DNA from: Candidatus Thiodiazotropha endoloripes
GTDB taxonomy: Bacteria > Pseudomonadota > Gammaproteobacteria > Chromatiales > Chromatiaceae
Assembly (NCBI GenBank): GCA_001709035.1
Contig: LVKA01000008.1
Location: forward strand, 992,001 to 1,056,000
Reading direction: 5' to 3'
DNA length: 64,000 nucleotides
In this document: positions 1-64,000 of the stretch, piece after piece
Layout: each line of letters begins with the position of its first letter
How positions within the stretch are numbered: position 1 is the stretch's first letter
Translations under genes and position numbers: made by a program
The notes under the pieces: generated by a model
Seen by the model: only the letters and a program-made list of their open reading frames with translations
What the model was told of the DNA's origin: nothing
The model's database searches: none

Positions 1-561
1 AGTTTTCCCAGTATCGATCTGCGTCTGGATGTGACCAATCGTGAGCGGTTGATGAGCCTGCTGCAGAATAATGAGACCGATCTGGTGCTGATGGGGCGGC
101 CTCCGGGGGATATCGATCTGGAATTCAAGCCTTTCATGGATAACCCTTTGGTGGTGATCGCACCACCGGGCCACCCTTTGCAGAATCAACGGAATATTCC
201 TGCCAAGCGTTTAAGTGAAGAGGTTTTCATCATGCGTGAGGCGGGGTCGGGCACGCGATTGGCCATGGAGCGCTATTTCGACGAGCAGCAGATTGAGATC
301 AGACCCGGTATGCAGATGACCCGTAATGAAGCGATCAAGCAAGCGGTACGTGCGGGGATGGGGCTGGGTGTGGTCTCCACCCACACGATCGAGCTCGAGC
401 TGGAGACAGGGCGCTTGGTGGTGCTCGATATCGAAGGTTTTCCACTGCAGCGCCACTGGTACCTGGTTTACCGTAAAAACAAGCGCTTATCTCCGGCTGC
501 CCGGGCATTTTTCGATTTTGTGATGGCGGAAGCCCAGCACATCAAAGATGCGCCGGTTTGA
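1..561 (+). CDS. LysR-family transcriptional regulator, CbbR-like (5' truncated by window)
   Basis: The reading frame is open from base 1, so the N-terminal helix-turn-helix lies outside the window and only about 186 C-terminal residues are seen. They form the effector-binding half of a LysR regulator: a segment typical of CbbR proteins (REAGSGTR, then ERYF), the stretch NEAIKQAVRAGMGLGVVS, and a tail ending in FFDFVM. CbbR proteins activate Calvin-cycle genes in response to metabolites, and a phosphoribulokinase gene lies about 6 kb away. The CbbR assignment rests on sequence resemblance; another LysR subfamily is possible. Confidence 0.8.
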   Translation, partial: SFPSIDLRLDVTNRERLMSLLQNNETDLVLMGRPPGDIDLEFKPFMDNPLVVIAPPGHPLQNQRNIPAKRLSEEVFIMREAGSGTRLAMERYFDEQQIEIRPGMQMTRNEAIKQAVRAGMGLGVVSTHTIELELETGRLVVLDIEGFPLQRHWYLVYRKNKRLSPAARAFFDFVMAEAQHIKDAPV

Positions 562-595
562 ATGCAGGAGTGGCAGTGAAAGGGTATAATCACCA

Positions 596-676
596 TTTAA
601 GGTCCACTGTTTCACGGCGTCGCTGCAACAGGCCGGTTTTTCCCCTTGCAGCGGTGAAACAGCAGCGGACTTTAAA
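596..676. repeat. Long imperfect inverted repeat upstream of dxs
   Basis: Left arm 596-628 and right arm 646-676 are near-complementary over about 30 bp: TTTAAGGTCC...CTGTTTCAC...CGCTGCAA against TTGCAGCG...GTGAAACAG...GGACTTTAAA. The loop is 17 bases (629-645) and there are two small internal bulges. There is no T-run directly after it. It lies in the 220-bp gap before dxs. It could be a small palindromic repeat element, a processed hairpin, or the 3' end signal of the regulator. Confidence 0.7.
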
Positions 677-782
677 GCATTCTGCCGATTCTAGATTCGA
701 TCATAGGTTTCTGCAGTAGAGGGGCTGTCGGGCAGAGGGCAGCTTCAATTTCAGACTGTATCATCAAGGAGCCATCCTAATC

Positions 783-2693
783 ATGTCAGATCAGGGCACG
801 ACGGGTAACACCCCCAAGAGCATGGGTGACTATCCAATCCTGAGCCAGGTTAACTACCCGGGTGATTTGCGTAAGCTGGACCCGATCAAGCTGCGTCCAC
901 TGGCGGTGGAAATGCGGCGATTTCTCATCGACAGTGTAGCTCAGACCGGAGGGCATCTGGCGGCTGGATTGGGGGTAGTGGAGCTGACCATTGCCCTGCA
1001 CTATGTGTTCAATACCCCCTATGACCGGCTGATCTGGGATGTGGGTCATCAGGCCTATCCACACAAGATTCTCACCGGGCGGCGCGAACGTATGGGGAGC
1101 CTGCGTAAAAAAGGTGGGCTATCCGGTTTTCCCAAGCGTAGCGAGAGTGACTATGACGCCTTCGGCACCGGCCACTCCAGCACCTCCATCGGTGCCGCAC
1201 TGGGTATGGCGGTGGCCGCCAAACAGAAGGGGGAGAACCGCAAGGTTGTCGCCATCATCGGCGATGGCGCCATGGGGGCCGGGATGGCCTTTGAGGCCCT
1301 CAATCAGGCTGGCGCCCTGGATCAGGATCTGCTGGTGATCCTCAATGACAACGATATGTCGATCTCCGAACCCGTGGGTGGGTTCAGTAATCACCTGGCG
1401 AAACTGCTCTCCGGCAAGGTCTATACCAGCATGCGTGAGGGTGGCAAATCTGCGCTCAGCCATCTGCCCCACCAGTTAAGCGATCTGGTGGGCAAATGGG
1501 AGGAGCATATGAAGGGCATGGTGATGCCAGGCACCCTGTTTGAAGAGATGGGCTTTAACTATATCGGTCCCATCGAAGGGCATGACTTCGATACCCTGAT
1601 CACCACGCTGCACAACATGCGGCATATGCGTGGCCCCCGTCTGCTGCATGTGGTGACCCAGAAGGGTAAGGGCTATATCCCGGCAGAGCAGGATCCCTGT
1701 GTCTACCATGGGGTGACTCCGTTCGATCCGGCCACCGGCAAAATGGAGAAAGGTACCAGCAGCAAGACCTATACCCAGGTATTCGGTGATTGGTTATGTC
1801 ATGTTGCCGAGCAGGATGAAAAGCTGGTCGCCATCACACCGGCCATGAGTGAAGGCTCTGGCATGGTGACCTATGCCAAACGTTTTCCACAGCGCTATTT
1901 TGACGTGGGAATCGCCGAACAGCATGCGCTCACCTTCGCGGCCGGCCTCGCCTGTGAGGGGTTGAAGCCGGTGGTGGCGATCTACTCCACTTTTCTGCAG
2001 CGGGCCTATGATCAGTTGATCCACGATGTGGCCCTGCAAAATCTGGATGTCACCCTGGCTGTGGATCGGGCCGGGCAGGTTGGTGCTGACGGGGCGACAC
2101 ATGCGGGTTGTTTCGACCTGAGTTATGTCCGCAGTCTGCCCAATATGGTGATCATGGCTCCAGGGGATGAGCAGGAGTGTGATCGTCTGCTGCAAACCGG
2201 CTATGAGTATGAGGGGCCTGCGATGATCCGCTACCCCAGAGGAGCCGGTCCGGGGGTTGAGGTCGAGGTCGGATCAGCCGCATTGGAGGTCGGTAAGGGT
2301 GAAATCAGACGTACCGGCAAACAGGTGGCTCTGCTGGTGTTTGGCAGTCTGCTTGCCACCGCCCAGCAGGTTGCCGATCACCTCGATGCCACGCTGTTGA
2401 ATATGCGTTTCATCAAACCGCTGGATGAGGCTCTGGTGCGGGAGATGGCTGCCAGCCATGAAATTCTGGTCACGCTTGAGGAGAATGTGGTTCAAGGTGG
2501 TGCCGGCTCTGCGGTCAACGAGTTCCTTGCGGCCAAGGGTATTCAAGTCAATCTGATCAATCTGGGGTTGCCCGATCGTTACCTGGATCATGCCAGTCAT
2601 CAGGAGCAGTTGACGGAAGCCGGATTGGACTATGCGGGTATCCTCTCGGCCATTGAAAGGGTCAGTCATTCATCCAAGTTGCGTCTGGTCTGA
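783..2693 (+). CDS. dxs: 1-deoxy-D-xylulose-5-phosphate synthase
   Basis: Condenses pyruvate and glyceraldehyde 3-phosphate to 1-deoxy-D-xylulose 5-phosphate, the first step of the MEP isoprenoid pathway and a precursor for thiamine and pyridoxal; cytoplasmic and TPP-dependent. The protein is 636 aa, the usual length. It shows H89 in the [10 protein letters not shown] motif, the TPP/Mg site GDGAMGAG at 160-167 with a later N189, and the catalytic glutamate E379 in [15 protein letters not shown]. The transketolase pyrimidine-binding and C-terminal domains follow. The start ATG follows AAGGAGCC (769-776). gloB begins 6 bases after the stop, so the two are probably co-transcribed. Confidence 0.97.
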
Positions 2694-2699
2694 GTTACG

Positions 2700-3479
2700 A
2701 TGCTGCAGATCACCCCAATCAAAGCCTTTGATGACAACTACATCTGGACACTGAGAAATCCCGGCGCCTCAACGGCTGTTGCTGTTGACCCTGGAGATGA
2801 AACTCCACTGCTCGACTGGCTGCAGGAAAACTCACTGACGCTGAGCGCGGTACTGATCACCCATCGCCACTATGATCACGTGGGAGGGGTTCCGGAACTG
2901 CGGACGGCGTTTCCCGACCTGAAGGTTTTCGGTCCTGCCGGGGAGTCGATCAAAGGGGTAACTGAGCCTCTGCATGAGGGGGATCGGCCGCTGATTCCGG
3001 GTCTGGATGCAGATTTTCAAGTACTTGAGGTGCCTGGCCATACCGCCGGACATATTGCTTATCTGGGTGAGCAGGCGCTGTTTTGTGGCGATACTCTGTT
3101 CGCTGCAGGCTGTGGACGGGTATTCGATGGCACGATGGCGCAACTGGCGAACTCATTGCAGAGGATTGCGCAACTGCCGGCAGAAACCAAAATCTATTGC
3201 GCCCACGAATACACCCTCGACAATCTGGGCTTTGCCCGTTGGGTGGAGCCTCAAAGTGAGGCGGTCATGCAGCGTATTGAAACCGAACAGGGTAAACGAC
3301 AAAACGGCGAGCCGACCCTGCCCTCTAGTCTGCAGCTTGAGTTGGCGACCAATCCTTTTCTACGCACTCAGGTTCCATCGGTAGTGGCGGCAGCGGAAAA
3401 AGTTGTTGGAAAAACCTTGACCGATCACGCAGAAATTTTTAAGGTTATCCGTCAATGGAAGGATAGGGAATATGATTGA
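2700..3479 (+). CDS. gloB: Hydroxyacylglutathione hydrolase (glyoxalase II)
   Basis: Hydrolyses S-lactoylglutathione to lactate and glutathione, the second step of methylglyoxal detoxification. The 259-aa protein is a metallo-beta-lactamase-fold enzyme with the two-metal motif THRHYDH at 54-60 (usual family form THHHxDH; the second His is Arg, which does not remove an expected metal ligand of the THxHxDH core). It also has PGHTAGH near 113, FCGDTLF with the bridging Asp near 133, and CAHEYT near 171. The C-terminal glyoxalase II domain is present. The gene starts 6 bases after dxs, so translation is likely coupled. Confidence 0.95.
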   Translation: MLQITPIKAFDDNYIWTLRNPGASTAVAVDPGDETPLLDWLQENSLTLSAVLITHRHYDHVGGVPELRTAFPDLKVFGPAGESIKGVTEPLHEGDRPLIPGLDADFQVLEVPGHTAGHIAYLGEQALFCGDTLFAAGCGRVFDGTMAQLANSLQRIAQLPAETKIYCAHEYTLDNLGFARWVEPQSEAVMQRIETEQGKRQNGEPTLPSSLQLELATNPFLRTQVPSVVAAAEKVVGKTLTDHAEIFKVIRQWKDREYD

Positions 3480-3627
3480 GGGGAGGGAGTCTCTATGATC
3501 GACTGTTCAATTATTCCTTCATCACTGGTCATCCGCTTGTGCCAATCATGACCAGGGCTCGAGTCCAACAGTGAATGTGACATGAGTTTATCAAGGAAAA
3601 AAGTACCGCCAAGTCAGGGAAGACCGT

Positions 3628-4764
3628 ATGACAACTGCTCCACAAACAGTCACCTTTGATCTTAAGCGTCTCCCCTTGGTGACGTTCACGCTGATTCTGA
3701 TCAACCTTTTTTTCTATTCGATTTGGCATCAACCAACCATAATCGGTTGCATCGATTGCGGTTTTTATACCGGTAAGTGGATCGGTCTGACGTTGGTCAG
3801 CCATATGTTTGTCCACGCAGGATTACTGAATCTCATCAGCAACCTGCTGTTCTTGGCGCTGCTGGGTTATATGACCGAGAGACTGCTTGGCCGTCATCTG
3901 TTTCTCGCCCTCTATCTGGGATCCGGCCTGGTGGTGACCATTTTGGCACTGATGTTTGTACCAGAGACCCTGGTTCCAGGATTTGGCACCTCCGGGGCGA
4001 TCTCGGGTGTGCTGGGGCTTTCGGCAGTGATTTTTGGTCATCGGCAGATTCCTCTGTTGAAACTGTCCAGTCGTTACACCAATGTACAGTCAATGCCGGT
4101 ATTCGGTTTGCTGCCACTTTGGATAAGCATCGAGTTTATTCAGTTCATGGTCTACTCCAACAGTCAGATGAACTACCTGGTGCATATCCTGGGTTTGCTG
4201 ATCGGTGCGGTGGTTGTGCTGGTGATCAAGAAAACTCATTGGGTGTCGAGTTTAAGTTTGTTTGATGGAGCAGCGATCGCCAAAGACATCGATGCTGAAT
4301 TGGATCGAGCCGGAGTCTATTTTGGTGAGCAACAATTCAGTGACGCATTGAAGGTACTCAGGCAAATCTATCGGGAGGCGTGTGGTGACTTGAGGTTTTT
4401 ATCGCTCTACTATCAGTGTGGACGGCATTTTCCACAACAAGAGGATGTACATCGGGCTGCGCGAAAAATCTTCAGTCTGCCTGAGCGTGATAGCAAAACC
4501 GTTGATCTGATAGTCAAGACTTATCGTAACTATATCCGTTTAGCCGAACCTGGGCCCAGGTTCAATGAATCGATGCTGTTTCATCTTGCCGATCTTTTTG
4601 TCGATCGTAAATGGGGTAGTGAGTTGGATAAGATCATGTTGCTGATGCGGAAGAAGCATGCGGCCTGTCTGTTCGACAGTAATCTGCCTTATCGGTATGC
4701 AAAGCTGCTGGATGAGCAGGGTCGAACCTCGGAAGGTCTCGATTACCTTAAAAACATCACCTAA
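3628..4764 (+). CDS. Rhomboid-family intramembrane serine protease with long C-terminal cytosolic domain
   Basis: An inner-membrane protease that cleaves transmembrane substrates. The first ~205 residues hold six hydrophobic segments. They show the rhomboid features: HMFVHAGLLNLISN near 59-72, the nucleophile motif GTSG at 120-123 (Ser122), and the catalytic histidine in VHILGLLIG (His186). Residues ~215-378 form a soluble helical region with repeat-like helices, perhaps TPR-like, so the protein is longer than a minimal bacterial rhomboid. No neighbour points to a substrate. The start ATG at 3628 is the first in frame and gives an N-terminal cytosolic segment. Confidence 0.88.
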   Translation: MTTAPQTVTFDLKRLPLVTFTLILINLFFYSIWHQPTIIGCIDCGFYTGKWIGLTLVSHMFVHAGLLNLISNLLFLALLGYMTERLLGRHLFLALYLGSGLVVTILALMFVPETLVPGFGTSGAISGVLGLSAVIFGHRQIPLLKLSSRYTNVQSMPVFGLLPLWISIEFIQFMVYSNSQMNYLVHILGLLIGAVVVLVIKKTHWVSSLSLFDGAAIAKDIDAELDRAGVYFGEQQFSDALKVLRQIYREACGDLRFLSLYYQCGRHFPQQEDVHRAARKIFSLPERDSKTVDLIVKTYRNYIRLAEPGPRFNESMLFHLADLFVDRKWGSELDKIMLLMRKKHAACLFDSNLPYRYAKLLDEQGRTSEGLDYLKNIT

Positions 4765-5257
4765 TGAATCTCCGTGTTGGTCGTCTCTGCGACACAGATG
4801 TTACAACAGTGAGGGACCACTCTGTAGCCTGCAGTGAAGCGATTGTTATGGGCCACAATCAGATGCAATTCACCGCAAAGATTCATAATCTGCACAAGGC
4901 AATATTAAACAGGCCTGAATGGTGCTTACTCTTACCCTGTTTGGTGGGGCATGGCCCCACCCTACGCTCTGAAATCAATGGTAGGGTGGGGCCATGCCCC
5001 ACCAAATACGTTTTGATTAAATACATTGAAGCCCATGGCGCGTACTGAGCCACCATCAGTTTTAATACTGATGGTAAGGTTAGTAATAGGGTGAAGCATT
5101 GCCATGATCATCGAATCTGCACAGACGCACTGATTTTTCCGGACAGCAGTGGCGGAAGGTTGGGATCCAGCTGCCTCACACCTGGAACTCCCCTCTACAC
5201 TATATTCCGACCGACTGACCGTCCTTTCTTCTGCTCAACACGTTCGATGTTTTGAGA
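4765..5257. other. Intergenic region with palindromic repeat copy
   Basis: No convincing gene. A 94-codon open frame (4764-5048) overlaps the rhomboid stop and runs straight through the palindromic repeat at 4940-5006; its sequence is low quality, so I do not call it. The rest is featureless. Confidence 0.6.
4940..5006. repeat. 67-bp palindromic repeat, copy 1 of 2
   Basis: Arms 4940-4965 and 4981-5006 are perfect 26-bp inverted repeats (starting TTTGGTGGGGCATGGCCCCA) around a 15-base loop. Each arm itself contains the palindrome TGGGGCATGGCCCCA. The same element recurs at 28564-28630 with two loop differences. This is typical of REP/BIME- or MITE-like elements scattered between genes. Confidence 0.92.
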
Positions 5258-6217
5258 CTAATCCTCCGGCACGCAGATCTTATTCCCGCCAACCGCTTTC
5301 AGTGTCCGGTAGAACAGAAAAGTGACAACCAGAGTCAGCACAGAGAGCAGCAGCCATCCAATAACAGCAAATCCTAACAGATCGGTTAATTCATACATCA
5401 GCAGGGTGGCAATGGTGATCGCAGCCAGTGGGAATGAGTAGGCCCACCAGGAGAGAAAGAACTGAAGTCTTGTAAAGCGAGGCGCCATACTCGCCAGCAG
5501 TAGGGTGAGGAACAGGCCGCTGTAGTAGAGCACATGGGCAAAGTTGTCCAATCCACCATTCAATTTCACGTAGGAGATGAAACCGACCGCCGGTGGTGCA
5601 ATAAGAATGAAGAAGGTTGGCATCAATTTATCCGGCAGCGGATTATGAAACAGAACCCGATAGATGATGATGGTCAACAGCACCATCCAGAAGACAATGC
5701 CGATACTGAAAAAGAACCAGGAGATTTCATTGTGTCCATGGGTGGTACCGGCCACCGGTACCAGCACATTACCAACCACAGGAATAAACCAGGCCGGGTT
5801 GATATGGTTGATCTCAAACTTGTCGTGATGAATCCAGATATTCATGACGTAGAGTGTGAAAGCGAGATGCAGTGCGCTGCCGATTGACCAGAGTAGATAG
5901 GAGATCGATGGTAGCGTCTGTAACAGGGTGATCGACAACAGAATCAGGCTGATGGATACCGCTGGAAAGAAGTTGAGTTTGACCGGGTGATTGAGTTCCT
6001 TTACCACCTGTTGCGGATATCGGAACAGTTTTATGCTGTAGAGCCCGACCAACAAGATAAAGATTAGGGCCGTGAAGGGGATCAGGGCCATATCGATACG
6101 GATCGGTAATTCGAATCCGCTTTGGGCTTTCTCCCAGGCGATACAGAGACCGGCCAAACCCATGACCATCGCAAAGAATGAGATCGGAAAGTGTGCAAGA
6201 CGTGGTGTTTCTTTCAT
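5258..6217 (-). CDS. SLAC1/TehA-type (TDT family) membrane transporter
   Basis: A polytopic inner-membrane protein with about ten hydrophobic helices. Its beginning (FPISFFAMVMGLAGLCIAW) and the later FFLSWWAYSFPLAAITIA are characteristic of the tellurite-resistance/dicarboxylate transporter and SLAC1 anion-channel family. The open frame extends to 6301, but the first 28 codons look non-coding and the family signature begins at the ATG at 6217, giving 319 aa. It is on the same strand as and downstream of prk, but a strong terminator (6342-6376) separates them. The substrate cannot be read from sequence; monocarboxylate/dicarboxylate, sulfite or other anions are all possible. Confidence 0.85.
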   Translation of the reverse strand: MKETPRLAHFPISFFAMVMGLAGLCIAWEKAQSGFELPIRIDMALIPFTALIFILLVGLYSIKLFRYPQQVVKELNHPVKLNFFPAVSISLILLSITLLQTLPSISYLLWSIGSALHLAFTLYVMNIWIHHDKFEINHINPAWFIPVVGNVLVPVAGTTHGHNEISWFFFSIGIVFWMVLLTIIIYRVLFHNPLPDKLMPTFFILIAPPAVGFISYVKLNGGLDNFAHVLYYSGLFLTLLLASMAPRFTRLQFFLSWWAYSFPLAAITIATLLMYELTDLLGFAVIGWLLLSVLTLVVTFLFYRTLKAVGGNKICVPED

Positions 6218-6341
6218 GGGTTTGATTCCGGGATGGGCCAGCGTTAATTGTTGACTGAAATGGTAAGTTAAGAGGATGGTCGGGACATTGAAAATTCTCA
6301 AAACCCCTGGGATCCATCTGGGTATGGAGAGGTTGGCGGGA

Positions 6342-6376
6342 TAAAAAAAGCCGCCAAGCCGGGAGGCAGGGCGGCT
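6342..6376 (-). terminator. Rho-independent terminator of prk
   Basis: On the minus strand, AGCCGCC and GGCGGCT form a 7-bp GC-rich stem followed by a run of seven T. It lies just past the prk stop codon. Confidence 0.9.
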
Positions 6377-6398
6377 GTCTGGTTTGAGCGGTGTGAAA

Positions 6399-7271
6399 TC
6401 AGACGTTACGGGCGTCCATCATGCGCTCAATGATCGGCTGCAGGACGATCTCCATTGAGAATCCCATCTTGCCGCCAGGCACAACAATGGAGTTGCGCCG
6501 AGACATGAAGGAGCCTTCAATCATCGACAGCAGATAAGGAAAGTTGATATCGAACTTCTTCGGATCACTGAAACGAATTACAACAAAGCTCTCATCCGGT
6601 GTCGGAATATCGCGGGCGATAAAGGGGTTCGAGGTATCCACCGTCGGTACCCGCTGGAAGTTGATGTCTGTGCGGGAGAACTGGGGCGTAATGTGGTTGA
6701 TGTAGTCCGGCATGCGTCGCATGATGGTATCGACGATCGCCTCTTCGCTGTAGCCCCGCTCTGCGTTGTCCCGGAAAATCTTCTGGATCCACTCCAGGTT
6801 GACGATCGGTACCACGCCAACACCCAGATCGACATGTTTGGCAACATCCGTTTCACCATCCACAACCATTCCGTGCAGGCCTTCATAGAACAGCAGATCG
6901 GTACCCTGATTAATCTCCTCCCAGGGAGTGAACTCACCAGGTTTCTGATCACAGCCGAGTCGGGCATTGTGTTCAGCGGCTTCTTCCGGGCTATGGAGGT
7001 AGTAGCGTTTGTTGCCGCTGCCGGTTGCACCGTAGGTCTTGAAGAGCTCTGCGATCTTATCAAAATGGTTGGCTTCTGGGCCAAAATGGCTGAGACCATT
7101 TGCCATTTTCTCACGCATTTCCACACGGGTATAGCGGTGAAAGCTGTCGCCTTCTACGACGGCGGGTTTGATGCCGTCACGATAGAAGATGTGCTCGAAT
7201 GCACGTTTAACAGTTGTGGTGCCAGCGCCTGATGAGCCGGTTACGGCCACCACTGGATGCTTCTTTGACAT
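6399..7271 (-). CDS. prk: Phosphoribulokinase
   Basis: Phosphorylates ribulose 5-phosphate to ribulose 1,5-bisphosphate, the CO2 acceptor of the Calvin-Benson cycle; its presence marks autotrophic potential. From the ATG at 7271 the protein is 290 aa, the usual length of the class I proteobacterial enzyme. It shows the P-loop GSSGAGTT at 12-19, VVEGDSFHRYTR with the substrate-binding region, DLLFYEGLHGM with the Walker B-like acidic residues, and RRMPDYINHITPQFSRTDINFQRVP. The ATG is preceded by GGAGAAGCAC, which fixes the start; the frame is open further upstream (to 7376) but unsupported. No RuBisCO gene is in the window. Confidence 0.97.
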   Translation of the reverse strand: MSKKHPVVAVTGSSGAGTTTVKRAFEHIFYRDGIKPAVVEGDSFHRYTRVEMREKMANGLSHFGPEANHFDKIAELFKTYGATGSGNKRYYLHSPEEAAEHNARLGCDQKPGEFTPWEEINQGTDLLFYEGLHGMVVDGETDVAKHVDLGVGVVPIVNLEWIQKIFRDNAERGYSEEAIVDTIMRRMPDYINHITPQFSRTDINFQRVPTVDTSNPFIARDIPTPDESFVVIRFSDPKKFDINFPYLLSMIEGSFMSRRNSIVVPGGKMGFSMEIVLQPIIERMMDARNV

Positions 7272-7872
7272 GTGCTTCTCCCTAATCTGATCATTGTAAT
7301 GGTTATGTCCGGTGTCCCCTCTTGGGGGTGATTTTTCTCTGTCCGGACCGCATATTGTTGAAAAAATGGTTGCCAACTATAACACGGCATTTCCCCAATA
7401 CCAGAGATTTGGCGGCACAGAACCACCCTTCGGTTTAACCTTTTTCACCAAGTCATTCGGCTATCCGGCGGATAAAAATATCATGCTGCGATGCAATATC
7501 CGCATTGCTTCCGAAGCCTCGGTTATGCCCTGGGTAGGGTATTCGGAATTTAACACGATATGGTGTATTTAGCCGCAAATGTCCGCATATTTACTGCAAA
7601 TATCATGCAGATTTCCCAATATTGTTATGTCTCTGTTGTCTGCTTGATTGGGCGCTTAGCCATGACATTTTCGGGGTTGCGCTGACGACTCGGAATCATT
7701 GTGCCTCGCCAGTGACCCGGTTCAGCGGCTACTCATGAAACTCTGTTTATACGCAATGACTTGCGATCTTCTGCGGTTCTGCATTCCGTTTATTCGTGGC
7801 AAAAGACCCGCAATCGGCTGGGAGAAGGGTGTTGAGCCACCATGGCCCAACGAATCTTCAGTGCATAGTCAA

Positions 7873-7885
7873 GTGAATATGTCAC
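7873..7885. promoter_or_regulatory. GTGA-N5-TCAC dyad upstream of the 7977 gene
   Basis: GTGAATATGTCAC, 92 bp before the 7977 start. The longer string CAAGTGAATATGTCACA occurs identically at 8736-8752, upstream of the sugar transferase, and a closely related site, TGTGAATATTTCACA, lies at 20771-20785. Three copies near accessory or secreted-protein genes suggest a shared regulator. CRP-family sites normally have a 6-base spacer, so the protein is unknown. Confidence 0.5.
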
Positions 7886-7917
7886 ATCGGGCGGATGCGC
7901 CTTTGCCTGGCTGGGAA

Positions 7918-7932
7918 TGGCTTTCGTGCTGC
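7918..7932 (+). promoter_or_regulatory. Possible sigma-54 (-24/-12) promoter, weak
   Basis: TGGC-N7-CTGC, one mismatch from the TGGC-N7-TTGC core, 45 bases before the start of the 7977 gene and 33 bases after the GTGA-N5-TCAC dyad. It could occur by chance. Confidence 0.3.
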
Positions 7933-7976
7933 ATGCTATCTGGGCAGGCTCGCATCCAAGGCTTTAGGACAAGCTA

Positions 7977-8621
7977 ATGAAAAATAATATAACCATTCCA
8001 GAGAAGGGGGAGGCGGGAGCAGACGAACTGATCCTTGCCCGAAGCGTTCTGTTGGCAAACATGTTTTCCGGAAAAGTGCCACCGGAGGATATTTTACGCT
8101 GTGTGCGCCGCTATTCAGAGGTCACTCACTGGGAAGAAGTTTTGTGCGCGGCAATCTACCCGAAAGCAGGAAAGCTCATCGCCATCGTCAGCCGACGCCA
8201 GCCTGATGGCTACAGTGGCATTCTGCGACGCCATGGGTCGGTGCAGTACGTAAGATTTTTTATTGACTGGGGAGATCAATCCGGTTTTCAGGCATTGGGG
8301 TTGAGCCATTTCAAGGTCTGTGATGCTACGCCGGATGAGTCCGAGGATCAGTTTCCGGTGTGTCATCTGGTGTCACTCGGTTTCAATGCTGATCGTTATT
8401 GGGAGTCGTTGATGCAAGGCTATCGGCCGGTCGTCCGGGCCGTGCTTTCGTGGAATCAGGTGCCAGAGTTGGATCCGGAGTTCGTACCTGTTTTCGGTAA
8501 TCGAATCGATTCCCAGATTCAGGTCGAATCAGAGAAAGAGCTGCTGTTCCATTTCAAGATGCCGATCCGCGGTAGTCAACAGGGGGAAGGGCGACCACCC
8601 TGTGTGATGAGCGTGAGCTAG
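7977..8621 (+). CDS. Hypothetical protein, 214 aa, unrecognised family
   Basis: A soluble protein without signal peptide or membrane segment. Residues ~78-100 (GYSGILRRHGSVQYVRFFIDWG) look like beta strands. A second block around 135-180 contains VVRAVLSWNQVPELDPEFVPVFGNRIDSQI, a pattern I have seen in uncharacterised bacterial beta-rich proteins but cannot name. The ATG is preceded by AGGACA at a workable spacing. It stands alone between two repeat-bearing gaps. The preceding dyad is shared with the gene at 8941, so the two may be co-regulated. Confidence 0.7.
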   Translation: MKNNITIPEKGEAGADELILARSVLLANMFSGKVPPEDILRCVRRYSEVTHWEEVLCAAIYPKAGKLIAIVSRRQPDGYSGILRRHGSVQYVRFFIDWGDQSGFQALGLSHFKVCDATPDESEDQFPVCHLVSLGFNADRYWESLMQGYRPVVRAVLSWNQVPELDPEFVPVFGNRIDSQIQVESEKELLFHFKMPIRGSQQGEGRPPCVMSVS

Positions 8622-8940
8622 CCAGCCCCGGCTGTACCTTAGTGGGTACTGCTTTGTCAGCTCACCCTGATAATAAGCAGCACTAACAGATTCCCCCGCC
8701 ACTCTATCGGCAGTAGCAGATCAATCCTTAGTGACAAGTGAATATGTCACACATTCTGAGTGTTCCATTCGATAACTTCCCAGGCCTGGGATTTGAAATC
8801 ATAAAGTCATACCAGACGGAAGCGGCGCCGCAGAAGCAGAGAATGAATCGTTTCAATGGATAAAAAGTCTGGTACAGCCAAGTGAATCGGCTGAGTTGGG
8901 TAAGGAAGCCCAAACCTACAAAACAGACGGGGAGAGGAAG
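8622..8940. other. Intergenic region upstream of the sugar transferase
   Basis: No gene. It contains the dyad GTGAATATGTCAC at 8738-8750 and the ribosome-binding site of the next gene (8929-8936). Nothing else stands out. Confidence 0.6.
8738..8750. promoter_or_regulatory. GTGA-N5-TCAC dyad upstream of the sugar transferase
   Basis: GTGAATATGTCAC, identical to the site at 7873-7885 including the flanking CAA and A, 190 bp before the 8941 start. Confidence 0.5.
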
Positions 8941-9693
8941 ATGAATGTTCAGACTGATCGCGACATGTTCGTAAGTCAAGATGGACCGGGTTACGGATTC
9001 AATCAAATTGATACCACAGACTCACTGGGTGCTATCAACACATCAGGATCGATGACAGGCAAATACCTGTTCAGTCAGCTCGCACTGACAAAAACAGCGG
9101 GTGGTGAAAGTCTCGGCAAACGACAATTCGATCTTGTATTGGGTACACTGATCCTGCTGCTGGCAAGCCCGGTGATGTTGCTTACTGCCTCACTGATCTG
9201 GTTGAGCTCCATGGGCCGAGATCCGGTGTTTTACCGTCAGCTCAGGGTTGGACTGAAAGGTCGTGAGTTTTATGTCTGGAAATTCCGCAGTATGCGTACC
9301 GATGCAGAACGCAATGGTGCACAGATGGCTGCGAAAAACGATAACCGTGTAACTCGTATCGGTCGTTTCATCAGAAAGACCCGAATCGATGAATTGCCAC
9401 AGCTGTGGAATGTATTTGTCGGCGACATGAGTCTGGTCGGTCCCCGTCCCGAGCGGCCGGAATTCGTATCCAGCTTCCAGCGCAAGATTCGCGGATATGC
9501 GCTAAGGCATCAGGTAAAGCCGGGAATCACCGGTTGGGCGCAGGTTAAGTATCCCTATGGTGAGACGGTGGAAGATGCCGCTCACAAACTCTACTACGAC
9601 CTGACCTATGTGCGTAAGAACAGTGTGCTGTTCGACCTGATGGTGCTGCTGCGGACCATACCGGTGATCCTGACCGGGCATGGTGCACGATAG
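8941..9693 (+). CDS. Exopolysaccharide-type sugar transferase (polyprenyl-phosphate phosphoglycosyl transferase domain)
   Basis: Transfers a sugar 1-phosphate to undecaprenyl phosphate to start an exopolysaccharide or O-antigen unit. The 250-aa protein has a ~50-residue polar N-terminus, one hydrophobic segment (LILLLASPVMLLTASLIWL), then the catalytic core: FYRQLRVGLKGREFYVWKFRSMR, KTRIDELPQLWNVFVGDMSLVGPRPERPEF, and VKPGITGWAQV. It lacks the extra membrane helices and CoA-binding-like domain of WcaJ/EpsB-length homologues, so it is the short form. The ATG at 8941 follows GGGGAGAGGAAG; an in-frame ATG at 8896 has no such site. No other polysaccharide gene is adjacent. Confidence 0.9.
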   Translation: MNVQTDRDMFVSQDGPGYGFNQIDTTDSLGAINTSGSMTGKYLFSQLALTKTAGGESLGKRQFDLVLGTLILLLASPVMLLTASLIWLSSMGRDPVFYRQLRVGLKGREFYVWKFRSMRTDAERNGAQMAAKNDNRVTRIGRFIRKTRIDELPQLWNVFVGDMSLVGPRPERPEFVSSFQRKIRGYALRHQVKPGITGWAQVKYPYGETVEDAAHKLYYDLTYVRKNSVLFDLMVLLRTIPVILTGHGAR

Positions 9694-10060
9694 TTTGTAT
9701 CTGTTTTTAATCCGCAAATGAACGCAAATAGTATTCGCGAATAGGATATTCATCGAGATTCAAGGCAGGGTATAGGGCATCCGCGCCCTGTCTTGCTTCT
9801 GACTCAAATAATATTCCGGGCTTGGGTTTTGCCTTTTTCAGAGTGTTACTATGTCACATTCAGGTCGGCACAAATCCACAACAGATTTTTAATATTTCTA
9901 CAAGAATTAAAAGAAGCAGAACCGGTTTTTACTGGGACATAAAAATAGTTTGAGTTTCTATTATCCCGGTCAATACCGACTCCATGAGCCAGGGAAGGAT
10001 ATAAAGAAAAATCCGATTCGCAGTTGTTGATAACAATCGTACTCCAGAGGAGTTTGCAAA
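9694..10060. other. Intergenic region with CGCAAATGAACGCAAAT-type repeat debris
   Basis: No gene. Around 9711-9746 it carries CCGCAAATGAACGCAAAT followed by TTCGCGAATAGG, a degenerate repeat that recurs near 24034, 24166, 28391 and 28843. The rest is AT-rich and featureless. Confidence 0.5.
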
Positions 10061-10498
10061 ATGTTTCTTCCAACTGATCAAGCCCTGGCAATCGATATTC
10101 GCAGTAGTGCAGAGGTTATGTTGTATGGAGTGGCTGAAAGTGCGGATGCCCACATTCCTTACTATGGTGGGCCGATTGATGAGTGGAATGTATTTCAGCA
10201 AAGCTTTATCACCCATGGTAATACCAGTTTTATCAATGGTGTGTTTGATCTGATAAGAGAATATGGACTCTATCGGGACTGCTCGATTGTGTTGCTAACC
10301 AAGTCGAACCGTAAAGGGGTAAGGGCGGCAAGTCTGCTTCAAGTTGCTGGGTATAAAAATATACGCGTTGTTCAAAGAGTGGGTAACTCAGATAGCTTGG
10401 TGGAAACTGCTCGTAAAAAGCAGGTATATACTTGTGATAAAGAAGGGGTTATGGAGGAGGGGTCTTATTCACCTTATCCTTCTGCGACTCTGCAATAA
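10061..10498 (+). CDS. Rhodanese-like domain protein lacking the catalytic cysteine
   Basis: The 145-aa protein has the single-domain rhodanese outline: an early strand with ALAIDIRSSAEVMLYG, then IVLLTKSNRKGVRAASLLQVAGYKNIRVV, which aligns with the active-site loop and following helix (family pattern CRSGxRS...A..L...GY.NV). The catalytic Cys position is occupied by Thr80 or a neighbouring residue (LLTKSNRK), so sulfur transfer by the usual persulfide is not expected. It could be a binding or regulatory domain. Its start follows CCAGAGGAG at good spacing. No signal peptide is present, and the neighbours give no functional hint. Confidence 0.65.
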   Translation: MFLPTDQALAIDIRSSAEVMLYGVAESADAHIPYYGGPIDEWNVFQQSFITHGNTSFINGVFDLIREYGLYRDCSIVLLTKSNRKGVRAASLLQVAGYKNIRVVQRVGNSDSLVETARKKQVYTCDKEGVMEEGSYSPYPSATLQ

Positions 10499-10700
10499 AT
10501 ATTATTTCTACGAGAATCGGTTCGTAATATTGGTGCCAGTATTTGCAGACGCTGTGGCATCTCCAAGCCCACATTAAGTTGGATTTAGAATTGGTTAGAT
10601 TGTAACGATCTCAGTGAATCACACAGCTTAGATAGGTAACCCGGCGGTCTGTTGATTTTCTTCACCAATCTTCCGCTATTCTGGATTACCTGTCATCAGT

Positions 10701-10943
10701 TTATGAAAGTTGATACCATTTGCCGGGAGGTTCCACGTATATCAAATCAGAATCATCCTTTGCTTCCATGATGGTTATTATACGTGTGTTGAGAACCTCC
10801 TTGATAGGTGGCGTCGTTTTTCTTCCTTTGGTTTTTAGCTTTTTATTTTTTTTATCTGATATCTGGAAACTGCCATCTGGCCTTATCGCCAATGTGTACT
10901 CAAATGCCGACTTTTTGGATTTGATTTTGCAAAACTTGGCCAT
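10701..10943 (-). CDS. Small basic hypothetical protein, paralogue of the 11372 gene
   Basis: An 80-aa lysine-rich protein. Its central part (FEYTLAIRPDGSFQISD, then PPIKEVLNTRIITIMEAK, then PPGKW) aligns along its length with the 87-aa protein encoded at 11372-11635, 430 bp away on the same strand. No known domain is recognised. Conservation between the two copies (YTL, PDG, PPIK.VLN.R..TI.EAK, PPG.W) supports real coding. No signal peptide or membrane segment is present. Confidence 0.65.
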   Translation of the reverse strand: MAKFCKIKSKKSAFEYTLAIRPDGSFQISDKKNKKLKTKGRKTTPPIKEVLNTRIITIMEAKDDSDLIYVEPPGKWYQLS

Positions 10944-11371
10944 AATTCACCTACTAAAAAAATAATTATTTGTGGAAAGCTGACGGGAGCCAGAAATGAG
11001 GTCTTTCCAATCTGCCTCCGATCCGATCAAGCCAAATCACTACGGCTCTATTTGCTTCCTGAACTACTTTCTCTTCACCTTGCATCCATTTTGGTGAAGA
11101 GAAACTCAATACGAGACGTCCTGTAACTTCGTTTATGCGGAAAGCATGCGGATAAAGTTAAATGAAAAAATACGTCAACAAGAAAAATATTCCTGGAACG
11201 CGTAGTGTACTAAATCATGCAGTGAAATGGCGCTTAGGTCGTTAATTATCGGGCTTCTGTCAATATATACAACAGAGTCTCAATAAGTGGTTGTCAAAAG
11301 CGAATAAATCACATGCGAAAATGGCCTTATATTTCAATAAGCAATTTAATTCACTGCAGTAGCTATTATAT
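10944..11371. other. Spacer between the two paralogous small genes
   Basis: No gene or clear signal. It is AT-rich and unlike either small gene, so the duplication does not extend into it as far as can be seen by eye. Confidence 0.5.
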
Positions 11372-11635
11372 TTAGACTAACCACCAAAAACCTGGTGGAT
11401 CGATATATGCCCAGCGAGAGCCCTTTGCTTCGACTATTGTCAATTTCCGCACGTTGAGTACCTTCTTGATTGGCGGGCATTTTCGTTTCGAAGGCTTTAT
11501 AAGTTTCATCTTGCCGTCACTGTCGTCATATACTTTGACGGTCCCATCAGGTTTCAATACCAGAGTATAATCAAAAATAGATTCGTTATCTTTTTTCTTG
11601 GTATTTGTTTTTTTTTCTCTATCGCTTTTTGCCAT
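11372..11635 (-). CDS. Small basic hypothetical protein, paralogue of the 10701 gene
   Basis: An 87-aa protein with a very lysine-rich N-terminus (residues 2-16), then FDYTLVLKPDGTVKVYDD, PPIKKVLNVRKLTIVEAK and IDPPGFWW. It matches the 10701-10943 protein almost end to end but has diverged substantially, so the duplication is old or the pair is selected to differ. The start is preceded by AGAGAGGAGCAAGAT. It lies 33 bp upstream of nothing obvious on its own strand; the large FecR protein gene ends 32 bp before its start. Function unknown. Confidence 0.7.
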   Translation of the reverse strand: MAKSDREKKTNTKKKDNESIFDYTLVLKPDGTVKVYDDSDGKMKLIKPSKRKCPPIKKVLNVRKLTIVEAKGSRWAYIDPPGFWWLV

Positions 11636-11667
11636 ATCTTGCTCCTCTCTGCTTTGGTTGTACTAAG

Positions 11668-14600
11668 CTAGCGGACGTTTACTGAGATTTTTCCAAACAC
11701 AAATCTTTCGCCAGCAAAGGATGAAGGTGATGCGGTAAGCTCCGGGTGTTGGATGTCATAATTATCTCGATCTTCAAAATTTATTTGATTATCGAAAAGG
11801 TTATTTATGCCTAGAGATACAGATCCGCGACGGTTTGGAAATCGGTAGTTAAAAGCAAGGTCAGTTGATACGCCATTGTCTTCACCTTGCTGGGTTTCTG
11901 TCCCGGTTTTGTTGAGGAACTTGCCTTCTTGGTCATAGTAGGTAGCAGTAAGTTTGGTAGAGAAACCGAGCGGATGATAATAACTGATGGAAACGGGTAG
12001 TTGGTGAGTCTTCAATTCAAGAACGCCGTCAGGTGCCAATACAACGGAATTTGATTGAATGTTTTTAGCGAGATCGCTCTTGTTATATGAGTACTCGACT
12101 CCAAAGGACCAGAAAGGTGAAGAGGTCCAATTAAGCCAAAACGTGGTGTTCATGTCATCGTGTTTTATTGTTTGAGACGTGTTGCCTGGAGGAAAGGTTG
12201 AAAAGTCAACAAGCCCGATCTCTGTCTCTAATTCACGATAAACTGAAGAGATGCCGGTATGTAAATTATGTGTAAATTGATGGTTATATTCCGCTGCATA
12301 GGCCCAGTAATCAGTTTTGTCAAAATCATCGTACAATTGATTGAAGCCGATAATATGTGAAGGCTCCAGTGTCTCATAGAGTGATGGTAAAACAACACTC
12401 ATCCGGTTTCGAAAAACAGCAAATCGAAGCTCGCTGCTGGTCGTTGGGATGAACTGAAATCCTAATTTTGGATAGGCCTTGTTAAATTCGTCATTGTCTA
12501 CTTCTTCCTTTATATAGCTTAACCCACCCATCAAAGTGGATTTATCGTTGATGTCGTAATGCAGATAACCATAAAGTCTTGTTTGCCATGCCTCATGTTC
12601 AGATGAGGATGTACAACTTGGAAGCGGACAGCCCATTGCGAACTCAAACACAGACAAGGCATCTTCATCTTCATTTTGACGGCTTACGCCCGCCAACCAT
12701 GCCGTTTGCTCCAGTTTTCCGGATAATTGCATCTCATAGAGATCAATCGTACGGTCGCTATCCGTTTTGAATGTTGTAAAGGGATCAAGCTCCTGAGCGA
12801 TTATAAATTCATAATCGCGCCTAATGCCGGAAATCAGTAAGTCCGTGTTGGCCGTCAATGCATGCCTAACACCTAATCGAATCGTGGATATGTCACTAGT
12901 GACCTGGAAGTCATCAACATTGAGAAACTCTGGGAGCAGTCGTCGTGTCACATCCCCTTTTTCTTCTTCGGATTCGCTAATCTCAATTTGGAACGATGTG
13001 CTATCTGAAAGAGCAAATTGGGCAAATCCGTTATAGATGTCCTGTTCATAAACAGCACTTTCGTTACGAAATCCATCTGTTTCGGCATGGTACTGTCCAA
13101 GACTGAACGCAAATCGATCAGTTAATCCGGCTAAAATTACATCCTCACCCCAGGTGCTCTTTTTACCATATGATGCATCTAATTGAAACGCCAAACCATT
13201 CTTAGTAAATAGTGGATTATATTCATAGTAGGATAGGTCGGCTGGTCCATTTCCATCCAACAGACCTAGGTTTGAGTTGCTCAATTGAGGTTGTAGAGGG
13301 TCCAGGTTCAGGGGTTGAGTCAATTTTGATTGTAGCAACTCGCTTTGTCTTGCGGCATCCCGGTTGCTAATACCCACGTAGCTGTCAGCCAACAACCGAT
13401 GAGCAGAGTGATTGATGGGAGCCTGTATTAAGGCGTCGGTCGCCTGATAGGCTGCCTGCTGTTCAAAACTCAAATCGTTGTAGATTCTACCAAGCGCTAC
13501 GTTTCGTGATGCCTCGTCATTATCAAGAAGCTGCCTTGAGCGATATACACCCCGGTTATCATTTAATTCAATCGCACGCTGCTGCGCATGTAACGCCTCT
13601 ACCGGTCTATTGGCAGATTGCAGCAATATTGAATCATAAAACCAGGCCGTGGGATCGTTGGGGTCGAGCTCTTTCGCCATGGCAAATTGTTGGGATGCCA
13701 AGTCGTTACGCCTCTCCTCGTAATAGGCCTTGCCCATGTAACTGCGAAGCAAGGCGTTGTTTGGATCGAGCAGTGCTGCCGTTTCAATCTCTTTGCGGCC
13801 TTCCTCCAAATCACCTTGGCGAATTCCTAGCAGACCCAAGCCAAGGTGGGGCAGGGGAGCCGCGGAATCGAGTTCAATAGCCTTCTGAAATGCCGTTTTT
13901 GCTGAAACCAGGTTGATCTCGCGCAACGATGCGAACCCAAGAACGGTATGCGCCAGTGAGAGCTTGGAATCGATGCTGACTGCCTGATTGGCGGATTCAC
14001 GAGCGGCGCGGGTATTGCCTGTCATTAACCAGACTTCCGCAAGTCGCGCCTGAGTCAGGGCGTTTTGTGGTGCAAGTTGTGCGGCTTTTTGGCTGTTGGC
14101 CAAGGCCGCGGGTATGTCGAACATAGCCTGATCAACATAGGATTGCGCCATATAGGCAGTGGCTGACTGGCTATCCTTTTCCAGTGCTTGTTTCGCTGAC
14201 TCTGTCGCTTCTTCAAGTCGATTCTCAACTATGGCCTTGATGGCGGCTTGAGCCAATGTATCCGCTTCGCTGGGAAGAGCTGGCAGTGGCGGATAGTAAA
14301 GCGCCCAGGCAACGGCATTGAAGGGTCTGGCGATCGCCGTAACGACAGGCGGTTGATCCTGGTCGGCGCGGGCTGCCTGATTGGCACCCAGCTCTACCGA
14401 GCCCACATTATTGCTGGCAATTACCACCCCCTCTAACACGATCACCTCAGTGCCGGTATCATCTATTCGAACCACAAATTCAGTACCCTCTATGGAGGCG
14501 TTCACATAGGGCGTCTTGACCTCAAGACTCTTTGGTGTGCGGCTGATGAAATGAATGGCCCCTCGCAGGAGGTCCAGGAAGGAGGGGGTCGACTTAGCGA

Positions 14601-14898
14601 CCTGACTAAATATCAGTGAGGAATTCTCATCCAGACGCAGCAAGGTATCATTTGTCAGGCGGATGGCCGCCCTGCTGTTGTCTGATGTTCTGAGGGCATC
14701 GCCAGCACAGAAATGATCTTCGAGTGCTGAAGGGTGCCAGCCCCTTTGATCAGCAATCCGCTTTTCCACCTTTCCCTCTAGGGAGACCAATTGCGCCACA
14801 TGCACACAATCAGCAGAGACGGCATGCTGTGGTAAGAACAGGATGAAAACAAGAAACAAGTAGTGAGCGAGCATTGTGAAGTTTCGGCAATGCTGCAT
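11668..14898 (-). CDS. FecR-domain / TPR / outer-membrane beta-barrel fusion protein
   Basis: About 1076 aa from the ATG at 14898, which follows CAGGGGATCACT and opens a signal peptide (LFLVFILFLPQHAVSA). After a short linker comes a FecR-type beta domain (~30-200: VSLEGKVEKR, AAIRLTNDTLLRLDENS, LEVKTPYVNASIEGTEFVV). About nine TPR-like helical repeats follow (~205-540). The C-terminal ~480 residues are amphipathic strands like a TonB-dependent receptor barrel, ending INNLFDNQ...FGKISVNV. No plug domain or TonB box is visible. It is likely an outer-membrane protein with a periplasmic TPR arm. The frame is open to 14976, but those 26 codons are unsupported. The CHASE2 cyclase gene upstream (16100-18262) is on the same strand, separated by an IS remnant. 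Confidence 0.85.
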   Translation of the reverse strand: MQHCRNFTMLAHYLFLVFILFLPQHAVSADCVHVAQLVSLEGKVEKRIADQRGWHPSALEDHFCAGDALRTSDNSRAAIRLTNDTLLRLDENSSLIFSQVAKSTPSFLDLLRGAIHFISRTPKSLEVKTPYVNASIEGTEFVVRIDDTGTEVIVLEGVVIASNNVGSVELGANQAARADQDQPPVVTAIARPFNAVAWALYYPPLPALPSEADTLAQAAIKAIVENRLEEATESAKQALEKDSQSATAYMAQSYVDQAMFDIPAALANSQKAAQLAPQNALTQARLAEVWLMTGNTRAARESANQAVSIDSKLSLAHTVLGFASLREINLVSAKTAFQKAIELDSAAPLPHLGLGLLGIRQGDLEEGRKEIETAALLDPNNALLRSYMGKAYYEERRNDLASQQFAMAKELDPNDPTAWFYDSILLQSANRPVEALHAQQRAIELNDNRGVYRSRQLLDNDEASRNVALGRIYNDLSFEQQAAYQATDALIQAPINHSAHRLLADSYVGISNRDAARQSELLQSKLTQPLNLDPLQPQLSNSNLGLLDGNGPADLSYYEYNPLFTKNGLAFQLDASYGKKSTWGEDVILAGLTDRFAFSLGQYHAETDGFRNESAVYEQDIYNGFAQFALSDSTSFQIEISESEEEKGDVTRRLLPEFLNVDDFQVTSDISTIRLGVRHALTANTDLLISGIRRDYEFIIAQELDPFTTFKTDSDRTIDLYEMQLSGKLEQTAWLAGVSRQNEDEDALSVFEFAMGCPLPSCTSSSEHEAWQTRLYGYLHYDINDKSTLMGGLSYIKEEVDNDEFNKAYPKLGFQFIPTTSSELRFAVFRNRMSVVLPSLYETLEPSHIIGFNQLYDDFDKTDYWAYAAEYNHQFTHNLHTGISSVYRELETEIGLVDFSTFPPGNTSQTIKHDDMNTTFWLNWTSSPFWSFGVEYSYNKSDLAKNIQSNSVVLAPDGVLELKTHQLPVSISYYHPLGFSTKLTATYYDQEGKFLNKTGTETQQGEDNGVSTDLAFNYRFPNRRGSVSLGINNLFDNQINFEDRDNYDIQHPELTASPSSFAGERFVFGKISVNVR

Positions 14899-15384
14899 AG
14901 TGATCCCCTGAATAGCGATTTTTAGATCCAAAAACATCTCAAGCATAGCCAGTTTTTGAGCAAAAAAATTTCTCAAGCTTGAGTTATATAGTAACCAAAA
15001 TTAAACAATATGCGAATTTATTTCGTATGGGCTAAGACTATTGGCCCGTATTTTTAATGTAGATTGTTCGTACCTCCTTATAACCCCCTCTCTCCAAACA
15101 GGATCATACCCAATAATCCAGCAAAAAAGTGTAATTATCCCAATGCTTTATACGGTTTTTGTTGTCGGGATAGTTTACGATGCCAAATATTGACTTCTGA
15201 ATCCGTATCTTCGGAAGTAGCACTGGCGAATTTGCAGCTGATTATCAACGGGTGGCTCAAGACAGAAAACTTTTTTGTAAGGCTGTGATGATGTTGGGCT
15301 GATGATTGCAAATGATAACTGTTCTTACTACTTTGCTGCGCACTTACTCTGTGATGTTGCTACCGTATCAACAAGAAGTTGGCC
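14899..15384. other. Intergenic region upstream of the FecR-barrel gene
   Basis: No gene. It is AT-rich near 14990-15060, where the promoter of the FecR-barrel gene is expected; I cannot assign -35/-10 boxes with confidence. A 74-codon plus-strand frame at 15064-15288 has no protein character. Confidence 0.5.
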
Positions 15385-16010
15385 CCTGAGCTTAGCCGTA
15401 GGCCAGCCTGTTGTTTAGCGCGACAAAGGCATCAAGTGAACTATTGGGTCGCCGGGTTAATAGTGCCAGCTTGAGTTAGCGGGATGGCTTGATGACCCTG
15501 GCAGCCACGTACATCAACTCCTGCATCACGGTCTTATTGCTGCGTCTTTTTGCTTTGCGTCGTTTCGGAGATTTTGCCCCAACAATCCATTTTGACCAAT
15601 CCTGCGCAGGAGGTTGTATACCAATACGCTGGCTCCGAGAACGAGCGCATTGGTGGCGAATTTCCCGGAGGTGAGTTTCATAACATCGCCATTGGTGTGT
15701 CGTCTCTACACGGACGGTGGCAATGCGCTTGCCTTCACGAAGCTCAAAGTCCAGGCACTAGCCTTACTGGCCCAGCTAGACGGCCATTTGGGCAAATCCG
15801 TGATGCCGTTTGTAAGTTCTTTATACTCCTCCTTTATGGCTAGCCGAATTGTCTATGGGCGTAACATCGGCATCGATCGATATCCGGCCAGTGCGTCAGG
15901 GGCTTAGAGTGGGTTGAATATTGGCAAGGAAGTCGCGACTGGCTTTTTTGACAATGGGTATAAATTTACCAGCGTACTTACCCATGCGTTGTCGCAGCGG
16001 GGATATCGTG
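15385..16010 (-). pseudogene. Decayed IS1380-family transposase (DDE)
   Basis: Minus-strand translation in shifting frames gives recognisable transposase blocks in the right order: GKYAGKFIPIVKKASRDFLA near 15930-15990, then IDADVTPIDNSASHKGGV, RTYKRHHGFAQMAV, CLDFELREGKRIATVRVETTH, MKLTSGKFATNALVLGAS, VLVYNLLRRIGQNG, SPKRRKAKRR, and TVMQELMYVAARVIKPSR, ending near 15390. Several in-frame stops and at least two frameshifts separate them, and the N-terminal third is missing. It is a dead remnant between the FecR-barrel gene and the cyclase gene. Confidence 0.85.
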
Positions 16011-16099
16011 AATATCCATTGCGCTCATGAAATAGAAATCACTCTCGATAATTCAGATGTTGGTGTTATGTAACAAACTGGCCCGGTCAGTGAGAATGT

Positions 16100-18262
16100 T
16101 TAGTATTTGCGCTTTTGTGTGCTTCTACGGTCAGCGAACTGATTGATGTAGTAGTTCGTCGGGCCATCCGAGGGGAAATCCTTCGCGATCGATTGAAATT
16201 TCCTGTTGGCCGCTGGACGCTCGCCCATTTGCCATAATAGCAGCGCTTCCGCAAAAGCCTGATGAAGGCTGAGCATACTGGCGTCGACAGAGTCTGATTT
16301 GGTGGCAATCTCAAAGATATTAATCGGCTTCTCCTTGCCCGAGACGGAGAATAGACCCAGCTCCCGGATCTGAATGCCCTTCAGGTGTTTGACGAAGTCC
16401 TCCGAGGCGAGAATCCGCGTGCCCAACAACTTGTTGAGATTCTCGATGCGGGAAGTGGTGTTAACCATGTCTCCCACCGCGCGGTATTCGAAATGGTCGA
16501 TGGCGCCCACATGGCTCATCACCAGTTCGCCCGCATGGAGTCCGATGCGGGTGAAAAGTTTGGGTGCGAGATCGGAGTTTTGGATCGCCGTTCCTATCGC
16601 CAGTGCCGCTTCACAGGCCATCTGCTCCATGTTGTGGTTGATTTCGGTCGCCGGCCAGATGGCGAGCATCGCGTCGCCGACCACATCCGAAACGATGCCT
16701 TTGTTTGCCCGTACCGGTGTGAAGAGGATTTTGAAATAGCGGTTCAGGTACTCCTGCAGCACTTTCGGCTCCATCTTTTCCGCCATCGCCGTGTAGTTCT
16801 GTGCATCGGAGGCGAGACATACCCCGTAGGCAGACTCGATCAGTCCGGCCGGCTGCTTGTTGTCCCGAGCCAGTTTTTCAATCACATCGCCCGGCAGATA
16901 GTAACCAAACAGACGTCGCAGATGCTCGCGGCTGGTGCGCATCTGTTGATAGTGCCAGATCAGACTGACGATCAGGGCCGCCGGCAGTTGTATGACCAGT
17001 GGAATAAACCAGGGCAGCCAGAGATTGAAGTGGTTGAACAGCAGATAGGTCGAGCCGAAGTAACTCCCGCCAACCACCATACCGACAATCACTCCGATCA
17101 GTCCTGGGTTGAATCGAAACAGCAAACTGATCCCCACGCCAAAGGTGATCATCAACAGTGCGATCCAGCCTGAATGAGGGCGATGCAGGACCTCCTGGTA
17201 GAGCAGGTTGGCATAGGCCGTGGCTGCAATTTCAACGCCACTGATATCGAGGCCGCTGGATTGGGAAAAGACGGTATAGAATCCGTCTTTCTGTTTCGGT
17301 TGATAGGCTCCGGCATAGCCGATGAACAGGGTTTTGTCTCGCAGATGTTTTAGTGAGTCAGCCGGTGAGGCGAGGATTTCCTGAAAGGAATGGGTTTTGA
17401 TGCTGCCTGGCGGCCCGTAGAAGTTGAGATGGGGGTAGGTCGGGGCCTCAAACAGATTTATCACGGATTGCATCTGCTGATAGCGGAGATTCGACATCCT
17501 CAGCTTGTGCTGCTCTTCCAGCTGGATTCGCATAGGCTCAATCAAAGCTGGGTTATTGCGCAGGAAGAGAGCGATCTCATGCAGATCGTCAAGATTCGGC
17601 GCTTGCAGTGATCGTTTATGTGGCTCAAGGGAGCCAAGCAAAAGTTGTTTCAACCTGTCACCGCCTGGATCGGCGGCATGCAGCAGTGCAGCCGCTGGCA
17701 GTGAAAGTCGTTGTTGATTACCGCTGAAAGTCCAGAACCGACTGACTTTGACCGGAACCTTCGGCAGCACGAACGGTGCGAGTTCGAGTGCCGCATCGGC
17801 CAGGATGGCGGTGGGAGGGATCAGTTGTTCTACGGTATGTTTACCGTCGCTGTTTTTGACCTGCTGCTGTTGCTGGTAGGAGACCAGCAATACATTGCCG
17901 CTTTGTCGTATGGTCTCTGCCAGTTGGCGATCTGATTCAACAGCTCTGGCTTTTTTGAAGAAGATATCAAAAACAATCAGCCTGACACCGGCTCGATTCA
18001 GCTGTTCAATCAGGTCTGCATGCAGACTGCGCGGCCACTCCGGGATCTCTTCACTCAATCCGAGTTGAGCCGCGGTTTCACCATTGATCGAGACGATCTC
18101 AATTGATTCAGGTGCTGCTCTTTGGCCACGTAGCTTGAACAACAGACCTAGGCCCATATCTTCCTCCCACGCGCTACCCACCGGTAGAAGGCTGATAAGT
18201 GCACCCAGAATACCAATCGAGATACCCAGTAGCAGTGCCGATCTAAGCTGATGTTTTTCCAC
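16100..18262 (-). CDS. CHASE2-domain class III adenylate/guanylate cyclase
   Basis: A 720-aa inner-membrane signalling enzyme. After one N-terminal helix (~7-27) comes a CHASE2 extracytoplasmic sensor (~35-360; ARPESIEIVSINGETA-like start, later HLRDKTLFIGYAG and GVEIAATAYANLL). Then come three closely spaced membrane helices (~370-445) and a class III cyclase domain (~485-660). Metal-binding aspartates are in CLASDAQNYTAMAE and VGDAMLAIW, and transition-state residues in VGDMVNTTSRIE. It makes cAMP or cGMP from ATP/GTP; the substrate cannot be fixed by eye. Start is GTG at 18262 after AAGGTCGTT. A CRP-type regulator is encoded 400 bp away, divergently. Confidence 0.93.
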   Translation of the reverse strand: MEKHQLRSALLLGISIGILGALISLLPVGSAWEEDMGLGLLFKLRGQRAAPESIEIVSINGETAAQLGLSEEIPEWPRSLHADLIEQLNRAGVRLIVFDIFFKKARAVESDRQLAETIRQSGNVLLVSYQQQQQVKNSDGKHTVEQLIPPTAILADAALELAPFVLPKVPVKVSRFWTFSGNQQRLSLPAAALLHAADPGGDRLKQLLLGSLEPHKRSLQAPNLDDLHEIALFLRNNPALIEPMRIQLEEQHKLRMSNLRYQQMQSVINLFEAPTYPHLNFYGPPGSIKTHSFQEILASPADSLKHLRDKTLFIGYAGAYQPKQKDGFYTVFSQSSGLDISGVEIAATAYANLLYQEVLHRPHSGWIALLMITFGVGISLLFRFNPGLIGVIVGMVVGGSYFGSTYLLFNHFNLWLPWFIPLVIQLPAALIVSLIWHYQQMRTSREHLRRLFGYYLPGDVIEKLARDNKQPAGLIESAYGVCLASDAQNYTAMAEKMEPKVLQEYLNRYFKILFTPVRANKGIVSDVVGDAMLAIWPATEINHNMEQMACEAALAIGTAIQNSDLAPKLFTRIGLHAGELVMSHVGAIDHFEYRAVGDMVNTTSRIENLNKLLGTRILASEDFVKHLKGIQIRELGLFSVSGKEKPINIFEIATKSDSVDASMLSLHQAFAEALLLWQMGERPAANRKFQSIAKDFPSDGPTNYYINQFADRRSTQKRKY

Positions 18263-18669
18263 AACGACCTTGTTGGTTTTTGACTGTTGACCAGTGAGTT
18301 TGTCTTACCCGCAAACGGCCTGCTGCGAGGCTGAAAAACAGCGCTGAATCCCTGAGGGTGTATCGTCTGGTCGGCAGATTTAGAGTGAGATTTGGATCAC
18401 CACAATCCAATACAGTTGATCTTGCCACTGTAGAAGTCACTTTTTTCTGTTAAAGTTTTACCAGGGCTATCCATTAGGATGCGTGTTTACAGGCCCTGAC
18501 CTGGTACAAACCTGCTTATGTGTATTCAGGGTGATTGATTTACAGTGTACAACATGGGAGCGTGAAGGGAGAGCACTGCGTCATTCCAGACAGTATGGCA
18601 AGAGGCTAGGGTTGATACGGAGAGTGGCCCCTGCAGATAACTTTTACCCACAGACAATATAATAAAGCC
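18263..18669. other. Divergent intergenic region between cyclase and CRP-type regulator genes
   Basis: No gene; the 65-codon frame at 18243-18440 overlaps the cyclase start and has no protein character. The region must hold both promoters. No operator could be assigned. Confidence 0.5.
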
Positions 18670-19314
18670 ATGATAGAAAACGTCTCCATTTTTGCCGGTA
18701 TGGACCCAAGCGATCTTGCACTGATCGAACAGCGTATGGTCAGAAGGAGCTATCCACGAAACACCATCATCCTCTCGGAAGGTGATAACAGCGACTCCAT
18801 GTATGTTATCTTGAGTGGCAAAGTGAAGGTCTACCTGAATGATGAAAATGGCAAAGAGGCCATCATCAACTACCAGGAGGAGGGTGAATATTTCGGGGAG
18901 CTTTCACTGATCGATGACTACAAAAGATCAGCCTCGATTATGACCACCGTCAAGACCACCGTGGCAATCATGTCCAAGCAGGCCTTCCATCAGGTGTTAC
19001 AGACCAATCCGAACATCTCTATCCATCTGTTGAAAGATATGGTTCATCGGGTCAGAACGCTTACTGACGAGGTCAAGAGTCTTGCTCTGTCAGATGTCTA
19101 TGGGAGACTGAGTAAAACACTGTTGAGTCTGGCTGAAGAGAAGGATGGGCAGTTGGTCATCGAGGGGCATGTCACCCAGCAGGAGTTGGCCAACCGCATC
19201 GGCGCATCCCGTGAAATGGTCTGTCGAATCTTCAAGGATCTTGTCAAAGGGGGCTATATCACCTCCAACACCAATCAGTATGTGATCAACAAGCAGTTGC
19301 CGGCCCGTTACTGA
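18670..19314 (+). CDS. Crp/Fnr-family transcriptional regulator with cyclic-nucleotide pocket
   Basis: A 214-aa protein. Residues ~8-125 form the cyclic-nucleotide-binding fold, including the phosphate-binding cassette GEYFGELSLIDDYKRSASI (Glu-Leu-Ser and Arg-Ser as in cAMP binders). A long dimer helix (~110-140) and a winged helix-turn-helix follow, with VTQQELANRIGASREMVCRIFKDL as the recognition region. It lacks the N-terminal cysteines of FNR, so it is not an iron-sulfur oxygen sensor. It is divergent to a CHASE2 cyclase gene, which suggests that cAMP from that enzyme is its ligand (inference). No clear Shine-Dalgarno precedes the ATG. Confidence 0.9.
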   Translation: MIENVSIFAGMDPSDLALIEQRMVRRSYPRNTIILSEGDNSDSMYVILSGKVKVYLNDENGKEAIINYQEEGEYFGELSLIDDYKRSASIMTTVKTTVAIMSKQAFHQVLQTNPNISIHLLKDMVHRVRTLTDEVKSLALSDVYGRLSKTLLSLAEEKDGQLVIEGHVTQQELANRIGASREMVCRIFKDLVKGGYITSNTNQYVINKQLPARY

Positions 19315-19376
19315 TCCACAGGCGGCCTTGTGTCCGGTTTACGCCGGGCGGACAGTAATCGGAGACCCCTTTCACT

Positions 19377-20714
19377 GTGACTGACTACCTGCGTGCTCCC
19401 CTGGCCAGTAAAGACCTGCCACCGGGTATCCCATACATCATCGGTAACGAAGCTGCTGAGCGCTTCAGTTTCTATGGCATGCGGGCAGTACTGGTGGTGT
19501 TCATGACCCAGTACCTGCTCGACAGCAGCGGCGCCGCCAATCCGATGAACGAGGAGGAGGCTAAGGGCTGGTTTCATCTGTTTGTATCGGCGGTCTATCT
19601 TACGCCTCTGTTTGGTGCATTGATCTCCGATAGTCTGCTGGGTAAGTATCGCACCATCATTCTGCTCTCCCTGGTCTACTGTCTGGGTCACTTTGCCCTG
19701 GCGCTCGATCACACCCGTCTGGGATTGTTGCTGGGGCTGGGATTGATCGCATTGGGTTCCGGTGGCATCAAGCCCTGTGTCTCAGCTCACCTTGGGGACC
19801 AGTTCGGCCGCAGCAATGCCCATTTGTTGCCTCGCAGTTTCGGTTGGTTCTACTTTGCCATCAATTTTGGGGCCTTTGCATCGACCCTGGCCACCCCGTG
19901 GTTGCTGTCGCAGGCCGGGCCCGATTGGGCGTTCGGCGTGCCGGGGATTCTGATGGTCATCGCGACCATTATCTTCTGGTCCGGCCGCCGCAGATTCGTC
20001 CATATACCCCCTGCGGGACTGGGCTTTGTGCGGGAGGTCTTCAGCGCCCAAGGCTTGTCGGTGCTGTTACGGCTTTTCGGGCTCTATCTGTTTGTCGCTG
20101 TATTCTGGTCGCTGTTCGATCAGACCGGTTCCGCCTGGGTACTACAGGCCAAAAGCATGGATTTGAAGCTGTTTGGGTTTGAGGTTCTGCCGGCCCAGAT
20201 CCAGGCCGCCAATCCGTTGCTGGTGATGCTGCTGGTGCCCACTTTCAGCTATCTGATCTATCCGGCAATACAGCGCAGGTGGCGATTGACCCCGTTGCGG
20301 AAAATCGGTTTCGGTATGCTGCTCGCCTCACTGGCCTTCGCCATCTCCGCCTGGATTCAGTATCAGATCGATGCCGGCCATTCTCCATCCATCGTCTGGC
20401 AACTGCTTGCCTATCTGGTGTTGACCAGTGGTGAGGTGATGGTCTCCATCACCTGTCTGGAGTTCTCCTATACTCAGGCGCCGGTTCGCATGAAATCCTT
20501 TGTTATGGCCTTTTTTATGATGTCGATTGCGATCGGTAATCTCTTCACCAGTATCGTCAACTTCAGCATAGAGGGAACCTCGCTGCTGCAGGGCGTGGAC
20601 TACTACCTCTTTTTCACTCTGTTGATGTTCTTTACAACCCTGTTGTACGCCCTGTTATCCCGCTACTATCGAGAGCGTACCCATCTGCAGCAAGAGCTGA
20701 ACCAATCCGATTGA
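19377..20714 (+). CDS. POT-family (proton-dependent oligopeptide) MFS transporter
   Basis: Imports di-/tripeptides with protons across the inner membrane. The 445-aa protein has 12 or more hydrophobic helices. It has the POT signature NEAAERFSFYGMRA near 22-35 (ExxERFxYYG; the first Tyr is Phe here), then ALGSGGIKPCVSAHLGDQF and FGWFYFAINFGAF, both typical of PTR2 motifs. Start is GTG at 19377, preceded by CGGAGACCCC. It follows the CRP-type gene by 62 bp on the same strand and could be co-transcribed. Confidence 0.92.
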   Translation: MTDYLRAPLASKDLPPGIPYIIGNEAAERFSFYGMRAVLVVFMTQYLLDSSGAANPMNEEEAKGWFHLFVSAVYLTPLFGALISDSLLGKYRTIILLSLVYCLGHFALALDHTRLGLLLGLGLIALGSGGIKPCVSAHLGDQFGRSNAHLLPRSFGWFYFAINFGAFASTLATPWLLSQAGPDWAFGVPGILMVIATIIFWSGRRRFVHIPPAGLGFVREVFSAQGLSVLLRLFGLYLFVAVFWSLFDQTGSAWVLQAKSMDLKLFGFEVLPAQIQAANPLLVMLLVPTFSYLIYPAIQRRWRLTPLRKIGFGMLLASLAFAISAWIQYQIDAGHSPSIVWQLLAYLVLTSGEVMVSITCLEFSYTQAPVRMKSFVMAFFMMSIAIGNLFTSIVNFSIEGTSLLQGVDYYLFFTLLMFFTTLLYALLSRYYRERTHLQQELNQSD

Positions 20715-20770
20715 GTTGATCCTGCACGCTTCTCTCAGTTGATCCCTCAGGAAAAAAGTCGCAGCTGAGA

Positions 20771-20785
20771 TGTGAATATTTCACA
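20771..20785. promoter_or_regulatory. TGTGA-N5-TCACA dyad upstream of the small secreted protein gene
   Basis: TGTGAATATTTCACA, a perfect inverted repeat 74 bp before the ATG at 20860. It is related to the sites at 7873 and 8738. Confidence 0.5.
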
Positions 20786-20859
20786 GCCATAAAAATCCCC
20801 ATTCCCTATCCTTAAAGCATGAACTTTCAGTTGCATGAACCAGTCGGGGAGAGAAAGGC

Positions 20860-21033
20860 ATGTGGCACAAAACACTCATCATCACCATCGGTTTAATGAT
20901 CAGTTTTTTCTCAGCGCCCCTATGCCTGGACAGGTTCCAGATCTCTCACGAATCTCCACTGCAGATCCTGCTCTCATTTGTGGAGACTGAACAGACTAAC
21001 GGGTCAGAGCTGGGAGGGAAAAGGAACTCTTGA
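20860..21033 (+). CDS. Small secreted hypothetical protein, 57 aa
   Basis: The ATG is preceded by CGGGGAGAGAAAGGC, a strong ribosome-binding site. The first 22 residues (MWHKTLIITIGLMISFFSAP and on) form a signal peptide; the mature part would be about 35 residues with no recognised motif. A conserved-type dyad lies upstream and a rho-independent terminator (21120-21152) downstream, which supports a small transcription unit. A different frame stays open past the stop (20978-21526) but runs through the terminator, so it is not preferred. Confidence 0.5.
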   Translation: MWHKTLIITIGLMISFFSAPLCLDRFQISHESPLQILLSFVETEQTNGSELGGKRNS

Positions 21034-21119
21034 ATGGTTAGCCTGCAGTCAGGAAGACTGCGCCGCAACGGATGCTGAACCAAACGATTTCTCTACTGCT
21101 CGACCTCTCATTTGGGTAG

Positions 21120-21152
21120 CACTCTCAGTCTTCGGCCGAGAGTGTTTTTTTT
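21120..21152 (+). terminator. Rho-independent terminator
   Basis: CACTCTC and GAGAGTG form a 7-bp stem with an 11-base loop, followed by eight T on the plus strand. It ends the unit of the small secreted protein gene. Confidence 0.85.
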
Positions 21153-21181
21153 GCCTGCAACTCTGTCTGTTCAACCATGTT

Positions 21182-22570
21182 TCAGTCTGGAAACAGAATG
21201 CCCGGATTGAGGATCTGGTGAGGATCGAACTGCTGTTTGATGCGGCGCATCAGTTTCAGCTCCACAGGATCGAGTTCCTGGTCTACAAACTGGCGTTTGA
21301 CGACGCCGATGCCATGCTCGCCGGAGAGTGTGCCACCCAATCCCAGCACCAGTTTGAACAGTGCGTTCAGACAGTACTCACCGGCGGCGAGTTGCTTCGG
21401 ATCGTCCGGATCAAGCAGCAGGTTTACATGGATGTTGCCGTTGCCGGCATGGCCGAAATTGACAATGGTGATACCTGTCTCCTGGGAGAGGTTCTCCAGG
21501 GTCTCGATCAACTCGGGGATGCGTGAGACCGGCACCACCACATCCTCGTTGATTTTTTTCGGTGCAATATTGCGTAGTGCCGGGGAGAGGGCCTTGCGGG
21601 TCTTCCACAGTTTGGACACTTCCTCCTGGGTCTCTGCGGTATGGATATCGATCAGACCCTCAACGCTGGCGGCCTGGGCGACCGCAGTCACCTCGTCGGC
21701 AATACAGTGTTCGGCGCCGTCCACTTCGATCATCAGCAGCGCGCCAACCGATGAATCGAGGGCCAGGTCGGAGAACTCCCTGACCATCTCCAACGCAGAT
21801 TTGTCCATGAACTCAAGGGCGCAGGGGATAACCGGCTGTCCCATGATGGCGGAGACCGCTTTGGCGGCCGCATGGATATCGCAATAGGTCGCCTGCAGGG
21901 TCCTTTTGGTCTGTGCCAAGGGTGTCAGTTTGAGGCGTGCTTCGGTGATGACCGCCAGGGTGCCTTCGGATCCGATAATCAGCCTTGTCAGATCGTAGCC
22001 CACCACGCCTTTGGTCGTATTGACGCCGGTGTAGAAGCTTTCACCGCTGCCGGTGACCCCTTTCAGGCCGAGTGTGCTCTCCCGGGGCGTGCCATATTTC
22101 ACGGCCCTGGGGCCGGCTGAGTTGTAGGCGAGATTGCCACCAATGGTGCAGACGGCAGCACTGGTCGGATCCGGTGGCCAGAAGAAGCCCTGCTCTTGGA
22201 GTGCGGTTTGCAGCTCCTTGTTGGTCACCCCGGGTTCGACCCTGGCCAAGCGGTTTTCCCGGTCAATCTCCAGGATCCGGTTCATGCGTTCCAGTGAGAG
22301 GACGATGCCGCCCTGCTGTGGCACCGTGGCACCGGTTGTACCGGTACCTTTGCCCCGGGTTACCAGTGGGATGCGATGCTGATGGCAAAGCTTGACGATA
22401 CCGGCAACCTGATCGTGCTCCCGGGCAAATGCCACGGCTGCAGGCGTGGCCTGCAAACGACTGTTGTCATAGCCATAAGGCAGGCAGTCGCCCGGATCGG
22501 TAAAGAGATTCTCCTTGCCGACGATCCTGGCGAGCTGATTGATCAGCTCCGCTGAGAGTTTTTCGCTCAA
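21182..22570 (-). CDS. FAD-linked oxidase, glycolate/D-lactate dehydrogenase type (GlcD-like)
   Basis: Oxidises a 2-hydroxy acid such as glycolate or D-lactate with FAD. The protein is 462 aa from TTG at 22570, or 476 aa from GTG at 22612; the TTG lies one base after the dolP stop and avoids a 41-bp overlap. FAD-binding type 4 domain: LVTRGKGTGTTGATVP, DPTSAAVCTIGGNLAYNSAGP and IIGSEGTLAVITEA. The C-terminal oxidase domain has FGHAGNGNIHVN and GLGGTLSGEHGIGVVKR. The glcE and glcF partners are absent, so it may act alone as D-lactate or glycolate dehydrogenase. In an autotroph, glycolate from photorespiration is a plausible substrate (inference). Confidence 0.9.
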   Translation of the reverse strand: MSEKLSAELINQLARIVGKENLFTDPGDCLPYGYDNSRLQATPAAVAFAREHDQVAGIVKLCHQHRIPLVTRGKGTGTTGATVPQQGGIVLSLERMNRILEIDRENRLARVEPGVTNKELQTALQEQGFFWPPDPTSAAVCTIGGNLAYNSAGPRAVKYGTPRESTLGLKGVTGSGESFYTGVNTTKGVVGYDLTRLIIGSEGTLAVITEARLKLTPLAQTKRTLQATYCDIHAAAKAVSAIMGQPVIPCALEFMDKSALEMVREFSDLALDSSVGALLMIEVDGAEHCIADEVTAVAQAASVEGLIDIHTAETQEEVSKLWKTRKALSPALRNIAPKKINEDVVVPVSRIPELIETLENLSQETGITIVNFGHAGNGNIHVNLLLDPDDPKQLAAGEYCLNALFKLVLGLGGTLSGEHGIGVVKRQFVDQELDPVELKLMRRIKQQFDPHQILNPGILFPD

Positions 22571-22571
22571 T

Positions 22572-23153
22572 TCAGATGTACTCGAAGACCCGTACAACCC
22601 GTCGTACACCACTGATATGACGCACCACCTCGGTTACCGCATCACCCTCCTGTTTGGTGATCAGGCCAAGCAGAAACACGGTTCCCCGTTCGGTGACCAC
22701 TTTAACTCTGAGTGGATCGAAACCGGGTATGTCGATGCTGGTGAGTTTTAGTTTGACCTCGGAAGTCAGAGCCACATCACGGCTATCCTCGCCAATCGAG
22801 GAGCTGCTGCCAATCTCGATTTCATTGACCACCCGGCGCACCCGTTCCACACCGGTTACCAGTTGCTCTGCCTTGCTTCGCAGGTTTTCATTGGTCGCCT
22901 GTCCGGTGAGCAGTACCACCATGTTGTAGCTGGTGACAGCAATATTGGTCTGTTCTTTGATCTTTGGATCTTTCTTCAAGACATCGTAGGCCTTAAGCTC
23001 GATGCTCTGGTCCTCGACGATCACGCCGGTGGTGCGTCTGTCATGGATGATGGTTGCAGTGGCCGCTGCACCGCCGACAATTGCTGCGGCACATCCCTGC
23101 AGGGTGAGAGCAGCGAGGAGGATGTAGAGAGTGGTTGGGAATTTTATCTGCAT
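22572..23153 (-). CDS. dolP: BON-domain outer-membrane lipoprotein, DolP (YraP)-like
   Basis: 193 aa from the ATG at 23153, which follows AAGAGGAAGCTC. The signal peptide ends in a lipobox, LTLQGC, with Cys21 as lipidation site. Two BON domains follow (~45-115 and ~125-193), each with the GxV pattern (VVLLTGQATNENLRSKAEQLV; VFLLGLITKQEGDAVTEVV). In E. coli, DolP (YraP) maintains outer-membrane integrity and sits beside diaA, yraN and lpoA, the same order as here. The frame is open to 23237, but that extension runs into a palindromic repeat. Confidence 0.9.
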   Translation of the reverse strand: MQIKFPTTLYILLAALTLQGCAAAIVGGAAATATIIHDRRTTGVIVEDQSIELKAYDVLKKDPKIKEQTNIAVTSYNMVVLLTGQATNENLRSKAEQLVTGVERVRRVVNEIEIGSSSSIGEDSRDVALTSEVKLKLTSIDIPGFDPLRVKVVTERGTVFLLGLITKQEGDAVTEVVRHISGVRRVVRVFEYI

Positions 23154-23181
23154 GAGCTTCCTCTTAAAGTTATCTGTCTTT

Positions 23182-23275
23182 GGGCCTGTTAACACGAATC
23201 CTATACGTCCTGCTGGGACTGTTTTTGTGTTCAGCAAGGCACAACAGGGCGTATTAGTGTGGTGTTAACAGGCCC
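23182..23275. repeat. 94-bp inverted-repeat element between dolP and diaA
   Basis: Perfect 14-bp terminal inverted repeats, GGGCCTGTTAACAC at 23182-23195 and GTGTTAACAGGCCC at 23262-23275, with imperfect complementarity continuing inward. A short relative (GGGCCTGCTAACAGGCC) lies at 41432-41448. It is MITE-like or a small palindromic repeat. Confidence 0.8.
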
Positions 23276-23337
23276 TAGTTGCCCGGATCCGTTTAATTTG
23301 CTCGTTACGTCGGATTGAGAACTGATAAGCGGTATCA

Positions 23338-24227
<890 letters not shown>

Positions 24228-24584
24228 TTAACTCTGAATGGCATCCTTAATCCAGGTGGTCCGCTTGTCAGCAGAACCGTTTATTGCCACCACATCGAAC
24301 CGGCAGGCCTGGTCGATGCGGTTTTTTTGCAGGTAGAGATTGGCGGCGGCCAACAGCTTGCGCTGTTTGCTTGGGGTGATGCTCTCCAAGGCGGAACCGT
24401 AGTCATCGGATTGACGATAGCGGACCTCAACAAAAACCAGGGTGCGCTTTTCACGCATGATCAGATCGATCTCTCCCACTTTACAGCGAAAGTTGCGGGT
24501 GACCAGTTTGAGTCCGCGGCGACTCAGGTAGTCAACGGCCTGCTGCTCTGCGGCTTCTCCCTGCTGCAGATGGTCGGCTTTCAT
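24228..24584 (-). CDS. yraN: YraN family protein (UPF0102, endonuclease-like fold)
   Basis: A 118-aa protein with the family pattern AEQQAVDYLSRRGLKLVTRNFRCKVGEIDLIMREKRTLVFVEVRYR. This carries the E...GEIDLI...FVEVR arrangement of restriction-endonuclease-like nucleases. The cellular role is not settled. The start ATG overlaps the lpoA stop by 4 bases (ATGA), so the two are translationally coupled in the usual lpoA-yraN order. Confidence 0.93.
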   Translation of the reverse strand: MKADHLQQGEAAEQQAVDYLSRRGLKLVTRNFRCKVGEIDLIMREKRTLVFVEVRYRQSDDYGSALESITPSKQRKLLAAANLYLQKNRIDQACRFDVVAINGSADKRTTWIKDAIQS

Positions 24585-26602
24585 CTTCGGCCGGCGGGCT
24601 CAGAGAGATCGTGATCCGATACGGGTGGTAGCTCGGCTTCGAGTGGTTCAGAGCTATCCGCTTCCTCTACGCTGTCCAGCTCACCAAAGCTGTCCATGTC
24701 ATCGAGGGATTGGGTATTGTTCGGCATCTCAATGCGTGGTGCATAACCGATGATGCTCGCCTTACCCTTTTCCATATCGGCCCAGGCCAACAACCGGTGC
24801 ATGCGGTTCTGTGCATCCAGATAGATGGTGCCGCTCTTGCCGTTGTAGAGTCTGCCCGGCTGCTCCTGCATGGCCTGTAGCTGGGAGAGCAGGTTGTAGC
24901 TGTCGATCCCCATGGCATAGAGTCTGGCATAGCGACCCTTAACCCCGGGCATGAAACGTTCGAGACTTTTGCGCGACAGGGCGCCTCCGTGATTGTCTTC
25001 AAGCAACCAGGGGGTGTCGACAAAACTGATCTTGCCCAGATCCCGGTCCAGCTCGGCCTGTTCGATCCCGGAGTAGATGTGGGAAGTGGACAGAATGGGC
25101 AGGTTGCCGGCGCGGTAAAACTTCAGTTGTGGACGGATCTGTCTCGCCTTTTGTGGGCGGGCCGCGAGAAAGATGAAATCCGCGTCCTGGCGTGTGCGGG
25201 GTTCGGCCTCAACTCTTTGGCCCATCAATCGGGTCAGTGAGCGTATCCGCGCCTCGCTCTCATTGATATTCAGCAGCATGCGGATCGGTACCGAAAAATC
25301 GTTCTCTTTGGGCAGATAGGTTTGGCTCTCCATGATCTCACCACCCAGAGTCAGCCAGCGATTGCGAAAGCTGTTGGCCAGACGGTCTCCCCAGTTACCC
25401 TGGGGGGTCAGGAGCAAAGCTGTTCTATGGCCTTCCAGCCAGGCACGCTCGGCGACCTGTTCCGCCTCATCTTCCGGAGCCAGGCCAAACTGGAACAGGT
25501 TGGGATTGGGCTCATAGAGCTCATCCTCCACCTGGTTGAGCGCCAGTACCGGGATGTCGAGCAGCTCCAGGTTGGAGATCATCTTTACCGAATCCTTGTT
25601 CAACGGGCCGACAATCATCTGTGCGCCATTGAGGACCGCCTGCTGATAGATGCTCAGGGTGCTCTGTAACTCACTGCTGTCGTAAAACTGCAGTTTGGGA
25701 CGGTATTGGGGAGGCTGCTGATACCAGGCTGCCATCAGTCCGTCCCTGACCGCCGCCGCGACTTTGGCATAGGGGCCGCTGCGGGGCAGCATGATGGCGA
25801 TATGGTCATCGGGACTGAGTCCCTGCAGCTCAAGCAGGCCGGCCATCAGGGCCGGCATCGCCGGGTGGTCGGGGAAGCGCTGCCGCCACTCCGCCAGACT
25901 GTTGCTCAGCTCCTCCGGGTCCGCTGTTTGGGATTTGATGACCTTCGCCAGTTCCATCCAGCCGATCAGGGTGGAGGGGGGGTACGGCTGCAGCAGGGTC
26001 AGTGCGGTATCGGTCATGGTGGTCAGGGTCTGCACCAGTAGCTCCTGGATCAGCAGACGCTGGTCCGGGTCCTCCTCCATGAGCGGATCGAGTACATTGA
26101 GCTCCCGGGCGCTCTCCAGCAGGTTGCCCGAGAGACGGAAGATCTCCGCCATGTTGCGATGGTAGTACTGGCGCAATTCGATGGGCGCGTCCGGTCCCGG
26201 CTCCGGCTGCATCAGATCCAGTGCCTGGTCGATGTCACCCTGCAACACCGCCAGTTCGGTTTTCAGCATCCGCAGTTTCAGGTTGAACTCCGGATCGGTC
26301 TCGGATGGCCGGATCAGCTTTACCAGTGCCAGGCTGCGCTCCTGTTCGCCCGCTTTCAGCCAGTACTCAACCGCCTCCAGCAGCAGCTGGTCACGAAATG
26401 GGGGTTGAGACTCCATGGCATAGCTTTCAACAATCATCGCCGCGGTTGCATAATCCTCATCTTCAAGTAATGAAGTGACCTGAAGTCTGAGTTCAGGCGA
26501 CATCTGCTGGGCGGGCAGGGGCTCTTTGGTGACCGTGGTACAACCCTGCTGAAACAGCAGGACAGAGATCAATAACAGGGCAAAATGGCGGATGATGTGC
26601 AT
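24581..26602 (-). CDS. lpoA: Penicillin-binding protein activator LpoA
   Basis: An outer-membrane lipoprotein that activates the peptidoglycan synthase PBP1a from outside. The 673-aa protein starts with a lipoprotein signal peptide (FALLLISVLLFQQGC; lipobox QQGC). It then has a TPR-like helical N-terminal domain (~30-255) and a periplasmic-binding-protein-like C-terminal domain (~260-625; HIAIMLPRSGPYAKVAAAVRDGLMAAW, QMIVGPLNKDSVK). A ~45-residue acidic tail (~630-673; many E, D, S) extends beyond the usual end. It is divergent to rsmI, as in enterobacteria. Confidence 0.93.
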   Translation of the reverse strand: MHIIRHFALLLISVLLFQQGCTTVTKEPLPAQQMSPELRLQVTSLLEDEDYATAAMIVESYAMESQPPFRDQLLLEAVEYWLKAGEQERSLALVKLIRPSETDPEFNLKLRMLKTELAVLQGDIDQALDLMQPEPGPDAPIELRQYYHRNMAEIFRLSGNLLESARELNVLDPLMEEDPDQRLLIQELLVQTLTTMTDTALTLLQPYPPSTLIGWMELAKVIKSQTADPEELSNSLAEWRQRFPDHPAMPALMAGLLELQGLSPDDHIAIMLPRSGPYAKVAAAVRDGLMAAWYQQPPQYRPKLQFYDSSELQSTLSIYQQAVLNGAQMIVGPLNKDSVKMISNLELLDIPVLALNQVEDELYEPNPNLFQFGLAPEDEAEQVAERAWLEGHRTALLLTPQGNWGDRLANSFRNRWLTLGGEIMESQTYLPKENDFSVPIRMLLNINESEARIRSLTRLMGQRVEAEPRTRQDADFIFLAARPQKARQIRPQLKFYRAGNLPILSTSHIYSGIEQAELDRDLGKISFVDTPWLLEDNHGGALSRKSLERFMPGVKGRYARLYAMGIDSYNLLSQLQAMQEQPGRLYNGKSGTIYLDAQNRMHRLLAWADMEKGKASIIGYAPRIEMPNNTQSLDDMDSFGELDSVEEADSSEPLEAELPPVSDHDLSEPAGRR

Positions 26603-26763
26603 AACTCAGTATCTGTAGCGGGATCCAGTATAATCAACCCGGCAACATAATCGATTGCCAACAGGGCTTCAACAACGATGTTGATCCAAGCAGGGGTAAC
26701 CTGTCAGGATTGATCTTCAAAATCAGTAAGTTACATAAGACACTGCCCTGCAGTGTCTGTTAA

Positions 26764-27618
26764 ATGGGAATATCTGTGTCTAAGGGCGTACTTTACGTTG
26801 TCGCAACACCAATCGGCAATCTTGATGATCTGACCCCCAGGGCGGTCGAAATACTCAAACGGGTCGATTTCATCGCCGCCGAGGACACCAGGCATACCCG
26901 CCCTCTGTTACGCCATTATGCCATCGATACCCCGATGCGTTCGCTGCACCAGTTCAATGAACGGGCAAAAATGGACTCTCTGCTGGCTGAGCTGGATGCG
27001 GGGGCCTCGATTGCGCTGGTCTCGGATGCCGGCACACCACTGATCAGCGATCCCGGATTCCCTCTGGTGAGGGGCTTTGCGGCAGCGGGGGGGCAAATCG
27101 TACCGATTCCTGGCGCCAGCGCCCTGGCCTGTGCCCTCTCGGCAGCCGGTCTGCCCACCGACCGGTTTCTGTTTGCCGGTTTTCCACCCCGCAGCCGCTC
27201 CCAGCGGCAAAAGTGGCTGCAGGAACTCGCAAATGAGCGGGCGACACTGGTCTTTTATGAGGCAAGTCACCGGGTAGTGGAGAGCCTGGAAGATATGAGT
27301 GCCGTCTTTGGTAGCGAACGGGACGCTGTGATTGCCCGAGAGATGACAAAGACCTATGAAACCTTCCTCAGGGGGAATCTTCAATCTCTATGGCAAATTC
27401 TGCAGCAAGAGGAGGATCAGCGGAAAGGTGAGTTTGTCGTTCTGATTGAAGGCTCGACTGTTGTATCTCAGTCACGCGTGGAAGTGGATGTGGAGCAGAT
27501 GCTGGTCACACTCCTGGCGGAACTACCGCTCAAACAGGCGGTTTCCCTAGCTTCAAGCATCACTGGCATAAAGAAAAATAAACTATATAATCAAGCACTT
27601 GAATTGTCACGCGCCTAA
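26764..27618 (+). CDS. rsmI: 16S rRNA (cytidine1402-2'-O)-methyltransferase
   Basis: Methylates the 2'-OH of C1402 in 16S rRNA, the P-site of the ribosome, using SAM. The 284-aa protein has the tetrapyrrole-methylase fold: GVLYVVATPIGNLDDLTPRA, IAAEDTRHTRPLL, SLVSDAGTPLISDPG-like segment and PIPGASALACALSAAGLP. The C-terminal domain ends KKNKLYNQALEL. ATG at 26764 is used; GTG at 26776 is an alternative that would begin at the family core. It is divergent to lpoA. Confidence 0.95.
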   Translation: MGISVSKGVLYVVATPIGNLDDLTPRAVEILKRVDFIAAEDTRHTRPLLRHYAIDTPMRSLHQFNERAKMDSLLAELDAGASIALVSDAGTPLISDPGFPLVRGFAAAGGQIVPIPGASALACALSAAGLPTDRFLFAGFPPRSRSQRQKWLQELANERATLVFYEASHRVVESLEDMSAVFGSERDAVIAREMTKTYETFLRGNLQSLWQILQQEEDQRKGEFVVLIEGSTVVSQSRVEVDVEQMLVTLLAELPLKQAVSLASSITGIKKNKLYNQALELSRA

Positions 27619-27693
27619 GTTGTGAATTGTTACCGTTAATTTATGAGCATTTTGGACGATAATAAGTCTAACAAGGTGTTTCATTTGTACGAC

Positions 27694-28302
27694 ATGATGC
27701 GCAAACCACAAATTCTGACAATCTGGCTACTGATTTTCGGTAGCTCATCCAGCCTGGCGGCGGAGAGTGAGCTAGAGTTCACTCCCTTTGTCGGCTATCG
27801 CTTTGGCGGTACCCTGGATGATGAGCGGAACGATCGCCGTTGGGATTTCGAAGAGGCATCGGATTGGGGGTTCACCTTAAGCCAACCGGCATCAGAAACA
27901 ACCCGCTATGAATTTCTCTACAGCCATCAGGATACCTCGCTGGCGGACTCCACCGACCCGAACAATGCCTTCGATCTGGATGTGCACTACTTCCACATGG
28001 GTGGCACCGTGGATGTCTACCAGGATCGTTTCACCCCATACTTCTCTGGTGGCGTGGGCATGACCTATCTGCATCCCGGGCAGCCGGGTTATGAGAACAA
28101 GACCCGCTTCTCCCTGAGCGTTGGCGGCGGTCTCAAGTGGTACCCCACCGAGCGTCTGGGGATTCGTTTCGAGATGCGCGGTTACAGCACCCTGGTCAAC
28201 TCCAACAGCAGCCTGTTCTGTGATAGTGGCTGCGAACTGCAGATCAGTGGCGATGCCTTTCCCCAGTTCGAGACCAACCTGGGTCTGATTTTTCGTTTCT
28301 GA
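27694..28302 (+). CDS. Outer-membrane beta-barrel protein, about 200 aa
   Basis: From the ATG at 27694 the protein is 202 aa with a signal peptide (ILTIWLLIFGSSSSLAA). Alternating amphipathic strands follow, such as FTPFVGYRFGGTL, YHMGGTVDVY-like and YFSGGVGMTYL, and it ends in FRF, typical of outer-membrane barrels with terminal Phe. It resembles the eight-stranded OmpW/OmpA-type barrels. The frame is open to an ATG at 27643, but the extra 17 residues precede the signal peptide. Ligand unknown. It follows rsmI by 75 bp. Confidence 0.75.
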   Translation: MMRKPQILTIWLLIFGSSSSLAAESELEFTPFVGYRFGGTLDDERNDRRWDFEEASDWGFTLSQPASETTRYEFLYSHQDTSLADSTDPNNAFDLDVHYFHMGGTVDVYQDRFTPYFSGGVGMTYLHPGQPGYENKTRFSLSVGGGLKWYPTERLGIRFEMRGYSTLVNSNSSLFCDSGCELQISGDAFPQFETNLGLIFRF

Positions 28303-28563
28303 TCACCGATTCCTGCTTGCCTGATCTATCCCTAACCTGTGCTTAAGTCTGGTATGGGGCTTGTTTGAGCTGGTGCTATAAAGTAAGAATTCCGCAAATG
28401 AATCTTTGCGAATCAGGCAGATTAGGGCTGATCGGTATCGTCAGTGTTTCGGTATCCTCACCATCACCCTCACTACTACTGAATCCTCCCAACCACCGTC
28501 ATCCCAACGAATGCCCACTGCTGTCCGGAAAAAGTCAGTGTGTCTGTGTTTATTCAAAGCCTA

Positions 28564-28630
28564 TTTGGTGGGGCATGGCCCCACCCTACACCCTGAAATC
28601 AATGGTAGGGTGGGGCCATGCCCCACCAAA
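28564..28630. repeat. 67-bp palindromic repeat, copy 2 of 2
   Basis: Arms 28564-28589 and 28605-28630 are identical to those of copy 1 (4940-5006); only two loop bases differ. Flanks share a few bases on each side (CCT before, AxxGTTTGATTAA-like after). Confidence 0.92.
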
Positions 28631-28904
28631 TAGGGTTTGATTAAGCAATAACTGGTGACATTCAGTAACACTCCTCCCTGTTACGAATTCACTTCTCTAA
28701 GATTCGCCCTTAAAAAAACACCAACCCGGCTAGGTCTTCAGTTCAATCACCCGATTCATCCCGGACAACAGCAAGCGCATGCCGCACGATAGGTTTTTCG
28801 GTTGCATCAATTGCCAGTTGAGCTTATCCCTCGAGTAAACCTTCATTCGTGAGCATTAGCGGTACTTAGCGTCCATTCGTGGCCAAAAGAGTACACCACA
28901 CCAA

Positions 28905-28933
28905 CAACAACCGGGGCTCAATCAGAGCCCCGG
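28905..28933 (-). terminator. Terminator-like hairpin of hsp20
   Basis: CCGGGGCTC and GAGCCCCGG form a perfect 9-bp stem with a 5-base loop just after the hsp20 stop. The minus-strand sequence after it is T-rich (TTGTTGTTGG) but without an unbroken T-run. Confidence 0.7.
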
Positions 28934-28942
28934 CAGCAGTGT

Positions 28943-29386
28943 TTAGTGGGTTACCTCGATCCGTTTCGGTGTTTTATCTTCCGTCTTGGGGATGGTGATT
29001 TCGATGACGCCGTCTTTACCGGTGGCTTTTACCGCTTCGGCATCGGTATTTTCCGGCAGTGAGAAACGGCGATAGAAGATACCGTGGGAACGTTCCACCC
29101 GCCTGAAGTTGTCCCGCTCTTCAGTCTCTTCGAACTTACGTTCACCGCGGATGCTCAAGACACCATTTTCCATGGTGATTTCGATATCTTCCGGTTTTAC
29201 GCCTGGGATATCGGCACGGATCAGGAAGTGATCCGTCTCTTCTTTGATATCAACAGCCGGTGCCCAGTCACCGCCTACCAGGTGGGAGGTCTCCTCATCC
29301 CGATGCGGCTGAGGATGGAACATCCGGTCCATTTCCTGACGCCAGTCCTCAAGGGAACGCCAGGGATCATAACGTGTGATATTCAT
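28943..29386 (-). CDS. Hsp20-family small heat-shock protein
   Basis: An ATP-independent holdase chaperone that keeps unfolded proteins soluble. It is 147 aa, with an N-terminal tail containing WRSLEDWRQEMDRMF and the alpha-crystallin domain (~43-140): APAVDIKEETDHFLIRADIPGV, GVLSIRGERK, and FYRRFSLPENTD with the conserved DGVIEITIPK. The C-terminal IxI motif is weak (KRIEVTH). A strong ribosome-binding site (AAAGGAGG) precedes the ATG. A sigma-32-like promoter (29459-29487) suggests heat-shock control. Confidence 0.94.
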   Translation of the reverse strand: MNITRYDPWRSLEDWRQEMDRMFHPQPHRDEETSHLVGGDWAPAVDIKEETDHFLIRADIPGVKPEDIEITMENGVLSIRGERKFEETEERDNFRRVERSHGIFYRRFSLPENTDAEAVKATGKDGVIEITIPKTEDKTPKRIEVTH

Positions 29387-29458
29387 GACGTACCTCCTTT
29401 TGTAACGTGCTTCCTAAGAGGCGAAATGCGCAAAACTTACGATTCGCCCCTACTTTGA

Positions 29459-29487
29459 ATATGGTTCTGTTTTGGCGCTTTTTCAAG
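29459..29487 (-). promoter_or_regulatory. Sigma-32 (RpoH)-type promoter of hsp20
   Basis: On the minus strand, CTTGAAA (29487-29481), a 14-base spacer, then AACCATAT (29466-29459), matching the CTTGAAA / CCCCATNT consensus closely. The 5' UTR would be about 65 nt. Confidence 0.7.
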
Positions 29488-29556
29488 CCCTGAAAAGGGT
29501 AATTTTCAGCTTTGGAAAACCATTTCCAACTATCTGAAATAAAAGGAATAAAAAAG

Positions 29557-31683
29557 CTATCTTGAGCGGCTGTTACGGGCTCTTTTGGGGTTGCTGCCGC
29601 GCTTTTGTCTACGCTGTTTGATTGCGCCTTTGGTGGCTTGATTCCGGCCTTTGGAAGCTGGCTGTTTTTGCCTGCCATCGGCGGCGGGCTGCCAGCTTGG
29701 CACCAGATGTTTTTTGCCGTTTCCAATCAGATCGCTACGTCCCATGCGGGCCAAGGCATCACGCAGCATGGGCCAGTTTTTCGGATCGTGGTAGCGTAAA
29801 AAGGCCTTATGCAGGCGGCGCTGCTTCAATCCTCTGACCACGCTCACATTGGCACGGCCCGGGCCGATTTTCCGCAGGGGATTTCTGCCGGTGTGATACA
29901 TCGCCGAGGCGATGGCCAGCGGGGTTGGCAGGAAGGCCTGTACCTGATCGGGGCGGAAGTTGTTGCGCTTCAACCAGAGCGCCAGGTTGAGCATATCCTT
30001 GTCACTGGTGCCGGGGTGGGCGGCGATGAAGTAGGGGATCAGATACTGCTCTTTGCCCGCTTCCGCCGAGTATTTGTCGAACAGCTTCTTGAACTGCTCA
30101 TAGCTCTCAATCCCCGGCTTCATCATTTTGTCGAGGGGCGAGGCTTCGGTGTGTTCCGGTGCGATCTTCAGATAGCCCCCCACATGGTGGGTGACCAGTT
30201 CCCGGATATATTCCGGGGATCGTATCGCCAGGTCGTAGCGCAGGCCGGAGGCGATAAAAATCCGCTTGATGCCCGGCAGTTTCCGGCTGCGCCGATAGAG
30301 ATCGATCAGCGGTTTATGGTCGGTATTGAGATTCGGGCAGATACCGGGAAAGACACAGGAGAGCCGGCGGCAGGCAGACTCGATCTTCTTATCCTTGCAG
30401 GCCAGCCGGTACATGTTGGCGGTGGGGCCACCCAGGTCTGAGATGTTGCCGGTGAAGCCCGGTACCTGGTCGCGAATCGTCTCCACCTCGCGGATGATGG
30501 AGTCCTCCGAGCGGCTCTGAATGATGCGGCCCTCATGCTCGGTAATCGAGCAGAAGGTACAGCCGCCGAAACAGCCGCGCATGATATTCACCGAATGGCG
30601 GATCATCTCCCAGGCCGGATTGCGCGCCTCCCCATAGACCGGGTGGGGGGTTCGGCTGTAGGGGAGTTCATAGACCCGGTCCAGCTCTTCCGTGGTCAGC
30701 GGGATGGGGGGCGGATTGAGCCAGACATCCCGCTTGCCGTGCTGCTGTACCAGCGCCCGGGCGTTGCCCGGATTGGTCTCCAGATGAAATACCCGGGAGG
30801 CATGAGCATAGATGATCTCATCCTCTACCACCTGATCGTAGGAGGGGAGGCGAACCACGCTCTTCTCCCGGTCCAGTTTGCTGGGTCGGGTACGGGTTGT
30901 GAAGCTGATGGTCTGCTTGCAGTCGGGCTGATGCTGATAGGGGTCGGTATGGACCGCCTTGGCGCCCGGGGTATCCAGCTCGGTGGAGTCGATCTCGAAC
31001 CACGTTTCGGGAATCCCCTGACTCATAAACCCAGTGCCGCGGATATCCCGGATCTGGTCGATCTTCTCACCTTTCGCCAGCCGATGTGCGAGCTCCACGA
31101 TGGCCCGCTCCGCATTGCCGAAGATCAGCAGATCCGCCTTCGAGTCGGGCAGAATGGAGCGGCGCACCTTGTCCGACCAGTAGTCGTAGTGGGCAATCCG
31201 CCGCAGACTCGCCTCGATACCGCCAATGATGACAGGAACCCCTTTAAAGGCCTCCCGGGCGCGCTGAGCGTAGACGATCACGGAGCGATCCGGGCGTTTG
31301 CCAGCCTCCCCATCCGGTGTATAGGCATCGTCGCTGCGGATACGGCGGTCCGAGGTATAGCGGTTGACCATCGAATCCATATTGCCGGCGGTGATGCCGA
31401 AAAACAGATTGGGGCGTCCTAATTCTCTGAACGCATCCGCATGGCTCCAGTCCGGCTGGGCAATGATGCCGACCCGAAAGCCCTGCACCTCCAGCAGTCG
31501 TCCAATCAGCGCCATGCCGAAACTGGGGTGGTCCACATAGGCATCGCCGGTCACCAGGATCACATCGCAACTGTCCCAGCCCAGGTCGTCCATCTCCTCC
31601 CGGTTCATCGGCAGGAAAGGAGCGACACCAAAGCGGGCGGCCCAGTAGGGACGGTAGGAGAAGATGTTGGCTGGCTGGGTCAT
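29557..31683 (-). CDS. ygiQ: YgiQ family radical SAM protein
   Basis: A 708-aa protein of the UPF0313/YgiQ group. The N-terminal domain (~1-300) is a B12-binding-like Rossmann region ([26 protein letters not shown]). The radical SAM core has the [4Fe-4S] motif [10 protein letters not shown] (CxxxCxxC) in [18 protein letters not shown] near 375. The C-terminal tail (~650-708) is rich in Arg, Lys and Gln and looks disordered. The reaction of this family is not established. ATG at 31683 is the first codon and precedes the conserved start of the family. Confidence 0.92.
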
Positions 31684-31967
31684 TGGGTAGTGATTATATC
31701 GTGCTTTTGAGTGTCGGGCAGTGTTGTCATTCCGATGAAGAATTACGTACCCGGCAATGGTCCAAACGCGAGTTCACAACATACCTCGCTATGTGCTCGG
31801 AAATCACCCCCAATCCCTGTGCGTTTATCACTACGCTTTGGCGGACTGAAAACCAGTAAAACAGGAATTCCATTCCTGTAACGAGTTGTCGAACCCCCAC
31901 CCGCAACCTATTCTCAAAAGAGAAGCAAACAGGACAATAAAACAACACGGATCCCTAAGGGAAGCAC

Positions 31968-32915
31968 ATGATCCCCCACGAGAAGGAAAGCCCCGATTTC
32001 ACCTACGACCTGGCCACCGAGCGCCAGGCCCTGCGCGGAAACAAAACTCACCGCGGCATCCCGGACAAAGCCCCCAACCGACTCCTCGCCGCCACCTGGA
32101 ATCTGACCAATTTCGGTGTCCAGCAACGTACCGATGACGACTTGGCATTGATGGCCGAAATCATCAGCTGGTTCGACCTCATCGCTATCCAGGAGATCGC
32201 GGACGACCTTACCGATCTCTGCGCACTCGTCGATCACCTGCCGACAGGCTACCGTGTCATCCTCTCCGACATTGGTGGAAACGACGAACGCTCAGGCTTC
32301 CTCTACGACAGCCAAAAAGTTGCCCGCCTCGAACTCGCTGCAGAAATCGCCGTACCCCCCAGTGACCATCGCTACATCCGCATGCGCGGTGTCTCCGGCG
32401 CTTACAAAGGCTTCGACCGTAACCCCTATGTTGTAGCTTTCAAGGCAGGGGGGCTGGAATTCACGGCTGTCTCCGCCCACCTCTACTTTGGCAGTCACAC
32501 CTACTACGACGAAGACCGCCGTGCCCTCGAAGCCTACGCCCTGGCCCGCTGGGCCGACCAACGCAACCGAGCCGCCGGGGCCTATTCACAGAACATTCTC
32601 GTCATGGGTGACCTCAATCTCCCCATCCGAGACAACTCAAGCTCAGTCTATAAAGCGTTGAAGGCCAAACGCCTCATCCTGCCGCAACACTCCACAACAA
32701 TGGGCAGTAACCTGGCAGGGGACAAAGACTACGATCAGGTCGCCTTTCACGCGGGAGCAATGAAAGACGCCTATCAGGGGAACTCAGGGGTATTCGATTT
32801 CGACCGTGCTCCTTTTTTCAGGGCAGCCTGGGATGTCGATCCGAACTATTTTAATAAGACGGTGAAATACCATATTGCGGATCATCGGCCGTTGTGGGTT
32901 GAGTTTTTGGTGTGA
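31968..32915 (+). CDS. Endonuclease/exonuclease/phosphatase-family protein
   Basis: A 315-aa DNase I-like fold enzyme. Conserved metal and catalytic residues are visible: ATWNLTNFG (Asn), LIAIQEI (Glu), FTAVSAHLYFGS (His), ILVMGDLNLP (Asp, Asn) and YHIADHRPLW (Asp-His). It could act on nucleic acids or phospho-compounds; the substrate cannot be told. No signal peptide is present. The ATG follows AAGGGAAGCAC. It stands alone. Confidence 0.88.
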   Translation: MIPHEKESPDFTYDLATERQALRGNKTHRGIPDKAPNRLLAATWNLTNFGVQQRTDDDLALMAEIISWFDLIAIQEIADDLTDLCALVDHLPTGYRVILSDIGGNDERSGFLYDSQKVARLELAAEIAVPPSDHRYIRMRGVSGAYKGFDRNPYVVAFKAGGLEFTAVSAHLYFGSHTYYDEDRRALEAYALARWADQRNRAAGAYSQNILVMGDLNLPIRDNSSSVYKALKAKRLILPQHSTTMGSNLAGDKDYDQVAFHAGAMKDAYQGNSGVFDFDRAPFFRAAWDVDPNYFNKTVKYHIADHRPLWVEFLV

Positions 32916-33406
32916 GGGATAAATTTGATATTTTGGTAGGACACAACTGGGTTGATCAGTGGATTTTAGATATAGGATGGAATTAGGTTCTGTATTGGAT
33001 TTGGCTGGTCATCAACAATCGCAGCAACTGATAAAAATTGTGATGATAGTCTGTATTCGACTGATTGAATTCGCAACCAAAAGCAGACACCAGCGATTTT
33101 TTCTACAAAACCGTGGTCTGTCCCCTATTGTTCTCGCACCTTGAAGCGGACCGTCGGAACTCAAGAACAGAGAAGTTGTTTCAATCGAAACTGATTCCTT
33201 TAAGCTCTGGCGTTGCCCACAACCATCTCGATTTGAGATGCTTTTGTCGGCTGTGCTGCGTAAAAGCAACCTACGGGATTGGCATTCCCTGCAGCCTCTC
33301 CTCACATTGTCATCAAGAATTCATCCAACAGACACGCTTCTGTCACATCGGTTGGCTAGTCTTTCTCATGCATCAAACCAATGCGGCCTCAGACCAGAGG
33401 AGAGAG
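32916..33406. other. Intergenic region without recognised gene
   Basis: The frame of the next small gene stays open through most of this stretch (from 33065), but the upstream part has no protein character and a good ribosome-binding site at 33395-33405 fixes the start later. Nothing else stands out. Confidence 0.5.
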
Positions 33407-33610
33407 ATGATAATGGAACGCCCAACTCTGAACTATTTCGCAGGCTGGACGTACCTGATCGACTCAGAGTACAGAAAGGAGATGCGGGAGAACTGGAAGG
33501 AGATGCCCGGCTTCATTGTAGGGATGCAACTATTGTCGGGAGCCGCCAGCGTGCTGTTTCCCCTCATCATTGCAGGACTGATCGGCGTCGTGCTGCTGCA
33601 CAAGCTCTAA
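33407..33610 (+). CDS. Small single-pass membrane protein, 67 aa
   Basis: Start ATG at 33407 (or 33413) follows CCAGAGGAGAGAG. The first ~40 residues are charged (LIDSEYRKEMRENWKEMPG), followed by one hydrophobic segment (LLSGAASVLFPLIIAGLIGVV). No family is recognised. The strong ribosome-binding site and the clear soluble-plus-membrane architecture support a real gene. It is isolated between long non-coding stretches. Confidence 0.55.
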   Translation: MIMERPTLNYFAGWTYLIDSEYRKEMRENWKEMPGFIVGMQLLSGAASVLFPLIIAGLIGVVLLHKL

Positions 33611-34114
33611 TCCACAATACCCCTCAGTTGGCTTGTACGACAGTGCCAACTGACACTCCACTCGGATTCAGGAACTTTGTCGGTTGTGCTGAACAAAGTT
33701 GGTCTGCTACTACCCTGAAGCGGTCTTCAGAAACCCTGAGTAAGATGGCCGGAGTTAACCAACAGACTGTTAGCAGTACTTCAACTTCAGTATCCTGATG
33801 TTCGCTTCTGCCACACAGCGGACCAAATTACTGATCCAGCTCAATTTCCGCTATTGGCCGTAAGCTGTAGAAGTGTGAACTTGATCAATTCAGATTGAAA
33901 GTCTAGTTATGATGTCATCCGGCAGTCATAGCTTCCGTCCGGGTAAAACAGACATAGCGAGTTTTCAGCTTAGATGCCTGCTACGCGACCGTTGCGAACA
34001 TAGGTCACTGAGTGAACAAGCTCTCCGGGTCCTCGAGAGCGGACGTTGGCGCAAGAACACGGCCAAGACCTGCCGCTTTTGTCATTGGTCATAATTACTG
34101 CATGCTGATGACGG
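33611..34114. other. Intergenic region, nothing recognised
   Basis: An open frame at 33909-34094 has no ribosome-binding site or protein character. No repeats or hairpins are obvious. Confidence 0.5.
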
Positions 34115-34411
34115 CTAAAGTTCTAGCGTCGACAGGTTCCTGCCGACCAATTTCACAAATGCCTTAGCGGTAGGGGATATGAAATGCCCCGGTGGATATA
34201 TGGCGTAGATGGAAATCTCTGTAGGTACTTCGTAGTCCGGTAAGACATGGACGAGCCTACCGGCTTTCAGGTAATCCGTTATATCCCAAAGGGATCGCAG
34301 TGCGATGCCAAGGCCGTCGAGGGCCGCCTGTGTGGCCATTTCGACGCTGTTCATGTCGAGCCTGCCCGATACTCTAATCCGCTCGTCTTCCAGATACTTG
34401 CGCAAGCGCCA
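34115..34411 (-). pseudogene. Truncated LysR-type regulator (C-terminal fragment)
   Basis: The minus-strand frame reads CPGLWRLRKYLEDERIRVSG, then MNSVEMATQAALDGLGIALRSLW and LVHVLPDYEVPTEISIYAIYPPGHFISPTAKAFV. This is the last ~98 residues of a LysR effector-binding domain. The DNA-binding domain and two-thirds of the protein are missing. Homology stops at about 34411, exactly where the motif TAAACCGGGAC...CACCATTTGTA (also at 35795 and 40801) begins, so the gene was probably cut by a mobile element or its excision. Confidence 0.8.
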
Positions 34412-34441
34412 TAAACCGGGACACTCACCATTTGTAGTATC
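34410..34441. repeat. Shared boundary motif, copy 1
   Basis: CATAAACCGGGACACTCACC followed by ATTTGTAGTAT. It matches 35795-35826 at about 29 of 32 positions and more loosely 40801-40820. It marks the breakpoint of the LysR fragment. Confidence 0.7.
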
Positions 34442-34773
34442 GCTGAATCGAGAATGAAGTCTTTTCCTGTAATGACGTTTTATGCAAGCTCATGACATTC
34501 CAGTTGAGATGATGAAGTATCAGCGGCTGCCAAACAGGTCACTATCATTATTATAAATTATTTGAATAACAAATCAGTCAAAGAACGGGAAAGGGTTCTA
34601 TTAAACCCGTTTATATCCTTTGGATATCAGCATTGTTTCAGAAAAATAAGATATTGCTGGATACAAATCACAAGCCTTTACTCTAATTAACTAAGAAAAA
34701 AATCAGGAGTTCCATTAGATAGTTCTATTTAACACATACTGACAAAGTGTATGGTCAAGAACGGAGGAGAGTT
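34442..34773. other. AT-rich intergenic region upstream of the cytochrome gene
   Basis: No gene. It is AT-rich, particularly 34540-34700, and contains the promoter region of the cytochrome c' gene; no boxes are assigned. Confidence 0.5.
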
Positions 34774-35238
34774 ATGAACATTAAAGCTGGAGTCTGCGCC
34801 TTTATCTTTTTCTTCATATTCATTACACCGAATATCCATGCGCAAAACGTTGAGGGATCAGAAGAGCAGGAACTTGAATATCTTGAACTGATAATGAATA
34901 TTCTGCGCCATCACTTGGAAGCGATCGAACTGCTCACCCAAAAAGAAAGTAAATACTACGACAATATTGTGAATCATGCCGCAGCGCTCTGGCATACTTC
35001 AAATCTATTAGACCATATCTATCCGGATAAAGACCAAATCAATGATCGGGAATGGCCATGGGCTGACAAACAGGAATTTGATGAAAGAGTCATGGCCAAT
35101 CGAGCTGCAACCAATAAACTGAGAAAAGCGGCGAAGGTATGGCTGAAGGATAGGGATCAAGAGAAAATCCTTGCCTCGTTGGAAGAACTCAAGAAAAGTT
35201 GCCGAAGTTGCCACAAGTCACTGCGGGACTGGCCTTGA
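34774..35238 (+). CDS. Periplasmic cytochrome c, c'-like
   Basis: 154 aa from the ATG at 34774, preceded by ACGGAGGAGAGTT. Signal peptide at 1-24 (VCAFIFFFIFITPNIHA). The mature part is a helical bundle with a single haem c site near the C-terminus, SCRSCHKSLR, the arrangement of cytochrome c' and related four-helix cytochromes. Members bind NO or CO or transfer electrons in the periplasm; the specific role is unknown. The frame is open to 34747 without support. It is isolated, with a DCC protein gene 170 bp downstream. Confidence 0.83.
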   Translation: MNIKAGVCAFIFFFIFITPNIHAQNVEGSEEQELEYLELIMNILRHHLEAIELLTQKESKYYDNIVNHAAALWHTSNLLDHIYPDKDQINDREWPWADKQEFDERVMANRAATNKLRKAAKVWLKDRDQEKILASLEELKKSCRSCHKSLRDWP

Positions 35239-35409
35239 TTTTACATACTACCTCGATTCTAGAGTCTCACAACCCTAATAGAGACTCTGCTTCGATACAG
35301 GTAGGCAACTTTTCAGCACTCTGGAAATTGCCGAAGGTCTTAACGACATCGGTTTAGGCGCAGCTAAACCGAGGTGAGCTGGCGCAATGAATTCTTAGGG
35401 AATATTGCA

Positions 35410-35781
35410 ATGAGACCGAAACCCGGAAAGATAACGGTTTTTTACGACGGCACCTGCCCAAAATGTATTAAGGACAGAGAAAATTATGAAAGGCTTGCAG
35501 GTGAAAGAAAAAGCAGTGTGAACTGGGTTGACATCACCGGTAGAGACGCGGAACTGCAGGAAATTGGCATCGATCCACAAAAAGCGTTAACAGAGCTGCA
35601 CGTGTTCGATGAAAACAATCATATTCTGTCTGAAATTGATGCATACATTGCGCTTATGGGCAGGGTACCGATTTTGACTCCACTGGCCTGGTTTATAGGC
35701 ATGCCGGCAATTCGCCCGCTCATCAGTAGGCTTTATCACTGGCAGGTTGACCAAAGACTCCGCAGGGAAGGGCGGCTATAA
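35410..35781 (+). CDS. DCC-family (DUF393) thiol-disulfide oxidoreductase-like protein
   Basis: 123 aa from the ATG at 35410, which follows CTTAGGGAATATTGCA; an ATG at 35374 is an alternative. It has the family motif near the N-terminus, VFYDGTCPKC, with the CxxC pair, then WVDITGRDAELQEIGID and LHVFDENNHILSEIDAYIAL, and ends LYHWQVDQRLRR. Predicted as a small thioredoxin-fold redox protein; the physiological partner is unknown. Confidence 0.87.
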   Translation: MRPKPGKITVFYDGTCPKCIKDRENYERLAGERKSSVNWVDITGRDAELQEIGIDPQKALTELHVFDENNHILSEIDAYIALMGRVPILTPLAWFIGMPAIRPLISRLYHWQVDQRLRREGRL

Positions 35782-35794
35782 AGTTGGGGAGAAT

Positions 35795-35826
35795 CATAAA
35801 CCGGGACATTCACCATTTGTAATATA
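35795..35826. repeat. Shared boundary motif, copy 2
   Basis: CATAAACCGGGACATTCACC followed by ATTTGTAATAT, 14 bases after the DCC gene stop. Near-identical to 34410-34441. Confidence 0.7.
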
Positions 35827-36301
35827 GTTTATTTGCGGCTAGTTATCGGCTAATTTAAGGCTAAGAGCTGGGCATCTATATGCACAATAAGCAACACACT
35901 TCTCTCGATAATCCGTGAAATAGTGGAACCCCTTTCTGCATCACTGATGTGAAGCGCTTGCGAAAGACGCGAAAAGGGCTTGTGCATGGCACTTACTATG
36001 TAAGGATTTCATAAAACGTTCGCTTATAGCCGTGATTAGATTCATTAAAAATAGGCAAATACTGAAGTGGCTTATGCCTTTACGGGCTATGATAAAGCAA
36101 AGGCCATGTTTAAAATGGCATGCCACTCAAGTTGATAAAAAAACCTGATAACAGCAATCAATCATGGCTAACTACACTATGCCCAGGCGTCGATAATCTG
36201 CACATGTAGACACAAAAAGTGTCGGTTATTTTTACATTCAATTCCCTTGTTTTTATTCGAGTTATTTCTAGCTTACTGTCTTAATTGAATTATTTATTAG
36301 A

Positions 36302-36316
36302 TGGCATTTATTTTGC
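36302..36316 (+). promoter_or_regulatory. Sigma-54 promoter of the PEP-CTERM gene
   Basis: TGGCATTTATTTTGC has the exact TGGC-N7-TTGC core of -24/-12 promoters. Transcription would begin near 36328, leaving an ~80-nt leader before the ATG at 36409. Confidence 0.65.
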
Positions 36317-36408
36317 GTTAGGAATAAAACGAGTGCAGGCTTTATCGCACCATCACAGATTTATCACTAAACGGTGGATCAATGATGATCCAAAATGGAG
36401 AGCATGTG

Positions 36409-37092
36409 ATGAAAAGGCTACTTACCTGCTTCTTAGGACCGCTTCTGTATACCGGTCTCTTGACTCAAGCTGGCGCGACCATCATTTCAGGTGAAGTAAC
36501 TGTCGGAACTGGAGATTTTGTTTTATTAGATCCTGTATTCACAGAATCGAGTCCAGACAACACGGTCGGAAACAACACATTTCAGACTAACAATCTGTAT
36601 GGATTCAATGAAGACCAGAATATCAGCCTATTCGATGATCTGAATGTGGACATCCTTGCGGATGGTGCAGGCGGTGGCTCTGGGCCCGGTATCCTCTCCA
36701 CAGGAAGCATGGTTGCCAGCCACTATATCTTTTTCGATCCAAGGCGATCGACTTCCCAGGTCGGCCGTGTGACCTTCGACTCAGATATTCTCGGGATACT
36801 GACCAGCACAAGCAATCTCGCAGCCAGTGACTTTCTGATCAATAACAACGTAACCTATCTCAACCCAAGGCTGCGTGGACTGGAAGCGAATGACTCGGTA
36901 GCCATCACAGGGTCGAACGAGATTGAGGTCGACTGGAGAGCGTCATCACCGGGAGACTATATCCGTGTGCTGACTGCATACTCACCGGAAGAACCCCCGA
37001 CAGCAGCAGTACCTGAGCCGTCGACACTAGCACTCCTGAGTATTGGGTTACTTGGATTATTTGGCTTGCTGCGTCGCAGGGCCGTTGCTTGA
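36409..37092 (+). CDS. PEP-CTERM sorting-domain protein
   Basis: 227 aa from the ATG at 36409, which follows GGAGAGCATGTG; ATG 36382 is an alternative. Signal peptide at 1-22 (LLTCFLGPLLYTGLLTQAGA). The middle is Ser/Thr/Asn/Gly-rich and beta-like. The C-terminus is a complete sorting signal: VPEPSTLALLSIGLLGLFG then LLRRRAVA, which is the VPEP motif, a transmembrane helix and an Arg cluster. Such proteins are processed by exosortase (EpsH-type) and exported to the surface or exopolysaccharide. No exosortase gene is in the window. The promoter is sigma-54-type, as is common for this group with the PrsK/PrsR system (family knowledge). Confidence 0.92.
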   Translation: MKRLLTCFLGPLLYTGLLTQAGATIISGEVTVGTGDFVLLDPVFTESSPDNTVGNNTFQTNNLYGFNEDQNISLFDDLNVDILADGAGGGSGPGILSTGSMVASHYIFFDPRRSTSQVGRVTFDSDILGILTSTSNLAASDFLINNNVTYLNPRLRGLEANDSVAITGSNEIEVDWRASSPGDYIRVLTAYSPEEPPTAAVPEPSTLALLSIGLLGLFGLLRRRAVA

Positions 37093-37129
37093 GAAGAAGC
37101 TGATCAAATCATCGACATCCCATCGGAAG

Positions 37130-37173
37130 CCGGAACCCACACTTCCTAATAAACATTGGGTTCCGGTTTCTTG
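37130..37173 (+). terminator. Rho-independent terminator of the PEP-CTERM gene
   Basis: CCGGAACCCA (37130-37139) and TGGGTTCCGG (37157-37166) form a perfect 10-bp stem with a 17-base loop, followed by TTTCTT. Confidence 0.8.
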
Positions 37174-37360
37174 CACATATTACGCATCAGCTTCTCAACA
37201 TAAGCAAAGATCATCGACAAGATACTGGCTCAGCTCATGACGAAAGGCGCATGATTACCACCGTTCGAGTTGTTAAAGGCAACGCGAGTCTCACTAGATT
37301 CAGACAGGTTTGAATAGATCTGGGGTTTTTACAGTTATCCTTTTTAATCGACATCCACCA

Positions 37361-37945
37361 CTAGTCGCGGGTCAGCGCGAACAACAGGCCGCGTTCGACC
37401 CAAAGATCAACACGCAAGCCGCGCATCTCCAATGTGCGCGGCTGCTCACCGAGAGCTGGATCGGGCAACTCGCCCATCGACGCGGGCCGGTAGGGAACCT
37501 GGTACAGGTTCTGGGTACGCCCTTGAGCGTCGTGTCGACGCAGTTGCGCAGCGGTTACGCCCTGCAGGCTGCAATAGCGTCCGCCGAGCAGTCGTGCACC
37601 CTCGGCCGGCGCGAGAGGCTCGACCAGACGGAACCCGAGCTGGTCGAAATGACCGTCGAGCTCGGCGATCGTCGTACCGTGCACCTCGAGTGGAGTCTGC
37701 GCAAGGTGGTTCATGACCGCCTCTTCGGCGATCGCGTGCAACAAGTCGGGTTGTTCGAACGGCAACCAGCTGACCACAAGCGCGACCAACAGACAGGCGG
37801 CAGCAAAGAGCTGCAGCGTGCGACTATGCCACCAGCTACGCGCAGACCGGGTTCGCTGCAGAGCCTCGAGCTCGTCGAGACGCGCATCGTCGAGACGAAC
37901 CGACTCCAGATGTTCGATCAGGCTTTGTTTCAAATTGGGCTTCAT
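37361..37945 (-). CDS. Putative membrane anti-sigma factor of the bufferin operon
   Basis: A 194-aa protein with a ~45-residue cytosolic N-terminus (LKQSLIEHLESVRLDDARLDELEAL), one membrane helix (LQLFAAACLLVALVVSWL) and a ~125-residue periplasmic domain with GGRYCSLQGVTAAQLRRHD. This is the layout of ECF anti-sigma factors. No zinc-binding HxxxCxxC motif of the ZAS type is seen. Its start overlaps the ECF sigma gene stop by 4 bases. The periplasmic part is the likely sensor, and the neighbouring bufferin genes suggest copper as the signal (inference). Confidence 0.75.
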   Translation of the reverse strand: MKPNLKQSLIEHLESVRLDDARLDELEALQRTRSARSWWHSRTLQLFAAACLLVALVVSWLPFEQPDLLHAIAEEAVMNHLAQTPLEVHGTTIAELDGHFDQLGFRLVEPLAPAEGARLLGGRYCSLQGVTAAQLRRHDAQGRTQNLYQVPYRPASMGELPDPALGEQPRTLEMRGLRVDLWVERGLLFALTRD

Positions 37946-38436
37946 CGTTTCACCCCCTCTGCGGCAGCATCGTCACCGAACTCGGCACGCAACCTGGCGC
38001 GCAAGCGGTGAATTCGCGCTAGCACAGTGCCCCGACGGCTGCCGAGTGTCGAAGCGATCTGGGCCGCGGTCATGTCTTCGACCGCCCAATAGTAGAGGAT
38101 CTCACGTTCGAACACATCCAGCCGCGACCATGCCTGCTGCAACATGTCACGGCTGATGGTCAATGACTCGAGACAGTGGGTGTCGATCGCCAACAACTCC
38201 GCATCGGTGTGAGCATCGCCGGTCTCGGGACTGGCCTTGCGCCGCCGTGTGATGTCGATGTAACGGTTGCGCATGACACGGCGTGCGTAGGCTTCGGGAC
38301 AGGCCAGCGCGCCGGGTGGGCGTTGCAGACAACGCTCGACAGTGTCCTGTAATAGATCGCCGGCCCCCGGCTCGTTGCCACTGAGCGCATAGGCATAGCG
38401 GTAGAGGCGATTCAGCATATCGCGGTCAAACAGCAT
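37942..38436 (-). CDS. ECF-type RNA polymerase sigma factor
   Basis: A 164-aa sigma-70-family ECF protein. Region 2: LYRYAYALSGNEPGAGDLLQDTVERCLQRP, then CPEAYARRVMRNRYIDITRRRK. Region 4: QAWSRLDVFEREILYYWAVEDMTAAQIASTLGSRRGTVLARIHRLRARLR. No C-terminal extension is present. It overlaps bufC by 11 bases and the anti-sigma gene by 4, so the five genes are one transcript. Presumed to activate the operon itself. Confidence 0.9.
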   Translation of the reverse strand: MLFDRDMLNRLYRYAYALSGNEPGAGDLLQDTVERCLQRPPGALACPEAYARRVMRNRYIDITRRRKASPETGDAHTDAELLAIDTHCLESLTISRDMLQQAWSRLDVFEREILYYWAVEDMTAAQIASTLGSRRGTVLARIHRLRARLRAEFGDDAAAEGVKR

Positions 38437-39196
38437 TGCCGTGCCGCTCCATTGCGCCTATCCAGCCACGCTTGATCAGCTCGCCGAGGTGCTCGGTAGC
38501 GAGGCTGTCATCGGCTGCCAGCCTCGCCAGATCCCATCCCTGGACACAACGATCGAGCAGGCGCCACAGTTCGATGTCGACCACCTCGACCCAGGCTTCG
38601 TAGCCTCGCCGCTCGATAACCAGGCACCATTCACCGGGTTCAATGTGCAGCGCCGGCGGGTCGCCGCCATCGTGGTGCGCTGCCCGGATCGCATGCACAG
38701 GCCAAGTCGTGTGTAGCCAGTCCAGCGCCGATATCGGTCGCGGAAACAGCTGCGACGGATCGGCATCGGCCAACGGGCCGAGGTCCAGCGGAGGATCATT
38801 GTCCGCATAGTAGATGCTGTGACAGGCCCATTCGAGTGCGACCAGCTCGCCGAGCCACGGCAGTCCGGCGAACACCCTGTGTGCGTCGACGACTGTGTCG
38901 ACGAATGTCGCGAAACCTCCACCAAAGCGATTCAGGTCGGGTTGAGTCGAACTGTTTAGGCGCACGAATTCCCGCGCCAGGCCGTCGAAAGAGCGCCTGC
39001 CGAGCAGTTGGCGGCACACTGGGTAGACATCGTTCAGTGCCGCAACACGCACTCCTTGGCTCGATCTGCGATAGACCTCACAAGCCTGTTCTGCACTGAG
39101 CCCGGGCACGCTGCGCGCCGCCTGCGCGACATCAATTGCTGTGCCGCCGTCGATTGCTGCAGCCAGGTCGTGCTGCCACTGTGCGAGGGCGGTCAT
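38426..39196 (-). CDS. bufC: BufC-type DUF2063 partner protein (peptide-binding subunit of MNIO)
   Basis: A 256-aa protein of the DUF2063 group. Its N-terminal helical domain has QWQHDLAAAIDGG, VYRRSSQGVRVAALNDVYPVCRQLLG and FVRLNSSTQPDLNRFGGGFATFV. The C-terminal half includes WCLVIERRGYEAWVEVVDIELWRLL. In bufferin and related RiPP systems this family is encoded with a DUF692 MNIO enzyme and delivers the precursor peptide to it. Its start overlaps bufB by 4 bases. Confidence 0.88.
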   Translation of the reverse strand: MTALAQWQHDLAAAIDGGTAIDVAQAARSVPGLSAEQACEVYRRSSQGVRVAALNDVYPVCRQLLGRRSFDGLAREFVRLNSSTQPDLNRFGGGFATFVDTVVDAHRVFAGLPWLGELVALEWACHSIYYADNDPPLDLGPLADADPSQLFPRPISALDWLHTTWPVHAIRAAHHDGGDPPALHIEPGEWCLVIERRGYEAWVEVVDIELWRLLDRCVQGWDLARLAADDSLATEHLGELIKRGWIGAMERHGNAV

Positions 39197-40008
39197 GCGA
39201 CCGCCCTCGCTGCTTCATCCAGAATACGGCTCGCCCGCAGCGCCTCGTCGAGCAGCACATCAAGTGGTGGAATGTCATTGTCCCACTCGATGCACACCGG
39301 CACACTGGGCAAGGCGCATGCGACTTGGCGAAACAGTGCCCAGACGGGTTTGCTGACACGATTGTTGTGCGCATCAATCAGGTAATCCCCCTTGTCCTCG
39401 TATCCGGCCAGATGCACCTCCCGCACTCGGTGCAATGGCACCTGGGCGATCGCCGTGGCCGCATCAAGGCCGAGGTTGACTTGGTTGACGTACAGGTTAT
39501 TGACGTCGAGCAGCAGCTCGCAGTCGGCTTCGTCGCACACAGCGGCGACAAATTCAGCCTCACTCAGCGGTGCATCCGCACACAGATAGGCGGATACGTT
39601 TTCGACTACGAGGCGGCGGCCGAGAAAATCCTGGACCTGGTGGATGCGCGCGGCGATATGTTGAACCGACTCTTCGCTGTACGGCAACGGCAAAAGGTCG
39701 TGGTAGTGGTGGCCGTGACAACGGGTGAAACAAAGATGATCGGAGACCCACGCCGGCGCTGTGCGTTCGGCGATCGCACGGATGCCGCCGAGGTAGCCGA
39801 GATCGAGCGGCTCGCTGCCACCGAGGTTCATGCCGACGCAATGCAGCGTCAGCGCATACCGATCGGCGATACGTTCGAGCTGTCGTGGCGCGAGACCACC
39901 GCGGGCGAGGAAGTTGTCGGCCAGCAGCTCGACCCACGGCACGCCATGCTCGGCCGCCATCAACTGTTCGAAATGCGGGTCACGCAGGCCAATGCCGACA
40001 CCCGACAC
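39193..40008 (-). CDS. bufB: DUF692 multinuclear non-haem iron oxidase (BufB-like)
   Basis: Uses iron and O2 to modify cysteines of a precursor peptide (thiooxazole formation in characterised bufferins; family knowledge). From GTG at 40008 the protein is 271 aa with the family opening VGIGLRDPHFEQL. Candidate iron ligands and motifs are LHCVGMNLGG, WVSDHLCF with CHGHHYHDLLPLPY, VVENVSAYL, LLDVNNLYVN, VHLAGYED and CIEWDNDIPPL. The frame continues open to 40305, overlapping bufA, but that stretch is not protein-like. Located 40 bp after bufA. Confidence 0.88.
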   Translation of the reverse strand: MSGVGIGLRDPHFEQLMAAEHGVPWVELLADNFLARGGLAPRQLERIADRYALTLHCVGMNLGGSEPLDLGYLGGIRAIAERTAPAWVSDHLCFTRCHGHHYHDLLPLPYSEESVQHIAARIHQVQDFLGRRLVVENVSAYLCADAPLSEAEFVAAVCDEADCELLLDVNNLYVNQVNLGLDAATAIAQVPLHRVREVHLAGYEDKGDYLIDAHNNRVSKPVWALFRQVACALPSVPVCIEWDNDIPPLDVLLDEALRASRILDEAARAVA

Positions 40009-40048
40009 CGACCCGCGCCCCCGAAGGGGAGGCACGGTATCCAACGCC

Positions 40049-40336
40049 TTACTTCGCCGGTATAACTTTGGCGACCACCCCACCGGTGATCTTCTCGCAC
40101 GTGCCCTGGGGCACATACACCCACTCCTGGTCGGAGTTGTCGAGCGTCGACTGGGTGGCGCAGACGTGTTTGCCGTCGAGCGCGCCGCAGTCGTTCTTGC
40201 CGGCCTTGGCGATGCCGGCGCACTTCTCCCACGCCTTAGGTGTGTCTGGCAGAGCCACAGCGTTCTGGGCGGCGAGCATCGTGCCCGCTGCCAGCATGCT
40301 GGCAATCACGGTTCGGATTCGATCATTGGTATTCAT
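40049..40336 (-). CDS. bufA: Bufferin precursor BufA (DUF2282 family)
   Basis: A 95-aa exported peptide. Signal peptide at ~1-28 (VIASMLAAGTMLAAQNAVA), then a core with four cysteines at 39, 50, 59 and 80 in the DUF2282 pattern: EKCAGIAKAGKNDC, KHVCATQS and VPQGTC. Members of this family are bufferins, periplasmic peptides whose cysteines are converted to thiooxazoles and which bind copper. It is first in an operon with bufB, bufC, an ECF sigma factor and an anti-sigma factor. A ribosome-binding site AGGAGA lies upstream, with somewhat long spacing. Confidence 0.9.
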   Translation of the reverse strand: MNTNDRIRTVIASMLAAGTMLAAQNAVALPDTPKAWEKCAGIAKAGKNDCGALDGKHVCATQSTLDNSDQEWVYVPQGTCEKITGGVVAKVIPAK

Positions 40337-40629
40337 TTGGCTTATTTTCTCCTGATTGAACTATGGCTGAGCGCCGGGGGCATGTATGTCCTGCACTCAT
40401 CTCTGTATGACGAATCACGTGCCGGTTTGATTGCACCGCTGATCGTATTCCCGGAGAAACTGCGGGTTCTTTACGCTCCGATACATTGGGTAAGACAGGG
40501 ATAGCGGCGTTTTGTATCCATGCCATGGTGCGGGGATTTAGCGTGCTGTACAGAATGCCGTCTGGCAACCCCATATCCTTGACAATGCTACCGTTGGGCC
40601 GCAACTACTCAATCGCAGACGGGTGAGCA

Positions 40630-40795
40630 AACGAAACAGATTTGCAGGTGTTCATGTTGCAGATCATCCCACGCTGGGAAATTGATAAGCGTTTAGCCCA
40701 GGTGGCGAATGTGGCTGGGTTCAGCTTTCATGCCAGGGTTGCGGAGCAAGCCTGGGAGCGGTAGAAGCTGGAAAGGCTGTGCCGATATCAGTAAG
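40630..40795 (+). pseudogene. IS91-family transposase remnant
   Basis: In one plus frame the DNA reads VFMLQIIPRWEIDKRLAQVA, then NVAGFSFHARVAEQAWER, stop, KLERLCRYQ. This matches the GFSLHAGVA...R.KLERLCRYI segment typical of IS91 transposases, with a stop codon inside and the protein breaking off at CRY. Only ~50 codons survive, and the break lies a few bases before the shared boundary motif. Confidence 0.7.
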
Positions 40796-40800
40796 CAGCA

Positions 40801-40828
40801 GTAAACTGGGACGTTCATCATTTCATAT
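40801..40828. repeat. Shared boundary motif, copy 3 (diverged)
   Basis: GTAAACTGGGACGTTCATCA followed by TTTCATATT. It differs from 35797-35816 at three of the first 20 positions. Confidence 0.55.
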
Positions 40829-41049
40829 TAATTCAAAATGATTGTTATTCAGGGAGTTATTAAGCGCCTACTTACTGCTTTCATTGAAAATAGGCCCATG
40901 GTTGTTCTGGAGTTATTTATCTGGGCATCACGCCGAACGTACTCAGCCGCATATCAATCACCAGAGTGACAAGTCTGTAAGTAGTAGAAAACGCAACCAG
41001 GGGTTTAACCTGGTCTTTTTAAGATGCTTCCATGAGGTGGGGATTAACC

Positions 41050-41442
41050 ATGCAGAAAAGTCACAAACGATTACTGGTGGCACTATTAATGTTCTTTGGT
41101 TTGAGTCTCCTGGTTCCCGGTGTCTTAGCCATGTTTCACCCGGAACATGCCGGCCTGAATACGCAACTTGCTGATCAGGCAAATCAGTTTCGGGCATTAC
41201 ACGGCATGATGGCAGGCTTGGGAGTGATGGCCTGTTTAGCCTGTTATCGCATTGAAAGAGAACGCACGCTTGTGATGGGGATTGGGCTTACTCTGGCGTT
41301 GGTGGTGGCTGCGCGCGTCTACTCCTTGCTCAGTGACGGTTTGCCTGACTGGCTGACACTCTTCTATCTTGTGATTGAATCGATTTTGGCTCTGATATTT
41401 CTCAGATATCCACCTCCTGTCGATAACACTAGGGCCTGCTAA
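41050..41442 (+). CDS. DUF4345-like small membrane protein
   Basis: 130 aa from the ATG at 41050, preceded by GAGGTGGGGATTAACC. Four hydrophobic helices (LLVALLMFFGLSLLVPGVLAM; FRALHGMMAGLGVMACLACY; LVMGIGLTLALVVAARVYSLL; LFYLVIESILALIFL) with the RALHG and ARVYSL motifs typical of DUF4345 proteins. Function unknown. A short GGCCTG...CAGGCC hairpin (41434-41448) follows the stop and may serve as terminator. Confidence 0.8.
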   Translation: MQKSHKRLLVALLMFFGLSLLVPGVLAMFHPEHAGLNTQLADQANQFRALHGMMAGLGVMACLACYRIERERTLVMGIGLTLALVVAARVYSLLSDGLPDWLTLFYLVIESILALIFLRYPPPVDNTRAC

Positions 41443-41826
41443 CAGGCCTTGGAGTATTGAAAATAATAACACCACTATTTTTTAAACCCTTTAGTCAGTA
41501 CCCGCAAATGATCCAGGAGGTTGCTGACAGATCGATATAACAATCTTTGTTGTTGGCCTGGTGCTTGTTAGAGTGGGTGTCTTGTCAGGCAGTGAATAGA
41601 CCAAAGTTCTTTCGACTCAAAGTTGCGCATACGTGAGGACAATAAGTGCTTGTTTTAGACACAAGTGCGATTGGAATCGAATCGACGGTCTCTCGCATTC
41701 TTAATGGTTGTTTTACGCTGATATTCAGCCTCTTAGAGAGCTAATTTACTGCGTTAATAGTTGTTTCCGCATTTGCCTGTGTGCAGGAACAAGTGACTGA
41801 TCTTCTTGAACTAGGTTTTTCAAACC
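41443..41826. other. Intergenic region, nothing recognised
   Basis: No gene or strong signal apart from the short GGGCCTGCTAACAGGCC hairpin at its left edge (41432-41448), a relative of the element at 23182-23275. Confidence 0.5.
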
Positions 41827-43494
41827 TCAAATGACAGACTGCTCGGAAACAACCTCCGGATTGAGGTTGGGTAGAATGTTATTCTGGCCTTTCTGATTTT
41901 GCTGATCTTTTCTATCCATTCTCCAGATCTTCAGGCTGGGACGGATTTCGTGTTTGAAGGCCTCTTTCCACTGATCGAAATCGAGATCATTGTGGCCATA
42001 GATCGCCTCTTCAAGTTGGTGGATCAACTGTTTTATTTTGCCCGGTTCAGCTTTCGGGTGGAAATCGAGAATGTGATCTGCAATCACGCTATAGGGTGCA
42101 TTGGTCGGCAAGCTGAGATGTTTGTTGGCTAGAAAGCGCAGGGTGTATCCCCAGACCTCCGGATCGCTCTCCTCGTCAACAAAGCGCACGCAAAAATAGA
42201 AACGCACTGACAGGGGCAGGGCACCGACAAGTCGACGGCGCCAGTTATGCCAGCGTGCTACCGGATTCAGAATCGCTGTGGTGTTTCTCAATTTATCCTT
42301 GAGGGGTGAGAAGGCGGGCGCCATACGCAGCATCGGGTTTTTAAAGAAAACGATCAGTGGTTCCAATGGAGAGCTCTGCTCGCCGCCTGCTTTTCGATGC
42401 GAGAGCCAGAGTGCCATCCAGTAACCAAAGATGATGCCGAACACCACTGCCAGTGGTATCCAGAAGGCGGCTGAGGTTCCAGAGGGGAATAGGGAGGTCT
42501 CTGCTTCGAAAAATCCGCTCTCTTTACGGGTGCCACTGACCGCGATGGGCTGGAGTGGTACCGAGGCCCGCTGCGCCATATCGGTTCGGGTATTCCACCA
42601 TTTGATACTCAACTGCGGAAGTTTCAGGTCTCCGCCAAACTGGGGCACCAGGGTAAAGGTCTCTACCCGACGCCCAACGATACGGTTGGACTTCTTGTCG
42701 AGATAGGTGTGGGTCTGATTTCGGTCCCGATAGACTCTGAATGCTTCGCTGTTTAGCTGACTCTCCAGGCTGGGGAGTTTATTGCCTGAAATTCCGAGCG
42801 CGGAGATCTCCGTTGTGAATGGCAGGGGCTTGCCGGCAGCCGCTTTGAAGTTTTCGGGCAGTTTTACTTTCAGGTTCAACTGTTCAACCGGTAACCAGGG
42901 TTTGCTGGTTGGATTGGCCTCTCTGACATTGAATGTGATGGCGCTGCTCATGCTGGCTTTAAAAGCGTTGTTACCACGCTGGTAACCGACCGACTGCTCT
43001 TCGCCGGTGACATTGATCGCCGGGATTTCAAACTGACCGGGTTTCAGCGGCGTGACCTGGTAGTAGAAATCGTTGACGATCTGCCGCTTGCCTTTGATGG
43101 TGCGGGAGTAGGTGACTGGGCCCTCCTGCAGATTGAGCAGGAAATTGCCGATTTGTGGTAAGTGAGGTGTAACGGTTGACAGGTTGTTTTGACTGACAAC
43201 GCTCAGCTTGAGAATGACATTTTGTTGTACGTAGGGGTTTTCGCTAGAGATTTTTGTCTCTATGAAGGGTTTGGTTGTCTGGGTGCCGTAGTAGTTGGAG
43301 GATGGATAACCTGGTCTCTGCTGGGAGGGCCACGCAGTGCCGTATGGGGTGTTCGATCTTTGTCCCCCGGTGACTGGCGCCGGTTGTCTCTGATTGGTGG
43401 CCGGATAGTTCCATTGACCAGGCGCCGGGTTGTACCAATAGTTTTGACCCGGATACTGATTGGCCGTTGCACTGGTCGACAGGACCATGAGCAT
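41827..43494 (-). CDS. batD: BatD-like oxygen-tolerance membrane protein
   Basis: The last gene of the moxR-bat operon. The periplasmic part (~30-340) has the BatD pattern: ETKISSENPYVQQNVILKLSVVSQNNLS, VTYSRTIKGKRQIVNDFYYQVTPLKPGQFEIPAI and RRVETFTLVPQFGGDLKLPQLSIKWWNT. One membrane helix follows (FWIPLAVVFGIIFGYWMALWL), then a cytosolic tail of ~170 residues. From the ATG at 43494 the protein is 555 aa but its signal peptide is cut short. In-frame codons upstream add IDIVKLALSAI, with GGGGGAGG placed ideally before an ATC codon at 43527, so translation may start at that non-standard codon. Confidence 0.87.
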   Translation of the reverse strand: MLMVLSTSATANQYPGQNYWYNPAPGQWNYPATNQRQPAPVTGGQRSNTPYGTAWPSQQRPGYPSSNYYGTQTTKPFIETKISSENPYVQQNVILKLSVVSQNNLSTVTPHLPQIGNFLLNLQEGPVTYSRTIKGKRQIVNDFYYQVTPLKPGQFEIPAINVTGEEQSVGYQRGNNAFKASMSSAITFNVREANPTSKPWLPVEQLNLKVKLPENFKAAAGKPLPFTTEISALGISGNKLPSLESQLNSEAFRVYRDRNQTHTYLDKKSNRIVGRRVETFTLVPQFGGDLKLPQLSIKWWNTRTDMAQRASVPLQPIAVSGTRKESGFFEAETSLFPSGTSAAFWIPLAVVFGIIFGYWMALWLSHRKAGGEQSSPLEPLIVFFKNPMLRMAPAFSPLKDKLRNTTAILNPVARWHNWRRRLVGALPLSVRFYFCVRFVDEESDPEVWGYTLRFLANKHLSLPTNAPYSVIADHILDFHPKAEPGKIKQLIHQLEEAIYGHNDLDFDQWKEAFKHEIRPSLKIWRMDRKDQQNQKGQNNILPNLNPEVVSEQSVI

Positions 43495-43544
43495 GATGGC
43501 GCTTAAAGCGAGCTTGACGATGTCGATAGTGCCTCCCCCTTGTT

Positions 43545-44870
43545 CTACCAGGGTCTGGTTTCTCTGTCCCTGCCTCCACGGCTGCGCAGATAGTTGTACT
43601 CTTCCAGTTTGAATTGTTGTTGCATCAACTGGGTTGGATCCCCTTCAACCTGATCCAGCCACTGTTCCATGAGTGGATTGAGTTTGCTTTGGGGGCCGCT
43701 TTTCTCTTCACCTCCCTCGGCTTCATCCTGCCCCTCTTCTGATTGGGGGGTGTCTTGCTGGTCTACCTGATCGACGGCCTCGGAATTTTGTGGGTCGTCA
43801 GGATTCAACTCGGGATCTTTCTGTTGCTGGCCGAGACTCTCCTGTGATCGGCTTCTGTTTTGATCGTTCTCCGGTCTATTCAGGTTAGCAGACCTTTCAC
43901 TGTTTTGTTCTTCTTCATCGCCTTCCAGGCTCTCCTCCTTGTCCTTGGCTCCGCTCTCTTGGGAATCGGTTTCCTGCTCCTCACCTTGATCGGACTCTTG
44001 TTCCTGGGAATCATCCGGTTCACCGGTCTCCTGCTGCTCGTCCGATGACTCACTTTGCTGTTCCTGTTGCTCTTCCTCGCCCGACTGGGAATCACTCTGC
44101 TCATCCTGGTCGCCACTCTGTTTTTGTTCCTGCTCTTGTTCTCCTGAGGATGACTGCTCTTCTTCCTGCTCTTGTTCTCCTGAGGATGACTGCTCTTCTT
44201 CCTGCTCTTGTTCTCCTGAGGATGATTGCTCTTCTTCCTGCTCTTCCGATTCACCTGAAGACTGCTGTTCCTGCTCCTGCTGTTCCTCCTGTTCCTGCTC
44301 TTGTTGCTCCTGCTCTTGTTGCTCCTGCTCTTGTTGCTCCTGCTCCTGTTGCTCCTGCTCTTGTTGCTCCTGCTCCTGTTGCTCCTGCTCTTGTTGCTCC
44401 TGCTCCTGTTGCTCCTGCTCCTCCTGCTCCTCCTGCTCCTCCTGCTCCTCCTGCTCCTGTTGCTCTTCCCCTTCCTCTTCTTCCTGCGCTTGATCCAGCT
44501 TATCTTTGGCGAGCGCTAGATTATGTCTGGCATCTTCATGCTCCGGATCTTCCTGGAGAACGGATTCATAAGCTTGAACGGCCTGCTCAAACTCCTCCAT
44601 CTGGTAGTGGCTGTTCCCCAGGTTGTATTGGGCATTGAGCTTTGCATCTTCCCGTTCAACCTGTTTGAAGTTTTCGATCGCGCTTTCGTAGTCACCGGTC
44701 CGGTAGTTGGCCACGCCCCGGCGATAGGGGTCCTGAAAGCCCTCCGCCGCATCTTCGTAGAGGCCCTGTTGATAGCTTTCTGCGGCCTGCTGCTCCTGGT
44801 TCAGGAACCAGTCCGCGTCCACCAGTGTGGCATAGCAGAGCAGGAGTAAAACCGAGTAGCGCCTGATCAT
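43545..44870 (-). CDS. batC: BatC-like TPR protein with long Gln/Glu-rich repeat region
   Basis: A 441-aa protein with signal peptide (SVLLLLCYATLVDA) and TPR repeats at ~25-120 (QQAAESYQQGLYEDAAEGFQD; YNLGNSHYQMEEFEQAVQAYE). A very acidic, low-complexity region follows at ~130-370. That region includes perfect or near-perfect DNA tandem repeats of 15 bp (encoding EQEQQ-type units, ~44290-44450) and 36 bp (encoding SSSGEQEQEEEQ units, 44139-44250). A conserved C-terminal motif, NPLMEQWLDQVEGDPTQLMQQQFKLEEYN, is typical of BatC/BatE-type proteins. It overlaps batB by 4 bases. Confidence 0.85.
   Translation of the reverse strand: MIRRYSVLLLLCYATLVDADWFLNQEQQAAESYQQGLYEDAAEGFQDPYRRGVANYRTGDYESAIENFKQVEREDAKLNAQYNLGNSHYQMEEFEQAVQAYESVLQEDPEHEDARHNLALAKDKLDQAQEEEEGEEQQEQEEQEEQEEQEEQEQQEQEQQEQEQQEQEQQEQEQQEQEQQEQEQQEQEQQEQEQEEQQEQEQQSSGESEEQEEEQSSSGEQEQEEEQSSSGEQEQEEEQSSSGEQEQEQKQSGDQDEQSDSQSGEEEQQEQQSESSDEQQETGEPDDSQEQESDQGEEQETDSQESGAKDKEESLEGDEEEQNSERSANLNRPENDQNRSRSQESLGQQQKDPELNPDDPQNSEAVDQVDQQDTPQSEEGQDEAEGGEEKSGPQSKLNPLMEQWLDQVEGDPTQLMQQQFKLEEYNYLRSRGGRDRETRPW
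44139..44480. repeat. Tandem repeats within batC (36-bp and 15-bp units)
   Basis: Three copies of a 36-bp unit begin about 36 bases apart near 44139, 44175 and 44211. They are followed by eight or so copies of a 15-bp unit (TGCTCCTGCTCTTGT and its C-for-T variant) from about 44290, then 9-bp CTCCTGCTC-type runs to 44460. All units are multiples of three, so length changes would keep the frame. Confidence 0.85.
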
Positions 44871-45892
44871 GTTGATGGTTTCCCCGACGCAACACGAAAG
44901 TAGGGGAGCAGCAGGAGCAGCAGAGGCAACAGCAACCAGTAGAAGCGTTCATTCCATATTCTCGTCTTCTCCTGGGTCTGGGTTGGCGTGCCTGAGCCAA
45001 TGCTGGAAAGGTCGAGTATCCGACGGCTGTCCTGGTCACGAAAATCGGCCTCCAGGTATTGTCCGCCGCCGGCTTCTGCAAGACGCTGCAGCAGGGGCTG
45101 GTTGAGCTTCGATTCGATCACTTTCCCTTTGTTGTCCCGCATCAGGTCACTCTGTCCAATGCGGGCCGGGACAGGGCCACCACCGCCGGTGCCGATACCC
45201 AGGGTATGCAGGGTGATCCCTTGACCCTTCATGGCTTCCACTTGTTTTATGAGCCCAGGTTCGACGAAATCCCCGTCACTGATGAGTAGAATTGTGCGGC
45301 TGTTCTGCAGGGAGTCACTGCTGAATAGCTGTTCGGCCCGCTCCATGGCCGCAACCAGGCGGCTGCCCTGCAGGTTGGCCAGCTCTGAGGTCACGGCAGG
45401 CAGGGCAGCCAGAATACTCTGGCTGTCTTCCGTGATCGGCGAAATCACATGGGGGACGGTGGCAAAGGCGATCATTCCAATGCGTAACTGATCATTCAGC
45501 ATCACCAGATCCTGTACTTCCTGGCGCGCTCTGGCAAGTCGTGAAGGTGGGGTGTCAGCGACGTTCATCGAGCGGGAGATATCCATCAATACAACCAGAT
45601 CATTGGTCGGTGAAAACGCCTGGATGTCTTTGAAATCCCAACGGGGGCCTGCCAGCGCCACAATCAGAAACAGCCACAGCAGCGCCCAACGGATGAAGCG
45701 GCTCCAGCGTTCATTCACGCTCAGTTCCCGGATACCGACCAGATGGGGGAGCAGGTGCTCATCGGCATAGCGGTGAAACGGGCCTCGACGGGGACGAACC
45801 ACACTGAAAATCAGCCAGGCCAGAACCGGGATGACGCCAAGCAGGGCGAACAGCCATTCAGGTCTGGCAAAATGGAATACACCCTCAGACAT
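44867..45892 (-). CDS. batB: BatB-like von Willebrand factor A protein
   Basis: A 341-aa inner-membrane protein with membrane helices at ~10-27, ~65-80 and ~315-332. Its VWA domain (~95-280) has the MIDAS motif VVLMDISRSMNVADTPPSRL (DxSxS), with later TILLISDGDFVEPG. It overlaps batA by 8 bases (ATG within the batA end) and batC by 4. In the MoxR-Bat system such proteins are thought to assist assembly or folding of envelope complexes; the substrate is unknown. Confidence 0.92.
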   Translation of the reverse strand: MSEGVFHFARPEWLFALLGVIPVLAWLIFSVVRPRRGPFHRYADEHLLPHLVGIRELSVNERWSRFIRWALLWLFLIVALAGPRWDFKDIQAFSPTNDLVVLMDISRSMNVADTPPSRLARARQEVQDLVMLNDQLRIGMIAFATVPHVISPITEDSQSILAALPAVTSELANLQGSRLVAAMERAEQLFSSDSLQNSRTILLISDGDFVEPGLIKQVEAMKGQGITLHTLGIGTGGGGPVPARIGQSDLMRDNKGKVIESKLNQPLLQRLAEAGGGQYLEADFRDQDSRRILDLSSIGSGTPTQTQEKTRIWNERFYWLLLPLLLLLLPYFRVASGKPST

Positions 45893-46925
45893 AGCCGCCT
45901 CCCTTGAGCTGCCGTTGTCTGCCCTCCGGGTAGATTCCCAGGATCAGCAACAGCAGCAGGGCTGCCGTCAGCGGCCAGTGGTAGAGAGGCTGGGGGACAT
46001 AGATGGTGCGGGATTCCGCCTCGGTCTTCTCCAGCTCATCGATCTTCTGATAGATCTTCTCAAGGGCTTCCGTGTCGGTGGCCCTGAAGTAGGCGCCACC
46101 CCCGGCTTCGGCAATATCCCGCATCGCCTGCTCATTAAAATTCAGGTCTGTGCGGGTGACGATGCGGCCATTCTCTTTGATGGGAATACGTTTTTTGTTA
46201 CTGCCCACACCAATACTGTAGATTCGGATCTGTTCCTCGCCGGCCAGTTCAGCCGCACGCAGAGGGGGGATGGTGCCGGCTGTGTTTTCCCCATCCGCAA
46301 TCAGGACCAGCACTCGCGAGCCGGCCGGGCGCTCCCGCAGTTTTTTCACCCCCAGTCCCAGGGCGTCGCCAATGGCCGTGCCATCGCCGGCAATGCGTGG
46401 CACCACATTCTGAAGCAGACTGTTTACCGCTTTCCGGTCATAGGTGAGGGGGGAGAGGACATAGGCGCGGCTGCCGAAAATCACCAGACCGACTCGGTCG
46501 CCCTGGCGTCCTTCAATAAATTTGGAGACCACGCCTTTAACCACCTGCATTCGGCTGACCTGTTTCTTGTCGAGGGTGAAGTCCAGGGCATTCATTGAGT
46601 GGGAGGCATCCACCAACAACATCAGGTCGTAGCCTGCTGTGCGGTTCTCGGTATAGGGCTCAAGCCATTGCGGGCGCATCATGGCCAACACCAGAGATAA
46701 CCAGATCAGGGAGAGGAGGCCGAGATAGAGCCGTTTGCTGAGCGGCACCTTCGGGCGTTTGGTCTGAAAGGCGGCTTCCAGATGGGGCAGGCTTGGGTGC
46801 AGCAGGGTGGCCTGCAGACCCTCCACCGTTTCAAACTGTTCTGCAGCAGGTCGTCTCCAGAAGAGCCTGACCAGTAGCGGCAATACCAAAAGAAGCGCCA
46901 TCCAGGGCCAGTGAAACTCAAACAT
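45885..46925 (-). CDS. batA: BatA-like von Willebrand factor A protein
   Basis: 346 aa from the ATG at 46925, which overlaps the DUF4381 stop; the open frame extends to 46961 without support. Helices at ~5-22, ~58-75 and ~320-338. The VWA domain has DLMLLVDASHSMNALDFTLDK (MIDAS), then GDRVGLVIFGSRAYVLSPLTYD and RVLVLIADGENTAG. Second VWA gene of the operon; both copies keep the metal-binding residues. Confidence 0.92.
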   Translation of the reverse strand: MFEFHWPWMALLLVLPLLVRLFWRRPAAEQFETVEGLQATLLHPSLPHLEAAFQTKRPKVPLSKRLYLGLLSLIWLSLVLAMMRPQWLEPYTENRTAGYDLMLLVDASHSMNALDFTLDKKQVSRMQVVKGVVSKFIEGRQGDRVGLVIFGSRAYVLSPLTYDRKAVNSLLQNVVPRIAGDGTAIGDALGLGVKKLRERPAGSRVLVLIADGENTAGTIPPLRAAELAGEEQIRIYSIGVGSNKKRIPIKENGRIVTRTDLNFNEQAMRDIAEAGGGAYFRATDTEALEKIYQKIDELEKTEAESRTIYVPQPLYHWPLTAALLLLLILGIYPEGRQRQLKGGGYV

Positions 46926-47397
46926 GGCAGGCGTCCTCACTGACCCAGTGGATCGCGGCATCGATCAGCTGCCCCAGAGTCTCTTTGTCGGCTGAGTGGT
47001 CGGGTGGGGCATAGGGCAGTTCGAGCAGCAGCCGACCCTTTTCCTGCCAGGGGAATCCACTTGAGTCATTGCGCTGCAGCCACGCCAGCCAGGCTTCGTC
47101 GGTGAGCGACGCAGTCATGCTTCGACCGCAGCGTGCGATCGCGATACGTCTGAGCAGTTCGGAGAGATCGCTGGCAACCGGTTTTGCCGGTTCCCGCTTG
47201 ATGCGATGTTTCAGGCCGATCAGGTGGCGCCGGGCATCCTGTTGCCAGCGGCCCAGAGGGTAGAGTCTGCGTCTTCGGATGATCCACCAGACCAATAGCA
47301 TCATCAGCGCAATACCGATCAGAAGCAGCCACCAGCCCGGAGCGATGGGCCACCAGGAGACCGTATCTATGCCTCGAATATCGCGTAGTGGATCCAT
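46918..47397 (-). CDS. DUF4381 domain membrane protein
   Basis: 159 aa from ATG 47397, which overlaps the DUF58 gene stop by one base (TGATG); a TTG at 47400 is also in frame. A short N-terminus (PLRDIRGIDTVSWWPIAPGWW), one membrane helix (LLLIGIALMMLLVWWII), then a basic cytosolic domain with LLRRIAIARCGR and LTDEAWLAWL, typical of DUF4381 in MoxR-Bat operons. Function unknown. Confidence 0.9.
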   Translation of the reverse strand: MDPLRDIRGIDTVSWWPIAPGWWLLLIGIALMMLLVWWIIRRRRLYPLGRWQQDARRHLIGLKHRIKREPAKPVASDLSELLRRIAIARCGRSMTASLTDEAWLAWLQRNDSSGFPWQEKGRLLLELPYAPPDHSADKETLGQLIDAAIHWVSEDACHV

Positions 47398-48308
47398 CAA
47401 TGCCGACCGAAGTGTTGCGCTAACCCACGGGTCAATGTGAGGTGTATCTCTTCATTGGTGGTGATCGGCATCAGGGTGATACCCAGACTGCTGGCCATGG
47501 CGCTTAATTCATTGCGATGTTTCTGCCAGGTCTCTGCATAGCGCGATCTGGCTCCCCGGTCTCGAGTGTCGATCTCGATGGCATGCCCATCCGGGCCGAC
47601 GAAGGTGACACGGCCCAACTCCGGCAGTTCCCGGTCGGCCGGATCATCCACCGGTATCAGTACCACGGTATGGTGCTGGCATATCCGTCCCAGGGTCTGC
47701 TGCAGTCCCATGACCTCACGGTTCAGATCGGCGATGACAAAGATCAGCGAACCGGTCGAGGTGCCTTTGTCGGCCCGCTGCAAGGCTTCCGACAGGCAGT
47801 CCTGATTAGGCTGATTGGGAGTGCCTTCATGGGTGAGGGCGTGCAACAGTCGCCATAAGGCACGCCGATCCTTGGTTGGTTGAAAATACTGCATGCCCTG
47901 CTGCAGGTCACCGAACAGCATGCCGCCGACCCGATCATGCAACCGTGATGCCGCCCAGCCCAACAGGGCCGCTGCTTTGGCGGCCTGTACTGACTTGAAG
48001 GTACCGCGGGTGCCAAAGCTCATGTGTGGACCCCGATCGATACACAGCACCACACTGCGTTCCCGCTCCTCGCGGAAGATCTTCATGTGTGGCACGTTGG
48101 TACGGGCAGTGACATTCCACTCCATGTTGCGGATATCATCTCCCTCCCGATACTCCCGTACCTCTTCGAAATCGAGACCGGTACCCCGAAATACAGAGGC
48201 ATAGAGTCCGCTGAAACTGGTGTTCACCAGATGGTGCGAGGCCAGGCCCAGGGTATGGGCCTGGTGGCGCAGTTCGAGCAGGTCATCAATATGCGGATGA
48301 AGACTCAT
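47397..48308 (-). CDS. DUF58 domain protein
   Basis: A 303-aa soluble protein. The family motif is in FRGTGLDFEEVREYREGDDIRNMEWNVTAR, followed by a VWA-like region (SVVLCIDRGPHMSFG, SLIFVIADLNRE). DUF58 proteins partner MoxR ATPases. It lies 20 bp downstream of moxR and is coupled to the DUF4381 gene. Confidence 0.93.
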   Translation of the reverse strand: MSLHPHIDDLLELRHQAHTLGLASHHLVNTSFSGLYASVFRGTGLDFEEVREYREGDDIRNMEWNVTARTNVPHMKIFREERERSVVLCIDRGPHMSFGTRGTFKSVQAAKAAALLGWAASRLHDRVGGMLFGDLQQGMQYFQPTKDRRALWRLLHALTHEGTPNQPNQDCLSEALQRADKGTSTGSLIFVIADLNREVMGLQQTLGRICQHHTVVLIPVDDPADRELPELGRVTFVGPDGHAIEIDTRDRGARSRYAETWQKHRNELSAMASSLGITLMPITTNEEIHLTLTRGLAQHFGRH

Positions 48309-48328
48309 AGAGGTTGCCGAGACGGCCG

Positions 48329-49285
48329 TTATGGGATGGCGACCATATCCAGCAGACGGGATAGGAAATCATCGGTGGTAATGCCTTCCGCTTCAGCCTC
48401 AAAGGTCAGCAGGATACGATGCCGGAGAATTGCCGGTGCAACCGCCTGAATATGGTGTGGCGCTACGAACTCCTCATCGTCCAGCCAGGCACGTGCACGG
48501 GCGCATCGGGCCATCGCGATACTGGCGCGGGGCGAGGCGCCGAAGCGACACCAGCGGGTCAGATCCTTGTCGTAGGCTTGCGGGTTTCTGCTCGCCTGCA
48601 CCAGATCGACGATGTAACTGTTCAGCTTTGGATCCAGGTAGAGTTTGTTCACCTCCTGACGGATGGCGAAAAGCTCCTTCTGGCTGAGCGGGTTACTTGG
48701 CGGTGTCGGTTTCTGCTGTTGCTGGGCATTGTCCAGCTCAAGGATCTGCAGCTCTTCATTGCGGTCCGGGTATTCCACATTCGCCTGCATCAGGAAACGA
48801 TCGAGCTGCGCCTCCGGCAGGTGGTAGGTGCCCTCCTGCTCGACCGGGTTCTGGGTCGCCAGCACCATAAAGAACTCCGGCAGCTGGTAGGTTGTCTGTC
48901 CAACGGTGATCTGATGTTCACCCATCGCTTCCAGCAGCGCGGATTGAACCTTGGCGGGTGCCCGGTTGACCTCGTCCGCCAGCAGAATGTTGTGGAACAG
49001 AGGGCCCTGACGAAACTCGAACTCGCCTTTTTCGTGGCGATAGATATCGGTGCCGATCAGGTCGGCAGGCAACAGGTCAGGGGTGAATTGAATACGGTGG
49101 AAGTCGCCTTCGATCGCTTCTGCCAGGGCTTTCACCGCGGTGGTTTTAGCCAGTCCGGGGAGGCCTTCGATAAGCAGATGACCATCGCTCAACAGACAGA
49201 TCAGCATGCTATCGATAAAGCTGGTCTGACCGATGACTCGCGTAGCCAAGTGCTCGCGTAACGGAGCAAGGACGGATGAGTTCAT
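48329..49285 (-). CDS. MoxR-family AAA+ ATPase
   Basis: A 318-aa chaperone-like ATPase, first gene of the seven-gene moxR-DUF58-DUF4381-batA-batB-batC-batD operon. Walker A is EGLPGLAKTTAVK near 40-52, Walker B ILLADEVNRAPAKVQSALLEAM near 100-121, sensor 1 FFMVLATQNPVEQEG. The C-terminal lid domain has RWCRFGASPRASIAMARCARARAWL and VAPAILRHRI. MoxR proteins with Bat partners are linked to envelope stress and oxygen tolerance (family knowledge). Confidence 0.95.
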   Translation of the reverse strand: MNSSVLAPLREHLATRVIGQTSFIDSMLICLLSDGHLLIEGLPGLAKTTAVKALAEAIEGDFHRIQFTPDLLPADLIGTDIYRHEKGEFEFRQGPLFHNILLADEVNRAPAKVQSALLEAMGEHQITVGQTTYQLPEFFMVLATQNPVEQEGTYHLPEAQLDRFLMQANVEYPDRNEELQILELDNAQQQQKPTPPSNPLSQKELFAIRQEVNKLYLDPKLNSYIVDLVQASRNPQAYDKDLTRWCRFGASPRASIAMARCARARAWLDDEEFVAPHHIQAVAPAILRHRILLTFEAEAEGITTDDFLSRLLDMVAIP

Positions 49286-49806
49286 TAACTTCTACTACTT
49301 TAGGCTGTGTTGGTTGTTATTCAGCACTTTGGTATCCGAGGACTCAGTCATCGATCCAGGCTTTATCTCTGCCTGTGCTGTTGTGTGTCTGCCTATCCTG
49401 GCTATTATTTTGTTTAAGTGCAAGCTCTAGAAGCAGTCCAAACTATTAGATTATTCTCATCTCTTAATTCACATTTCCATTTACACTGATCCCTGCAAAT
49501 CCCCATTCAGGTTGAACTCACCCCCATTATGGCGTTGGGGTGGTAATTCAAAAACAATAATTTAACTAGGGGCATTGAAATCCGAGTCAATATCTTGACG
49601 GGCTGAAATCGAATCTGTTCACAATCCCCCTAAGCCCCCGGATCCAGACACTGATCGACTTCGGCAGGCAGTTTTATTATACACTGTGTAGAATCTAACT
49701 AATTGATTATTAACGTATATAAACAACTGTTCATTTTTTTTACGATTTAATGTCTGGTCCCGAATTTACTGGCCTTGGTAGCTATTTTCAGCGTTTATCA
49801 ACAATG

Positions 49807-49829
49807 TTATCCACAGGAGCTGTGGGTAA
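49807..49829. promoter_or_regulatory. Inverted DnaA-box-like dyad
   Basis: TTATCCACA (49807-49815), a perfect match to the DnaA box TTATNCACA, faces TGTGGGTAA (49821-49829), a one-mismatch inverted copy. Together they make a 9/10-bp palindrome with a 3-base centre. It may bind DnaA or be an operator for typA. Confidence 0.5.
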
Positions 49830-49856
49830 ATCTGAAAGTTTCGTAATCAAAAGAAG

Positions 49857-49887
49857 TTGACAATAGTTTCTATCTATTGTTTTTAAT
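49857..49887 (+). promoter_or_regulatory. Possible sigma-70 promoter of typA
   Basis: TTGACA at 49857-49862 with a T-rich stretch ending TTTAAT at 49882-49887 (19-base spacer). The -35 is perfect; the -10 and spacing are not ideal. Confidence 0.4.
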
Positions 49888-49990
49888 AGTGTTGGTAACT
49901 CTCTGTAATTTATAAAAAAATTAAATAAAGAGAACCAATCCCATAATCATGGGTATAATCCGCCCTCATTTTTGTTTGCGGACCACCCTG

Positions 49991-51802
49991 ATGATCGAGA
50001 ATCTTAGAAATATCGCCATAATCGCTCACGTTGACCATGGCAAGACCACCCTTGTGGATGAACTGCTGAAACAGTCCGGCACTCTCGGCGAGCGATTCGG
50101 CAAGGTCGAGCGGGTGATGGATTCCAATGATCAGGAGCGGGAGCGGGGTATCACCATCCTCTCCAAAAACACCGCAATTCGCTGGAACGACTATCGTATC
50201 AACATCGTCGACACCCCCGGGCATGCGGATTTCGGTGGTGAAGTGGAGCGAGTGCTCTCGATGGTGGATTCGGTACTGCTGCTGGTGGATGCCCAGGAAG
50301 GCCCGATGCCGCAGACCCGGTTTGTAACCCAGAAGGCTTTTCAGCACGGCCTGCGGCCGATTGTGGTGGTGAATAAGATCGATAAACCCGGATCCCGTCC
50401 GGACTGGGTAATCGATCAGGTGTTTGAGCTCTTCGATCGATTGGGCGCCAGTGATGATCAGCTCGATTTTCCGATTGTCTACACCTCGGCGGTTGGAGGC
50501 TATGCGGGACTTGAAAGCAACATAACCGAAGGTGACATGACCGCGCTGTTCGAAGCCATTGTCAGCTACTGTCCTGCGCCTGAGGTGGATCCGGAAGCAC
50601 CTTTCCAGATGCAGATCTCCAATCTGGATTACAACAGCTACGTCGGCGCTATCGCGGTTGGTCGGGTGACCAGGGGAAGCATCAAACCCAATCAGCAAGT
50701 GATGGTGGTGAAGTACGATGGTGAGCAGCATCGGGCCAAGATCGGTGTGGTCTATGGTTATTTGGGGCTTGAGCGATTTGAAGTCAATGAGGCGACCGCT
50801 GGAGATATCATCGCGATCAGTGGTATGGAGGCGCCGAACGTTTCAGATACCCTGTGTGATCCTGAACATGTGGAGAGCATGCCCCCGCTGACGGTGGATG
50901 AGCCAACCGTCTCTATGACATTCCAGGTCAATACCTCGCCTTTTGCCGGTAAAGAGGGTAAATACCTGACCTCGAGACAGCTTAAGGAGCGGCTTGAGCG
51001 GGAGTTGATCCACAATGTGGCGTTGCGTGTCGAGGAGGGGACCGACCCTGAGAAATTCAAAGTCTCCGGACGGGGTGAGCTGCATCTCTCGGTACTGATC
51101 GAAAGTATGCGACGGGAGGGATTCGAATTGGCTGTCTCCCGCCCCGAGGTGATTTTCCGTGAGGTCGACGGTGAGATCTGTGAACCCTATGAGCAGTTGA
51201 CCGTGGATGTGGAGGAGGACAACCAGGGAACGATCATGGAGGCCCTGGGGACCCGCAAAGGTGACCTTAAGGATATGGTGCCGGATGGGAAGGGAAGAGT
51301 ACGGCTCGACTACATCATACCCTCCCGTGGACTGATCGGTTTTCAGACAGAGTTCATGACCAGCACCTCAGGTACCGGCCTGATCTACCATGTTTTCGAT
51401 CATTACGGTCCAGCCCAGCATGGGGGTATCGCACCACGTAAAAACGGTGTGCTGATCTCCAACAGCCAGGGCAAATCCCTGGGCTTCGCCCTCTATAACC
51501 TGCAGGAACGGGGCAGACTATTCAGCTCGCCGGGTGATGAGGTCTATGAGGGACAGATTGTGGGGATTCATGCCAGGGACAATGATCTGGTGGTCAATCC
51601 GCTGAAGGGTAAGCAGCTGACAAATATACGCGCAGCCGGCAAGGATGACGCCATTATTCTGACACCACCACTGCAATACAGCCTGGAGCAGGCGCTGGAA
51701 TTCATCGAAGATGATGAACTGGTGGAGGTCACGCCCCGGGAGGTTCGTATTCGTAAGAAGTACCTCAAGGAGCATGAACGAAAACGGGCTTCCCGGGAGT
51801 AG
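49991..51802 (+). CDS. typA: Ribosome-associated GTPase TypA/BipA
   Basis: 603 aa from the ATG at 49991. A translational GTPase involved in 50S assembly, cold growth and stress. G motifs: [15 protein letters not shown] (G1), [13 protein letters not shown] (G2), [15 protein letters not shown] (G3), [11 protein letters not shown] (G4) and [10 protein letters not shown] (G5). Then come the beta-barrel domain, two EF-G-like domains and the TypA-specific C-terminus ([27 protein letters not shown]). The open frame to 49949 is not supported. Confidence 0.97.
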
Positions 51803-51877
51803 CAGGGTCGATTGGCGAGATTCACATCAATGTGGATGATCGTCCTGCCATAGATCTGATATCCGGTCTGTACAGAA

Positions 51878-52000
51878 AGAAAAAGCCCAACCGCAATCCT
51901 TGCGGCTGGGCTTACAGTCGTCGGCTTGGTTGGCTAAGCATTTCTTCCCTGTGCAATCCTTTGCTCTAAATCCCTGAAGTAACTTCCTTGATGACGACAA
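51878..52000 (-). ncRNA. Candidate CsrA/RsmA-binding small RNA, copy 1 of 4
   Basis: The minus strand encodes a ~123-nt RNA starting near GTCGTCATCAAGGA (51998-51985). It has five GGA motifs (plus-strand TCC at 51985, 51971, 51957, 51946, 51897), then the conserved GCTTAGCCAACCAA, then GACGAC (51922-51917), which can pair with the 5' GTCGTC. It ends in a terminator hairpin (GCCCAGCCGCA...TGCGGTTGGGC) whose loop carries AAGGA, followed by a T-rich run. Three paralogues follow upstream in the same orientation. Two GacA-box-like sites lie above the promoter. This is the arrangement of CsrB/RsmY/RsmZ-type CsrA antagonists (inference). Confidence 0.8.
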
Positions 52001-52053
52001 TTACAGTCTGACACAAAAATTTACATTTACTGTGGGAATTCGCACCATAAGCA

Positions 52054-52093
52054 TGTGAGATTTTTCGCAATTGAATGTAAGAATTTTCCTACA
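52054..52093. promoter_or_regulatory. Paired GacA-box-like sites of sRNA copy 1
   Basis: The distal site TGTAAG-AATTTT-CCTACA (52076-52093) matches the GacA/UvrY upstream activating sequence TGTAAG-N6-CTTACA with one mismatch. A weaker half-site, TGTGAG-ATTTTT-CGCAAT (52054-52071), lies exactly 22 bp closer to the RNA. Confidence 0.7.
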
Positions 52094-52323
52094 CTGCAAC
52101 CTATTGATTTATAAGGTTAATAATTGTGGTGAATTTGTGGAAATTGACCAATTTCAGTCATGATAGGAAAACTTGGCAGATTTCAGCGCTTCTTATTGGT
52201 TTTAGAAAGATGTCCCATGCCTTCCAAGCGTTTTTATTTCAGGTTTGCGGGCCAAGCTCATACTTTGGATGCAACTTCCGAATATGACGATCCATCGTAG
52301 TGAAGAGAATTTGTTCGGCCTGA

Positions 52324-52450
52324 AAAGATAAAAGCCCAACTGCGATCCTTGCAGTTGGGCTTACAGTCGTCGGCTTGGTTGGCTAAGCTTCCCTTCCCTG
52401 CAAAATCCTTTACGAAGTTTTCCCTTTAGAGACGTCCTTGATGACGACAA
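52324..52450 (-). ncRNA. Candidate CsrA/RsmA-binding small RNA, copy 2 of 4
   Basis: A ~125-nt minus-strand RNA. 5' GTCGTC (52448-52443) can pair with GACGAC before the terminator. Six GGA motifs, including CAAGGACG, TAAAGGATTT and GGGAAGGGAAG. It shares GCTTAGCCAACCAAGC with copy 1. The terminator has a perfect 10-bp stem (GCCCAACTGC / GCAGTTGGGC), the loop AAGGATC, and a T-rich tail. Length and element order equal those of copy 1; intervening bases differ, so this is a diverged paralogue and not a recent duplicate. Confidence 0.8.
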
Positions 52451-52503
52451 CTGAATTTTGACACAATTACTTACAGCAAACATGGGAATATTCACAATTT
52501 AAG

Positions 52504-52543
52504 TGTGAGATTTTTCTCTTATGGCTGTAAGAAAATTCTTACT
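52504..52543. promoter_or_regulatory. Paired GacA-box-like sites of sRNA copy 2
   Basis: Distal site TGTAAG-AAAATT-CTTACT (52526-52543), 11 of 12 consensus positions. Proximal weaker site TGTGAG-ATTTTT-CTCTTA (52504-52521), again 22 bp away. Confidence 0.7.
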
Positions 52544-52633
52544 TTAAAAGAACGGTGTCTGACAACATGTCGCCAGTATCTTTAAAGTAGAAGGATCCGG
52601 CTCAGTTTTTCCGGAGAATGAGGTGGGGGAAAT

Positions 52634-52756
52634 GAAAAAGCCCAACCGCAATCCATGCAGTTGGGCTCGATTGTCATCGGCTTGGTTGGCAAAGCTCCTC
52701 GTCCATCTACCATCCGTTGTGGCTTGTCCTGTAAAACGTCCTTGATTGACGACAAC
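52634..52756 (-). ncRNA. Candidate CsrA/RsmA-binding small RNA, copy 3 of 4
   Basis: A ~120-nt minus-strand RNA with six GGA motifs (CAAGGACG, ACAGGACA, ACGGATGG, ATGGACGAGGAGC, CATGGATT). The 5' TTGTCGTC can pair with GATGACAA before the terminator, with a G-U pair where copies 1 and 2 have G-C. The conserved block is GCTTTGCCAACCAAGC. The terminator stem is GCCCAACTGCA / TGCGGTTGGGC with GGA at the loop and T5 after it. Confidence 0.8.
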
Positions 52757-52809
52757 TAAATAATCGCACGTAATCTCTCGAATTGAATTGGGAAAAGTTA
52801 CCTTTGTTG

Positions 52810-52849
52810 TGTAAGAATCATCCTGTTGTCGTGTAGGAATTTTCCTACA
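52810..52849. promoter_or_regulatory. Paired GacA-box-like sites of sRNA copy 3
   Basis: Distal palindrome TGTAGG-AATTTT-CCTACA (52832-52849) and proximal TGTAAG-AATCAT-CCTGTT (52810-52827), starting 22 bp apart. Confidence 0.7.
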
Positions 52850-52920
52850 AGGGTTCTATCCACGGGTTTACAATCTACAAGCAGTGGCGATCAAGATGGC
52901 CATTTTCACCCATTTGAAAA

Positions 52921-53038
52921 AGTGAAAGCCCAACTGCAGTCCCTGCGTTGGGCTTTCTGTCATCAGCTTGTTTTGCTAAGCAACCTATCCATGGTTTACT
53001 TTGTGCGCTACAAGCCAGTTCTTCCTTGATGATGACGG
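52921..53038 (-). ncRNA. Candidate CsrA/RsmA-binding small RNA, copy 4 of 4
   Basis: The most diverged copy, ~117 nt on the minus strand. The 5' GTCATC (53036-53031) pairs with GATGAC before the terminator, a fully compensated change relative to GTCGTC/GACGAC in copies 1 and 2. Only three GGA motifs remain (CAAGGAAG, CATGGATAGG, CAGGGACTG in the terminator loop). The conserved block is reduced to GCTTAGCAAAACAAGC. The terminator stem is GCCCAACGCAG / CTGCAGTTGGGC and its T-run is interrupted. Confidence 0.7.
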
Positions 53039-53092
53039 GATTATCTTGGCATAAAGCTCTGCCCATTGAAGTGGGAAAACATACCGGCAACA

Positions 53093-53132
53093 CGTAAGAA
53101 TTGTCTTGTCAGCACATAGGGTGATTCTTACA
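53093..53132. promoter_or_regulatory. Paired GacA-box-like sites of sRNA copy 4
   Basis: CATAGG-GTGATT-CTTACA (53115-53132) has a perfect right half. CGTAAG-AATTGT-CTTGTC (53093-53110) lies 22 bp closer to the RNA. The distal site also lies 16 bp before the pip start on the other strand. Confidence 0.6.
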
Positions 53133-53147
53133 CTTAACAGATCGATT

Positions 53148-54095
53148 ATGAATGACCTCTATCCAGCCATAGAACCCTATAAGTCACAGCGGATTGCTAT
53201 TGATCACCACCATCTCTACATTGAAGAGGTGGGCAATCCTGCCGGGATCCCAGCGCTTTTTCTGCACGGCGGGCCGGGTGCCGGATGTGAACCTTACCAT
53301 CGGCAGTTCTTTGACCCGGAGCTTTACCGGGTCGTACTCTTTGATCAGCGGGGCAGCGGACGCTCAACGCCACATGCCTCATTGCAGGACAATACGACCT
53401 GGGATCTGGTTGAAGATATTGAACGAATCCGTGAGGCGCTGAAGATTGATAAATGGTTGCTGTTTGGCGGATCCTGGGGTTCAACCCTTGCATTAGCCTA
53501 TGCTCAGACCCACCCTGAGCGGGTGTCCGCGCTGATCTTGAGAGGTATTTTTCTCTGTCGTGATCAGGAGATCGAGTGGTTTTATCAGCAGGGTGCAAGT
53601 TGGGTCTTTCCCGATTATTGGGAGGATTTTGTTGCCCCGATACCTCAGCATGAGAGAGAAAATCTGCTGCATGCCTATTACCGACGATTGACCGGTGACG
53701 ATGAGATCTCCCGTATGGCAACAGCCAAAGCCTGGTCCGTCTGGGAGGGTAGAACCTCCAGCCTGCTGACCAATCCGTCTGTGGTCGGTTTTTTTTCAGA
53801 CCCCCATACGGCGCTCAGTCTGGCGCGTATCGAAGCGCACTATTTTGTCAATCATGCCTTTCTGCGCCCTGATCAGCTACTGAAGGAGGCGGCACAACTG
53901 GCCGGCATCCCCGGGACGATCGTGCAGGGGCGCTATGATCTGATCTGTCCAATGAAGTCTGCCTGGGAGTTGCACCAGGCCTGGCCCGACAGTGAATTGA
54001 AAGTTGTTGCGGACGCGGGTCACTCAGCGACAGAATCCGGTATCCGTAGTGCACTGGTGGAAGCCACTCAACACTACGCGAGATTGCTGGGATGA
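53148..54095 (+). CDS. pip: Proline iminopeptidase
   Basis: Releases N-terminal proline from peptides. 315 aa from the ATG at 53148; the open frame extends to 53106 but overlaps the sRNA regulatory sites. It is an alpha/beta hydrolase of peptidase family S33: oxyanion HGGPGAGCEP, DQRGSGRSTPHA, nucleophile in LFGGSWGSTLAL, Asp in VQGRYDLICP and His in VADAGHSATE. Its stop overlaps the dtd start (ATGA), so the two are coupled. Confidence 0.94.
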   Translation: MNDLYPAIEPYKSQRIAIDHHHLYIEEVGNPAGIPALFLHGGPGAGCEPYHRQFFDPELYRVVLFDQRGSGRSTPHASLQDNTTWDLVEDIERIREALKIDKWLLFGGSWGSTLALAYAQTHPERVSALILRGIFLCRDQEIEWFYQQGASWVFPDYWEDFVAPIPQHERENLLHAYYRRLTGDDEISRMATAKAWSVWEGRTSSLLTNPSVVGFFSDPHTALSLARIEAHYFVNHAFLRPDQLLKEAAQLAGIPGTIVQGRYDLICPMKSAWELHQAWPDSELKVVADAGHSATESGIRSALVEATQHYARLLG

Positions 54096-54529
54096 TCGGA
54101 CTGCTGCAGAGGGCCAAACAGGGACGGGTGTTGATCGATGGAGAGTCGGTAGCCGAGATTGGCACGGGATTGGTGGTGCTGGTTGGTGTCGAGAAGGGAG
54201 ATGACCGGAGCAGGGCGGATCGCTTGCTGCAACGGCTGCTCGGTTACCGGGTGTTTCCTGATCAGCAGGGTCGGATGAATCTGAGCCTGAGTGAGATTGC
54301 CGGTGGTTTACTGTTGGTTCCCCAGTTCACACTCGCGGCCGATACCCGCAAAGGGATGCGCCCCGGTTTTTCCACTGCTGCGGAGCCGCAGCTTGGCAAG
54401 GAACTGTTCAGTTATCTGTCAGAGCAGGCGGCAGACCATCACCATCAGGTTGCCTGTGGGGTGTTCGGTGCGGACATGCAGGTGGCGCTGATCAATGATG
54501 GTCCGGTGACCTTCTGGTTGAACAGCTAA
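54092..54529 (+). CDS. dtd: D-aminoacyl-tRNA deacylase
   Basis: Hydrolyses D-amino acids (and glycine) mis-charged on tRNA. A 145-aa protein of the DTD1 family: GLVVLVGVEKGDD, the active-site motif LVPQFTLAADTRKGMRPGFSTAA (family SQFTLxAD; Ser is Pro here), and the C-terminal DGPVTFWLNS with the cross-subunit Gly-cisPro motif. Its start overlaps pip by 4 bases, a common pip-dtd arrangement. Confidence 0.95.
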   Translation: MIGLLQRAKQGRVLIDGESVAEIGTGLVVLVGVEKGDDRSRADRLLQRLLGYRVFPDQQGRMNLSLSEIAGGLLLVPQFTLAADTRKGMRPGFSTAAEPQLGKELFSYLSEQAADHHHQVACGVFGADMQVALINDGPVTFWLNS

Positions 54530-54664
54530 TAACCATAACAAATCCGATGTTTTAATAGATGCCGGGCCCGGTCACAATCCAGTCCGTTGTCTGATACCAA
54601 TGTAGACCTCACCTGAGAGCGAGGCACGACATAACAATATTCTATAACAGAGCATTTGATTACC

Positions 54665-55621
54665 ATGAACCAACTGATTTCGAAAAGCCTCTTTCTGATT
54701 ATTCTGTTCCATTCCATTTCTGTATTCGCTGAGCGGGGCGCTGCCGTAGAGGACTATGCGGCCGATGAGATCACCAAGGGGGTTTATGTCATACACGGTC
54801 CGTTGGGTGTGCCCTCAGTGGAGAATCAGGGCTTTATCAACAATCCTGCCTTTATCGTCGGTGAGCAGGGTATTCTGGTGGTTGATCCGGGGTCCAGCGT
54901 TCAGATCGGTGAAATGGTGCAGCGTCAGATTGCCAAGGTCAGTGATCTGCCGGTGGTGGCGGTGTTCAATACGCACATTCATGGGGATCACTGGTTCGCC
55001 AATCAGGCGTTCAAGGAAGCCAATCCAGACGTACTGATATTCGGCCATGAGACGATGCGTAAACTGGTGGAGAAGGGAGAGGGCAGGAGCTTCATGCAAA
55101 CTCTGATGAGAATGACAGAGGGTGCCGTCAAGGGAACAGTGGAGGTACCGCCCAATCGGTCCGCCGACCATGGTGAAGAGATCAAACTGGCCGGTGTCAG
55201 CATCAGGATTCACTATCAGGCCAAAGCGCACAGTCACTCGGATATCATGCTCGAACTGCCGCAGCAGAAAGTGATCTTCCTCGGCGACAATGTGATGAAC
55301 AAACGCCTGGGCCAGATGGACAGTGCGACTTTCCGGGGCAACATCGACGCCATCGACATGGCGCTGGCAACCTCTGCTGAGTTCTTTGTTCCTGGCCACG
55401 GACTGACCGGTGGCAGAGAGGTTCCGTTGCGCTATCGCGAATACCTCTCGCGGCTCAAATCCGAGGTAGCGAAATATTATGAAGAGGGAATGAGCGATTT
55501 TGAGATGAGTGAAGCGGTGAGCCAAAGTCTGGCCGGGTTTCACGACTGGATCGATTTCGATCGCAATGTGGGACGCCATATCAGTCTTGCCTACCTGGAG
55601 GTTGAGGCGGAATTATTCTGA
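54665..55621 (+). CDS. Secreted metallo-beta-lactamase-fold hydrolase
   Basis: 318 aa from the ATG at 54665 (a TTG at 54656 is in frame). Signal peptide at ~1-20 (LFLIILFHSISVFA). The MBL metal motif is THIHGDHWF near 103-111, with later metal ligands in AKAHSHSDIML, FLGDN and FVPGHG. It resembles the periplasmic MBL proteins related to SoxH and the quinoprotein-relay hydrolases found in sulfur oxidisers and methylotrophs. The substrate is unknown. Confidence 0.87.
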   Translation: MNQLISKSLFLIILFHSISVFAERGAAVEDYAADEITKGVYVIHGPLGVPSVENQGFINNPAFIVGEQGILVVDPGSSVQIGEMVQRQIAKVSDLPVVAVFNTHIHGDHWFANQAFKEANPDVLIFGHETMRKLVEKGEGRSFMQTLMRMTEGAVKGTVEVPPNRSADHGEEIKLAGVSIRIHYQAKAHSHSDIMLELPQQKVIFLGDNVMNKRLGQMDSATFRGNIDAIDMALATSAEFFVPGHGLTGGREVPLRYREYLSRLKSEVAKYYEEGMSDFEMSEAVSQSLAGFHDWIDFDRNVGRHISLAYLEVEAELF

Positions 55622-55758
55622 CGTGCCGAGCCGATCGGCGGCTGAATCAGCTTCAATACTGTCATTTTCTCCGATTTTCTCTAGAATAAGCGGTTTGGTC
55701 GGGGGGATGGAAACATCGCCCTGTTGACCATGGCATTCATTGATCGGAGTCTTTAGTT

Positions 55759-56349
55759 ATGCAGCGTACCGCGCAGGTTGAGCGCAATACCCTGGAAACC
55801 CAGATCAGCGTAACGCTGGATCTGGATGGTCGTGGGGAATCGGATTTTGATACCGGTGTGCCCTTTCTCGATCACATGCTGGATCAGATAGCGCGCCACG
55901 GACTGATCGATCTGAAGGTGGTTGCCAAGGGCGATCTGCACATCGATGCCCACCACACGGTGGAGGATATCGGTATCACTCTGGGGCAGACACTGTCCCA
56001 AGCCGTCGGTGATAAAAAGGGCATTCGTCGCTATGGCCACGCCTATGTGCCGCTTGATGAGGCGCTGTCGCGGGTGGTCGTGGACTTTTCCGGACGACCG
56101 GGGCTGGTCTATGAAGTGGCGTTCACTCGTGCCCGAATCGGCGAGTTCGATGTGGACCTGTTTCAGGAGTTTTTTCAGGCGCTGGTCAACCACGCGGGTA
56201 TCACCCTGCACATCGACAACCTGCGTGGCACCAATGCGCACCACCAGGCCGAGACGATCTTCAAGGCGTTAGGTCGGGCATTGCGCTTTGCGCTGGAGCC
56301 AGATCCACGCATGGCTGAGCAAATACCCTCGACCAAGGGTTCTCTGTAA
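55759..56349 (+). CDS. hisB: Imidazoleglycerol-phosphate dehydratase
   Basis: Sixth step of histidine synthesis: dehydrates IGP to imidazole acetol-phosphate. A 196-aa monofunctional enzyme (no HAD phosphatase fusion as in E. coli). Metal-binding motifs: [24 protein letters not shown], and [32 protein letters not shown]. First gene of hisBHAFIE-tatABC. Confidence 0.97.
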
Positions 56350-56371
56350 GAAACGCTTCACAGGTATCAAG

Positions 56372-57013
56372 ATGTCACAGCGTATCACCGTTATCGACTA
56401 CGGTATGGGAAATCTACGCTCAGTCGCAAAAGCGGTTGAGCATGTCGCTTCTGCTCAAGATGAGGTATTGGTTACCGATGATCCTGAGTTGATTCTGAAT
56501 TCCGACCGGGTGGTTTTTCCCGGGCAGGGTGCTGCCAGGGACTGTATGGCGGCAATCTCCGATCACCACCTCAATCGGGCGGTTCTGGAAGCAGCCAACA
56601 GTAAGCCATTTCTTGGTATCTGTATGGGGCAGCAGGTGCTGCTTGAAAAGAGTGAGGAGAATGGCGGCACCGAACTGCTGGGACTGTTTGCCGGCCAGGT
56701 AAGGCACTTTCCCGGTGGGGTGGCCCCGGATGGCGAGGCGTTGAAGATCCCGCACATGGGTTGGAACAAAGTCAACCGACAGACCGACCACCCTCTCTGG
56801 CAGGGTATCGACCAGGATAGCCGTTTCTATTTTGTACACAGCTATTATGTCGATCCTCAGCAGCAGGATTTGATTGCAGCGACCACCGACTACGGTGTCA
56901 GTTTTGCCAGTGCCATTGCCCGGGAGAATCTGTTTGCCGTGCAATTTCATCCGGAAAAGAGTGCGGATGACGGCTTGCGCCTGCTGAAGAATTTCGTCAA
57001 CTGGAATCATTGA
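56372..57013 (+). CDS. hisH: Imidazole glycerol phosphate synthase, glutaminase subunit
   Basis: 213 aa from the ATG at 56372 (MSQRITVIDYGMGN). It supplies ammonia from glutamine to HisF. The catalytic triad is Cys in FLGICMGQQVLLEKS (usual motif GICLGMQ), and His and Glu in FAVQFHPEKSADDGL. It lies 22 bp after hisB. The frame upstream overlaps hisB and is not coding. Confidence 0.97.
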   Translation: MSQRITVIDYGMGNLRSVAKAVEHVASAQDEVLVTDDPELILNSDRVVFPGQGAARDCMAAISDHHLNRAVLEAANSKPFLGICMGQQVLLEKSEENGGTELLGLFAGQVRHFPGGVAPDGEALKIPHMGWNKVNRQTDHPLWQGIDQDSRFYFVHSYYVDPQQQDLIAATTDYGVSFASAIARENLFAVQFHPEKSADDGLRLLKNFVNWNH

Positions 57014-57078
57014 GACCTACTCACCCGGCTGGGTTGGAATAGGCTGAATTTAGTAACCAATCAATCAGGATACCGCTT

Positions 57079-57819
57079 GTGCTGTTAATACCTGCAATAG
57101 ACCTTAAAGATGGCCAATGTGTGCGCTTACGCCAGGGCCGCATGGAAGACGATACCGTGTTTTCCGACAACCCCTTGCAGATGGCAAGTCAGTGGGTTGA
57201 GGCTGGGGGGCGAAGACTCCATCTGGTGGATCTGAACGGCGCCTTTGCCGGCGAGCCGGTCAATGGTGGTGCGATTCGTGAGATTGCCAATGCTTATCCG
57301 GATCTGCCAATACAGGTGGGAGGCGGGATACGCGACGAAGCTACCATCGAGGCCTATCTTAAGGCTGGGGTGGAGTTCTGCATCATCGGAACCCAGGCGG
57401 TCAAAGAGCCGGATTTCGTCACCAGGGCCTGCCGGGAGTTTCCCGGTCATGTGATTGTCGGCCTGGATGCCAAAGAGGGTATGGTGGCAGTCAACGGTTG
57501 GGCGGAAGTGACCGATCAGGAGGTGACCGAACTCTCCCGGCGCTTTCAGGATGATGGGGTCTCTGCCATTGTCTATACCGATATCGGGCGGGATGGCATG
57601 ATGAGCGGGCCCAATGTGGCAGCGACAAGGGACCTGGCCAACGCGATCACGATTCCGGTCATCGCTTCGGGCGGTATCACCGATATTGGTGACATCGAGG
57701 CCCTTTGCCAGGCGCAAACTGACAACATCATGGGTGCGATCACCGGCAGGGCGATCTATGAGGGTACACTGGATCTGGCAGAAGGACAGCGCCTGGCCGA
57801 TCAACTGACAGGTTCATAA
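57079..57819 (+). CDS. hisA: Phosphoribosylformimino-5-aminoimidazole carboxamide ribotide isomerase
   Basis: Isomerises ProFAR to PRFAR. A 246-aa TIM barrel that starts with [22 protein letters not shown] (catalytic Asp), [35 protein letters not shown] (second catalytic Asp) and [16 protein letters not shown]. It sits between hisH and hisF in the usual order. Confidence 0.97.
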
Positions 57820-57834
57820 CAAAGGTCTACCGGA

Positions 57835-58605
57835 ATGCTAGCGAAACGAATTATTCCATGTCTCGACGTCGATGCAGGTCGTGTGGTGAAAGGGGTAAAG
57901 TTTGTTGAAATACGGGATGCCGGTGATCCGGTAGAGGTGGCGCGGCGCTATAACGAGGAGGGGGCGGATGAGATCACTTTCCTCGACATCACCGCCAGTT
58001 CCGATGACCGGGAGACCATCGTTCATGTGGTTGAACAGGTGGCCAGTGAAGTCTTCATTCCCCTGACGGTTGGGGGCGGGATTCGCACCGAGGACGATAT
58101 CCGCAGGATGCTCAACGCAGGCGCGGATAAAGTCGCCATCAACACCGCAGCGGTATTTAACCCGGAATTTGTCAAGCAGGCTACCGATCGATTCGGCTCC
58201 CAGTGTATTGTGGTGGCGATCGACGCGAAAAAGGTCAGTGACGAAGGTGAACCCCTGAAATGGGAGATATTTACCCATGGCGGACGCAAGCCCACCGGCC
58301 TGGATGCCATCGAATGGGCGCAGCGGATGAGTGATTATGGCGCCGGAGAGATTCTGCTGACCAGTATGGATCGTGACGGTACCAAAATCGGCTTCGATAA
58401 TGAGCTGACCCGGGCGATCGTTGAGGCTGTGCCGATCCCTGTAATTGCTTCCGGGGGTGTCGGAGAGCTGCAGCATCTGGTGGATGGGGTCAAAAAAGGT
58501 GGTGCTGATGCGGTATTGGCCGCGAGTATCTTTCACTTTGCTGAGTACTCCATCGGTGAGGCAAAACAGTTTATGGATCAACAGGGAGTCGAGGTAAGAC
58601 AATGA
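57835..58605 (+). CDS. hisF: Imidazole glycerol phosphate synthase, cyclase subunit
   Basis: Converts PRFAR with ammonia from HisH to IGP and AICAR. A 256-aa TIM barrel: [22 protein letters not shown] (catalytic Asp), [35 protein letters not shown] (catalytic Asp) and [16 protein letters not shown]. The stop overlaps the hisI start by 4 bases. Confidence 0.98.
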
Positions 58606-58982
58606 CTTGGCTCGAACAGATAAAGTGGGATCTGGATGGCCTGGTGCCGGCGATTGCCCAGGAGCGGGGCAGCGGCAAGATTCTAATGATGGCCTGGATG
58701 AACTCTGAAGCACTCACTCTGACCAGGCAGACCGGCCATGCAGTCTATTGGTCAAGATCGCGAAAAAAACTCTGGCACAAAGGGGAAGAATCTGGAAATC
58801 AACAGGTTGTTCATGCAATACGCCTCGATTGTGACGGCGATGTTGTTTTGCTGGAGGTTGAGCAAAAGGGTGGCATTGCCTGTCATACTGGAAGACACAA
58901 CTGTTTTTACCGGGAATTGCAGGACGATCAGTGGCGGGAGATACTGCCGGTACTGAAAGATCCCAAGCAGATTTATAAGTGA
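58602..58982 (+). CDS. hisI: Phosphoribosyl-AMP cyclohydrolase
   Basis: Third step of histidine synthesis. A 126-aa separate enzyme, not fused to HisE. Motifs: [38 protein letters not shown], and metal-binding Asp and Cys residues in [33 protein letters not shown]. Followed 8 bp later by hisE. Confidence 0.96.
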
Positions 58983-58990
58983 GTTGAGGC

Positions 58991-59317
58991 ATGAGTGATT
59001 TACTGCAACAACTGGCACAGGTACTCGAAGAGCGAAAGCTGGCGGCGCCGGATAGCTCCTACGTGGCCAAGCTCTATGACAAAGGGCTCGACGGGATCCT
59101 GAAAAAGATTGGCGAAGAGGCGACCGAGACCGTGATGGCGGCTAAGGACGGGGATGCAGACAAAATTGTCTATGAAACCGCGGATCTGTGGTTTCATACC
59201 CTGGTACTGCTGGCGCATCAGGGGCTGGGGCCCGATCTGGTGCTGAAGGAGTTGCAGCGGCGCTTTGGACTTTCCGGGCTGGAAGAGAAGGCCCAGCGGG
59301 GCAAATCGGCCTCATGA
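58991..59317 (+). CDS. hisE: Phosphoribosyl-ATP pyrophosphatase
   Basis: Second step of histidine synthesis. A 108-aa all-alpha NTP pyrophosphohydrolase: [34 protein letters not shown] (EExxE metal motif) and [20 protein letters not shown] (ExxD). The start ATG follows GAGTTGAGGC. Confidence 0.95.
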
Positions 59318-59470
59318 AAGGAAATGTTAGTTGTCTCAATAGTATGAGAGAGCACTCTTAGGTATCATTCCGGGGCTGTTCCTGAGTACAAAAGGCGCGT
59401 AGAGACTGAACAGGTCTAGTAATCGCGCTACATTCAAATGAAACCGGCTAGTCCGGAGGTGGAGAAAATT

Positions 59471-59713
59471 ATGGGTTTTGGTGGTATCAGTATCTGGCAG
59501 CTGTTGATTATCCTGGCGATTGTCCTGCTGCTGTTCGGAACCAAACGGCTGAAAAACATCGGCTCTGACCTGGGTGGTGCGATCAAAGGCTTCAAGGGCG
59601 CCATGAAAGATGGTGAGAAAGAGTCGGCAAAGGCCAAAGAGCAGATCGAGCAGTCCGAGTCCGGAACGGTTGTGGATGGCGAAGTTACCTCGAAAGAGCG
59701 TGAGAAACACTGA
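59471..59713 (+). CDS. tatA: Sec-independent translocase protein TatA
   Basis: 80 aa from the ATG at 59471, preceded by CCGGAGGTGGAGAAAATT. An N-terminal membrane helix ([20 protein letters not shown]) then the amphipathic helix with the [26 protein letters not shown] motif, and a polar tail. TatA forms the pore of the twin-arginine pathway, which exports folded cofactor proteins. First of tatABC after hisE. Confidence 0.95.
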
Positions 59714-59750
59714 GCCCGGATTGCAACCCAAGCATTGACTAGAGAACAGC

Positions 59751-60104
59751 ATGTTTGATGTCGGTTTCTGGGAGTTGTCGATTATTGCACTGGTTGCATT
59801 GATCGTCATCGGTCCCGAACGTTTACCAAAAGTGGCCCGTACCGCCGGTCATTGGCTCGGCCGTGGCCGACGTTTCGTCGCCAATGTAAAGGCTGATATC
59901 GATCAGGAGATCAAAGCGGAAGAGCTGAAGGAGATCCTCGATAAGCAGGCCAAAATGGCCAATCCCGTGCATGAGATACTGGAAGAGACAAAACAGGATC
60001 TAAACCAGTTCAAGCAGCGGACTGAGAACCAGATTGAAGCGGCCCGGGATGAAATGGACTCCACACAGGCTCCGGAAAATAAAAAACCGAATCAAGCAGA
60101 ATAG
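59751..60104 (+). CDS. tatB: Sec-independent translocase protein TatB
   Basis: A 117-aa protein with the TatB opening MFDVGFWELSIIALVALIVIGPERLPKVARTAG (helix with Glu and the GPERLP hinge), then a long amphipathic region (VNAKADIDQEIKAEELK-like). TatB with TatC forms the signal-peptide receptor. Its stop directly abuts tatC. Confidence 0.96.
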   Translation: MFDVGFWELSIIALVALIVIGPERLPKVARTAGHWLGRGRRFVANVKADIDQEIKAEELKEILDKQAKMANPVHEILEETKQDLNQFKQRTENQIEAARDEMDSTQAPENKKPNQAE

Positions 60105-61226
60105 ATGTCGGCACCCAATTCACCAGAAACCACTAATAAAGAGCAACCGCTGGTCTCGCACCTGATCGAACTCCGCGATCGGGTACTGCGCATGGTTTTG
60201 GCTGTGTTGGTGGTTTTCGCAGTACTGTTTCCCTTCGCCAACGACCTCTATAGTGCGATTGCCGGGCCGATGCGTGCCGCCCTGCCGGAAGGCAGCACCA
60301 TGATCTCCACCAAGCCCATCGATCCGTTTCTGATCCCTTTCAAACTGAGCCTTCAGCTGGCCATATTCATCGCCATACCTTTCATCCTTTCCCAGTTCTG
60401 GGCGTTTGTGGCGCCTGGACTCTACCGCCATGAAAAACGGATGGTGGTACCGCTGTTGGTCTCAAGTACGCTGCTGTTCTATTTGGGTATGGCGTTTGCC
60501 TATTTTGCGGTGTTTCCCCTGGTCTTCACCTTTCTCGCGGGAACTGCCCCGGAAGGGGTTGAAGTGGCCACCGACATGGGCAGTTATCTCGATTTTGTGA
60601 TGACCCTGTTTTTTGCCTTCGGTGTGGCTTTCGAAGTCCCTATTGCCACCATCATTCTGGTATGGCTTGGCATCACCACACCGGAAAAACTGCGCCACAA
60701 ACGCCCCTATGTGATTGTTGGCGCCTTTGTTGTGGGAATGTTCCTCACACCACCCGATGTGATCTCTCAAACCCTGCTGGCACTGCCGATGTGGGTGCTG
60801 TTCGAGCTGGGTGTGATCTTCTCCAAAGGATTTATGAAGAAGCCGGATGAGGAATCCGAAACAGCGGCCGTCGAAACCACGCCAGAGGTTGTGGAAGAGG
60901 GGCAACTGGAGACAGCCGAAGCACCTGTGGGAAGTGATATCGATCCGGCCCAGGACTATATCGATCCCGATCGATTCGTCCCGATGACCGATGATGAAAT
61001 GGAAGCGGAACTGGATGCCATCGAAGCTGATGACGAGAGCGCCCCGGCTGAGTCGGCGCAGAGTCAGGACTCGGTAGAGGCTAAGCTCGAGCAGGTGCAG
61101 CAGCATCGGGCATCTGGAGAGGTGGAACAGGCCAGGGAGCTGCTCTATGAGATTCTTCAGGATGGCAATTCAGATCAGCGCATGGTGGCCAGAAATATCC
61201 TGGCCCAGCTTGATTCCGAGGATTGA
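60105..61226 (+). CDS. tatC: Sec-independent translocase protein TatC with C-terminal extension
   Basis: The 373-aa protein begins with the normal six-helix TatC core (~1-245: [87 protein letters not shown]). TatC usually ends near 250 residues. Here a ~120-residue acidic cytosolic tail follows. Its end, [45 protein letters not shown], resembles the helical C-terminal repeat of FimV-type proteins (inference). The core alone would do the Tat function. Confidence 0.95.
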
Positions 61227-61227
61227 A

Positions 61228-61569
61228 TCATCCCCTGACCCTGAGCCGGGTACCGTGAACCAGTGACAGGGTAATCTCTTCAGCCGATATGGATGCCGGG
61301 AAGTAGGTTCCTGAGATCTTTGCACTATTGATACTGGCGCCTTCAAGTATCGTCTGTCTCAAGTCTACCCCCCGTAGATCAGCATGACGCAGATAGGCGT
61401 CGGCCATGTTCAACCCTCTTGCATCCAGGGCTCTTAAGTCCACACCGCGCAGGTCGGCACCCTCCAGACTGCACTCTTCACCTGCTGACCGCCGTTCATT
61501 GAACTCCTCGACCTGTCCATGTTTCAGCAGCTGGTACATGGGATTCTGACTAAGCTCTCGGTGTGCCAT
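61228..61569 (-). CDS. Pentapeptide-repeat protein
   Basis: 113 aa from the ATG at 61569 (ATG at 61584 is also possible). A short helical start (LSQNPMYQLLKHGQVEEFNERR), then about six A(D/N)LxG-type repeats: LEGADLRGVDLRALDARGLNMADAYLRHADLRGVDLRQTILEGASI, forming a short right-handed quadrilateral beta-helix. It ends in a non-repeat ~30 residues. Convergent with tatC with one base between the stops. Role unknown. Confidence 0.85.
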   Translation of the reverse strand: MAHRELSQNPMYQLLKHGQVEEFNERRSAGEECSLEGADLRGVDLRALDARGLNMADAYLRHADLRGVDLRQTILEGASINSAKISGTYFPASISAEEITLSLVHGTRLRVRG

Positions 61570-61713
61570 GGTGACCTCGTTCATACATCTCGCTTCGGGT
61601 TATTTGAATTCTTATAGTGATAATTTAGTTCATAGAGTCGGTGAGCAGGTATTAACAATATATGTATTTATTGTTGATATTAACGCACTCTCCATCTAGT
61701 ATTGGAAATATTA

Positions 61714-62643
61714 ATGCTTCGAGTGACGAAAATGGCTGGCACCCCACAAATTCATTATAAACAAAACCGACTCAAGCAATTGAGGGCCTTTTGCCATGCG
61801 GCACAAACAGGATCCATCAGCGAAGCTGCAGAACGGCTCTATTTGAGTCAGCCCACCGTTTCACTTCAGATACAAGCCCTGGAGAGGGAGCTGGAGACGG
61901 TACTGTTTGAGCGGCGGGGGCCGAAGATCAAACTCACACCGGAAGGTGAGACTCTCTACAAACTCTCTCAGCCCCTGGTCGAGGGTATGGACAAACTGCA
62001 GGAGACCTTCTCCGCCTCCTGTGGAAAACTGGAGAGTGGTGAATTGAATATTGCCGCCGGGGAGTCCACCATTCTCTATATCCTGCCCGAGCCGATTCGC
62101 CGCTTTGCTGAACGATATCCCGGCATTCGGGTGAAGTTGCACAATGTTACCGGACGCGATGGAATGGCCATGCTCAGGGCGGATGAGACCGATCTCGCGA
62201 TTGGCTCGATGCTCGAGATTCCGGATGATGTAACCTATCAACCGGTCGTCAACTATGCACCGGTACTGATCACTCCCAAGGATCATCCTTTAGCCAAGAA
62301 AGAACAGATTCGACTGCACGATATCAGCCCCTATGGGCTGATCCTGCCACCTCACCACCTGAGCACCTGGAGGATGGTCGACCTGGTGTTCAAGCAGCAC
62401 AACGCCAGTTATAACGTGACCCTTGAAGCCGGGGGTTGGGAAGTGATCAAAAAATATGTGGAGATCGGTCTTGGCATCTCGATTGTCACCGATGTCTGTC
62501 TGACCGGGGAGGAGCAAGTGGCAACCATCCCGCTGGGTGACTATTTCCCCGACCGGAGCTACGGCATCGTGCTCAGACGGGGTAAGTTTCTATCGCCCCA
62601 GGCCAAGCGATTTCTGGAGATTGTCCGCGAACTCTATAATTAA
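61714..62643 (+). CDS. LysR-family transcriptional regulator, CysB-like
   Basis: 309 aa from the ATG at 61714 (TTG 61702 and ATG 61732 are alternatives). The N-terminal HTH is RLKQLRAFCHAAQTGSISEAAERLYLSQPTVSLQIQALERELETVLFERR. The effector domain has GELNIAAGESTILYILPEPIRRFAERYPGIRVKLHN and GGWEVIKKYVEIGLGISIVTD, typical of the CysB/Cbl branch that senses sulfur metabolites. The CysB branch is suggested by this last segment; the regulon is unknown. It precedes the sigma-54 activator by about 150 bp. Confidence 0.88.
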   Translation: MLRVTKMAGTPQIHYKQNRLKQLRAFCHAAQTGSISEAAERLYLSQPTVSLQIQALERELETVLFERRGPKIKLTPEGETLYKLSQPLVEGMDKLQETFSASCGKLESGELNIAAGESTILYILPEPIRRFAERYPGIRVKLHNVTGRDGMAMLRADETDLAIGSMLEIPDDVTYQPVVNYAPVLITPKDHPLAKKEQIRLHDISPYGLILPPHHLSTWRMVDLVFKQHNASYNVTLEAGGWEVIKKYVEIGLGISIVTDVCLTGEEQVATIPLGDYFPDRSYGIVLRRGKFLSPQAKRFLEIVRELYN

Positions 62644-62792
62644 CCGCTATAAAACAACTCTTTTTCCCATTATTGGGGGTAAAAAAGAACTATTTTCAGC
62701 TGGTTAGCGATATTTCTACCTGTTTTGGTCATTGTTATTTTCCTCATGCAGAAAAGTGTTTTAGAATAGACCCGCTTGTAGAGGAGATGGAT

Positions 62793-63734
62793 ATGATCGG
62801 AAAGGCCCCGGAATTTCAAACCCTGCTTCGCGCCATGCGAATTGTGTCTGCAACAGATGCAACGGTATTGCTAACTGGTGAAAGTGGCACTGGCAAGGAG
62901 TTGCTTGCTCAGGCACTGCACGAAAACAGTCGTCGCTCCAACATGCCTTTTATTACGGTGAATTGTGCTGCACTGCCCACCCAGCTGGCAGAGAGCGAGC
63001 TGTTTGGACATCGTAAAGGCGCCTATACCGGTGCAACCTCTGACAGTATGGGTAAGGTTCAGGCCGCACAGGGTGGCACCCTGTTACTGGATGAGATCGG
63101 TGAATTGCCACTCAGCGTTCAGGCAAAGCTGCTGCGCTTTCTTGAGACTGGCGAATGTCAGATGGTTGGCCGGGCCAACAACAAACGGGTCGATGTGCGA
63201 ATCATTGCAGCAACCAATCGTGACCTCTCCAAATCCCTTGATGAGGGAACATTCCGAAGTGACCTCTACTATCGTCTGAATGTAGTTCCTTTGGAGCTGC
63301 CACCTCTGCGTGAGCGTGCCGGGGATATGGAATTGTTGCTCAACGGACTGACCTTTGAACTATCCAAAAGCTACAATCTGCGTGCACCGGTCTATAGCAG
63401 GCAGGTGTTGAAGACTTTGAACTCCTATCCTTGGCCTGGAAATGTTCGTGAATTGAAGAATTTTGCTGAACGTATGCTGATTCTCTTCTCTGGCAGAAAA
63501 GTCGAAGTTGAAAATCTGCCGATTGAGTTCCGCAGTCAGGTTAAGCGGAGTGCGGTCAAGGAAGGCAGTTTTGTCCTGCCGGAACAGGGGTTGAGCATGG
63601 ATCGGCTGGAGGCCGACCTGATTGAACAGGCACTCTCCAAAGCACTGGGTAACCGCAGTAAGGCAGCTCGCCTGCTTGGTCTTACCCGGGATACCCTGCT
63701 CTACAGGATGAAGAAATACGCGATCGATTGTTAA
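62793..63734 (+). CDS. Sigma-54-dependent activator without N-terminal sensor domain
   Basis: 313 aa from the ATG at 62793, which follows GTAGAGGAG at ideal spacing (62787 is also possible; the frame is open to 62673). The AAA+ domain starts almost at residue 1: Walker A GESGTGKE, sigma-54 contact loop GAYTGA (consensus GAFTGA), Walker B GGTLLLDEIGELPL, and arginine-finger region FRSDLYYRLNVVPLELPPLRERAGD. It ends with a Fis-type helix-turn-helix (LIEQALSKALGNRSKAARLLGLTRDTLLYRMKK). No receiver, PAS or GAF domain is present, as in PspF-type activators, so control must come from a partner or from expression. Confidence 0.92.
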   Translation: MIGKAPEFQTLLRAMRIVSATDATVLLTGESGTGKELLAQALHENSRRSNMPFITVNCAALPTQLAESELFGHRKGAYTGATSDSMGKVQAAQGGTLLLDEIGELPLSVQAKLLRFLETGECQMVGRANNKRVDVRIIAATNRDLSKSLDEGTFRSDLYYRLNVVPLELPPLRERAGDMELLLNGLTFELSKSYNLRAPVYSRQVLKTLNSYPWPGNVRELKNFAERMLILFSGRKVEVENLPIEFRSQVKRSAVKEGSFVLPEQGLSMDRLEADLIEQALSKALGNRSKAARLLGLTRDTLLYRMKKYAIDC

Positions 63735-63747
63735 CGGTCCCTGGGTC

Positions 63748-64000
63748 TCAGTAGATTCTGAAACCACCATGGCGTCTGCGGCTGCGATAGTCGAACAGGG
63801 CAATTCCGGCGAATATGCCTAATAGGAAAGTGATCGCAGTTGCAATCAGCCCCCATTTCAGAGGGAGCATCGTTCCAAAATCCCCCTGTTGCGCTCTGAG
63901 ACTTTCGTTCTCCTGCTGAATACGATCCAGTGCCGCGACGATTCCCTCGGTATTTTCCAACTGATCCTGTAACTCGGTGTTGGTTTGCTGTTCCTGGCTT
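63748..64000 (-). CDS. C-terminus of an SH3/coiled-coil membrane protein (TIGR04211/YgiM-like), truncated by window
   Basis: The minus-strand frame is open to the window edge. Visible residues: a Gln/Glu-rich coiled coil (SQEQQTNTELQDQLENTEGI, ALDRIQQENESLRAQQ), one membrane helix (LIATAITFLLGIFAGIALF) and a basic tail (DYRSRRRHGGFRIY). This is the usual 3' end of bacterial SH3-domain proteins of the YgiM type. The N-terminal SH3 part is outside, so the call is provisional. Convergent with the sigma-54 activator. Confidence 0.7.
   Translation of the reverse strand, partial: SQEQQTNTELQDQLENTEGIVAALDRIQQENESLRAQQGDFGTMLPLKWGLIATAITFLLGIFAGIALFDYRSRRRHGGFRIY

Follow-up and report, generated by a model that had tools for sequence, protein, structure and literature searches.

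Tandem CsrA-sponge-like small RNA genes with predicted pairing to the csrA leader in Candidatus Thiodiazotropha

Csr/Rsm small RNAs and the array between typA and pip

The Csr/Rsm small RNAs (sRNAs) are textbook protein sponges and are set against the base-pairing sRNAs. RsmX, RsmY, and RsmZ, as well as CsrB and CsrC, carry repeated (A)NGGA motifs and a Rho-independent terminator with GGA near its loop, have an upstream 18-bp GacA/UvrY-type box, and occur in genomes with csrA and a gacA-type gene. The array reported here resembles them in each of these respects. It differs from the Csr/Rsm antagonist sRNAs by a block complementary to the csrA leader, and in the available text of the literature searched we found no description of Csr/Rsm sRNAs pairing with this leader. 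Escherichia coli McaS and GadY have other mRNAs as pairing partners and are not known to be sponge RNAs driven by Gac. For both, a single RNA pairs with mRNAs and also binds CsrA by way of GGA motifs (PMC7652899, in the part available), as we predict for the array. Unlike for McaS and GadY, the predicted pairing target here is the message for the very protein that is titrated.

According to the accessible parts of the respective sources, a 2014 review gives two to three distal copies of Csr/Rsm genes (PMC4211561), Azotobacter vinelandii has RsmZ1-7 plus RsmY (PMC4824345), and Pseudomonas has rsmX genes in tandem pairs and in up to five copies, with rsmX-1/rsmX-2 in tandem in Pseudomonas brassicacearum (PMC7911923). 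An earlier note on this DNA had called four tandem copies at one locus unusual. This holds for the tandem arrangement, for which the precedent found in these sources comprises two genes, but not for high copy number, which is not unique. The array shares amplification of Csr/Rsm sRNA genes with A. vinelandii RsmZ1-7 and P. brassicacearum rsmX-1/rsmX-2, and the tandem order with the latter. Unlike both, it comprises four genes in tandem, a Gac-type box for each, and a degenerate fourth unit.

In the window, the 64,000-nucleotide stretch of a Candidatus Thiodiazotropha endoloripes genome that was analysed, the minus strand between typA and pip holds four GGA-rich units of about 120 nt, each with a terminator-type hairpin:

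49949-51802, plus strand: typA, 3' end towards the sRNA genes, synteny anchor
51878-52000, minus strand: unit 1, CsrA-sponge-like sRNA gene, 5 GGA (all ANGGA), 141.5 bits, terminator called
51883-51913, minus strand: terminator hairpin of unit 1, AAGGA at loop
52327-52450, minus strand: unit 2, CsrA-sponge-like sRNA gene, 6 GGA (all ANGGA), terminator called
52633-52755, minus strand: unit 3, CsrA-sponge-like sRNA gene, 6 GGA (4 ANGGA), terminator called
52921-53038, minus strand: unit 4, diverged, 3 GGA, csrA-complementary block gone, positional clade support 1.000
53145-54095, plus strand: pip (prolyl aminopeptidase), adjoining the array and outside the system

Read in their own direction, the units were set as 52000-51878, 52450-52327, 52755-52633, and 53038-52921. 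Both their number and strand and the flanking genes agree with the earlier description, as do the recounted GGA motifs (5, 6, 6, and 3) and, to within a nucleotide, the intervals (450, 305, and 283 nt measured, 450, 306, and 284 proposed). The count of four is right for the locus, but the genome total is five: whereas model R2 alone finds four copies, model R3 adds a fifth family copy outside the array.

Across five assemblies, each of the four unit positions forms a separate clade, that is, an orthologous lineage, in line with the proposed long-term retention of all copies. These separate clades count against taking the units for repeats that are not expressed or for a mobile family of intergenic repeats whose ends are palindromic. 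Covarying stems and boxes at fixed spacing also count against it, as does the finding that 38 of 65 assemblies have a family member no more than 150 nt from the 3' end of typA. Copies in tandem within one intergenic region would suit a repeat family, and upstream of the units no minus-strand sigma-70 promoter was recognised, yet we find this explanation hardly credible.

Sponge-like features, Gac boxes, and distribution

Units 1 to 4 contain 5, 6, 4, and 3 ANGGA motifs compared with 0.6-0.9 in dinucleotide shuffles, the enrichment being weakest in unit 4 (p 0.026). Against the same kind of shuffles, bare GGA is weakly enriched in units 1 to 3 (p 0.058, 0.012, and 0.044) and not enriched in unit 4 (p 0.30). 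Covariation of the closing stem had been proposed from the four copies, with G-U in unit 3 and A-U in unit 4. It is borne out by 59 family members aligned with MAFFT without fitting to structure: 98.0% of the stem is paired, and four of six pairs show two-sided changes. A hairpin with GGA at its loop is present at the end of every unit as claimed; a terminator scan called those of units 1 to 3 and did not call that of unit 4.

Each unit is preceded by a predicted 18-bp box (scored at the 12 positions of TGTARGN6CYTACA), its centre 84, 84, 85, and 85 nt upstream of units 1 to 4, respectively:

52076-52093, unstranded: GacA/UvrY-type box of unit 1, TGTAGGAAAATTCTTACA, 12/12 positions, predicted
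52526-52543, unstranded: GacA/UvrY-type box of unit 2, AGTAAGAATTTTCTTACA, 11/12 positions, predicted
52832-52849, unstranded: GacA/UvrY-type box of unit 3, TGTAGGAAAATTCCTACA, 12/12 positions, predicted
53115-53132, unstranded: weaker GacA/UvrY-type box of unit 4, TGTAAGAATCACCCTATG, 10/12 positions, at the 5' side of pip, predicted

The available part of PMC4682653 gives the consensus as TGTAAGN6CTTACA and places the box of E. coli csrB about 182 nt upstream, compared with about 63 or 84 nt in the present family. Of 95 family members, 82 have a box 61-65 or 84-85 nt upstream (20 of the 82 being array units from five assemblies), compared with 1.3% of shuffled upstream DNA; the 95 are what remains of 114 matches after removal of 19 on a member's opposite strand, which arise from palindromic terminators. 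The two distances are about two helical turns apart. Boxes elsewhere in the genome were considered as markers of further sRNAs, and one other perfect box was found, with no sRNA beside it by eye.

The genome encodes CsrA, with two PF02599 matches over the cut-off, whereas absence of csrA had been named as grounds for abandoning the Csr/Rsm reading. It also has a gacA-type gene scoring 280.6 bits against the NCBIfam cut-off of 280, a cut-off that one of 14 control genomes reached.

No Rfam family matched in the window or in 20 related loci. The Rfam scan suggested in the earlier note thus yielded no Csr/Rsm model, although the CsrB/RsmY/RsmZ-like features hold. With the array searched up to E 5, no Csr/Rsm family appeared among the matches, which were eight chance matches to unrelated families. 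The genome-wide Csr/Rsm search covered RF00018 (CsrB) and RF00166 (PrrB_RsmZ), whose best scores were 10.7 and 18.6 bits against gathering thresholds of 71 and 44.

Models built for the sRNA family find a match in 85 of 146 genomes sampled from the GTDB family, more than half. For Thiodiazotropha and related bacteria, in which Rfam scans gave none, the sRNA family supplies candidate Csr sRNAs. Beyond the GTDB family, 11 genomes have matches at E<=0.001. By eye and allowing G-U, a CCAACC block together with a complementary leader site occurs there only in G160 and G393, for which the longest-run computation chose other places; the remaining out-of-family matches look like chance.

Taken from their sequence features, namely ANGGA enrichment, a covarying stem, three of four terminators called, a positioned Gac box, csrA and a gacA-type gene, and four retained lineages, the units would be Gac-controlled CsrA sponges, and the CsrB/RsmY/RsmZ-like reading is supported. 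The sequence shows family membership, structure, and box position; transcription of the units, binding of CsrA, and binding of GacA to the boxes are inferred. As an account of the array, this reading is incomplete rather than wrong.

Complementarity between the conserved block and the csrA leader

The conserved family block GCCAACCAAGC(C), written 5'-UUUGCCAACCAAGCC-3', is complementary to the csrA 5' leader. Conservation of a GCTTAGCCAACCAA block had been noticed before; its complementarity to the csrA mRNA leader adds an explanation. Three units of the array carry it:

51922-51934, minus strand: block of unit 1, GCCAACCAAGCCG, 13 nt complementary to the csrA leader
52371-52383, minus strand: block of unit 2, 13 nt complementary to the csrA leader
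52678-52692, minus strand: block of unit 3, TTGCCAACCAAGCCG, 15 nt complementary to the csrA leader

The 12-mer GGCTTGGTTGGC occurs four times in the 4.87-Mb genome, three times opposite units 1-3 and once in the csrA leader. Across genomes the leader site falls 66-117 nt short of the start codon and about 18-40 nt past the transcription start predicted for csrA. Of 49 csrA leaders, 32 have a perfect extended -10 box 25-47 nt upstream of the site (0.5% in shuffles), which places the site inside the predicted csrA transcript. The predicted fold of unit 1 has the block in the loop of a small GCUU/AAGC hairpin. Predicted accessibility is unusually high for the sRNA block (0.61 versus 0.44) and not unusual for the leader site (0.39 versus 0.41 for other windows). 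Whole-length RNAduplex energies did not discriminate, 20 of 200 shuffles being as good for unit 3 and 22 of 200 for unit 4, and were left out of the pairing argument. A role of the block as antiterminator, pairing with the 3' terminator arm, was rejected by eye: in L8 and L12 the block is constant while the terminator arms change.

At the leader site, a complementary run of at least 10 nt was found for 50 of 71 units from 52 genomes, compared with 4 of 355 shuffled leaders. The 21 units without such a run include unit 4 and several second copies; five of them (G008, G029, G036, G043, and G044) still pair at the site through shorter or G-U-interrupted runs. Mismatches occupy 48 of 600 core cells of the block/leader pairing. 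Among 18 further, held-out units, the best duplex fell at the block in 15, and G077 and G106 had a better duplex elsewhere. For G032, G106, G141, G015, and G046 the automatic assignment put the block zone in the wrong place, and it gave no zone for two units of the held-out set and two of the first set.

Block and leader site also occur together. Among 109 genomes, 57 have both the sRNA and the site, 11 the sRNA only, 2 the site only, and 39 neither (Fisher p about 4e-17, phylogeny ignored). These leaders come from 111 csrA loci read, G118 and G018 having no recognised start. Of the 132 genomes that bear csrA, the sample includes every one of the 63 that are R2-positive (62 usable) and a part of the others. 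The site also had predictive value, an sRNA being found in 6 of 7 genomes that model R2 had missed and that have the site, compared with 6 of 40 without it. Model matches lacking a clear site are those of G022, G035, G081, G091, and G140, all weak (26-38 bits, sRNA not read), G129, and G034 (8 nt only).

Blocks pair better with the leaders of their own genomes than with swapped ones: none of 2000 permutations was as good, and own partners were ahead in 3000 of 3000 genus-level resamplings. The permutations cover the 52 genomes with both sequences except two that lacked a recognisable element, G010, whose leader is cut by a contig end, and G012, represented by its first csrA copy; the second csrA gene of G012 bears the site. 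Compensatory double changes were observed in six genera (g8, g9, g29, g30, g44, and g54). Two such changes in G129 are doubtful, as its block is not clearly alignable, and stand outside this count; the resampling could still draw G129, one of the four genomes available to represent its genus. The Fisher and permutation tests remove shared ancestry only in part. At the level of sequence, complementarity to the target thus co-varies across species, with the relatedness of the genomes controlled in part.

These observations bear on whether the units are pure CsrA sponges, the block serving RNA structure, Hfq binding, or turnover and the csrA-leader match being incidental. The classical Csr/Rsm features are present, unit 4 and some second copies lack the match, and CsrB and RsmZ are described as acting by sequestration (PMC7652899, in the part available). 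However, the match to csrA is unique in the genome, block and site co-occur, and compensatory double changes are found. Because incidental identity would not co-vary, we consider pure sponges very unlikely. With high probability the units instead would combine CsrA sponging with genuine pairing to csrA mRNA, whatever its sign.

Possible consequences for CsrA

In the proposed mechanism, GacA/UvrY would activate the sRNA genes, ANGGA repeats would bind dimers of CsrA and keep CsrA away from the mRNAs that it targets, and the block would base-pair with the csrA 5' leader, so that one RNA would hit CsrA twice, as protein and as message. Complementarity, co-occurrence, and co-variation are shown by sequence, while the sign and mechanism of an effect on csrA are inferred. 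Given pairing, the most likely outcome, only somewhat favoured, is that the sRNA lowers csrA expression. This would block the rise in CsrA that lost autorepression would cause during titration, and would sharpen the Gac switch. The typA-side gene would have been amplified to four in one Thiodiazotropha clade, units 1-3 retaining the pairing block; unit 4, having lost the block and half its GGA motifs, is probably specialised. A sponge RNA family co-evolving with the csrA leader would break the division between sponge and base-pairing sRNAs. Pairing with the csrA message would be a new way of controlling CsrA, and the resulting feedback loop, with one RNA over CsrA activity and presumably CsrA synthesis, was not found described in the literature searched.

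The leader site is too far from the Shine-Dalgarno sequence for simple occlusion. Between site and ATG, leaders contain 4.35 GGA compared with 2.06 in shuffles. It is possible, if unlikely, that pairing near the mRNA 5' end brings CsrA dimers bound to the sponge RNA to this GGA-rich leader. If so, autorepression would be enforced exactly during CsrA titration, and CsrA would repress the message that encodes it under the guidance of an RNA. The array of four genes would then be an adaptation of dosage to a symbiont that transcribes csrA very strongly.

Pairing at the 5' end can also shield mRNAs. As another form of the dual action, the sRNA might activate csrA by stabilising its mRNA or opening the leader, refilling CsrA after titration, and the GGA-rich leaders would permit a remodelled CsrA autorepression. 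Against this, sequestration of the Shine-Dalgarno sequence by the site was not a consistent feature of 20 folded leaders, and such a leader switch was rejected; activation seems improbable to us.

A further form of the dual action, overlapping with the best explanation, reverses the roles: abundant csrA mRNA would capture the sRNAs and limit CsrA sequestration, giving homeostasis and not csrA repression. We regard this as doubtful but conceivable, and both the distance of the site from the Shine-Dalgarno sequence and high csrA expression fit it. The array may bear on symbionts of lucinids whose most abundant transcripts include csrA. In Ca. T. endolucinida, a species other than that of the array genome, median csrA values in three hosts are 78,450-85,249 TPM (PMC13137333 Table 1). 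Among the rows of this table available, csrA has the top value in two hosts and is second to rbcS in the third (PMC13137333).

Structure and distribution of the array

The earlier note had described four small RNA genes resembling CsrB, RsmY and RsmZ on the minus strand between typA and pip, and the coordinates (51878-53038) confirm this arrangement.

Features of the array and its neighbours (window positions)
49949-51802, plus strand: typA, array neighbour
52000-51878, minus strand: putative sRNA gene, unit 1 (GGA 5, ANGGA 5)
52450-52327, minus strand: putative sRNA gene, unit 2 (GGA 6, ANGGA 6)
52755-52633, minus strand: putative sRNA gene, unit 3 (GGA 6, ANGGA 4)
53038-52921, minus strand: putative sRNA gene, unit 4 (GGA 3, ANGGA 3)
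53145-54095, plus strand: pip, array neighbour

Our recount of GGA agrees with the 5, 6, 6 and 3 reported before. Compared with dinucleotide shuffles, the 5, 6, 4 and 3 ANGGA motifs of units 1-4 exceed an expectation of 0.6-0.9; enrichment of bare GGA is weak in units 1-3 and absent in unit 4. Every unit has a 5' end complementary to its 3' end (GTCGTC/GACGAC; unit 3 contains a G-U pair and unit 4 an A-U pair), together with a 3' hairpin that presents GGA at the loop, as had been accurately described. A terminator scan called terminators for units 1-3 and made no call for unit 4, though the 3' hairpin is present.

No Rfam family reached its gathering score anywhere in the window, Csr/Rsm families were absent among the matches up to an E value of 5 over the array, and a scan of 20 related loci returned nothing. 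Genome-wide, CsrB (RF00018) and PrrB_RsmZ (RF00166) stayed far below cut-off; the other Csr/Rsm families were covered by the scans of the window and the loci. From their sequence we file the units as putative members of the Csr/Rsm functional class, outside the Rfam families.

Covariance models built from the units (R1, R2, R3) were searched against 146 sampled genomes of the GTDB family Chromatiaceae at E ≤ 0.01 per genome. R2 matched in 69 of 146 genomes and R3 in 85 of 146, covering 41 of 61 genera, the lowest-scoring matches being uncertain. A class-level search (E ≤ 0.001) gave matches in 14 of 369 genomes, 11 of them outside the GTDB family and mostly weak; two Marichromatium pip loci (L010, L011) had no match. 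The typA gene is present on 25 of the 29 best loci (L110-L138). Of 65 assemblies, 38 have a member on the opposite strand no more than 150 nt from the 3' end of typA, another 8 have one within 2 kb of that end, and 19 have no typA on the stretch examined. The covariation of the closing stem first noticed in the four copies was borne out in 59 members, in an alignment not fitted to the structure: the stem is 98.0% paired, with two-sided changes in four of six pairs. For the whole structure, of which the terminator is a part, the covariation score is 0.416; shuffles give 0.176, and slid controls do not exceed 0.111.

Complementarity between the sRNA block and the csrA leader

Leaving the two stems aside, conservation is highest in the block GCCAACCAAGC(C). 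The exact complement of this block GCCAACCAAGC, CGGCTTGGTTGGC, lies 83 nt before the csrA start in the window's genome (4.87 Mb, 25 contigs). Complementary runs measure 13, 13 and 15 nt for units 1, 2 and 3; the longest run of unit 4 is 7 nt, away from the site. The whole 4.87-Mb genome has four instances of the 12-mer GGCTTGGTTGGC: one opposite each of units 1-3, and one in the csrA leader. Across the family, 50 of 71 units (52 genomes) are complementary to the leader site over an unbroken 10 nt or more, and 4 of 355 shuffled leaders reach that length anywhere. The other 21 include unit 4 and several second copies, and a few of them pair at the site through shorter or G-U-interrupted runs.

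The leader site begins 66-117 nt before the ATG (median 91; 46 leaders). An extended -10 element, with a perfect match in 32 of 49 leaders versus 0.5% in shuffles, precedes it by 25-47 nt, so that the site would fall close to the start of the predicted csrA mRNA. Between site and ATG there are 4.35 GGA, compared with 2.06 in shuffles, and GGA or GGG occurs at -16 to -5 in 46 of 46 leaders. Such sequences are compatible with CsrA autorepression, which is known in E. coli (PMC7652899). Folding predictions make the sRNA block more accessible than the remainder of its RNA (0.61 vs 0.44); they give the leader site no such advantage (0.39 vs 0.41).

Leaders were taken from 109 of 132 csrA-bearing genomes; that of G010 is cut by a contig end. 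At least 10 of 12 site matches within 160 nt of csrA were found in 52 of 62 R2-positive genomes, 7 of 47 R2-negative genomes and 0.6% of shuffled leaders. R3, built from sRNA sequences alone with the block columns included, finds an sRNA in six of the seven site-bearing R2-negative genomes (G014, G015, G032, G065, G093, G106; G111, a 62% complete genome, has no match) and, of the 40 that lack the site, in 6. At 35 bits these counts become 5 of 7 and 3 of 40, and over all 109 genomes both sRNA and site occur in 57, sRNA only in 11, site only in 2 and neither in 39. In several 'sRNA only' genomes (G030, G078, G083, G110, G037) block and leader do pair, at a site that has moved or altered in sequence, and G012 pairs through a second csrA gene.

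With block and site aligned separately to the consensus and then compared, the core cells of 50 genomes (n = 600) comprise 536 Watson-Crick, 16 G-U and 48 mismatched pairs. Own partners give 682 paired cells versus 648.5 ± 5.2 for swapped partners (none of 2000 permutations reached the own-partner total). When each of the 24 genera was represented by a single genome (the doubtful G129 is included when drawn), swapped partners never reached the own-partner score in 3000 resamplings, and double changes numbered 7.47 for own versus 1.80 for swapped partners (a fraction of 0.0003 of resamplings as high). Shared ancestry is only partly controlled in these co-occurrence and co-variation tests. Among the compensated double changes are two in G029 (G-C to A-U, C-G to A-U) and those in G030 (G-C to A-U) and G044 (G-C to C-G); G008, G009 and G054 have C-G to U-A compensated changes at the core edge.

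Eighteen further units from 17 genomes outside the first set (nine R3-only, eight R2) were also examined. The best duplex with the own csrA leader falls at the block in 15, for 12 of which at most 10 of 200 shuffled leaders are as good. G077 and G106 have a slightly better duplex away from the block (G077 keeps 9 pairs there), and G141 has its best duplex away from it. Letters have changed on both sides in G037 (AAUACCAACCAGG with UCUGGUUGGUAUU) and G128 (CACUCAACCAA with UUGGUUGAGUG). When the sRNA is limited to a 25-nt zone, no more than 10 of 200 shuffles equal the real duplex for 14 of 16 further and 60 of 69 first-set units; with the leader of a random sRNA-negative genome as partner, 5 of 52 pass the same 5% level. 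By eye, in G141 (L344, L200) the block CAAGACCAAG is complementary over 10 nt to the leader CUUGGUCUUG / CTTGGTCTTG, both departing from the family consensus with the pair altered on both sides. Outside the GTDB family, a matching site is seen by eye in G160 and G393.

Proposed Gac-type control and effect on csrA

The UvrY/GacA box is TGTAAGN6CTTACA (PMC4682653). Boxes centred 84, 84, 85 and 85 nt upstream of units 1-4 have 12, 11, 12 and 10 of the 12 positions of a relaxed form. The best box is placed 61-65 or 84-85 nt upstream in 82 of 95 members (20 of the 95 being array units), compared with 1.3% when upstream DNA is shuffled; ~21 bp, or about two helical turns, separate the two distances. 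Two of the genome's three perfect TGTARGN6CYTACA boxes are the array's. Allowing one mismatch yields 11 distinct sites versus 24 in a backwards control, so lone boxes elsewhere mean little. A perfect box (L102, G000:C19:296941-296958) lies between two genes that by eye resemble a MerR-type regulator gene and a BLUF-domain gene, with no sRNA apparent. A repeat search found extra half-box-like copies of TGTAAGAAT... at 52810-52824 and 53093-53107, between the main box and units 3 and 4; by analogy with the partial sites near E. coli csrB and csrC, these are perhaps a second GacA site.

The GacA-type gene scores 280.6 bits against an NCBIfam cut-off of 280, which 1 of 14 control genomes passes. 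The earlier note had made its reading depend on a csrA gene, and one is present, along with a divergent second copy (L002, G000:C15:220466-220618, 62 bits). This paralogue may be linked to the amplified array. A second CsrA match also occurs in array-bearing G136 (61.6 bits), and G096 has two matches.

In the mechanism we propose from these sequences, Gac signalling would turn the sRNAs on, their ANGGA motifs would take up CsrA, and the block would base-pair with csrA mRNA. Given pairing, we lean slightly towards repression of csrA by the sRNA, since titration by itself would lift CsrA autorepression and let the CsrA pool recover. The distance between site and Shine-Dalgarno sequence is too great for simple occlusion, so the candidate routes are RNase recruitment, standby-site interference or transfer of bound CsrA onto the leader. 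A serious rival is that abundant csrA mRNA captures the sRNA. Median csrA transcript levels in Ca. T. endolucinida are 78,450-85,249 TPM in three hosts; among the table rows consulted, csrA ranks first in two of the hosts and, in Codakia orbicularis, behind only rbcS (PMC13137333, Table 1), and a second study places csrA among the shared, most highly transcribed genes (PMC12172469). The term sRNA is absent from both papers (PMC13137333, PMC12172469).

In the portions consulted of the open-licence literature searched, no pairing between a Csr/Rsm sRNA and csrA or rsmA mRNA is described. The nearest case is Pseudoalteromonas, which has a predicted antisense RNA to csrA that acts in cis, distinct from the sRNAs of the window, and three Csr sRNAs predicted to pair imperfectly with a few mRNAs, their targets unnamed in the passage concerned (PMC11882849). 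In Xanthomonas, overexpression of the sequestering sRNA RsmU left rsmA mRNA and protein unchanged (PMC7694677). The putative csrA-pairing module would thus be what is new about the array within its functional class.

Copy number and history of the array

R3 identified a fifth copy in the window's genome (L311, G000:C10:897216-897343, minus strand), with GTCGCA/TGCGAC ends, a block TTTGCCAACCAAT comprising most of the csrA-complementary block, and a box with 10 of 12 positions 62 nt upstream. Its flanking reading frames resemble those at the dispersed copies of G063, G096 and G118.

The four-unit array is found in five assemblies (the window, G136 at L110, L003, L004, L005). One typA-side copy is present at L006-L008, in G007, G063, G096 and G118 of the window's genus and in G024; each of the four named genomes of the window's genus has another copy at a dispersed location. 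Pip relatives named Candidatus Thiodiazotropha or clam symbionts show 96% (L003), 95% (L004) and 73-74% (L006-L008) identity. In a tree, each unit position forms a separate clade over the five assemblies (support 0.927, 0.997, 0.953 and 1.000 for units 1-4). Most likely, the sequences suggest, the array had a single origin that predates the divergence of these lineages, which have retained all four units, in line with the long-term retention already argued from their divergence. Unit 4, with three GGA and without the block but kept in five assemblies, must do something else or less.

The view that four tandem copies are unusual was checked against related genomes and the literature, and holds in part. 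A 2014 review gives two to three distal Csr/Rsm genes (PMC4211561). There is precedent for high copy number in itself: Azotobacter vinelandii has RsmZ1-7 as well as RsmY (PMC4824345), and Pseudomonas carries as many as five rsmX copies, the tandem precedent there being an rsmX pair (PMC7911923). Tandem pairs of the array's family occur in other genera at L140 (G036), L150 (G047) and L334 (G037), spaced about 260-620 nt. In genus g20 (L130, L132, L139, L145, L149), a distance of 1.4-1.7 kb separates the typA-side copy from typA, and the longest run of this copy at the csrA site is below 8 nt, versus 10 for the dispersed copy of the same genome; these sequences perhaps reflect a division of labour, as with unit 4.
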